This document shows positions 1 to 39,504 of a DNA stretch of 39,504 nucleotides, piece by piece. A model generated the notes under the pieces. It saw nothing but the letters and a program-made list of their open reading frames with translations, made no database searches and was not told the origin of the DNA. Within the stretch, counting starts at the first letter, position 1. Each line of letters opens with the position of its first letter. A program made the translations under genes and the position numbers. This DNA is from a bacterium (GTDB lineage Bacteria; Bacillota; Clostridia; Lachnospirales; Lachnospiraceae). Location of the stretch: positions 1 to 39,504 of the forward strand of contig JAQYOU010000045.1 of the NCBI GenBank assembly GCA_028727105.1, in the 5' to 3' direction.

Positions 1-216
1 ATTTGCAAGCGCCAGCGAATCCACTTCCTTCAGGAAAGAATGCTCCTTCTTATACATAGCCGGTGTGTTCTTTAACATCTTTCCGGTTGTTTTATACTCA
101 CTGATCTTATCGGACAACATGGCATTATACAGAAATCTGCAGCAGCCAAATGTTTTAGACAGCAGGACTACCTGATCTTTATTCGGATAGATTCTGAATC
201 TATATGCCTTGTTCAA
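1..216 (-). CDS. tnpB: IS605/IS1341-type TnpB (RNA-guided nuclease family), N-terminal 72 codons, truncated by window edge, TTG start
   Basis: Manual minus-strand translation from TTG at 216: LNKAYRFRIYPNKDQVVLLSKTFGCCRFLYNAMLSDKISEYKTTGKMLKNTPAMYKKEHSFLKEVDSLALAN, the classic TnpB N-terminus; SD-like AGGGAGG just upstream. Not in the supplied ORF track. Confidence 0.93.
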   Translation of the reverse strand, partial: MNKAYRFRIYPNKDQVVLLSKTFGCCRFLYNAMLSDKISEYKTTGKMLKNTPAMYKKEHSFLKEVDSLALAN

Positions 217-273
217 TGCTTTTCCTCCCTAACCAAAATTACCAATCAGCCAATACCTTCGTTCTTTGGCTAT

Positions 274-309
274 AGTATATCACATTTTTCCACATCGAAC
301 AAGTGTTCT
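274..309 (-). promoter_or_regulatory. Putative promoter (TTGTTC-N17-TATACT) with overlapping LexA/SOS-like box
   Basis: Minus strand: -35 TTGTTC (302..297), 17-nt spacer, -10 TATACT (279..274). Plus-strand CGAACAAGTGTTCT at 296-309 fits the Gram-positive LexA pattern CGAACRNRYGTTYC except for the last base and has a perfect GAAC-N4-GTTC core. Confidence 0.55.
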
Positions 310-482
310 ATTTCATTTATTTTGCATTAATTTTGCAATTCATCTCGCCACCTGCAGAGGTGGGAGAATTCTTGCTTATTACATGTTAAATAACTTCTTA
401 TATGCAGCAAGCTTCTTCTTTGGCACTTTGATGGTGGTAGCCTTGGTAAAGTCCCTTAAAGAAGCGTCCCTAAAGTTTGAAC

Positions 483-2903
483 CTATATCAGCCCTCTCCG
501 GTAGGCTTCCGCTACAGCGCCGGATTTGTCCTTGACGCCGAGCTTCTGGTAGGTCTGAGAGCTGTGGTATTTGACAGTTCCCTCCTGAATGTGGAGCCGT
601 TTGGCAATCTGTGCCACAGAAAATCCCTCTGCCTGGAGCTTTAGGATTGCCAGTGCATTCTCACCGAGCACCACTTCCTTCGCTCCGGTCTTCAGATAAG
701 CGGGATAGAGTTTCTCCATACGCCCTGCTTCCTCCAAAAGCTCCTTATAAAAGGTCTTATCCTGCGGCTTCCATGCAGTCATCTTGAGCAGCTTATAAGC
801 TGCTCCGGCCTCCCTTGTGACAAGCCGCACAAAATGATACTCCTGTGCCTCATCAAGACACCTTTGCAATGTTTCATCCCATCCGTCATAACCCATTCTC
901 TGCTGCGTGATGGCGAGCAACAGCTCGCACTCCATCCTGACGAAGGTGCGCTTCATGACTTCCGTATAATACAAAAGCTTTTGCAAAAGATCCACCGCAA
1001 GCTCATATTTTCCGGTGCACAGATAGATACGTACCTTTGTCAAATAATGGAACCGGTAAATGGATATAAACTCTACATTTTCGTCGGGAGCACTTTCCAT
1101 CCAGCGAAGTGCGACCGCGATATTACCGCTGTAAAGTTCAAGTCGTACCAGAAACGTTTCAATATTCGGAATCAGCTTTTCCTCACGTTCTGCCTCAGCC
1201 TTTTTATAGAAACTCTCCAATCGGTCTTTCGCGAATGTCAGTTTTCCATCAAAAACAGACTGCCATGCCATCAGACCGTCCGCCACAAAAACCTGCTCCA
1301 GCTTTCCCCCGCTGTCAGCCTGCATTCTGCCGTTCGCAAGCAGCGTAGCCACCTCATAGCGGTCTGCTCCCTTTTCAAAAAAGCTCTCCGCCAGTGCCAG
1401 ATTCACAAGTCCCTTGCCGTATTTTCCGAGCACGAAAGACACAACCTTACCGATGCTGCGAGCAAGCTGTACATCACTTTTGGACCACTCACAAAAATCC
1501 TTGCCACCGTTCATCATCGAGGGCAGATTGGAGGTCACCGAAAACTCCGGTAATACAACCTTTCTGCATTCTAGGAGCGTTCCGGCATGCTTGATTATCT
1601 CAATCAAATCAAAAGTGCCGCGATGAGGCAGTCCGATATCCAGATAGAGAATCAAGGATTTTGTATATCGCAACAGGCTGCCCGTCTGCTGCTGTGCAAA
1701 TGCTTTCAATTCCCCATACCAATACTCACTCTCCTCCTGATCGAGGAGCAGAGAATTGAGCATACTCATTCCGCACATCAGATCGGGATTTTTTCTGATA
1801 TCCTCCCTTGGCAATGCCAGATAAAACTTGCGCAGTTCAAAATAATGCCCTGACCCCGGATCAAGTCTTGCATTTTCGACCAGCAGACAAAGCATTCGAT
1901 CATTTGCCTGCCCCTTCTGATACATCTCAAGCGCCCTAAGCGGTTCATTGTTCATCTCATAGTACAAACCGGCATTACAATACAGCGTTCTGATTCTTTC
2001 TTCATCATATTTTTTATACATCCATCTGCGCAGGGATAAAAGCAATGTCCTTCGCATTTCGTAAGAGACTGAAGCAGGATCGTTTTCACAAATACCGCCC
2101 TCCACATGCTCAATCAAAAAATTGCCGATCTCCATAGCTTGACGCAGCAGATATTCCGCATCATTCTTTCCTGTAATCATTCTGGCCATCGGAACTGTAA
2201 AGCGCTCCACGATCGAAAGCCTGAGCAGAAAATCCTGCATCTGCGGCTCCCACTGTTCATAGACATGCAGCTCCAGATAATCCCAAAACTGCTGCTGCAC
2301 CACCTTCAGAAGCGACGTCTTATATTCCTCCCCCTTTGACAGATGCGCCAGTGTCAGACTGATAAAATAAGCATTGTGCAACGCACTTACACTAAGCGCT
2401 GTCACCTGCTCCTTTGTAAGATGGACTTCCCACTTCTGAATCAGCTTCTCAATTTCGGCATCGGATAATTCCAGATCCTTCTCCTCAATGACCGTAAAAG
2501 GATGCTTGATAAAAGTGCCATGCAACCACTTCGGGATTTTTCCTCGCGAAATTAAAATAAGCCATGCATCTTCTTTCATGACAAGCTTTTCTATGGCTTT
2601 CCAAATATCCTGACAGATATCCGGACACAGCAAGGTCTGCAGATCGTCGATCACAATGGTACCACGCAACTCCTCCGAAGTGATCAGATCTGCCTCCTGC
2701 AACTGATTTGCCGAAAAATATGTGATATGACGGTTCCCAAAATAGGAATTGATGAAGCTGGTCTTTCCATAACTGGTCGCGCCATACAGCCATACAGTTT
2801 TCCCGCTCTCTTCCGCCAGCTTCATCTTACTGTAAGCCAGATGCGGTCTCACATAATGTTTTTGGTCAAAGCTCTCCATCCGTTCTTTTCTTGAAACGTG
2901 CAT
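483..2903 (-). CDS. MalT/LuxR-family ATP-dependent transcriptional regulator
   Basis: 806 aa; Walker A-like GATSYGKTS near the N-terminus; helical repeats; C-terminal LuxR HTH (LKLQAEGFSVAQIAKRLHIQEGTVKYHSSQTYQKLGVKDKSGAV). Confidence 0.88.
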   Translation of the reverse strand: MHVSRKERMESFDQKHYVRPHLAYSKMKLAEESGKTVWLYGATSYGKTSFINSYFGNRHITYFSANQLQEADLITSEELRGTIVIDDLQTLLCPDICQDIWKAIEKLVMKEDAWLILISRGKIPKWLHGTFIKHPFTVIEEKDLELSDAEIEKLIQKWEVHLTKEQVTALSVSALHNAYFISLTLAHLSKGEEYKTSLLKVVQQQFWDYLELHVYEQWEPQMQDFLLRLSIVERFTVPMARMITGKNDAEYLLRQAMEIGNFLIEHVEGGICENDPASVSYEMRRTLLLSLRRWMYKKYDEERIRTLYCNAGLYYEMNNEPLRALEMYQKGQANDRMLCLLVENARLDPGSGHYFELRKFYLALPREDIRKNPDLMCGMSMLNSLLLDQEESEYWYGELKAFAQQQTGSLLRYTKSLILYLDIGLPHRGTFDLIEIIKHAGTLLECRKVVLPEFSVTSNLPSMMNGGKDFCEWSKSDVQLARSIGKVVSFVLGKYGKGLVNLALAESFFEKGADRYEVATLLANGRMQADSGGKLEQVFVADGLMAWQSVFDGKLTFAKDRLESFYKKAEAEREEKLIPNIETFLVRLELYSGNIAVALRWMESAPDENVEFISIYRFHYLTKVRIYLCTGKYELAVDLLQKLLYYTEVMKRTFVRMECELLLAITQQRMGYDGWDETLQRCLDEAQEYHFVRLVTREAGAAYKLLKMTAWKPQDKTFYKELLEEAGRMEKLYPAYLKTGAKEVVLGENALAILKLQAEGFSVAQIAKRLHIQEGTVKYHSSQTYQKLGVKDKSGAVAEAYRRGLI

Positions 2904-3063
2904 CCTGCCACCTTTTTCTTTTTAAGATATTTTTTGTCATCACAGCTTTTGTTTCCATTTTTCTGTTCTGACAAGACCACATACCCAGCTATGCCTTGCG
3001 AACAATGTACAACCTTTGCAGTCAGATTTGCAGCCCTGTTATTCTCCGCATGCCCCAAGTCGC

Positions 3064-4269
3064 CTACTCGATCGTGATCACATCCTGCAAAATATAGTGA
3101 AAGGTTGGAGCCGAGCTTGTTTCATTCTCAACATATCCTTCGCTCAGATCAATCCTGTCATCCGGATGCTCCGGGTCTACACCGATATAGTCTCCCTGAA
3201 AGACGGTGATCTTGTTCTGCCGAAAGTCATGTATCAGTTCCTCGATCCGCTGCGCTGATCCCTTTGCAGCCACGAATTCATTCAGCTCAAGCATCTGTAC
3301 CCATCCCTGCTCAAAGCCTGCTCCGGCATCATTTCCGTTAATCGTTGCCCCTACGCACTTCTCAATCGCTTTATCCGAAAGAACAGCCTCTGTCGCCTGC
3401 ATGATATAGGGTTCCCAGTCAATCTTTGAACCTGTCAGATAGGTAGTGGGAGCGATATCCCGCATACTTTCATTGTAGCTGACATAATAGACGATCTGTG
3501 TACGTTCCGTCTCCTCGCAGGCCATCGCCGGACCTGACGTATCGGAATGCTGCGAAATAATGATACACCCCTCCTCGATCAGCTGCTTCGCACACTGCTT
3601 CTCGAGATGAAAATCCTCCCAGGAATTTGTATACTTCACTGTCATGGTAGCCTCCGACACTACAGACCGGACACCAAGAAAGAAGGCCGTATACCCCGAA
3701 ATCACTTCCGCATACGGATATGCACCGACATATCCAACTTTTGCCTGCTTGGGCGTAATTTTTTCTGTATCGATAAGCTCCTGAAGTTTCATACCCGCAA
3801 CAACACCGCTGATATATCTCCCCTGATATATTTTCCCCATATAGGTATGATAATTGGCAAGGTGCGGCTCTTCATTGGCATTGCTGCAGGTTGCCTGACA
3901 GAACTGGATATCCGGATATTTCGCGGCATATTCCTTTGCCTTTACGCCGTATCCGTAGCTCGTTGTGAAAATAACATCACAGTCTGCGTCAACCAGCTCC
4001 TGCAAGGAGCCTTCCACCTCATCCTCCGGCACATTGAATTTGGAAACAGTCTCCACGCGTCCCTCATATGCTTTTTCTACTGCGTTCTGCGCATTGACAA
4101 AATTGTTGGTATAGCCGCTGCTGGTATCACCCACGTAGATAAATCCGACCTTGACAGTCTTCCCTTCATCCCTGCCATGTAGGAAATAATGGAGCACAAA
4201 TGCAAATAAAATGACAACGACTGCACTCATTATTGTAATTACATAGTTTCGTTTATTCTCAGCCTTCAT
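3064..4269 (-). CDS. BMP family (PnrA/Med-like) periplasmic-binding protein with N-terminal membrane anchor
   Basis: VKVGFIYVGDTSSGYTNNFVNAQNAVEKAY and IIISQHSDTSGPAMACEE are BMP-like. Start set to internal ATG (MKAENKRN) at 4269, overlapping the upstream gene stop (ATGAAGGCTGA). No lipobox; one N-terminal TM segment. Confidence 0.82.
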   Translation of the reverse strand: MKAENKRNYVITIMSAVVVILFAFVLHYFLHGRDEGKTVKVGFIYVGDTSSGYTNNFVNAQNAVEKAYEGRVETVSKFNVPEDEVEGSLQELVDADCDVIFTTSYGYGVKAKEYAAKYPDIQFCQATCSNANEEPHLANYHTYMGKIYQGRYISGVVAGMKLQELIDTEKITPKQAKVGYVGAYPYAEVISGYTAFFLGVRSVVSEATMTVKYTNSWEDFHLEKQCAKQLIEEGCIIISQHSDTSGPAMACEETERTQIVYYVSYNESMRDIAPTTYLTGSKIDWEPYIMQATEAVLSDKAIEKCVGATINGNDAGAGFEQGWVQMLELNEFVAAKGSAQRIEELIHDFRQNKITVFQGDYIGVDPEHPDDRIDLSEGYVENETSSAPTFHYILQDVITIE

Positions 4270-7200
4270 CTTTCGTCTCCCTACTGTCACTTGTCTGATA
4301 CATGCGCTTGACATCAATTGTGCCATCTTCAATCAGTCCGAGCAAAATATCCACAAGCTTTGGATCAAACTGTGTTCCTTTTCCCTTTTCCATTTCAGAA
4401 AGCACATGCGAAAAATCAAGCTTTTTGCGGTAAACACGGTTAGCAGTCATCGCATCAAATGCATCGGCAATTCCGATAATCCGCGCATTTATAGGAATTT
4501 CTTCACCCTTGAGGCCATGCGTATAACCTCGACCGTCATACCGCTCATGGTGGTATAGGACACCCTCCTCCACATGGTCGATCAGCGTAAAGTTTTTAAG
4601 GATCTCCGCGCCTCTTTCCACATGTGATTTCATGATGACATATTCCTCATCCGTCAGTTTTCCCGGTTTATTCAGTACGCGGTCCGGTATTCCGATCTTT
4701 CCGATATCATGCAGGATTGCCGTCCGTCGCAGCTGCTCACACGCCTCATCGTCATAGCCGAGCCTGCGCGCGATCATCACTGAGTATTCCGATACGCGGA
4801 CGGAATGCTGGCTGGTATTTTCGTCCTTTGCATCGACCGCCTGCGCGATAGTCATAATCGTCTCATTGCCCATCTGCACCTGGCGCGTTGTCCACTCCAG
4901 TTCCATCCGCTGCATACGGAGCGTTTTCTGGATCTGTGTCCGGAAAAACAGCCATGTCAGATACGCTATGAACAATACGGCCACGCAGCCCACGTAGAGA
5001 CGGAACCACCAGTTATCGTAGATTTCTTTTACCTTAATAATCTGATAAGAGTTTTCTGCGATCACACCACCTGTCTTACTGTCAAGCACCGCAATGTGGA
5101 ACCGGTACTCCCCGGAAGGCAGATTCGTGTAAATGATGTGCTTCATTTCGCTCTTCAGCATACTGCGCCCCATTTTGTCAAACCCTTCCAGATAGATGCG
5201 GATTTCAGGATCATGAATCGAGAAATTAACAATCTCGGGCGTTATATCAATCTTCTCCGCACCCCGTGGAATATGGATGGCCTCTCCCTTTTCCACGGGA
5301 TAGACTTCCCCATCCACCTCAATCTGCGTAAGCAGCATGCGATAGGATCTCTCGGTGATATCATACTGGTTCAGATTAATGCAAACCACTCCTCTGTCAC
5401 CACACAGATACAGTTCGTCCTCCTCATCCATATACGGAAAGGAATTTGGTGTCAGTCCGAGACGCAGACCTTTTCTGGCATCCAACAGTTCGTAGCTGAG
5501 CTGACCGCCCGCCAGGAGTTCCTCCTTGTCAACCACATAGATTCCTGCAGAACTGAGCACAAACAATTCACCGTTGTTTCCCTCAATGACATCAAAGTTA
5601 TTGTAATACGGAAAATTGTCCAAAATACGGATGCTACCATCCTCCTGCGCGTAGCACAATCCGTTCGATGTTACAATAAACAAACCGTTATCATCAGAAT
5701 TGGGGACAATCTTCAAAATGATATCTGAACTGAGCCCGTCCTCCTGCCTGATTGTATCTGTCACACGACCATCCTTGATCACTGCAACGCCGTTCCCATC
5801 CGTTCCCGCCAGAATACTGCCGTCCGCACACTCATACAGTGTCAGTACCTTTGGATTTGCAAGCCCTTCCGCAGAGCCGATCGTATCTGTCACAACACCG
5901 TCTTTGATAAATGAAATTCCGGAATCTCCTGCCACAACAATGGTTCCGTCCGCAGTCTCCATGGCAGAACGCATTTTGTCTCCCCGCATACCTGTTTTGC
6001 TGTCATAGATTTTTACCTCTCCATCCTCAGACACTTCACAAATTCCCTTACCCGAGGTACAAATCCACAAATGGTTTGCAGAATCCACCATCAGACAACG
6101 TATTCTGACACCGGAGAGCATCTGTGTAATCGCATTCTTCTTTGCAATCAGAAACTTTGCGCTCATCGCATCCAGCCCGCTATCTGTTCCAAAATATAAA
6201 TCTCCCTGCCATTTGGTAATCGTGTTCACCACATTCTCTTCAAGCCCGGCTTCTTCATATATCTCCGAAAAAACAGACGGACACATACGAAGCAGCCCAA
6301 GTCTGGAGGAAGTAAACCACAGATTGCCCTGATAATCAATCAGCATATGGTCAATAGAGCTGTTAAAGCTGTCCGAATCAATGGAACAGTAATTTCCCCT
6401 TGTCCGAAGATACCCGATACCGTTATCCGCGCAGACAAAGATGACATGATCTTCCGATATGGTAATGGAATTGATATCCTTCAGCTTGCCGCATACCAAC
6501 GTTGTCTGTTTTTCTATTCTGTTTTCAGCAATCTCGTAGACCTCTATCCGGTTTGAAGAAGTACCAAGGTACAGCCTTCCCTCTTCGTCAAAAGCACAAC
6601 AGTTGTAGAATTCTCCCGCTTTTTCGGCCGTCATGCATGTGACAATCTGCGTACCGTGCAAAAGATAGAAGTCACCCTCGTTTGTAACCGCCGCAACATT
6701 ACCGCTTTGATCGGCGCTGATACTGTCAGCATACACAATTTCCGGTATCGTCTCATACACCTTCAAACCGCCGAGCAGCGTCATGACGACAAGACTGTCT
6801 GTTGTGCCGACATAGTAATACCCCTCCGAGCTCTCCGTGATACAACGGACAGAATCTGAAGGAAGCCCTTCCTTGCGACCGACCACATTGACAATCTTCT
6901 GGTTGGTGCAGATGGCAATTCCGTTGTCATTCGTCCCAATCCATAATCTCCCTGCTTCATCCGTATAGAGACAATTCACTGTCTTTACTGCCTCAAATTC
7001 GTTCATCCACTTAAAGTCGTTTCCGCTGTAACGATACAGACCACCATAGGTACCGATCCACAGAACACCATCCTTTGTCTGCGCAATATCATTGGACGCG
7101 CCGCCTGGCAGTCCGTTTTCCCCATTGTAAACAGTCTGGATATAACGACTGAAATCAGACTGCACTGTTTTCCCGTCTAAATCACTGTTCTCGGCATAAG

Positions 7201-7861
7201 CCGTAGTACTTGTCAAAAACATCAAAAATGCAGGCAGTAAAAGTAACAGCCTTGCAACACTTTTTTCCGTCCCATCGGCACTACTCTTATGCCCTTTTTC
7301 CGTATCCGTCTCGCCCTTGTGCTTTCTCACTCTAATCAAGCGAACCGCAAAAAATAATAAAAGGAGCGTTAGCACCTTATCCAAAAAATCCGTATAAAAC
7401 TCTCCCACGATATTGCTGATCACAGTATGACATCCCATCTCCTGCAGCATTTTTGACACGCCGTCTCCCCATATATTCCCAGTCATGCCGTCTGCAAGGA
7501 TATAATTTAGGGGTGTGGAAATTGCAACCGAAAGCACAGTGACAACAAATGCAGTGGATAGCACCCCAAAAACGCTCCGCAGAAACCCTTTTCTTGCACA
7601 AATTCCTACCGTGACACCGACAGCAATATTGGTAAGGCAGTATAACAACGCAATCGGAGCGTGCAGGCTGTAAATGATATTGGCAGTCGTCCCCACAATC
7701 GCGCCACATACCGGTCCAAACACATATGCCGTAAAAACGGTTCCGACCGAATCCAGCCAGATAGGCAATGCCAGTTTTTCAGCTACCATCTTTCCCGCAT
7801 AATTCATGAGAATGCATCCCACAATAAAAAAACTGATTTCAAAATCTTTTTTCCGCTTCAT
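4259..7861 (-). CDS. Large membrane sensor: ECF-S-like N-terminal TM domain, Reg_prop beta-propeller, Y_Y_Y domain, TM, C-terminal HD-GYP-type phosphodiesterase domain
   Basis: N-term LPIWLDSVGTVFTAYVFGPVCGAIVGTTANIIYSL; second signal/TM LLLLLPAFLMFLTSTTAYAE; repeated DGVLWIGTYGGLYRY / GRLWIGTNDNGIAI / GNLWFTSSRLGLLRM propeller motifs; C-term HSVRVSEYSVMIARRLG, ILHDIGKIGIPDRVLNKPGKLT, HHERYDGRGYTHGLKGEEIP. Confidence 0.88.
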   Translation of the reverse strand: MKRKKDFEISFFIVGCILMNYAGKMVAEKLALPIWLDSVGTVFTAYVFGPVCGAIVGTTANIIYSLHAPIALLYCLTNIAVGVTVGICARKGFLRSVFGVLSTAFVVTVLSVAISTPLNYILADGMTGNIWGDGVSKMLQEMGCHTVISNIVGEFYTDFLDKVLTLLLLFFAVRLIRVRKHKGETDTEKGHKSSADGTEKSVARLLLLLPAFLMFLTSTTAYAENSDLDGKTVQSDFSRYIQTVYNGENGLPGGASNDIAQTKDGVLWIGTYGGLYRYSGNDFKWMNEFEAVKTVNCLYTDEAGRLWIGTNDNGIAICTNQKIVNVVGRKEGLPSDSVRCITESSEGYYYVGTTDSLVVMTLLGGLKVYETIPEIVYADSISADQSGNVAAVTNEGDFYLLHGTQIVTCMTAEKAGEFYNCCAFDEEGRLYLGTSSNRIEVYEIAENRIEKQTTLVCGKLKDINSITISEDHVIFVCADNGIGYLRTRGNYCSIDSDSFNSSIDHMLIDYQGNLWFTSSRLGLLRMCPSVFSEIYEEAGLEENVVNTITKWQGDLYFGTDSGLDAMSAKFLIAKKNAITQMLSGVRIRCLMVDSANHLWICTSGKGICEVSEDGEVKIYDSKTGMRGDKMRSAMETADGTIVVAGDSGISFIKDGVVTDTIGSAEGLANPKVLTLYECADGSILAGTDGNGVAVIKDGRVTDTIRQEDGLSSDIILKIVPNSDDNGLFIVTSNGLCYAQEDGSIRILDNFPYYNNFDVIEGNNGELFVLSSAGIYVVDKEELLAGGQLSYELLDARKGLRLGLTPNSFPYMDEEDELYLCGDRGVVCINLNQYDITERSYRMLLTQIEVDGEVYPVEKGEAIHIPRGAEKIDITPEIVNFSIHDPEIRIYLEGFDKMGRSMLKSEMKHIIYTNLPSGEYRFHIAVLDSKTGGVIAENSYQIIKVKEIYDNWWFRLYVGCVAVLFIAYLTWLFFRTQIQKTLRMQRMELEWTTRQVQMGNETIMTIAQAVDAKDENTSQHSVRVSEYSVMIARRLGYDDEACEQLRRTAILHDIGKIGIPDRVLNKPGKLTDEEYVIMKSHVERGAEILKNFTLIDHVEEGVLYHHERYDGRGYTHGLKGEEIPINARIIGIADAFDAMTANRVYRKKLDFSHVLSEMEKGKGTQFDPKLVDILLGLIEDGTIDVKRMYQTSDSRETKDEG

Positions 7862-8091
7862 CCTGTGTTCCTTCTGTGTCCTTCTCTTCTGCTTACGAAA
7901 AAAGCCATGTCATCCAAATTTTTTCAGTTCCATGAGATATCTGCGTAAGGTGCAACTCTCGGATGCAGATTATATGACCCTGCCGAATATAAGAAAGCAC
8001 TTTTACAGAAATCTCATCTTATCTGAACCATAATAACATACACAGATCCAAAATAGAACTAGACGAAAGTATAGTCTTGGCCATTATTTTA

Positions 8092-8117
8092 GGAGAAGCC
8101 TTTAAGAAAGCTTCTCC
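8092..8117 (-). terminator. Stem-loop overlapping the stop codon of the alpha/beta hydrolase gene
   Basis: GGAGAAGC...GCTTCTCC inverted repeat, 8-bp stem. Confidence 0.5.
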
Positions 8118-8950
8118 CTAAAAAATGAAATGATTTCATCCCAAACTTCCTGCTGGAAGAAACGGATATCCGCATGCTCTGCGCCTGTCAGTTCCAAAAG
8201 GGCAGCATCGCAGCCTTTCTCCTGCAGTCTCTCATATAAGACTTTCCCTTGTGCAAACGGCACTGTACGATCCTGCGTTCCATGAATGATCAGAAATGGC
8301 GGAGCCTCCTTCGTCACATAAGAAAGAGGTGAAATCCTGATGGCATCCTCCTTGTGACGGGCAATGTTTTTGCCCAGCAATAAAGATTCCGGAGCACCCG
8401 CTGCCTCCTCGGGAGACACGCGCGTAAACCCTTCCGGGTCAGTAGGCGGATACCACGGACATGCCGCCTGCACACTGCTGTCAAAATCTGTATAATCGCC
8501 CACATCATAAACCGGATCATCGACCAGAGCTGCCATAGCAGAGAGGTATCCGCCTGCCGACTCGCCCATCACGCCAACTCTGTCCGGATCGATCCGGTAT
8601 CTTTCCGCATGCGCTCTCAAATATCGGATCGCAGCTTTCACATCCTGCAATTGTGCGGGAAACACAGCTTCATTTGATGTACGATATTCCACGCTTGCTA
8701 CTGCAAACCCGGCTCGGGCAAGCTGCGAAAGATAGAAAAGATGCGCCGATTTGTCCATTGTCAGCCACGCTCCCCCGCAAATCCATACAATACAGGGATA
8801 TTTCTTTCCTGTCATATCCTCCGGATAGATCAGATCCAGCTTCAAGTCTCTTCTGGTATGTCCATACCACGCATCCATCTGCGCAAACGCCACATCTGTT
8901 GCCACCACGTACTGCGGCAAATCCACCTTTACCTCCAACTTCCGTATCAT
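8102..8950 (-). CDS. Alpha/beta hydrolase (BD-FAE-like esterase/lipase)
   Basis: IVWICGGAWLTMDKSAHLF oxyanion-hole type motif, GESAGGY nucleophile elbow, HGTQDRTVP and GAEHADIRFF. Start moved to ATG 8950 because of strong SD GGAGGGAG. Confidence 0.87.
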   Translation of the reverse strand: MIRKLEVKVDLPQYVVATDVAFAQMDAWYGHTRRDLKLDLIYPEDMTGKKYPCIVWICGGAWLTMDKSAHLFYLSQLARAGFAVASVEYRTSNEAVFPAQLQDVKAAIRYLRAHAERYRIDPDRVGVMGESAGGYLSAMAALVDDPVYDVGDYTDFDSSVQAACPWYPPTDPEGFTRVSPEEAAGAPESLLLGKNIARHKEDAIRISPLSYVTKEAPPFLIIHGTQDRTVPFAQGKVLYERLQEKGCDAALLELTGAEHADIRFFQQEVWDEIISFFREKLS

Positions 8951-9221
8951 AATATTCTCCCTCCTGGCGGGTGACAATTCGGCTACCTTGACTGATACCG
9001 TTTCGTTACTTTTTTCGTTACTTTGTTTTCTTACCATACCCTATCGCAATCCGTCGTCATTGCATCCATCCGAAACGAGACAAAGGGACACTCATTGTGA
9101 CAAAAGAAACGTCCCCGGGATGGCAATTAAAACAGAGTTCCGGCAATGCGACAGAGCTCTTCGTGGAATCGGCGCGATACATTTCGGATACCGGTAATTC
9201 ACTTAACTGAATAGTTTTTTT

Positions 9222-9248
9222 GACAGATGATTGTCATCTGTCTTTTTG
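9222..9248 (+). terminator. Rho-independent terminator oriented on the plus strand
   Basis: GACAGATGA-TTG-TCATCTGTC followed by TTTTT; perfect 9-bp stem. Confidence 0.7.
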
Positions 9249-9369
9249 GCGTGCCAGAAAGTCAATTTACTGCTCCGTTTTTCCTGCTTTCATAGTTTTT
9301 TTTCGAAAAATATCTTGTCGAACACTTTATCGAACATCTAGCTTAATGGCATTGCTAACAGCTACCCCC

Positions 9370-10377
9370 TTATATTAATAAATACTGAAACGCATTGAAG
9401 AAATATCCAACAATGATAATTCCGATCGTGCAGATTGCAATAAATATTCCAAGTAGCTTCGGCTTTACTGCTTTCCTTAACATGATCATTGACGGAAGCG
9501 ACAGCGTGGTAACACCCATCATAAAAGAAAGTACAACGCCTAACCTTGCTCCTTTCGCAAGCAGCGCTTCCGCGATTGGAATACAGCCAAAGATATCCGC
9601 ATACATGGGCACTCCGGCGATTGTGGCAATAATAACACCAAAGGGATTGCCTGTGCCGAGTATTTTTACAATGATCTCCTCCGGTATCCAGTTATGAATA
9701 ACTGCACCGATACCGACACCGATCAGCACATAAGGAGCAACCTTTTTTGCTGTTGACATGACCTTTTCCCACGCATATTTCAGGCGATCCTTTTTTGTAA
9801 GTTCTTCCTGCGGAAGATCGATCACTTTTCCATTCCGGATAAATTCCTCTACCTGATCCTCCAGATGCATTGTTTCAATAAAAGTTCCACCAATGACCGC
9901 GATCACAAGGCTGACGATCACGTACACGATCGCTACCTTCCATCCAAAAATACTCATCAGCAGCACAAGCGAACCCAGATCCACCATCGGTGAGGAGATC
10001 AGAAATGAAAAAGTGACGCCCAAGGGCAGCCCCGCACTGGTAAACCCCATGAATAATGGTATGGATGAGCAGGAACAGAACGGAGTTACTGTTCCAAGGA
10101 GGGCAGCGATAATATTCGCCCAGATCCCTTTAAATCTCCCCAGTATTTTCTTGGCCCGCTCCGGTGGAAAATAGCTTTGAATATAGGAAATCAGCAAAAT
10201 CAGGAAGCCAAGCAGTACCATGATCTTGATCGTATCATAAATAAAAAACCGTATGCTTCCACCCATTCTGCTGCCCATATCCAATCCGGCTGCTTCCAGA
10301 CCACTGCCAATGAGTCTGTTCAGCCATTTCATTCCCAGAATCTCATTTTGGAAAAAATCCCAAATATTTTTAAACAT
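9370..10377 (-). CDS. DUF318/UPF0718-type permease (ArsP-like)
   Basis: 335 aa polytopic protein with GTVTPFCSCSSIPLFMGFTSAGLPLGVTFSFLISSPMVD; directly downstream of an ArsR-type regulator. Confidence 0.82.
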   Translation of the reverse strand: MFKNIWDFFQNEILGMKWLNRLIGSGLEAAGLDMGSRMGGSIRFFIYDTIKIMVLLGFLILLISYIQSYFPPERAKKILGRFKGIWANIIAALLGTVTPFCSCSSIPLFMGFTSAGLPLGVTFSFLISSPMVDLGSLVLLMSIFGWKVAIVYVIVSLVIAVIGGTFIETMHLEDQVEEFIRNGKVIDLPQEELTKKDRLKYAWEKVMSTAKKVAPYVLIGVGIGAVIHNWIPEEIIVKILGTGNPFGVIIATIAGVPMYADIFGCIPIAEALLAKGARLGVVLSFMMGVTTLSLPSMIMLRKAVKPKLLGIFIAICTIGIIIVGYFFNAFQYLLI

Positions 10378-10648
10378 TTTTCAATTCCTCCAGATAACGC
10401 ATGGCATCCCCGATACCATCCTCTGAAATGGAATAATGCATCCACTTTCCTTCTTTCCTTCCAACCACAATACCGGAATCACACAGGATCTTCATATGAT
10501 GCGACAATGTCGGCTGCGTAATCTTCATTTCCTCCAGCAGCCTGCAGGCACACCGCTCTCCGTCCCGCAGCAGTTCTAAGATCTGTATTCTGTTTTCATC
10601 GCCAAATGCCTTGAACATTGCCGCCATTTTTTTATTATTCATCAGCAT
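10370..10648 (-). CDS. ArsR/SmtB-family metalloregulator
   Basis: FKAFGDENRIQILELLRDGERCACRLLEEMKITQPTLSHHMKILCDSGIVVGRKEGKWMHYSI; CAC thiolate pair at the usual ArsR CVC position. Confidence 0.9.
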   Translation of the reverse strand: MLMNNKKMAAMFKAFGDENRIQILELLRDGERCACRLLEEMKITQPTLSHHMKILCDSGIVVGRKEGKWMHYSISEDGIGDAMRYLEELKNV

Positions 10649-10690
10649 GTCTCCATATATTGAAATTCATCAATGTGTTTTCATGAGTCC

Positions 10691-10718
10691 ATTATAACAT
10701 CATATAGATATTTGTCAA
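10691..10718 (-). promoter_or_regulatory. Consensus sigma-A promoter for the arsR/permease operon
   Basis: TTGACA-N16-TATAAT on the minus strand (10718..10713 and 10696..10691). Confidence 0.7.
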
Positions 10719-10750
10719 TCTTTTTCTGAAGCCGATTACATTTCCGGTGA

Positions 10751-12169
10751 TTAAGCAAATAGATCCTCTCCTGTTATCTCATTTTGGAGAATTCCTGCAT
10801 AGTCGTTATGAGCTACTCCATTTACAGCTATCATCGTTAGATGCAATGCTTTTTTACATGAGGTTTCATTTATAAATGCATTCAGTTTATTTCGAAGTAC
10901 TTTCTCATAATCGGCATCTATCACAAAAGGTGCCATCGTATATTGCGATTCGCATATGTTAATGACGCCATCTTTTCGGTCTATCAAAAGATCAATCTGT
11001 GCACCCGGCTGAGAAACGCTACTTCTCCATGCATACTCTACTGTTTCTACTCCGGATATACCAAGTGCATTCTTGATCTGATTTACATGCAGCAAACATA
11101 CCAATTCAAACGCATTTCCAGCCCATGAAAAATAACCGGGAGAATTTATATATGACATCCAGCTTTCATGTTCACGATTTTTTATAAAATGGAAACAGAA
11201 AAACATAAACGGATCTATGAGCTGAAAATAAAAACTTTGCTTTTGCTTTGCATAATTTTTATATTTTCTGATGAATCCGCTCTGTTCCAACTCATTCAAT
11301 GCTTTTGTAAGTGGTTCTCCGTCCCCTACCACTGGTATTTTGGCTAACTCAACCCGGGTCATTCCTCCCTTTCTGTGAGAGACAGCGTCTATGATGGCAG
11401 CATGACGTTCATAGTGTTTGAATAATGAACCCAACAACCGGTCGTATTCATAATATAACTGCCCCGTCTGTTTAAATAAGAGTTCCTCCACATTCTGCGC
11501 CAGGCTCAATCGATGGTCAAAGCAATTCAAGTAATATGGAATTCCACCAAATATCATATAACTCTCTATCATCTGCTGTCTTGTCAAGCGGATGTTATTT
11601 AACTCATACAGTTCCTTGCATTCGCCTAGCGTGAATGGAAGCAAATGGATCTGCCTAGTGATTCTATTATAAAGTCCGCCTCTGTTACCCAGCAGATTGT
11701 CAATGATCCATGATGTTGCTGAGCCGCATACAATTAGTAAGAGGTCATTTTGTGACGATCCCCAACTGTTCCAGAAGAATTCTAATGCACTTTTAAAATC
11801 AGATCTGGCCGTGTCCATCCATGGAAGTTCATCCAAAAACACAACCCTCTTTCCGCTGACCGGATCTCTTGTTACATCACTCATCTGCAACAAAGCTTTT
11901 AGCCTCATAAAAGCCTCGTACCAGTCTTTAGGCACTTTCTTCTCTGTGGAACCATATTCCAAAAGGCTTCCATTAAAAACTTTCAGTTGCTCTTTCGTTT
12001 TTGCGTTCGAAAGTCCAGTTGCAAAAAATGAAAATGAATTGTTAAAATACTCTTTGATCAAAAATGTTTTTCCAACACGTCGTCTCCCATAGACTACTAG
12101 AAATTCAGCACGGGATGACTGCAAACAATTTTTCAATGTATTCTGTTCTGTTTTTCTACCAACCATCAT
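10751..12169 (-). CDS. AAA ATPase with C-terminal DUF234-like domain
   Basis: VVYGRRRVGKTFLIKEYF Walker A; VVFLDELPWMD Walker B; C-terminal AQIDLLIDRKDGVINICESQY nuclease-like motif. Confidence 0.85.
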   Translation of the reverse strand: MMVGRKTEQNTLKNCLQSSRAEFLVVYGRRRVGKTFLIKEYFNNSFSFFATGLSNAKTKEQLKVFNGSLLEYGSTEKKVPKDWYEAFMRLKALLQMSDVTRDPVSGKRVVFLDELPWMDTARSDFKSALEFFWNSWGSSQNDLLLIVCGSATSWIIDNLLGNRGGLYNRITRQIHLLPFTLGECKELYELNNIRLTRQQMIESYMIFGGIPYYLNCFDHRLSLAQNVEELLFKQTGQLYYEYDRLLGSLFKHYERHAAIIDAVSHRKGGMTRVELAKIPVVGDGEPLTKALNELEQSGFIRKYKNYAKQKQSFYFQLIDPFMFFCFHFIKNREHESWMSYINSPGYFSWAGNAFELVCLLHVNQIKNALGISGVETVEYAWRSSVSQPGAQIDLLIDRKDGVINICESQYTMAPFVIDADYEKVLRNKLNAFINETSCKKALHLTMIAVNGVAHNDYAGILQNEITGEDLFA

Positions 12170-12178
12170 TTATACCTC

Positions 12179-12255
12179 ATAATTCTCTAAAACAGCATAT
12201 TAATTATCGTTTTTAGAGAATTATATGCTATATTTTATATATAATTCTCTAAAAC
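12179..12255. repeat. Three copies of an ATAATTCTCTAAAAC motif (direct, inverted, direct) upstream of the ATPase
   Basis: ATAATTCTCTAAAAC at 12179-12193; reverse complement GTTTTTAGAGAATTATAT at about 12209-12225; ATATAATTCTCTAAAAC at 12239-12255. Confidence 0.8.
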
Positions 12256-12396
12256 CCACAAATTTATATTATCATTAAATTTCCACTCTGACAAGTCACT
12301 TAACTGTTCCACATCCCACGTTTACAATATATATCCTCATCCTCGGTTACTTTTCGTGCGGTAGCCAGCATTTACTGCGGGCTACGTGCCTTGTGA

Positions 12397-12423
12397 ACAG
12401 TCACCAAATCGCCACATATATTA
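12397..12423 (+). promoter_or_regulatory. Possible mother-cell sigma-K-like promoter for the DUF2935/multicopper oxidase operon
   Basis: AC (12397-12398)-N16-CATATATTA (12415-12423), resembling AC-N16/17-CATANNNTA. Confidence 0.35.
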
Positions 12424-12455
12424 TAAAGACAATAAACTAAAAGGTATGTGCAACC

Positions 12456-13469
12456 ATGAAGAATTATGCATCTTTATCAATAGAGACCCATTTATTTTTT
12501 GCAAGGATCATGAAGGAGCATGCGCTCTTCCTCCAGGCTGGCTTCCCCTGCAAGGATCAGGACTGGATACAGACAGCCGACCGGTTCCGCAGGCAGTTTG
12601 AAGAGCTTCTCGCTGAAGTGATCCGGATCAGTGATGGCAATGTCAACGGGAGAATCCTCAGTTCCGATGAACTGACGACCCGGTTTACGCTTCCGGCTGA
12701 AAGAAAAACACAGCGCCTGAGCGGCATTCCGATCAACACCCGTCTTACCGTGATGGAACAGAATCTGCGCCCAGACACTGACATGAGGGAAAACCGCGCA
12801 CTGAACCGGACGATTTCTTCCATCAACCAGCGTGCGCTCCGCCTGTTGGACGGACTGATCACCTTCAAGGGAAACATCCTGCAGGCTGTGGAAAACGGTG
12901 CACTGTTCACCGCGAACTATCCGCTGTTGATCAAGCACATCATCCGCGAAGCCGAGCTGTACCGCGACACCATCGCCTCATTGGAGCGCGATGATCGAGG
13001 CGCCTCTGCAGATAGATCGGAGCGTGACAGAAGAAACTCTCTTGCAGATATGTCCGAAACGATCAATCGTGGCAAAAGGAACGTCCCTGCGAACATGTAT
13101 GGCAGTGAAAATTTCTGGAACCGGATCATGATGGAGCATGCGCTATTTATCCGCGGTCTTTTAGATCCGTCTGAGGATGCGCTTGTGAGCACGGCAAACG
13201 ACTTTGCCGGAGACTACAAAAAGCTCCTGGCACTGGCCGAAAGACCGGATGTTCCGGGCAGCCAATCCTTAACAGAGCTCTCACTGGCCGAGACGTTAAA
13301 ATACCGCGAATTCAAGTCTGCAGGTGCACAGGGTATTCTGAACAACACGATCGCCTCCATCATTCTTCCGCTCCTCGCGGACCATGTTCTGCGTGAGGCA
13401 AATCACTATATCCGTATTTTAGGCGACCGGCAGGACGATCCTGTACCTTCTCCTTACCAATACAAATAA
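12456..13469 (+). CDS. DUF2935 protein with two tandem domains
   Basis: Repeated helices FFARIMKEHALFLQAGF and FWNRIMMEHALFIRGLL; LTRFTLPAERKTQRLSGIPINTRLT. Confidence 0.85.
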   Translation: MKNYASLSIETHLFFARIMKEHALFLQAGFPCKDQDWIQTADRFRRQFEELLAEVIRISDGNVNGRILSSDELTTRFTLPAERKTQRLSGIPINTRLTVMEQNLRPDTDMRENRALNRTISSINQRALRLLDGLITFKGNILQAVENGALFTANYPLLIKHIIREAELYRDTIASLERDDRGASADRSERDRRNSLADMSETINRGKRNVPANMYGSENFWNRIMMEHALFIRGLLDPSEDALVSTANDFAGDYKKLLALAERPDVPGSQSLTELSLAETLKYREFKSAGAQGILNNTIASIILPLLADHVLREANHYIRILGDRQDDPVPSPYQYK

Positions 13470-13490
13470 TGATATCCGGAGGACATTACC

Positions 13491-16400
13491 ATGGAATTAT
13501 GCCGTTATCCCACACCCGAAAAGAAACGCTTCTACGAAATCGAAACGATAGAGATTCCGATTGTATATAACAAATACGGCGACCACGATCCGAACGGTCT
13601 CTTATATGTGCTCAAAAAAGACGCCGACCACGTCCGCGAATGTGCCATGCAAAACTTTTTGCAGGATATTCCCCAGCCCTGTGATGAAGTAAAACCGCTC
13701 GTCATCCGTGCAAATAAAGGTGACACCGTTGTCATCACATTTACCCACTCCTTAAACCGCCCACTCTCTATCCACGTGCAGGGTCTGGCGTATGACGTTC
13801 AGACCTCGGACGGTGCAAGCGTGGGTTATAACAAGGATTCTACCACCTTCCACCGGATCACCTACACCTGGTACGCCAAACATGAGGGAGTTTATATCTT
13901 CCACGACATGGGAGATCCGACAGGCAATGAGGATGGTACAAATGTGCATGGTCTGTTCGGTGCGATCATCGTGGAAGCTCCACAGTCGCGCTGGCTGGAT
14001 CCCGAGAACGGAAAAGAGCTGGAAAGCGGTCTGTTTGCAGATATCTACCACCCCACAAACCCTGCCTTCCGTGAATATGCCGTGTTTTTCCACGACGAGC
14101 TGGAGATCAAGGACAAAAACGGCAATCAGCCGCTGGATCACCACACCGGTCTGCCCTCTGCCACCACCGGCATCAGCTACCGCTCAGAACCGATGCGAAA
14201 CCGGCACCCGCTGTCCCACAACCCGGCAGATTCCGGCGAGGACATCTCCATGAGTTCGTGGGTATACGGCGATCCCGCGCCTCCGATCCTAAAAGCGTAC
14301 GTCGGCGATCCGTCCAAGATCCGCCTGATCCACGGCGGCATCAAGGAAACTCATGTGTTTCATCTCCACAATCACCAGTGGCGTCTGGAGGGCGAAAATC
14401 CAAATTCCACGATCATCGATTCCATCTCCATCAGCCCGCAGGAGTGCTACACGCTCGACATTCTCCACGGCGCGGGAAGCCTGAATGGAATGATCGGTGA
14501 CGCGATCTTCCACTGCCACCTCTACCCGCATTTTCACGAGGGCATGTGGACGCTGTGGCGGATCTACGACCGTCTGGAGGACGGCACCGGACGCCTGCCG
14601 GACGGAACTGTCATTCCCCCGCTGATGCCGCTTGCAGACCGGAAAGCGCCCCCGAAGAAAGACAAAAAGCACCCGGGCTATCCAAACTTTATCAATGGAA
14701 CCTTCGGGGAAGCGCCTCTGCAGCCGCCCCTTGGCATTCTGGACGCAGACGGAGAAAACAAGATCGAGCCCACAGATCTGGAAGTAAACAATTTTGTGCC
14801 GAACTTTGAGCCGGGCGCGCTCTACACCGACACCTGCCCGTGTCACACAGACGCGAAACACGGTTGTCCGTGTCCTCCGAATGGAAAACCTCCCTATCCG
14901 CATGAAGATGAATTTCCGGTAAAGGTTTTTGAGATAGCAGTTGTCCAAGCAAAAATCACCTATAACCGCTATGGCTGGCACGACCCCCAGGGAAGATTTT
15001 TCGTATTGAAGGAAGAACTGGAACGCCACGGCGGGCTGGATGCCTATATCAAAAAAGTTGAGAGCTGCAAGCTCCGCGTGGAGCCCCTTGTCATCCGCGC
15101 AAACGCAGGGGACTGCATTGAGATCCGTCTGACGAATCTCCTGCCGGAATATATAGAGGAAAGCCCCTTCCAGATGCGCACACTCACAGACATTGTGGGA
15201 TATCATATCCACCTCGTCAAATTTGACACGATCGTATCAGACGGCGCTGCCAACGGCTGGAATAACATCGCAGGCGCCAGACGCTACGAGACACTGATCG
15301 AGCGATTTTTCGCAAATACAGAGCTGAAAACCGTCTTTTTCCACGATCACCTGTTTGCAAATTCCCATCAGCAGCACGGCGTGTTCGGTGCACTGATCAT
15401 AGAGGAAGCCGGAGCCACCTTCCACAACATCCGAAACGGCAAAAAACTGAACTTCGGCACAAGAGCCGTCATCAAGCGAAGGGACGGCACCTCCTTCCGT
15501 GAATTCGCCCTGTTTGTGCACGACTTTGCCCTCCTGTTTGACAGAGACGGGAACGCACTGAATCCGCCGGAGGTTCCCGGCGCGCATGATGACCCGGGCG
15601 TGATGGGCATCAACTACCACTGTGAACCGATGCGCGAGCGCTTAAAGTGCGGTGACGATCCGGCCTATATATTCAGTTCCTACGTGCATGGCGACCCGGC
15701 AACACCAATCCTTGAGACATATCCCGGAGATGAACTGATGATCCGACTGCTGGATGGTGCCCACGAAGAACAGCACTCGTTTAACCTGACGGGTATGACA
15801 TGGAAAAAGGAGATTGACGACGTGTTTTCACCGGATACCGCCTCCCAGACTCTGGGTATCTCGGAGGCATTCAATATTCACGTCACCAAGCCCTACGGCC
15901 CTGGTGACTACCTCTACTATTTCGGCGGAATCGACGATGCATGGCTCGGTCTGTGGGGGATCATCCGGGCATATGCGCGCCCGGATAAGCGCCTGAAACC
16001 GCTCTGCAAGGGCAAGGATCAGATCCTTCCGCTGCCGCCGTGTCCCGGCAAGGATGCCGTAATCCGCAAATATGAGATTGCAGCCGTACAGAAGGATATC
16101 CCGTACAACTGCCACGGAGACCATGATCCCGACGGATTGCTGTTCGTTCCGATCGAAGATCTCGATCGCTGCAAGCATAATGATTACAAGCCGAAGCCAC
16201 TGATCCTGCGCGCCAACGCCGGAGAATGGATCGAGGTCACACTGCACAACCTGTTCGACCCGAAAAATCCGGTTCCCTACTTTGACTATCCAAGTGTTCC
16301 GTTAGACATGAAACACAAGCCATCCATGCGCGTCTCCCTCAACCCGCAGTACCTCCACTATGATCCGGTCTGCGACTCCGGCATCAATGTGGGATACAAC

Positions 16401-17201
16401 AACAGAGAGCAGACCGTCGGTGTCGGTGAGAGCAAAAAATACCTCTGGTATGCGGATCAGGAATACGGTCCCTGCATCATACAGTCCTTCGGCGACATGC
16501 GAAACCACCGCTATCACGGTCTCTTCGGTGCGATTCTCATCGAACCGCCGGGGGCAAAATGGTATAAAAGCTGTTCACTGACAAAAGCTGTATATGAGGA
16601 GGAAGCGGTGATCGCCGCACCCGGAACCGACACCTTCCGCGAATGTGTCCTGCTCATTCAAAACGGCATCCGCATGCTGGATAAAGATGGGGAACTGGTA
16701 AAAACCGCAACAGATGACGGCGAGGAAGTCGACGATGAGGACACCGGCGAAAAGGGCTACAACTATCGCTCGGAGCGCTTCGCCAACAGACTTCACAAAG
16801 ACCCTCGAGTCTCCAAGGTTTTCAGTAGCCGCGTGCACGGGGATCCCGCCACCCCTGTTTTTACAGCGTATCCGAATGAACGGGTCATCTTCCGCACAAT
16901 GATGCCTGCGGATAAGCCGCGCAATGTTGGTTTTACCATCCACGACCACGAATGGCGGCAACAACCGGAAGACTCGCACTCCCGGATCATTCCCCTGCAA
17001 GGTGCCGTCAGCATCGGAAATACGTTCAACATGGAGCTGATGGACGGCAGTACCTGTCCCGGCGACTACCTCTACCGCTCCGGCAGCTTCAGATGGGATG
17101 TTGAGTCCGGCATGTGGGGCATCTTCCGTGTCCTGCGCAATGGTTTCGGTCACAAGTGCAAAAACGCATGCCGGAAACTGTTTGAAAAAATATGCAAATA
17201 A
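13491..17201 (+). CDS. Giant (1236 aa) six-cupredoxin-domain multicopper oxidase-like protein, no signal peptide
   Basis: Three internal ~400-aa repeats, each with (Y/N)xxxGxHDPxGxxxV, (S/N)YxxExxxxR and SSxVxGDPAxPxxxxYxxx. HVFHLH (14352-14369) and HCHLYPHFHEGM (14511-14546) in repeat 1; HIH (15204-15212) and HDH (15342-15350) in repeat 2. Confidence 0.87.
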   Translation: MELCRYPTPEKKRFYEIETIEIPIVYNKYGDHDPNGLLYVLKKDADHVRECAMQNFLQDIPQPCDEVKPLVIRANKGDTVVITFTHSLNRPLSIHVQGLAYDVQTSDGASVGYNKDSTTFHRITYTWYAKHEGVYIFHDMGDPTGNEDGTNVHGLFGAIIVEAPQSRWLDPENGKELESGLFADIYHPTNPAFREYAVFFHDELEIKDKNGNQPLDHHTGLPSATTGISYRSEPMRNRHPLSHNPADSGEDISMSSWVYGDPAPPILKAYVGDPSKIRLIHGGIKETHVFHLHNHQWRLEGENPNSTIIDSISISPQECYTLDILHGAGSLNGMIGDAIFHCHLYPHFHEGMWTLWRIYDRLEDGTGRLPDGTVIPPLMPLADRKAPPKKDKKHPGYPNFINGTFGEAPLQPPLGILDADGENKIEPTDLEVNNFVPNFEPGALYTDTCPCHTDAKHGCPCPPNGKPPYPHEDEFPVKVFEIAVVQAKITYNRYGWHDPQGRFFVLKEELERHGGLDAYIKKVESCKLRVEPLVIRANAGDCIEIRLTNLLPEYIEESPFQMRTLTDIVGYHIHLVKFDTIVSDGAANGWNNIAGARRYETLIERFFANTELKTVFFHDHLFANSHQQHGVFGALIIEEAGATFHNIRNGKKLNFGTRAVIKRRDGTSFREFALFVHDFALLFDRDGNALNPPEVPGAHDDPGVMGINYHCEPMRERLKCGDDPAYIFSSYVHGDPATPILETYPGDELMIRLLDGAHEEQHSFNLTGMTWKKEIDDVFSPDTASQTLGISEAFNIHVTKPYGPGDYLYYFGGIDDAWLGLWGIIRAYARPDKRLKPLCKGKDQILPLPPCPGKDAVIRKYEIAAVQKDIPYNCHGDHDPDGLLFVPIEDLDRCKHNDYKPKPLILRANAGEWIEVTLHNLFDPKNPVPYFDYPSVPLDMKHKPSMRVSLNPQYLHYDPVCDSGINVGYNNREQTVGVGESKKYLWYADQEYGPCIIQSFGDMRNHRYHGLFGAILIEPPGAKWYKSCSLTKAVYEEEAVIAAPGTDTFRECVLLIQNGIRMLDKDGELVKTATDDGEEVDDEDTGEKGYNYRSERFANRLHKDPRVSKVFSSRVHGDPATPVFTAYPNERVIFRTMMPADKPRNVGFTIHDHEWRQQPEDSHSRIIPLQGAVSIGNTFNMELMDGSTCPGDYLYRSGSFRWDVESGMWGIFRVLRNGFGHKCKNACRKLFEKICK

Positions 17202-17254
17202 TTGCCTATCATACTGAGGCATACAGGCAAGAGGATAAGCAGTAATACAAACAC

Positions 17255-17295
17255 AGAGAGCCGACTACTTTTCAAAGTAATCGGCTCTCTAGTCC
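17255..17295 (+). terminator. Strong intrinsic terminator after the multicopper oxidase gene
   Basis: AGAGAGCCGACTACTTT-TC-AAAGTAATCGGCTCTCT stem-loop with a T-rich tail. Confidence 0.8.
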
Positions 17296-17476
17296 GGTTT
17301 TTCCATTATAGATCCAATGAATCTGTATTTAACAAAAGGTCATACACATTCATTATCAATATACCATCCTCATTATAAAATGGCTTCGGTGTATCTGATG
17401 TAATGACAATCCAAGGCAAGATTGTCAGCTAATCCCAATTGCATATTATCACTCACTCGGTGCTTCTCCAATCTTT

Positions 17477-18172
17477 TCACATATTCTTATGTTTGCATAT
17501 TAATTCTTTTTTTGCCAAAGGTTTAAGATAATTCTTCTTCAGTGTTCTTTCATCTCCAAAGAAAAACCTTTCCGATTTGGATAATGTATGATTTTCTACT
17601 TTCAATTCGGTAAGTTTTAATGTACAAATGAGATCTGCAACTTGAAACAGCCTATAATCTGCCGGAATCACCTTGCGAAATTCCACATTCTCCAACAATG
17701 CATTAAAAACAGATGATAAAATTCTGGTCACTTCAATCTGTCCATTATCATAATAAACCTTTATAACGTCAAAACTGCAAAAGTAATTGTAATTATCACG
17801 AATAAATGCAGACAACTGTTTACTAACCTTCCCTGCAGCTTCAACAGAACCCTCAATGTGCTTTTTCTCGATATATATCGATTTAAAGCTAATATCCATG
17901 TGCCTAATGAATGCCATCATCTTCATCAGAATCTTCTGTCTATCCTTTACTGCATATCCACGATATTCTTCCTCTGATCTTATTACTGGGCCAGCATGTA
18001 CACAATGATTTGACCATCCAATGTTATTAAGTTCTCCCTCCAGTGCTTTCAAATCATCTGAAATATCTACATTCTGTTCATGCATTACCATAGAAATAAT
18101 ATAATATGGCGTTCGAAAATCATATTGTCCAAAATCACCGGATTCATCTACAAATATGCTTGGTTCGTTCAT
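17477..18172 (-). CDS. DUF3800 domain protein
   Basis: N-terminal IFVDESGDFGQYDFRTPYYIISMVMHEQ; C-terminal LLENVEFRKVIPADYRLFQVADLICTLKLTELK. Start at ATG 18172 preceded by SD GGAGAAA. Confidence 0.85.
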   Translation of the reverse strand: MNEPSIFVDESGDFGQYDFRTPYYIISMVMHEQNVDISDDLKALEGELNNIGWSNHCVHAGPVIRSEEEYRGYAVKDRQKILMKMMAFIRHMDISFKSIYIEKKHIEGSVEAAGKVSKQLSAFIRDNYNYFCSFDVIKVYYDNGQIEVTRILSSVFNALLENVEFRKVIPADYRLFQVADLICTLKLTELKVENHTLSKSERFFFGDERTLKKNYLKPLAKKELICKHKNM

Positions 18173-18189
18173 ACTTTCTCCATAATACA

Positions 18190-18286
18190 AAAATGGCGGG
18201 TGTCTTACCCGCCGTTTGGTGGACCCGGGTCTTTCGACCAGCCCAAATATTTTATGCGTTTACACGCAACAGATTCATATCTGTGC
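18190..18286 (-). ncRNA. Candidate structured leader/sRNA upstream of the DUF3800 gene (four hairpins, last one terminator-like)
   Basis: Minus-strand RNA: ACAGAU-AUGA-AUCUGU; UGCGU-GUAA-ACGCA; UUUGG[..GGUC-GAAA-GACC..]CCAAA; GGCGGGU-AAGAC-ACCCGCC followed by AUUUUUG. Confidence 0.7.
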
Positions 18287-18290
18287 CTTT

Positions 18291-18319
18291 ATTATATGCT
18301 ATTATTTTCAAAAAATCAA
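18291..18319 (-). promoter_or_regulatory. Promoter driving the structured RNA/DUF3800 unit
   Basis: TTGATT-N17-TATAAT on the minus strand; predicted +1 at about 18285, at the first hairpin. Confidence 0.65.
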
Positions 18320-18485
18320 TATGAGCTCCAAAAAAATTCTTTCAATCATATACCTAATAAAAAATCGCTGTCTAAGGTAAAACATGCCCTGCCTATATTC
18401 TGACGCAGCCAGAACAAATCTGCTCTCATTCAATAAATCCATCGTTGTTATTTTTCCGGAACTGATCAATACCTCCACAGCTCCG

Positions 18486-18560
18486 GTTCCTACTGACATT
18501 CTACCTGTGAATCCACCCTGCGTATAGGTATTTTTTCAACGATATGTGTCAATTTTTCAG
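18486..18560 (-). repeat. ~75-bp dispersed repeat, copy 1
   Basis: GTTCCTACTGACATTCTACCTGTGAAT-(variable ~18-20 nt)-TTTTTCAACGATATGTGTCAATTTTTCAG, shared with 22024-22099. Confidence 0.9.
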
Positions 18561-18566
18561 CCAGAC

Positions 18567-18809
18567 CTAAACAGTCAGATTGATATCTCCATAAATCATA
18601 ACACGCAGAATTCCTAACAAAATCAGATGAGTCGGATAATACAGATAGAAAAACCACTTCATCCATTTTGCTTTTCCACGCTCGCCATTGTAAAAATACA
18701 ACACCGGATACACCATCAGAACACCAACCAACTCTAACGCATAGGTTTTGCTCACAAACAGGAATGAAACCAGTCCGTACCAGAAGGTCCACTGGATAAT
18801 CTGCCACAC
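18567..18809 (-). pseudogene. TraX family protein, C-terminal remnant
   Basis: KWMKWFFYLYYPTHLILLGILRVMIYGDINL is TraX-like; N-terminal part missing, abutting the upstream gene. Confidence 0.72.
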
Positions 18810-18826
18810 TCCTCGTTTTCGTATTG

Positions 18827-19195
18827 TTATTCCGTAATCTGATACCCCGACCTGTTTAATACATCAATCGCTTTATCGTAGTTCTCTTTCTTTGTCAGTA
18901 TGTAATCCGTATTGAAGGTTGATATTGCAAAAATACCAATCTCATTCTCTGCTAAAAGACTTGAGATCTTCGATAATATTCCGATCAGAGAAAAATCCAA
19001 AACACCCTGAATACGAAAAGCCTTCCAACCGTCATCCCGGTCTGTTACATTACCGGGAACATCGCAAGTCAGGCAAACAAGCGACATTTCCTCATCCGTT
19101 TTTCCAACAAAGCAATACTCTGCATCCAAATTAATGAGGGAATAATCTTCAACCTTACAAACACTAAAATCATATGCAATCTTTTTTATTTCCAT
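18827..19195 (-). CDS. ACT domain protein (amino-acid-binding type)
   Basis: 122 aa; FRIQGVLDFSLIGILSKISSLLAENEIGIFAISTFNTDYILTKKENYDKAIDVLNRSGY. Confidence 0.82.
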   Translation of the reverse strand: MEIKKIAYDFSVCKVEDYSLINLDAEYCFVGKTDEEMSLVCLTCDVPGNVTDRDDGWKAFRIQGVLDFSLIGILSKISSLLAENEIGIFAISTFNTDYILTKKENYDKAIDVLNRSGYQITE

Positions 19196-19284
19196 TTACA
19201 TTCGCGCCTTCCTCTGAAATTCTGATACTGCTTTCTCAATCTCATCCGCACGCTTGCTTCGCCTGCGCAAATGAATGACCAATT

Positions 19285-19974
19285 TTATCGAATCAGTTCC
19301 ACCAATCTATCAATATGTATTTCCATGATGTCAATGCACGGAACCGGTGAATTCTCATCATTTAGAGCCAGCGGAAGCTCAGTACATCCCAATATGACAG
19401 CCTCTATTCCATGCTCGTTTTTCATATACGAGATCTCCTGTTTTAATTCTTCAACAGTCGTCTCTTTTACAATTCCGTATTCCAACTCTTTCGAGATCCG
19501 TTCATTTACCAACACACGCGTGGCAGGATCAGGAACTACAACCTCGATTCCCCGGCTGATAAACGCTTTGCTTAGATAATCTTTCTCCATCGTGAAGATC
19601 GTGCCCAAAAGCCCAACCCTATGATAACCTTTTGAAGCAGCGTATTCCGCTGCTGTCTCAGGAATACTGATAAACGGAGTATGTACCTTCTGCGCGACCA
19701 TATCATAGATAATATGCATGGTAGCTGCGGTAAGAGCTATAACCTATGCACCACCCTTCTTAAGATTGCAGATAGCCCGAGATACATACGCAGCCAGCTC
19801 TTCGTATTGCTCACTTTCTACATACCCAAGTGCACGATTGAGATTCAGACTCTCTATGGAAATTTCAGGAAAATCAGTCCCGCCGCTTCGTTCATTAATC
19901 CTTCTGTTCAGTTCCTTGTAATAAATCAGAGTGGATTCCGGACCGGTTCCACCGACTAAGCCAAGCTTTTTCAT
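19285..19974 (-). pseudogene. Aspartate/glutamate racemase family gene interrupted by one in-frame TAG (19744-19746)
   Basis: MKKLGLVGGTGPESTLIYYKELNRR...NLKKGGA-TAG-VIALTAATMHIIYDMV...ILGCTELPLAL; both halves in the same frame. Confidence 0.85.
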
Positions 19975-20102
19975 CTGAAACTATCCCCTTTTTCTATTTA
20001 TATTTTCTCTCCATTTATATCGGATTTATTTTCTTTTTTAAAGTTTCTTCCTTTCACACTCGATTTTTTCAAGTCTGACAACGCCGAATCCATCCGCAGG
20101 TG

Positions 20103-20408
20103 TCAAACATAATCAAAAATGCCCTGAATCGCGTCCGTAATATTCATAATGTCCGGCATATGTATGTGATCGATTTTAGAATAACCTCTGGCTCTCAGAT
20201 CCAGTAATGCCAGCTTTTCACAATGAACGTATCCATCCATACTTCCTGCCTTCACAAAAATACGTAACGCACCGTCTTCTCCATTTTTTGAAATTGGACA
20301 TCCGATAACCTCGCCCGTCTGATTGAAAAAGTCCTTGCTTGTAACAAGCACAGGACTTTTTATATTTTCCACTTTTATAATATCTCCCTGATGTATCGGT
20401 TCCTTCAT
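20103..20408 (-). CDS. mazF: MazF/PemK-type toxin
   Basis: MKEPIHQGDIIKVENIKSPVLVTSKDFFNQTGEVIGCPIS; C-terminal LDLRARGYSKID; overlaps the MazE-like gene by 4 nt. Confidence 0.82.
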   Translation of the reverse strand: MKEPIHQGDIIKVENIKSPVLVTSKDFFNQTGEVIGCPISKNGEDGALRIFVKAGSMDGYVHCEKLALLDLRARGYSKIDHIHMPDIMNITDAIQGIFDYV

Positions 20409-20650
20409 TCCCAGACCTCTCTTCCCATCTGCTCGCCCCAGTCATATTCGCCGTCTAAGTCTAACTGTCCTCCAAACTCAGCAGCTCTTTCTTCCAATGT
20501 TTTATGTCTGAATGGTTTCATCAGAATAATCATTCCATCAGAAATCTGAACATCCAAAATATCATCGATCGCTATGTTTGCTTTCTGCAGATCATCTTTC
20601 GAAATCCGGATCCCCTGACTATTCCCCCAAGGTTTCACCTGTGCCTGCAT
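20405..20650 (-). CDS. mazE: MazE/AbrB-type antitoxin
   Basis: MQAQVKPWGNSQGIRISKDDLQKANIAIDDILDVQISDGMIILMK; start at ATG 20650 within the longer supplied ORF. Confidence 0.87.
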   Translation of the reverse strand: MQAQVKPWGNSQGIRISKDDLQKANIAIDDILDVQISDGMIILMKPFRHKTLEERAAEFGGQLDLDGEYDWGEQMGREVWE

Positions 20651-20669
20651 ATAAACACCTCCATTTTCA

Positions 20670-20688
20670 GTATATACATAGTATATAC
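20670..20688. promoter_or_regulatory. Paired palindromic operator GTATATAC-ATA-GTATATAC upstream of mazEF
   Basis: Two identical 8-bp palindromes separated by 3 bp, 20 bp upstream of the mazE start. Confidence 0.65.
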
Positions 20689-20829
20689 CGTCAAATATAC
20701 AAATGCAACTTTGAATTTGTTCCCTTTTCCAAACATACCTTACGATCAGCATAATGCAAATTGCTGTAAGCCAAACAGCAATCTTGATCAAAGGGATCAT
20801 TACCAAAAATCCCCCTGTTGCTACATTTA

Positions 20830-21286
20830 TCAGAGGCTTGTTTTCCGTATATCGTAAGCTTTTGAACTATTACAATACTTCTCTATGGTTCCTTGTTCTA
20901 TTACTCTTTTTCCAAGTAGCGTAATTGCCTGCTTCGGACAAGTATTGACACACCGATAGCACATCGTACAGCGGTCTTTTGCCACTGCAACTTTGTTCTC
21001 GATACGAATATTTTTTGTTGGACATGCGATCTCACAACGACCACAGCCAACACATCTCCTTGGATCGACCTTCAATTACTTTCACGATTTTCGGAACATT
21101 GCTGTATTGTACCGGATAGCCAAATACGATTCTCCCGGCAGCTTTTATGTGGTGCGTGACATCCGAATCTTCTATGGAATACACCATGGCAGCTTTGTCA
21201 TATGTTTTCACAAAATGCTCAACAGCATATCTGCTGTTTCCTGTTCCGCTAAAATAAACTCCAATCATCGTCTGATTATCATTCAT
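20830..21286 (-). pseudogene. EFR1-type flavodoxin/ferredoxin fusion remnant with internal deletion and frame change
   Basis: N-terminal GVYFSGTGNSRYAVEHFV flavodoxin motif; other frame CVGCGRCEIACPTKNI and CTMCYRCVNTCPKQAI; middle of the expected protein missing, frames change near 21070. Confidence 0.78.
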
Positions 21287-21376
21287 CTGATTCTGCTTCC
21301 TTCTATTCTTATACTTCTCCTATACTTTGTCCGGCTTCTCACCTATGCGGAATGACTTTCTATATTCTACTGTAGT

Positions 21377-21709
21377 CTATCCCCTCAGATTTTTTAACGC
21401 CTCAGGATTCGTGGAGATGATCGTTGCAACAGCCTGACATTTTTCTATGTCCGGGCAATCACCACATGTTGCCACGCCTTTTTTCAATGCACACTGACGA
21501 ATATCACAAAGACTATCGCAGAATACAGTTTTTATCCCATCCATACGGCAGCCTTGACAGTTGATGTGTTCAGGTAGAATGGGCGCATTATTTAACTCCG
21601 CCCACAGTTTTGCGGTTTTTTCGCGCAGTGCCTGATCATCATTGATTGTTGCAAGATATGCGTCGCATGTTTCACAATCCAACCCGCAGTATGCAATCAT
21701 ATTTCTCAT
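21377..21709 (-). CDS. DUF3795 cysteine-rich protein
   Basis: MIAYCGLDCETCDAYLATINDD...CQGCRMDG...CDSLCDIRQCALKKGVATCGDCPDIEKC. Confidence 0.78.
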   Translation of the reverse strand: MRNMIAYCGLDCETCDAYLATINDDQALREKTAKLWAELNNAPILPEHINCQGCRMDGIKTVFCDSLCDIRQCALKKGVATCGDCPDIEKCQAVATIISTNPEALKNLRG

Positions 21710-22037
21710 TCTTATGTACCTCCCCGGTCTCAAAATTTAGCGGCAATTCATAATATAGAAAATCCGTCCAACAGGTATTCTCTGCATATAGGTTCTGCTT
21801 TCCCCGATACGCAAACCCAAGTTTTTCATACATATGCTGCGCCGGAATGTTTGATGCCAGCGTATCCAGCCGGATCGCTCTCTTTCCTTTTTCCATTGCC
21901 AGCGAAACGATTGCTTCCATCATTCTTTTTGATATACCTTTTCCCTGATATTCAGGAGTTACTGTAAGAAGATGCAAGGAAGCCACCTCCTCATCATTCA
22001 GATTCTGACTCCTCACATTTCCTGTTCCTACTGACAT
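21672..22037 (-). pseudogene. GNAT acetyltransferase, apparently N-terminally truncated at the dispersed repeat
   Basis: EEVASLHLLTVTPEYQGKGISKRMMEAIVSLAMEKGKRAIRLDTLASNIPAQHMYEKLGF contains the acetyl-CoA motif but only ~20 aa precede it; the start codon lies inside repeat copy 2. Confidence 0.6.
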
Positions 22038-22099
22038 TCTACCTGTGAATTCTTACCATGTATAGACATATTTTTCAACGATATGTGTCAATTTTTCAG
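22024..22099 (-). repeat. ~75-bp dispersed repeat, copy 2
   Basis: Same flanking blocks as copy 1 with a diverged central segment. Confidence 0.9.
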
Positions 22100-22117
22100 G
22101 TACGCATTCCCCGTTTT

Positions 22118-23839
22118 TTAACTTTCTAAAATCATATCACTCAAAGCATTTCCCGGTGGAACGATCGGCAGGACATTGATTTCTCTATCAATGATAAATT
22201 CAATCACGGTAGGAGTTTTCAAATTCCGCTTTGCGATTTCAAATGCTTTTTCCATATCTTCAGGCCTCGTAACACGAATACCTTTCGCCCCATAGCTTTC
22301 TGCCAGCCTGACAAAATCAGGCGTATATTCCGGGCAATCGCAGGTTGGCTGATTGCATCCGATTTCACAGCTTTTGCGATAACGCATACAAGAACCGGAA
22401 TAATGCCTGTGGTAAAACATTTCCTGCCACTGTCGCACATTTCCCAGGTATCCATTGTTTAAAATACAGACAATCACAGGAATTTCATAGACAACCGCTG
22501 TTGCCATTTCCTGGATATTCATCTGCATGCCACCATCTCCGGAAATCACGATGACACGTTTTCCGGGATTACCGATTTTTGCCCCGATCGCTGCCGGAAA
22601 ACCATATCCCATCGTTCCCAATCCACCGGAAGTCAGCATCTGTTTCTTATGATCAATGGCAAGGAACTGTGTAGCCCACAACTGGTTTTGGCCTACATCC
22701 GTTACAATCACCGCCTCATCAAATAGTCGATTGATCGCTTCCATGATCTTTTTCGGCGTTAATCCATCTTCCTCCATCATAAGCGGATGTTTCTCCTGCC
22801 AAGACCTGATTTCCGTCACCCATTTTGAAACAGAAAGCGGTTCTGCCTTTTCAAGCAATGCGCGGAGTGCCTGTTTTGCATCTGCTACGATCGGAATATC
22901 TGCCACAACATTTCGAGAAATACATTCCGGATGAATGTCAATGTGGATCACTTTTGCATGAGCTGCAAAGCTTTCTATTTTTCCTGTAATCCGGTCATTG
23001 AACCGTGTTCCTATGGCAAACAGGACATCGCAATTGCTGATCGCGGAATTCGCAGCAAAGCTTCCGTGTATACCGAGATTCCCAACATACAACTCATGTT
23101 TCGTAGGAATCGCCCCCTTCCCCATGATCGTTGTGATCACCGGAACACCTGTCAATTCTGCCAACCTCGTCATCTCCTGATTGGCATGGGCAATATTTAC
23201 TCCGCCACCTGCCAAAAAAACAGGTTTATGGGCATGATGTAATATTTCCAACGCCTGATCGATCTGCCCCATAGGTACGGCTGTGTTCATAGTATCATTT
23301 TTTATGGATAGTTCTTTCGGGTAGAAAGCGCTTCCATAAGCCCTCTGAATATCCTTCGGCAGATCTACAACAACAACCCCCGGCTTCCCTGTCTTTGCAA
23401 TAACAAAAGCCTTCTTAATGGCATTCGCCAAATCCTCCCTTTTTCGTACCGTTACAGCATATTTGCATATACTCCGCGTAATACCAACAATGTCCACTTC
23501 CTGAAACGCATCATTTCCCATCAGGTGTGTCGGCACCTGCCCTGTAAAACATACCAGCGGAACACTGTCATAGGTTGCCGTAGCAATACCCGTGACGAGA
23601 TTCGTCGCCCCCGGTCCGCTTGTCACAAGGCATACTCCTACTTTTCCTGTAGAACGGGCATATCCATCTGCTGCATGGACTAACCCCTACTCATGACGTG
23701 GTACGATAACCTCGATTTCTTTTTCTCCATAAAGAGCTTCAAATAAATCCATCGCCTGTCCGCCCGGATAAGCAAACAGCGTTGTAACGTGTTCTTCCTT
23801 TATGGCTTTTACAAATAATTCTGCACCTGTTATTTCCAT
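22118..23839 (-). pseudogene. ilvB: Acetolactate synthase large subunit-like ThDP enzyme, interrupted by one in-frame TAG (23687-23689)
   Basis: From ATG 23839: MEITGAELFVKAI...[43 protein letters not shown]..., same frame throughout; ThDP motif GDGGMQMNIQEMATAVVYEIPVIVCILNN. Confidence 0.88.
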
Positions 23840-23925
23840 AATGATCACCTCCAGAATTGAATGCGTGTACTCGCTTGCATGCTGTCTATTTTTTTGGCAC
23901 TGCCTTCCGACAGCGCCAAATTTTA

Positions 23926-24516
23926 CTACTTTAGTCCTTCTACAAACATACTCACACTGTTTTTTATGTACACATCCTTTCCCACATCCACCAGCTCTTT
24001 CCCGAAAGATGCCTGAAGAAATGTATATCCAAATGTCGCAGAAAAAAACGTCATTGCAAGAGAATCAAAATCCATCCTGGGCAGCTTCCCTTTCTCACAC
24101 ATCTGATTCAGATATCCGATCAATGCCTCCAAAAAAGCCTGCGGAACTTTCATAATAAGAGGAGCGGTTTCATCATATAGCTGCGGAGCACGCAAGCCGA
24201 TGGACAAATTGACAAAATCCGGTGTCATCCTGTCCATATAAGCTCGCATAAACATTTCGAGATCCGACTGTAGATCCCATGTTACATTTTCAAAAATCTC
24301 CGGCGTGACATTTGCCCGCCATTGCGCCTGACTGACGCCCTGCAAGACGATATCTTTTTTATTTTTAAATTTGCGAAACAGGGTACATTCATTCACACCC
24401 GCGACCTGTGCAATTTCTTTGGTAGTGGTTGCCACATATCCCTTATCTCTGACCAGCAGCATCGCCGCATCTACGATCTTTTGGCTTGTTTCGTCCAAGT
24501 TATCACCTCCATGCAA
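23926..24516 (-). CDS. TetR/AcrR family regulator
   Basis: SQKIVDAAMLLVRDKGYVATTTKEIAQVAGVNECTLFRKFKNKKDIV HTH; a likely TTG start with SD GGAGGTGATAAC lies a few codons inside. Confidence 0.88.
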   Translation of the reverse strand: MHGGDNLDETSQKIVDAAMLLVRDKGYVATTTKEIAQVAGVNECTLFRKFKNKKDIVLQGVSQAQWRANVTPEIFENVTWDLQSDLEMFMRAYMDRMTPDFVNLSIGLRAPQLYDETAPLIMKVPQAFLEALIGYLNQMCEKGKLPRMDFDSLAMTFFSATFGYTFLQASFGKELVDVGKDVYIKNSVSMFVEGLK

Positions 24517-24599
24517 GTGAGTGCTCTCATTCTATCAGACAAATTGTCCACCGTCAATCCCTAATGGCGATGTTCGTGGCAAAAGAAACGCCCCCGGAC

Positions 24600-25970
24600 T
24601 TACTGTCCCAAAAAATATCCGTCCTTTGCGTTTCCTGAAAGATTCAGTTTGTATCTATTTCCCCAGTACAGGTCAGCGTACACCTCCCCCTGTACCTCGT
24701 GTTCATTTCCGTCCTGATCCACGACGCTCAGCCGTATCGTCGCCTGAGAGCCATCTTCGATCTCTGATGCAAAGTCTTCCGGTATCAACTGGAAATTTAC
24801 ATTTAATCCACTCTGCAATGCCTCTCCATTTGCCTCACGCATGGACTGATGCCCGGATATTTTTCCGCAATCTACTTTTAGCCCCATTCCATAGACCGCA
24901 TCCTCTGCGAAGTTTATGACTGTAAATTCCATGAAATCCTCTGTTTTATCTATATACGAAACATCCACCTGTGCATTGGACTCCACAGACGCGCCGCCTA
25001 AGACTACATTGGAGAGCCCGGTCTTTCTGACTAACTTTTCAAGCCGGTTGACATCCCTTCCAACAGACTTGATATCTTCGCCTGCAAACTCAGATGCTTC
25101 ACTGCTTGTAACGGAAAGCGTCTTTGTCTCGCCGTCCACTTTATATTCATAGATCACTTCATTCAGATTTCCAACCTCTGCAAGGTAAATGTAAGCATAC
25201 AGCTTCAATCTCTCTTCAAACACATCCTGCCTATCGGCTGAAAAATCATTCTGAAAGACCATTTTCCAGGAATAGGGTTCCTCTGATGTTTGAAGTTCAT
25301 TGGTAAAGCCGCCGGTGTAGGCAGTCATATTCAGTACATTGACGATCTTTCCATTGGAAGGCATATTTCCGATGTAAGGATTGTAGACCGCATACAGCCG
25401 GGAAGTCAGCGGCGAGATCATCTCTCCGTTTGCCCACACGATCCGGTCTCCGATCCAGACCTGACGGATCGGTTCCGATGCAGTATAACTTGCGTCAGCA
25501 GTTGTCTGATAGAAGATACTCTTGGGAACACCACGGACAGTTATGTCTACCACACCCTCTGATTCATTGATCTCTATCCGCTGAATTCCCTGATCCGAAG
25601 TACTGTTTACCGCAACTGCCAGTTCCGTCCCCCAGACATCCAGATTGTACGAAAGATATTCTGTATTCAAATACTGTCCATCCAAATAATATCTTGCACA
25701 AAAAAACCCCACCGCGATCGCCCAGACAACCGCCACGCACAGGATCAGATTTCTCCGGTGTTTCTTTTTTGTTTTTTTCAAAAAATCTATCTCTTTTTCT
25801 TCGTTTTCTGCCATCTCGATATCCGGCGCCTTCATCTGCCGGAATACATTTCTGCATTGTTCACACCCTTCCATATGTGCTTCCACTTCCCGATTGGTCA
25901 CATCACTGGTAAGTTCATCAATATAAGACGGCAACAGGTCCTGTATGATCTCACACGGAATTTTACTCAT
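24600..25970 (-). CDS. Anti-sigma factor with N-terminal zinc-finger domain
   Basis: MSKIPCEIIQDLLPSYIDELTSDVTNREVEAHMEGCEQCRNVF followed by a single TM; overlaps the ECF sigma gene. Confidence 0.83.
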   Translation of the reverse strand: MSKIPCEIIQDLLPSYIDELTSDVTNREVEAHMEGCEQCRNVFRQMKAPDIEMAENEEKEIDFLKKTKKKHRRNLILCVAVVWAIAVGFFCARYYLDGQYLNTEYLSYNLDVWGTELAVAVNSTSDQGIQRIEINESEGVVDITVRGVPKSIFYQTTADASYTASEPIRQVWIGDRIVWANGEMISPLTSRLYAVYNPYIGNMPSNGKIVNVLNMTAYTGGFTNELQTSEEPYSWKMVFQNDFSADRQDVFEERLKLYAYIYLAEVGNLNEVIYEYKVDGETKTLSVTSSEASEFAGEDIKSVGRDVNRLEKLVRKTGLSNVVLGGASVESNAQVDVSYIDKTEDFMEFTVINFAEDAVYGMGLKVDCGKISGHQSMREANGEALQSGLNVNFQLIPEDFASEIEDGSQATIRLSVVDQDGNEHEVQGEVYADLYWGNRYKLNLSGNAKDGYFLGQ

Positions 25971-26445
25971 GCTCTTCCATCTCCTTTTTTAATCTTTCCT
26001 TGGCTCTATAAAAGTTCACTCTTGCCCAGTTTTCCGTCCTTCCCATGATCTCACCGATTTCACGAAAGGATAGATTTCCGAAAATCCGAAGATATAGGAT
26101 CTCCCGATAAGGTTCCGGGCAAAAATGCAGTTTTTTCATCAGATCCACGCGTTCAATCTGACTGAAGATCTCCGCTTCTACACTTGTTCCGGTCAGATCT
26201 TCATGATCATCGATCGATTCTTTGACCGGATGCTTTCTTTGATATGCCCGCAGCTGATTTTTTGCAATGGCACAAAGCCACGTAGACAGCTTACAGCTGC
26301 CATCAAACCGGTGGATACACCGGACTGCCTGATAGAACGTCTCCTGTGTTAATTCTTCCGCAAGATCTACACTGCGTGTCTTTGACAACAGGTATTTATA
26401 GACGGTCCTGGCATATGTCTGATAAATCTCATCCATGGACTGCAT
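25963..26445 (-). CDS. ECF RNA polymerase sigma factor
   Basis: YKYLLSKTRSVDLAEELTQETFYQAVRCIHRFDGSCKLSTWLCAIAKNQ; YREILYLRIFGNLSFREIGEIMGRTENWARVNFYRAKERLKKEME. Start at 26445 by SD. Confidence 0.92.
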   Translation of the reverse strand: MQSMDEIYQTYARTVYKYLLSKTRSVDLAEELTQETFYQAVRCIHRFDGSCKLSTWLCAIAKNQLRAYQRKHPVKESIDDHEDLTGTSVEAEIFSQIERVDLMKKLHFCPEPYREILYLRIFGNLSFREIGEIMGRTENWARVNFYRAKERLKKEMEEHE

Positions 26446-26548
26446 TCCTTCGCCTCCTTCCCGTTTGTTTTTCTGTTCTCTATCCATTCATGCTTTTTAT
26501 ATGTGATTTGTTACAGTATTTTACAAAAATTTGTAACAAGAAAACAAG

Positions 26549-26577
26549 GAGGGGGCAAAAAAGCCCCCTCTTTTTCA
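26549..26577. terminator. Strong terminator hairpin between acyltransferase and sigma genes
   Basis: GAGGGGGC-AAAAAA-GCCCCCTC followed by TTTTT. Confidence 0.75.
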
Positions 26578-26592
26578 ATCCTGTATCTCCAT

Positions 26593-27582
26593 TTACCTTC
26601 GTATGGATCCCCGCTGCCTCTGCTGTTTTGTAACCAGTATACGGCGCCTGATACAACAGAAGATCGCCTGATACAAATAATGAACGAATACTGCTGCTGC
26701 TATCAGTATGATCACCGTTGCAATATCGGTGACCAAAATGCTTTTTGTTTTACTTAATAATTGATTTGCCCAGGTGTATCCGAAGACCATCTGCATCGCA
26801 TAAAGCTCCAGCGAGGAAGACCCGATCGCCCGGATGAGTTTGTTCTCCTTGATCAGACTGACCAGATACGCGATTCCGATCGCTAACGGAATCACAAGAA
26901 TGTAAAACATATCCTCAATGGGCTGATTTAATTTCATCTTGTACGCATAACGATATGCCAGTATGATATCTGCGGCAACTATGAGCGCAAAGCCTGAGAG
27001 ATAAGCAGCTCTATGACCGGTGATCCTGCGGTTTGTATGAAATCCTGCAAGATAATATCCAATAAAAAATATCGGGATCCGATTCCACCAGATCGCAATC
27101 GGAACCGTTTTTACACCGTATGTAAACAACAGTGCGATGATGATCCACACGATTGCCAAGGTGAAAACCGCGATCATACGATTCTTCTCGTCGAATTTCT
27201 TATATAGCGGAACGATCAAATAAAACAGCATGATCGCCGGCAGAAACCACAGAAACGCCTTCCCGCCATTTTGTATCAGATCGATTCCAAAAATCACCTT
27301 CAGCACATATACCATATCCCATTTGTTTAACCATGCAGCGATGAGTACAAAAAGAATAAATTTACAGTACACATTTCGAAACCGATTGCCGATAAATTGA
27401 AAATAATTTCCGGTATCACTGCGGTATAACGAATATCCCGACAGGAAAAAGAAGATATCTACACCGATATAAGAGATCTGCTTGATAAAATTCTCAATCT
27501 CACTGCTTGATAGGTTGATCCATAAATGAAAGATCAAGATCTGCAGCGCGGCAAATGCCATGATAGATTTTTTGTTTTTCAT
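26593..27582 (-). CDS. Acyltransferase family 3-like membrane protein
   Basis: 10-TM type; ISYIGVDIFFFLSGYSLYRSDTGNYFQFIGNRFRNVY, FLWFLPAIMLFYLIVPLYKKF. Confidence 0.8.
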   Translation of the reverse strand: MKNKKSIMAFAALQILIFHLWINLSSSEIENFIKQISYIGVDIFFFLSGYSLYRSDTGNYFQFIGNRFRNVYCKFILFVLIAAWLNKWDMVYVLKVIFGIDLIQNGGKAFLWFLPAIMLFYLIVPLYKKFDEKNRMIAVFTLAIVWIIIALLFTYGVKTVPIAIWWNRIPIFFIGYYLAGFHTNRRITGHRAAYLSGFALIVAADIILAYRYAYKMKLNQPIEDMFYILVIPLAIGIAYLVSLIKENKLIRAIGSSSLELYAMQMVFGYTWANQLLSKTKSILVTDIATVIILIAAAVFVHYLYQAIFCCIRRRILVTKQQRQRGSIRR

Positions 27583-27584
27583 AC

Positions 27585-28475
27585 TTAGTTATTCCCAAAT
27601 GAATCCGGTGACATGACAAAGAATACGTAGTTACCCTTTTTCTGTACAAACATCTTATCCGCCGATGTGCAGATATTCCAGTTGAGTTTATGCTCTTTCT
27701 TTAAAGTGGCAACCAACTCGTCCGGTGTATCTGTCTTAAAAATATATCCGACGAAAGGAATGGTACCGATCATCGGACCAAATGTCACACCCTTCTGAAA
27801 TCCCTTGATCTCTACCTCAAAACCTGCCAGATAGCCCTCTTCCACAGGCATGGTACCCATCATAACTTCTCCGAAATTACCTGTTTCTACGATCTTAGCA
27901 GCAACCTGTTCGATGTCATCCGTTTTTTCTATCTCTGTTTCAAAGATCTGATATAACGAAGCTGCAAAATCACCATTGTCTGCAGCTGCATCATTTTTGT
28001 CTGTCTCATCCGTTTTGTCCGGTTTTGTCGGTTTGTCCGTTTTGTTCGGCTTGTCTGTCTGCGCAGGCTTATCTGTTTTGTTCGGTTTGTCTGTCTGAGC
28101 CGGTTTGTCCGGTTTGGCTGGTTTGTCCGTTTTGTCTGTCTCGCCTTGATTCGGGGCAGTATCTGCGTTTGTATCCGAACCCTCAACGGTTTGCTCCGGT
28201 TGGTTCGTGTTTTCATCATCAGAAGACTCCTCCGGCGCTGCCTCGGGCTCGTCAGATTTCTCCTCATCCGTCGTTTCTGATGCATGGTTGTCCTGCACAG
28301 ATTCAGGTTCAGCCGGTGCATCCGGCATACTCTCCGTATCAGTGACAGCAGAAGCACTCGTGTCCGTAGTCTCCGATATACCATTATCAGAAACCGGTGC
28401 AGTGCCTCCACAGCCGGTCAATAATGCTGCCGAGACAGTAATCGATAAAATAAGCGTCAGTAATTGTTTTTTCAT
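27585..28475 (-). CDS. Lipoprotein with long acidic/Thr-Asp-Lys-Pro repeat region and small C-terminal domain
   Basis: Lipobox LLTGCGG; PAQTDKPNKTDK duplicated; C-terminal DELVATLKKEHKLNWNICTSADKMFVQKKGNYVFFVMSPDSF. Confidence 0.75.
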   Translation of the reverse strand: MKKQLLTLILSITVSAALLTGCGGTAPVSDNGISETTDTSASAVTDTESMPDAPAEPESVQDNHASETTDEEKSDEPEAAPEESSDDENTNQPEQTVEGSDTNADTAPNQGETDKTDKPAKPDKPAQTDKPNKTDKPAQTDKPNKTDKPTKPDKTDETDKNDAAADNGDFAASLYQIFETEIEKTDDIEQVAAKIVETGNFGEVMMGTMPVEEGYLAGFEVEIKGFQKGVTFGPMIGTIPFVGYIFKTDTPDELVATLKKEHKLNWNICTSADKMFVQKKGNYVFFVMSPDSFGNN

Positions 28476-28948
28476 AATGTTATCCTCCGTGGTATTCAGT
28501 ATTGCTAAAAATAAGTAACCTTTGTTTTCTCCTCTGCGTGCCCGCTGCGGTTGTCACCACAGTTCTTTTGAGGGTACTTACATAAAACCAAACGTAAGTG
28601 ATCAATATAATACTACACGCAAATACCAGTTTTGTTAATAAGTAAATACGTCAGCTCATGATTATTCATTCACAAGCTGACGCAAATTTTCCGACAAAAT
28701 TGCCACATGTCTCACATACATAAAACTTCACACTAGTCCTTCTCCTCCAATAAATAGTTTTCTTTGGCAGATACGTAATCTTATTATACTTCTTATCTTT
28801 TTTTCTGTAAAGGATAGAAAGATCATTTTGATCGTTCTGCCTTTTATTTGTTGTGCTTCTCCGAATATGATATGCACTTCTATTATTCACTGCATTTCAT
28901 ATGACCCTTTGCAATACCAAATTTTTTATCTGCTAACAGTATAGCAAA

Positions 28949-28977
28949 AGAGACAGATCTCAAAAAGACCTGTCTCT
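28949..28977 (-). terminator. Terminator after the GH8 gene
   Basis: AGAGACAG...CTGTCTCT inverted repeat 8 bp downstream of the GH8 stop. Confidence 0.6.
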
Positions 28978-28984
28978 CAAAGAT

Positions 28985-30124
28985 TTACCAGATCCGGTAA
29001 TTGCCGCTGAGTGCCAGCATTGCAAAAAGATACAGACAGTTGTCATAATAACGCCGTTCTCCGGTGCGCAGCGGTGTGTTCCAGAATTTACGCACACATG
29101 CAAGCGCATATTCACCTTTTGAAGCCAGAGATGCCTGTGCATTGACCGCAGTCATTGCCACCGGGTGGAGTGCATCCATATCAAGAATCTCTCCCTCGAT
29201 CGTGTAGACAGCCCGGTCTTTTTCCCCGACGATCTCCTCAAAAAAGGTCTGCAGATGGTCTGCGGTCTGCTCGCACCATATTCCGTACTCCGTGCCCTTT
29301 ACGAACCACTCGTAATCCAGTGCGAGATTGGCGATCGTGCGATATGCATCGCTGTAGTACCAGTCATGTCGCCCGAAGATCTCCTGATCTCCGCTGTAGG
29401 GCTGCCCCTCAAAGGTACTGTACTCTGCACTTAAGCCCGTCACCGGATGACATGCCTTTTGCAGATATGCACGGCTCGCCTGAGCAGCCTGCTGCCAAAA
29501 CTCACGATCCTCCTCATTTGCCCACTGTGCAAACAGCTCATAAAAATGCGGCAGATGGTAGGATGGGTCGGTAAAGTCACATTCCGTAATAAAGCGGATC
29601 AGATGATTATCGGGATCCCACATGGCGCGTCCGATCCCATCCTCGCCCTTGTGTACACACGTATGTAAGAGATCACGTGCCTCTTTGGAATAGTTGAAGA
29701 TTCCTTCGCCATCACCCCAGCGGTGCGATGCAAAGAACAATGCCATTGCAAAAAATTCCTCACCATCCGGAGCCGGCCCGTAGGCATTCTTTTCACCATT
29801 CGTTGCCACCGACCATGCGAAATATCCGGCATTTTCACCGGTTTCCATGTACATGTAAGTACGCGCCCATTTCCACAACGCATCAAACTCCTTTTTGTGG
29901 TCTGTCTGGACACACATCATCATGCCATAGGACATGCCCTCCGTGCGTGCATCATGGTTTCCGGTATCCTCCATATATCCCATCGTATCATCATCCGGAG
30001 AGAAGAAGAAAAACCGGTCTTCTCCGTAAAATACTTCATCGAACGTATCCTGTACACGTTTTGTGATCTCTTCCTCAGACAGACCCAGTTCCAAAAAGAC
30101 ATTGCGATAAGCTTTTGTTTCCAT
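28985..30124 (-). CDS. Glycoside hydrolase family 8 (reducing-end xylose-releasing exo-oligoxylanase type)
   Basis: DDTMGYMEDTGNHDARTEGMSYGMMMCVQ, FAWSVATNGEKNAYGPAPDGEEFFAMALFFAS, SGDQEIFGRHDWYYSDAYRTIANLALDYEW. Confidence 0.88.
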   Translation of the reverse strand: METKAYRNVFLELGLSEEEITKRVQDTFDEVFYGEDRFFFFSPDDDTMGYMEDTGNHDARTEGMSYGMMMCVQTDHKKEFDALWKWARTYMYMETGENAGYFAWSVATNGEKNAYGPAPDGEEFFAMALFFASHRWGDGEGIFNYSKEARDLLHTCVHKGEDGIGRAMWDPDNHLIRFITECDFTDPSYHLPHFYELFAQWANEEDREFWQQAAQASRAYLQKACHPVTGLSAEYSTFEGQPYSGDQEIFGRHDWYYSDAYRTIANLALDYEWFVKGTEYGIWCEQTADHLQTFFEEIVGEKDRAVYTIEGEILDMDALHPVAMTAVNAQASLASKGEYALACVRKFWNTPLRTGERRYYDNCLYLFAMLALSGNYRIW

Positions 30125-30145
30125 CTCATGCTCCTCCTATTTCCG

Positions 30146-30208
30146 ATCAGGACATGCTTCACGATCCAGACAGCAAGTACTTCTTTCGGTCACGAAGCAT
30201 GTCCTGAT
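30146..30208 (-). promoter_or_regulatory. Long perfect stem-loop in the 5' leader of the GH8 gene
   Basis: ATCAGGACATGCTTC (30146-30160) and GAAGCATGTCCTGAT (30194-30208), 15-bp perfect inverted repeat with 33-nt loop just upstream of the SD. Confidence 0.85.
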
Positions 30209-30247
30209 TCTCATCATCTCGTGCGTACAGCCATCATAACAAAAAAA

Positions 30248-30267
30248 CACCCGCCTTTCAGCGGGTG
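30248..30267 (-). terminator. Terminator after solute-binding protein gene 2
   Basis: Minus strand CACCCGC-TGAAAG-GCGGGTG followed by TTTTTTT. Confidence 0.8.
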
Positions 30268-30311
30268 AAATTATAGAAAATATATGGAAAATATTTATGA
30301 AGTGGTATGTA

Positions 30312-31952
30312 TTATTCCAAGCCAGCCCGACGCTCCAGTTCCCTCTGCATCGCATCAAAAAAGATCTCCGGCTCACAGGACTCATACATTTGCATGTACT
30401 CATCCCATGCCTGCTCAAAATCATCTGATAAGATCAGTTTTGGAAGCTGATCCTGCTTGATAGCGTTCATTTCTTTCCAGACACTTCCGGCCTGTGAGGA
30501 ATAGGTCAGCTGGTCAGAATAGGAGTACATCGGATACCATTTTCCGGGCTTTTCATTATTGCCCAGCATATCCACATAGTTTTTACAACCATAGGCATCC
30601 AGACATTCGATCACATCCGACGGAAGATTCCGGTATGCCTCGTTCTGCTGATCCTCCGAAATATAGGCATTGATACCGTCCTTCATCAGTCCCTCTTTTC
30701 GGGGAAAATAGGCATAATAGCAGTAATGGGAGCTGATCAGCCCGGTATCATTCATCCGCTGCTGCTGTGTTTCATTTCGGTAGTACTGCCCATTTTCATC
30801 AGTCTCATAATCTACCCCTTCAACACCCCAGAAACGCAGCTTTAGAATATCCTCTTCTAACAGATCATTGAGGAACTGAAAGGCACCGTCCACGTCATCA
30901 CAGGATACTGTCACCGATATACCGGAGGATATATCAAACTCGCTGCCCCGGCTGACGTGCCATTTATTTTGTACATCCCGCGAGACCGTGACCGGAAGCG
31001 GCACATAATTGTAACCCAGTTGCGCCGCATCGATCTTTTCAAAAGCCGGACTGATATCATAGGCGAATTGCCACCACTGATCCACCAGGCCAAGCACTGC
31101 TCCTGTGGAGAGCTTTTCCAGATATTCTTCATAGGTACTGGTAAAGAATTCCGGATCGATCATTCCTTTGTGATATTCCTCGTTCAACTTTTTAAAATAG
31201 TATTTTGCAGTAGGCGTTGTATTATAGTCCATGACCAGCATCGTCTCCGGATCCACCATACAGCTGCCGTCATTCGGGTATCCGTCCAGAAACTGAGGCA
31301 CATTTTCAAGCACAAAATACCGCCAGTCATCACAGAGAATCGTGTAGGGAATATTCGGTGTCCCATCCTCCATCACAGGATTTGCCGCCACATAACGCTC
31401 CAAAAGGTCAAAATATTCATCCAGTGTACGGACATCCGGATAATCTGCCCATTTTAATACCCTTGTCTGGATCCAAAACGCTTCCCCGGTATGTATGACC
31501 TCCGCATCCTCATTGCTGATCACGCCAAACTGCGGCATCCAGTAAATATGCCCATCCTCCTGGCGAAGCGTATCCCATTCCTCTTCGCTCAGATAATTGT
31601 AAATATTCGGATAATCCTCCCAGTACTCATCGATCGGAAGCAGTGCACCCGCCTCATACAATTCCCGCCCGCCGGAAATGAAATCAGGATACTCTCCATT
31701 CGCGATATATTCATTCACCGTATCCTCCACCGACTGCCCCGAAAGCCAGTATTCCTCACAGCGCGCTCCGATCCGTTCCGCGATCAGCTCCTTTATGTCA
31801 TTGTCATCATCCCTTGCATCCCCATTGGAAGAGAAAAAAGCCGTAAACGTTTTCACGTCACAGCTCTTTTTCTCTTCCGCTGACCTTGCATTTATCCAAA
31901 GTCCTGAGAGTACAGCTATTAAAATTATGCTCAAAAAACATCTCTTTTTCAT
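30312..31952 (-). CDS. Extracellular solute-binding protein (family 1), paralog of 34021-35718, without an obvious lipobox
   Basis: Extended similarity by eye: IPYTILCDDWRYFVLENVPQFLDGYPNDGS versus IPYTILCEDWRYFCLENAPEFLDGYPNDGS; N-terminus MKKRCFLSIILIAVLSGLWINARSAEEKK. Confidence 0.85.
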   Translation of the reverse strand: MKKRCFLSIILIAVLSGLWINARSAEEKKSCDVKTFTAFFSSNGDARDDDNDIKELIAERIGARCEEYWLSGQSVEDTVNEYIANGEYPDFISGGRELYEAGALLPIDEYWEDYPNIYNYLSEEEWDTLRQEDGHIYWMPQFGVISNEDAEVIHTGEAFWIQTRVLKWADYPDVRTLDEYFDLLERYVAANPVMEDGTPNIPYTILCDDWRYFVLENVPQFLDGYPNDGSCMVDPETMLVMDYNTTPTAKYYFKKLNEEYHKGMIDPEFFTSTYEEYLEKLSTGAVLGLVDQWWQFAYDISPAFEKIDAAQLGYNYVPLPVTVSRDVQNKWHVSRGSEFDISSGISVTVSCDDVDGAFQFLNDLLEEDILKLRFWGVEGVDYETDENGQYYRNETQQQRMNDTGLISSHYCYYAYFPRKEGLMKDGINAYISEDQQNEAYRNLPSDVIECLDAYGCKNYVDMLGNNEKPGKWYPMYSYSDQLTYSSQAGSVWKEMNAIKQDQLPKLILSDDFEQAWDEYMQMYESCEPEIFFDAMQRELERRAGLE

Positions 31953-32061
31953 ACAAAAAAAATCCTTTTTTATGTATGATTATACCTTCTTACTCATTTC
32001 TTTTCAAGCGTTTTACCATTGTCTCACACGCCTGTAAGATGTTTTTTAATCATCAAAAACC

Positions 32062-32967
32062 TTATTCCTTAACACCGCCAAGTGTCAGTCCGGCTACAAA
32101 ATACTGCTGCAGAAACGGATAGATACAGATGATAGGCAGCATCGTAATGATGGTTGCCGCTGCACGTACAGAGGTCGGCGTTACGGTTCCTGTAGCATTC
32201 TTCATTGCCTCTGCGGAAGTACCCTGATTGGTCACGGAGGACAGCAGCTTCATCAACTCATACTGCAATGTTGTCAGCTTGTCACTCATTCGGTTGTACA
32301 GCATTGCATCAAACCAGGAGTTCCACTGGCCGACTGCCACAAACAGCGCGACAGTCGCATAAACCGGTTTACAAAGAGGAGAAATGATCTTCGTAAAGAT
32401 CGTTGTATAACCGGCTCCATCCAACTGTGCGGATTCTTCCAGACTGTCCGGTATTCCGTTCATATAGGTTCGGATGACAAGCATGTTAAATGCATTAACC
32501 ATTCCTGGAATGACGTATACCCAGAAGCTGTTTGTCAGATGCAGTCCCTTAAACAGCAGGAAGGTCGGGATCAGTCCACCATTTACATACATTGTGATCA
32601 CCCAGAACAAAGACAGCTGCTTTTTAAACAGGAAGTTCTTGCGGCTGACAACAAATGCCAGTATCGCGTTGCTGACCAGTGCCAGCAGTGTTCCGACCAC
32701 GGTACGTGCAACAGTTACGATCGCTCCGGTGATCAGATTATCCTTCTGAAGCACCGTTATGTAGTTTTTCAAAGTAAATTTGCGGGGGAGCAGATAAATA
32801 CCACCGCGCAGTGCATCGGTTCCATCGTTAAATGAGATTGCCAGTGTATTTAAAACCGGATAAAGAGTTACGACCACAAAGGCAATCATGAAAATCGTAT
32901 TGCAGATCACAAAGATCCGGTCTGACAACGATTTTTTTCTTTTATGTGTGTTGCTTAAAATCTTCAT
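32062..32967 (-). CDS. Carbohydrate ABC transporter permease (LplC-like)
   Basis: ESAQLDGAGYTTIFTKIISPLCKPVYATVALFVAVGQWNSWFDAMLY EAA loop; QQYFVAGLTLGGVKE C-terminus. Confidence 0.92.
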   Translation of the reverse strand: MKILSNTHKRKKSLSDRIFVICNTIFMIAFVVVTLYPVLNTLAISFNDGTDALRGGIYLLPRKFTLKNYITVLQKDNLITGAIVTVARTVVGTLLALVSNAILAFVVSRKNFLFKKQLSLFWVITMYVNGGLIPTFLLFKGLHLTNSFWVYVIPGMVNAFNMLVIRTYMNGIPDSLEESAQLDGAGYTTIFTKIISPLCKPVYATVALFVAVGQWNSWFDAMLYNRMSDKLTTLQYELMKLLSSVTNQGTSAEAMKNATGTVTPTSVRAAATIITMLPIICIYPFLQQYFVAGLTLGGVKE

Positions 32968-32976
32968 ACGCCCTCC

Positions 32977-33930
32977 TTAGAATAACCGTTCTTCGCCGTT
33001 TTTCTTAGCAATCTGGTTTGCGACCAGGATCAGTACGATACTAACCACACTCTTGAAAATACCTGCGGCAGTTCCGAGTGCGTAATCGCCCTGGCTGATA
33101 CCCCATTTCAAAACGTAGATATCAATCGTCTGGGAAACCTTCTGTACAAGACCGTTTCCTAATAAGTACTGAATCTCAAAACCTGCATTTAATACATTTC
33201 CGACATTCATCAGAAGCAGAATAATAATTGTCGGCTTGATTCCCGGAAGCGTCACATGCTTGATCTTTCCCCATCTTCCGGCTCCATCGATGGCTGCCGC
33301 CTCATAAAGGGAAGGATCAATAGATGTAATTGCTGATAAATATATGATCGCGTTCCAACCGGTCTCCTTCCATACATTTGCAAAAGCAACGATGGGCCAG
33401 AAATATTTCTCATGTGCGAAGAAATTGATGGGCTGGCTGATCAGATGAAAATTCATAAGTAACTCATTGATGATACCGGTTCCTGACAATGCATCATGTA
33501 AGATACCGGTAACGATGATCCATGATAAAAAGTGGGGAAGGTAAGAGATCGTCTGAACGGTCTTCTTTCCTTTTTTGCTTACGATCTCATTTAAGAGGAT
33601 CGCAAAGGCAATAGCGGTAACGAAGGTCACCACAAGATTGATCACACCCATTGCCAGCGTGTTTCGAATAACGCGGATAAACGCCTCATCCGAAAACAGC
33701 ATCTTGAATTTTGCCAGTCCGACAAACTGGGAATGAAGTAATCCGTCCTTCGGTTTATAGTTCTGAAATGCCATCAGCCATCCTGCTAAGGGGAGATAGC
33801 AAAAGATCACACCATAAATAAAGATCAATCCGCCCCAGATCAACAGCGCCTTCTGCTTTTTTACTTCTGCCCATGTGATCCGTGGCTTTGCCTGCTGTAT
33901 TGTTGTCTTTGTTTTCCTTGCAATAGCCAT
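32977..33930 (-). CDS. Carbohydrate ABC transporter permease (LplB-like)
   Basis: YEAAAIDGAGRWGKIKHVTLPGIKPTIIILLLMNVGNVLNAGFEIQYLLGN EAA loop. Confidence 0.92.
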   Translation of the reverse strand: MAIARKTKTTIQQAKPRITWAEVKKQKALLIWGGLIFIYGVIFCYLPLAGWLMAFQNYKPKDGLLHSQFVGLAKFKMLFSDEAFIRVIRNTLAMGVINLVVTFVTAIAFAILLNEIVSKKGKKTVQTISYLPHFLSWIIVTGILHDALSGTGIINELLMNFHLISQPINFFAHEKYFWPIVAFANVWKETGWNAIIYLSAITSIDPSLYEAAAIDGAGRWGKIKHVTLPGIKPTIIILLLMNVGNVLNAGFEIQYLLGNGLVQKVSQTIDIYVLKWGISQGDYALGTAAGIFKSVVSIVLILVANQIAKKNGEERLF

Positions 33931-33955
33931 ACCTGTACTCCTTCTTAGAAAAACA

Positions 33956-33995
33956 GGCAGATGAAATCTGACTTACATCCTGACTTACATCTGCC
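33956..33995 (-). promoter_or_regulatory. Intergenic stem-loop between solute-binding protein 1 and permease genes
   Basis: GGCAGATG...CATCTGCC arms enclosing a direct repeat CTGACTTACATC CTGACTTACATC. Confidence 0.6.
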
Positions 33996-34020
33996 CGTCT
34001 ATAAATTTCATTTTATGATT

Positions 34021-35718
34021 TTACTCGTATTTTGCTGCCTCTGCGATTCTTCTCTCTAACTCTGTCTGCATCTCAGCGATAAATGCATCGGGATTGCACG
34101 CATTGTATGCATCCATGTACTCAGCCCAGCCTGCATCGAAATCGTCAGCCATTACAACCTTCGGCAGATACTCATGTTTTACCTCTGCCATCTTAGCCCA
34201 TGCAGTACCACCCTCGGTAGCAGTAGTCATTGTAGATGAGTAAGTATACATCGGATACCAGGGTCCCGGTGCGGGGCTGGTTCCAAGCATATCTACATAG
34301 GTCATTACACCATAGGCGTTAAAGCACTCTTTGACATCATCGGTCAGACCATCAAAGAACTCCTGAGGCTGTCCATCGGGCTTCATTGCATTGATACCAT
34401 CGCGGCTTGTTCCGAGCCACTGAGGGAAGTAAGAATAAGTACACAGGTGAGATGCCTTGTAGGCAGAATCAGATGCTTTCGTTCTCATATCTACTGTCTT
34501 ATAATAGGTACCGTCACCATTTACCTCATAATCAACGCCCTTTACACCCCAGAAACGCAGATCATGAATTTCCTGTCCTAACAGGTCGTTGACAAACTGT
34601 AATGCACCCTCAACATCCTCGCAGCTGGTCGTTACTGCCAGACCGCTGGATACGTTTAATACTCCGCCGGAGTTGTGCCACTGGTTCTTCACGCTTCTGT
34701 CAATGGTGATCGGAAGGGGAACGTAGCTGCATCCCTGCTTGTCCAGACCTGCTGCCTTGATGGCGTCATATCCGGTGTAAGCAAAATCCCACCACTGGTC
34801 GATCATACCAAGAACACGTCCGGAAGAAATCTTTGCGATGTACTCATCATATGTCTGTGTAAATGATTCAGGATCAATGATACCCTTCTTGTACTCATCA
34901 TTGAGCTTCTTGAAGTAAGCTACAGCGGTATCTGTTGTGTTGTAGTCGATAACTGTCTCTGTCTTCGGATCTACGATGACAGAACCGTCATTGGGATATC
35001 CATCCAGAAACTCCGGTGCGTTCTCCAGACAGAAGTATCTCCAGTCCTCACACAAGATGGTGTAGGGGATGTTTGCTGTTCCGTCTTCCATCGTAGGATT
35101 TGCCTCATTGTATGCCTCAATCAGATCGAAGTACTCATCCATGGTACGGATTTCCGGATAGTCAGCCCACTTTAATACTCTTGTCTGGATCCAGAATGCC
35201 TCATCATTATGTGTACACTCTTTCTCCTCACCGTAGATATTGCTGAACTGGGGCAGCCAGTAGATATGACCGTCATCCTGTCTTAACTGATCCCACTCCT
35301 GCTCGGTAAAGAGCTCTTTGATATTCGGGTATTTCTCTATATAATCATCCAGTGCCACCAGAGCGCCTGCCTCGTAGAGCTGAACAGAACTGCTTCCGCC
35401 CTCGATAAAATCAGGATACTCGCCGCCGGCGATCAATGTTCCGATCGCTTCCTCCTGTGTCTGTCCGGTCAGCCAGGTCTCTTTTACCTTTGCTCCGGTC
35501 TTCTCTGCGATCATCTGCTGGATCTCATTATCATCGTTAATCTCAGAACCAGGTACTGCAAAGAATGCGGTAAACTCTTTAATCTCACCGTCATCTGCTG
35601 CGTCTGCATCTGTACTTGTGTCTGCACCTGACTCCTTCTTGCTGTCACCGCATCCGGTAAATACAGATGCTGCCATGACTGCTGCCATAAGCAAACATAA
35701 CAATTTCTTTTTTTTCAT
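34021..35718 (-). CDS. Extracellular solute-binding lipoprotein (family 1, LplA-like)
   Basis: Lipobox SVFTGCGDS; long solute-binding protein with YEAGALVALDDYIEKYPNIKELFTEQEWDQLRQDDGHIYWLPQF. Confidence 0.9.
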   Translation of the reverse strand: MKKKKLLCLLMAAVMAASVFTGCGDSKKESGADTSTDADAADDGEIKEFTAFFAVPGSEINDDNEIQQMIAEKTGAKVKETWLTGQTQEEAIGTLIAGGEYPDFIEGGSSSVQLYEAGALVALDDYIEKYPNIKELFTEQEWDQLRQDDGHIYWLPQFSNIYGEEKECTHNDEAFWIQTRVLKWADYPEIRTMDEYFDLIEAYNEANPTMEDGTANIPYTILCEDWRYFCLENAPEFLDGYPNDGSVIVDPKTETVIDYNTTDTAVAYFKKLNDEYKKGIIDPESFTQTYDEYIAKISSGRVLGMIDQWWDFAYTGYDAIKAAGLDKQGCSYVPLPITIDRSVKNQWHNSGGVLNVSSGLAVTTSCEDVEGALQFVNDLLGQEIHDLRFWGVKGVDYEVNGDGTYYKTVDMRTKASDSAYKASHLCTYSYFPQWLGTSRDGINAMKPDGQPQEFFDGLTDDVKECFNAYGVMTYVDMLGTSPAPGPWYPMYTYSSTMTTATEGGTAWAKMAEVKHEYLPKVVMADDFDAGWAEYMDAYNACNPDAFIAEMQTELERRIAEAAKYE

Positions 35719-35813
35719 TTTTTAATACCTCCCGTGTTCTATTTTTGTGTGTTTGTTTATGATTCTATTTTAATAAAATCCACGTCTGAAACAATCGGGG
35801 GAAATATATATAA

Positions 35814-35854
35814 AAAGGGGAGAAACTATAGACACCGCTATAGCTTCTCCCCTT
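35814..35854 (-). terminator. Terminator of the kinase/response-regulator operon
   Basis: Minus strand AAAGGGGAGAAGCTATAG-CGGTGT-CTATAGTTTCTCCCCTTTTTATAT. Confidence 0.8.
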
Positions 35855-35868
35855 TGTCCCATTCCGGT

Positions 35869-37476
35869 CTAATCTTCTCCAGCCGGATTCTCAGCTGACT
35901 GCTTTCTAAACTTCGCCGGAGTGCATCCTTTCACCGAGATAAAACGGTTGACAAAATAGTCCACATCCTTAAAACCCACCTCTTCCGCGATTTGATAGAT
36001 CTTCTGGTCTGTGCGCAGAAGAAGCTTCGCCGCCTCCTCCATGCGATACTGGTTCAGGTAATCCTTAAAGGAACAGCCATACTTTTTCCGGAACAGCTGT
36101 CCCAGATACGCGCTGTTGACAAAATAGCGTTCACTGAGCTCCTTCAACGTAAGGTTCTGGGCATAATTTTTCCGGATCTCCTTTTCCACCTCGCCAAGCA
36201 CACCTCTGGATACATTTTTTCTCAGCTGTGCCAGATAGTCACCATACTCACAGGTCATACGCACCAGATGGGTCTTACTGCCCCGCATCACGCCCTCCTC
36301 AAAGGTGCTTTCCCCGATCAGTCGCAGGATTTCCTCCTGATTCACATCATTATCCTGCTCACTGGCCAGATGGATCAGCTGGAACAGTAAATAATTGATA
36401 TTCAGATTCATGGTCTCTCCGGTGACACCGATCGTCTGCATCTCCATATAAAATGCATCCACCTTCTGACGAATCAAAAGATGGTCATTCTGCTCAATTG
36501 CCGCGATCAGCTCATCAATGCTCTTTTTGCACAGGAGAATACCGCCATCCGTAACCTGCGCCTCCTCCTCATAATAATAGATCTCCTTTTTCTTCCGAAA
36601 ACCCTGCAGGGAACGCAGCATATACGCGGTTCCATAGGATTTCGGTATCGCCTCCACAGCCGTGACCGTCTTTCCCACCAGCATGATGACCGGAAGCTTT
36701 GTGACCTCCTTGAGATACTTCAAAAATGCTTCCAGATACGCTTTTTCTGACAGCTGACGCTGCTTTGCCATATAATCACAATACAGAAAACCGACATTAT
36801 AGATCTTTTCATTGCCTGCCACATCAATGACACAGTAATTCGCATGCTCCTTTAAAAAGTCTATACAGGCCTCATAGAGCTTACGCAGGTAACCACGCTT
36901 TTCCTCGTCTGAAAAATCCTCCGTTGCCGTCTCCGTATCCAGCTGCACTTCGATATAACGCATCTCATCAGAAAAATCCATATGCTTTTGCAGATAATCC
37001 AACACTTTCTGGTCATACTTTCCAAGGACAAGTGCGATCAGGTTGCGGTCCAGATAAGCCTTTTTGTTCTTTTTTCCCTCCTCCGTCTCCTGATCCATCG
37101 ATTTTTTCATTGCTGACACCTTACGCAGCAGGGAGATGAGGACATCCTTTTCCACCGGCTTTAAAATATAGTCCGTACAGTCATAGCGCATCGCTTCCTG
37201 CGCATAGGAAAACTCTGCATAACCACTTAAGATCACAAACCAGGTATCCAGTGTATGTACCTGACGGATCTGACGCAGCAGTTCAAGCCCCGTCATCACC
37301 GGCATATTGATATCTGCGATCACCAGATCCACGTGCTGTTCTAACAGGATGTGAAGCGCTTCCTCACCATTTGCAGCAGTAAGAGGCATCTCGTAGCCCT
37401 CCTTTTCCCAGTCCACAAGCACCTGCAGTCCCTGTAAGATAAAAGGTTCATCATCTACCAATAATACTTTCAGCAT
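35869..37476 (-). CDS. AraC-type response regulator (YesN-like)
   Basis: MLKVLLVDDEPFILQGLQVLVDWEKEGYE receiver; C-terminal LTLKELSERYFVNSAYLGQLFRKKYGCSFKDYLNQYRMEEAAKLL. Confidence 0.93.
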   Translation of the reverse strand: MLKVLLVDDEPFILQGLQVLVDWEKEGYEMPLTAANGEEALHILLEQHVDLVIADINMPVMTGLELLRQIRQVHTLDTWFVILSGYAEFSYAQEAMRYDCTDYILKPVEKDVLISLLRKVSAMKKSMDQETEEGKKNKKAYLDRNLIALVLGKYDQKVLDYLQKHMDFSDEMRYIEVQLDTETATEDFSDEEKRGYLRKLYEACIDFLKEHANYCVIDVAGNEKIYNVGFLYCDYMAKQRQLSEKAYLEAFLKYLKEVTKLPVIMLVGKTVTAVEAIPKSYGTAYMLRSLQGFRKKKEIYYYEEEAQVTDGGILLCKKSIDELIAAIEQNDHLLIRQKVDAFYMEMQTIGVTGETMNLNINYLLFQLIHLASEQDNDVNQEEILRLIGESTFEEGVMRGSKTHLVRMTCEYGDYLAQLRKNVSRGVLGEVEKEIRKNYAQNLTLKELSERYFVNSAYLGQLFRKKYGCSFKDYLNQYRMEEAAKLLLRTDQKIYQIAEEVGFKDVDYFVNRFISVKGCTPAKFRKQSAENPAGED

Positions 37477-39247
37477 TGTTCTCCTCCTTTGTCACATAAT
37501 GTAACGGTATTTTGACAAGGATCAGCGTACCGACCCCCTGCTCTGAATCTACATCAAATGAAACTTCATCCTTTGAGACCATCTTCAGACGCAGACATGC
37601 GTTGACGATCCCCACCCGGCCCCTGCCCTTGAGCATCTCAATATTTGCATCTGCCATGCGCTGTTTTAAGCTTTCTGTCTCTTCCTCCTCCATACCATTT
37701 CCCGTATCCTCAATCTCCAGGCACAGCTGATCCTTCCTCTCATAGATCCGCACAAAGATCCACCCGGCTGTGGCCTTGCTCTCAATGCCGTGCACACAGG
37801 CATTCTCCACAAATGTGACGATTGACAGCTTCGGGATCACATAGCCTTTGCACGCTTCCTCCACATCCAGCTCAAAGGAAAGCTTATCCCCGAAGCGGTA
37901 TTTCTGCAGCTCGAGATAGGTTTCTACAAAATCCATTTCCTTATCCACCTGCACCGAATCATCCTGCCATTCCACATACTGCCTCTGGAGCACTGCAAGA
38001 CGCTCCACCATATCGGCAGTCTCCATCTCATGCTTGATGATACTGTGCATGCGGATGCTTTCCAGTGCGTTGAACAGAAAATGGGGATTGATCTGACTGT
38101 GGAGCGCTAACAGCTCTGCATTCTGTCTGGCAACGATCATTTCCTGCTCTTTGATCTTGTTTTTGTACATGTTCTGGATCAGATCGTTCATGCGTCGTAC
38201 CATTCTGTTGTAATTGCGCATCAGGCCTCCGATCTCATCCGTTCCTCTCACATTCCAGATCTCCACCAGCTTGTCGTCATCCACCCGGTCAAACACCGCA
38301 GAGAGTTCTCCGATACGCGCCGTAAAAGAATGATTGATACAAGATACCATCAAAAAGGGCAATAACACGTTCACAAACAGTAACAGCAGAATAAACGGAA
38401 AATGCCTGACCATCGCCTGCACGATACCGGTCTTTGGCTTCATGACATAGAGCTCCAGTTCCTGTCCATAGACACTCATATGCTCCGCATATCCAATCCC
38501 GTCATAATCTGTAAATGTCTCAAAATCCTTTGCGACACTTCCTTGCTTTCCATTGGATAAAATGATCTTATCACCCTGGCAGATAAAAATATCCGTATCA
38601 TAATTCATTTTTTCCAGTCTTCGCACCAGACTGCTGTAATCAATTTCAAGCCGGAGCACATTGTCAGTCTCGCCGTAAAAATTGAGCCGCTGCAAAAAGA
38701 AAATCTTGCGGCTTGACCGGCTCCCTGAATTACCACTCTCTTCAAAGCCTACATAAAGGGTTCTCTTCATCTGACTGTCCAAAAGATATGTATACCACGC
38801 TTCCCCCCTCACCTCACTCACCTTTTGAAACTCTGAGCCGCTGATAATCGTATCATTATCTGCATAGAGCGTCAGCTGCATATTGTTTTGTCCGATTCCC
38901 GCCTGCAGCAGCGCATCCTTAAAAAAACTCTGATACTTTGTATAGTAGTCAAGGGGAGTGTCGTATTCATGCTTTAAAAAGTCATCAATATATTTATTCG
39001 TATAAATGCTTTTCGCATATCTTGACGCACTGTCGATCTCATTGGACAGGTTATACTGCACTGCACTGGCAATATTCTCCATCTCATGCTTCTGACGCTC
39101 CTTTTCCCACTGGTATGTAATCCCACCCACCACGCTATCTGTGATGATCAGCGGCATGATCACGCAGAAAATATAAAGAATGATCAGCTTGCGCTTGATC
39201 GTAAAGTTGTCCATTTTTGACTCAATCCATTGAAGAAATCCTTTCAT
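37451..39247 (-). CDS. Sensor histidine kinase (YesM-like)
   Basis: HSQINPHFLFNALESIRMHSIIKHEMETADMVERLAVLQRQYV; ATPase motif ENACVHGIE, IEDTGNGM, GRVGIVNACLRL. Confidence 0.93.
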   Translation of the reverse strand: MKGFLQWIESKMDNFTIKRKLIILYIFCVIMPLIITDSVVGGITYQWEKERQKHEMENIASAVQYNLSNEIDSASRYAKSIYTNKYIDDFLKHEYDTPLDYYTKYQSFFKDALLQAGIGQNNMQLTLYADNDTIISGSEFQKVSEVRGEAWYTYLLDSQMKRTLYVGFEESGNSGSRSSRKIFFLQRLNFYGETDNVLRLEIDYSSLVRRLEKMNYDTDIFICQGDKIILSNGKQGSVAKDFETFTDYDGIGYAEHMSVYGQELELYVMKPKTGIVQAMVRHFPFILLLLFVNVLLPFLMVSCINHSFTARIGELSAVFDRVDDDKLVEIWNVRGTDEIGGLMRNYNRMVRRMNDLIQNMYKNKIKEQEMIVARQNAELLALHSQINPHFLFNALESIRMHSIIKHEMETADMVERLAVLQRQYVEWQDDSVQVDKEMDFVETYLELQKYRFGDKLSFELDVEEACKGYVIPKLSIVTFVENACVHGIESKATAGWIFVRIYERKDQLCLEIEDTGNGMEEEETESLKQRMADANIEMLKGRGRVGIVNACLRLKMVSKDEVSFDVDSEQGVGTLILVKIPLHYVTKEENNAESIIGR

Positions 39248-39372
39248 CTATATAATTCCCTTTCTAACACCGTATCGGGTAAAGATAGCCTGCCCCTGCA
39301 TCCATGTGCTCATTTTAGTTTACCATATCATTTTCAAAAAAAGTATCCCAACCTTTAAAAACAGCAATCAGC

Positions 39373-39504
39373 ACCACCAGCTTAGCTGGTGGTTTGCTCT
39401 GTCCCTGTAAGGGACTATTGCCGGCTTGGGCCTCAAAGGCCCCACGAAAATAAGAGCCCCAACCGCACCTTATTTTCCGGCTAGTCCTTACAAGGACTTT
39501 TTAT
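39373..39504. mobile_element. Densely structured sequence resembling an IS200/IS605-family end or upstream leader, cut by window edge
   Basis: Successive stems: ACCACCAGC-TTA-GCTGGTGGT; GTCCCT/AGGGAC; GCCGG..CCGGC enclosing GGGCCT-CAA-AGGCCC and GAAAATAAG/CTTATTTTC; AGTCCTT/AAGGACT followed by TTTTTAT. Confidence 0.4.

Follow-up and report, generated by a model that had tools for sequence, protein, structure and literature searches.

On the minus strand of the window (i.e., the complete 39,504-nucleotide stretch of Lachnospiraceae DNA that was analyzed), a promoter, a structured RNA, a terminator, and a gene for a DUF3800 protein follow one another. The sigma-70-type promoter TTGATT-N17-TATAAT reported in the first-pass annotation was recovered by promoter prediction at positions 18291 to 18319 (-), and its predicted +1 (near 18284) falls, as had been claimed, at the base of the first hairpin. 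Folding indicates two hairpins at the 5′ end (ACAGAU/AUCUGU and UGCGU/ACGCA; 18255 to 18284) that form a variable 5′ domain, followed by the conserved RNA core or handle, UGGGCUGGUC-GAAA-GACC-CG-GGUCCA-CC (18218 to 18245), which was defined by an Rfam match and by covariation. After a spacer of only a few nucleotides, the 3′ hairpin GGCGGGU/ACCCGCC (18195 to 18213) serves both as a structural element of the RNA and as the stem of an intrinsic terminator, as indicated by folding, covariation, and a terminator call that, together with the subsequent AUUUUU tract (18189 to 18194), bears out the earlier proposal for this hairpin. A Shine-Dalgarno sequence GGAG (18178 to 18181) precedes the start codon of the DUF3800 gene (start 18172, stop 17477), which encodes a putative nuclease or toxin of 231 amino acids. 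The stretch from promoter to terminator is predicted to yield a small, roughly 95-nt RNA. Promoter-like sites also lie upstream of the RNA in relatives: for the promoter and structure comparisons, 93 RNA sites were gathered from whole genomes, and in 51% of them the best sigma-70-like site exceeded its own 95th shuffle percentile. Each locus contains one core, with no tandem repeats.

The first-pass annotation had linked the unit to the DUF3800 RNA motifs, which proved correct: positions 18198 to 18245 (-) match the Rfam family DUF3800-XI (RF02975) with 68.5 bits (E value of 2.9e-13, threshold of 37.8), the sole Rfam match across the whole window. The gene assigned to Pfam PF12686 starts 26 nt past the last position of the RF02975 model, and thus the RNA adjoins the DUF3800 gene. 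To our knowledge, no function has been assigned to DUF3800 RNA motifs so far, and the window itself adds one more member to an already known family with unassigned function.

Folding of positions 18173 to 18290 (-) yielded four hairpins with a z score of -3.52, and none of 200 shuffled sequences was as stable. Of the stems described earlier, ACAGAU/AUCUGU, UGCGU/ACGCA, the GAAA-capped handle, and GGCGGGU/ACCCGCC were retained, whereas the outer stem UUUGG/CCAAA was rejected, as it depends on an AAA after CCACC that varies among relatives; the conserved outer stem is UGGGCU/GGUCCA (18245 to 18240 with 18225 to 18220). The covariance analysis that had been called for revealed 52 alignment cells altered on both sides of a pair for the whole structure, compared to 11.5 in shuffles. 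Specifically, in the alignment of host and phage copies, all eight pairs of the 3′ hairpin showed changes on both sides, and the proposed structure was 92% paired, compared to 36 to 59% for slid structures. The Rfam model leaves this hairpin unpaired, its consensus structure pairing the core stem alone. A 5′ hairpin of variable sequence located no more than 5 nt from the core was present in 63% of the protein-paired relatives, but in only 9% of shuffles. As judged from these alignments, the RNA extends beyond the Rfam model: a 5′ hairpin abuts its core, and its 3′ hairpin covaries. Conservation of the hairpin set beside other DUF3800 genes is partial: core and 3′ hairpin are general, whereas the pair of 5′ hairpins seen in the window represents one variant, found also in G623, G709, G595, G481, G473_C33, and G483. 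At five loci (L194, L195, L208, L212, and L082), two successive hairpins lie between core and gene.

The protein encoded by the window belongs to Pfam DUF3800 (PF12686; 39.5 bits, cut-off of 21). Its AlphaFold2 model is of high confidence (pLDDT of 91.7), and the best Foldseek matches in the PDB were RNases HII (E value of 3.6e-5, probability of 1.00, TM score of about 0.4), with no credible sequence relatives of the protein in the PDB. The residues invariant in the clade alignments include D9, E10, Y140-Y141-D142, Q177, and D180. Domain score, RNase H fold, and conserved acidic residues thus all agree with Pfam DUF3800, and the model agrees with earlier publications that ascribe an RNase H fold to DUF3800 (PMC10910872, PMC12669027). 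On the basis of this model, the protein is regarded as an RNase HII-like putative nuclease.

Several features surround the unit. A gene for a PemK/MazF-like toxin lies 2 kb upstream, at positions 20103 to 20806 (-) (Pfam PemK_toxin, 39.4 bits), and is preceded by an open reading frame (ORF) that by eye resembles a MazE-like antitoxin. A short repeat at 18425 to 18560 recurs at 22014 to 22099 of this genome and in several genomes of the same genus, and an ORF fragment at 18567 to 18809 (-) resembles by eye the C terminus of a membrane protein of the TraX-like type, which suggests a rearranged region beside the unit. In a contig from the same genus (G777, L142), window position 19276 is joined to 17320, so that the unit is missing; the contig also lacks the neighboring ACT gene and was not accepted as a clean empty site, and the junction is consequently taken to reflect patchiness without precise insertion. 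The genome of the window contains a second DUF3800-XI RNA (G000:C82:15708-15755 (-), L112; 61.6 bits) with no DUF3800 gene nearby, convergent with a gene named AbiEii-like from its sequence. Orphan RNAs occur near AbiE-like genes in three cases (G000_C82, G432, and G681), and no functional link was drawn because their orientations are inconsistent.

To describe the association of RNA and protein, a profile of the clade (A1) was searched against 397 related genomes. This yielded 35 near-full-length clade proteins, two of which contain stop codons, and the RNA lies just upstream in all 35 cases. Of these, 32 were found by the Rfam scan and one is split over two overlapping contigs; the remaining two are diverged copies that were recognized by eye. 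For 98 further loci (80 from genomes and 18 viral), chosen by similarity to the protein clade of the window, the core or a recognizable variant was seen by eye upstream of every gene; scripted register scoring accepted 86 of them. Conversely, about half of the 93 RNA sites lack a DUF3800 ORF, several DUF3800 genes are broken beside an intact RNA, and the full-length protein is absent from 27 of 60 RNA-bearing genomes. The association is thus one-way: the protein is obligately paired with the RNA, and the RNA often occurs without the protein. The two are also co-inherited, since distances between core RNAs correlate with distances between proteins (Mantel rho of 0.74, reached in 0 of 999 permutations), whereas those of the upstream flank do not (rho of -0.15). 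The unit was found in Lachnospiraceae, Treponema, Fibrobacter, Flexilinea, Saccharibacteria, Gastranaerophilales, and other metagenome-assembled genomes, a list that binning errors could inflate; by phylum, it spans Bacillota, Spirochaetota, Fibrobacterota, Saccharibacteria, and others, mostly from rumen and gut. On plasmids, the search gave a single distant match, in a Collinsella record.

In viral contigs, 29 stretches matched the core pattern, compared to one match for the reversed pattern. The phage set was compiled from the pattern matches after removal of those bearing DUF3800 and addition of cow-rumen-3-type matches; it comprises 29 loci, among which 24 different core sequences occur, and one or two loci (such as L285) look more like prophage than like contigs of large phages. 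The RNA core is encoded by about 20 distinct phage contigs, many of them larger than 100 kb, whose records contain no DUF3800 gene. PF12686 was detected in none of 30 whole viral records with an orphan RNA (including one near-duplicate, L291), which are linear fragments, so that complete phages may differ. RF02975 was found in 28 of these 30 records at an E value of ≤0.01 and above the cut-off in 19, and one 176-kb record has two RNA copies. Among the INPHARED phage genomes, BLAST gave no match to the RNA and one partial match to DUF3800. In three more distant cases (L272, L273, and L275), viral-contig DUF3800 genes are preceded by a related, diverged RNA that the Rfam model may miss.

The phage copies retain the core and the 3′ hairpin, mostly without the terminator U-tract, which follows the hairpin in 46 of 47 protein-paired host sites and 38 of 45 chromosomal orphans, but in only 7 of 20 distinct phage copies (P = 4e-8 for phage versus paired host sites). 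Since the hairpin is kept mostly without this tract, it matters beyond termination. The abutting 5′ hairpin, present in 63% of host pairs, was found in none of the 24 phage copies. Note that the core is more conserved than its flanks in some phage pairs (L288/L290) and less so in others (L301/L307); as the pairs disagree, selection on the phage copies is not claimed from this comparison.

These observations bear on two explanations in which the RNA is not the partner of the protein in trans. According to the first, it would be an attenuator or protein-binding autoregulatory leader that acts solely on the DUF3800 gene by controlling terminator read-through. The position of the RNA in the 5′ leader and the near-universal terminator at paired sites fit this idea; nevertheless, a pure cis-attenuator, as considered earlier, is disfavored and appears improbable, because both phages and about half of the chromosomal sites have the RNA without a DUF3800 gene and the phage cores mostly lack the U-tract as well. 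According to the second, the core would be an RNA element of general use (e.g., for stabilization or processing, or, in phages, for packaging or within tRNA arrays) that was recruited by the DUF3800 locus without being the partner of the protein. The neighbors of the phage copies include genes for terminase, portal protein, PhoH, and anaerobic ribonucleotide reductase, and the copies often lie in tRNA arrays (with as many as 22 tRNAs in the portion that was read) or just upstream of the terminase and portal genes; given these locations, they could serve the phage itself in some other way. A generic element would, however, not be expected to accompany every protein of the clade and to diverge in step with it, and this explanation is considered even less probable than the first.

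Four phage contigs of the set match another Rfam family, cow-rumen-3 (RF03083), with 96 to 144 bits. The 3′ end of cow-rumen-3 is a near-identical DUF3800-XI core with an altered inner stem, whereas its long, separate 5′ domain sets the family apart. The RNA of the window reaches 25.4 bits against this model via the common 3′ core and, with a gathering threshold of 86.7, is not a member. cow-rumen-3 was found in none of the 397 genomes of the same family. No mention of it was found in the literature searched, which left out most subscription papers, so that the link may already have been reported. RNAs of the Rfam family cow-rumen-4 share phage contigs with cow-rumen-3 (L279:5788-5855, L310:3075-3136, and L311:8247-8307), and L278 also has a tmRNA.

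Taken together, we favor, with a probability of roughly 55%, the view that the unit is a toxin-antitoxin or abortive-infection module of RNA and protein that resembles type III systems and for which phages encode antitoxin mimics. An RNA-neutralized anti-phage toxin with counter-defense by RNA mimics is suggested by the promoter, the excess of RNA that the terminator would produce, the nuclease gene, the lack of proteins without RNA, the frequent orphan RNAs, and the RNA-only phages. In the mechanism that we infer, a single promoter would produce the structured RNA of about 95 nt, mostly ending at its own 3′ hairpin terminator, and occasional read-through would supply a little DUF3800 protein. 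The abundant RNA would bind the RNase HII-like nuclease via the conserved core and the 3′ hairpin and keep this presumed toxin inactive; if phage infection halted transcription in the host or led to breakdown of the RNA, the nuclease would be freed, and growth would stop. Some chromosomes would retain the RNA alone, and large phages would carry core copies that mimic the antitoxin and hold the nuclease in its bound state, which would amount to an anti-defense role. Weighing against a module of this kind, no PADLOC model matched the unit, the phage copies may, as noted above, have a use for the phage alone, and orphan RNAs that lack a protein could also be trans-acting RNAs with a different role.

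The first-pass annotation had likened the unit to type III toxin-antitoxin and RNA-guided or RNA-regulated defense modules. The former idea is strengthened by the obligate pairing, the orphan RNAs, and the RNA-only phage copies, whereas RNA-guided action was abandoned as a leading idea, because the variable 5′ segment itself folds into a hairpin, mostly abutting the core, and leaves no free segment of guide length; the constant scaffold with an unstructured guide that characterizes an OMEGA- or CRISPR-like reading is not seen. The principal rival proposal is that of an RNA-dependent effector: the nuclease would require the RNA as an obligatory cofactor that joins and activates it, as in RNA-dependent defense enzymes, and the phage copies would be inactive decoys competing for the protein. 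It accounts equally for the one-way association and the co-inheritance, and phage copies devoid of the abutting 5′ hairpin are as expected for binding without activation. Since the variable region is a hairpin, not a guide-like single strand, and since both the terminator-made RNA excess and the broken proteins beside intact RNAs fit an antitoxin better, we regard this proposal as rather unlikely, although inhibition and activation of the protein by the RNA cannot be separated by sequence data.

A broader version of the favored toxin-antitoxin reading, which we advance more tentatively, holds that DUF3800-XI loci in general are phage defense systems in which the RNA checks an RNase HII-like toxin, and that large gut and rumen phages encode mimics (including the cow-rumen-3 family), often in tRNA arrays, as RNA-based anti-defense. 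The phage copies suggest a concrete role for the DUF3800-XI RNA, i.e., mimicry of a defense RNA, the orphan Rfam family cow-rumen-3 gains a likely context, and the minimal RNA that the protein should recognize is now defined. If the proposal is true, the RNase HII-like fold joins the RNA-neutralized toxins, and a class of RNA anti-defense exists in large phages.

Among known systems, Rfam DUF3800-XI with Pfam DUF3800 has the same RNA core, protein family, and arrangement as the window; this RNA was reportedly described by Weinberg et al. in 2017. The 5′ hairpin, the covarying 3′ hairpin, the orphan and phage copies, and the proposed function go beyond the Rfam record. The type III toxin-antitoxin systems ToxIN, CptIN, and TenpIN resemble the unit in their order of promoter, same-strand RNA, terminator, and putative nuclease gene. 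Type III toxins have the ToxN fold, whereas the protein of the window is predicted to be RNase HII-like instead of adopting the ToxN/CptN/TenpN fold; moreover, type III antitoxins are tandem repeats, and the single RNA unit of the window counts against the module reading to that extent. With tandem repeats and ToxN fold absent, the unit would work like a canonical type III system without being one. Neutralization by RNA is possible for unrelated folds, as illustrated by AbiF/RCd22, in which an RNA neutralizes an adjacent protein of the Abi_2 fold (PMC12373285), and by avcID, in which it neutralizes an adjacent deaminase (PMC10511110); both have an RNA beside an unrelated toxin, as proposed for the window, but differ from it in protein fold and RNA. 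On the phage side, PhiTE carries pseudo-ToxI, an experimentally known RNA mimic directed against ToxIN (PMC3475682), and in the case of RNA anti-CRISPRs (Racrs), phages encode a solitary copy of a host defense RNA element (PMC10651486); Racrs mimic CRISPR repeats, whereas the phages described here carry the DUF3800-XI core.
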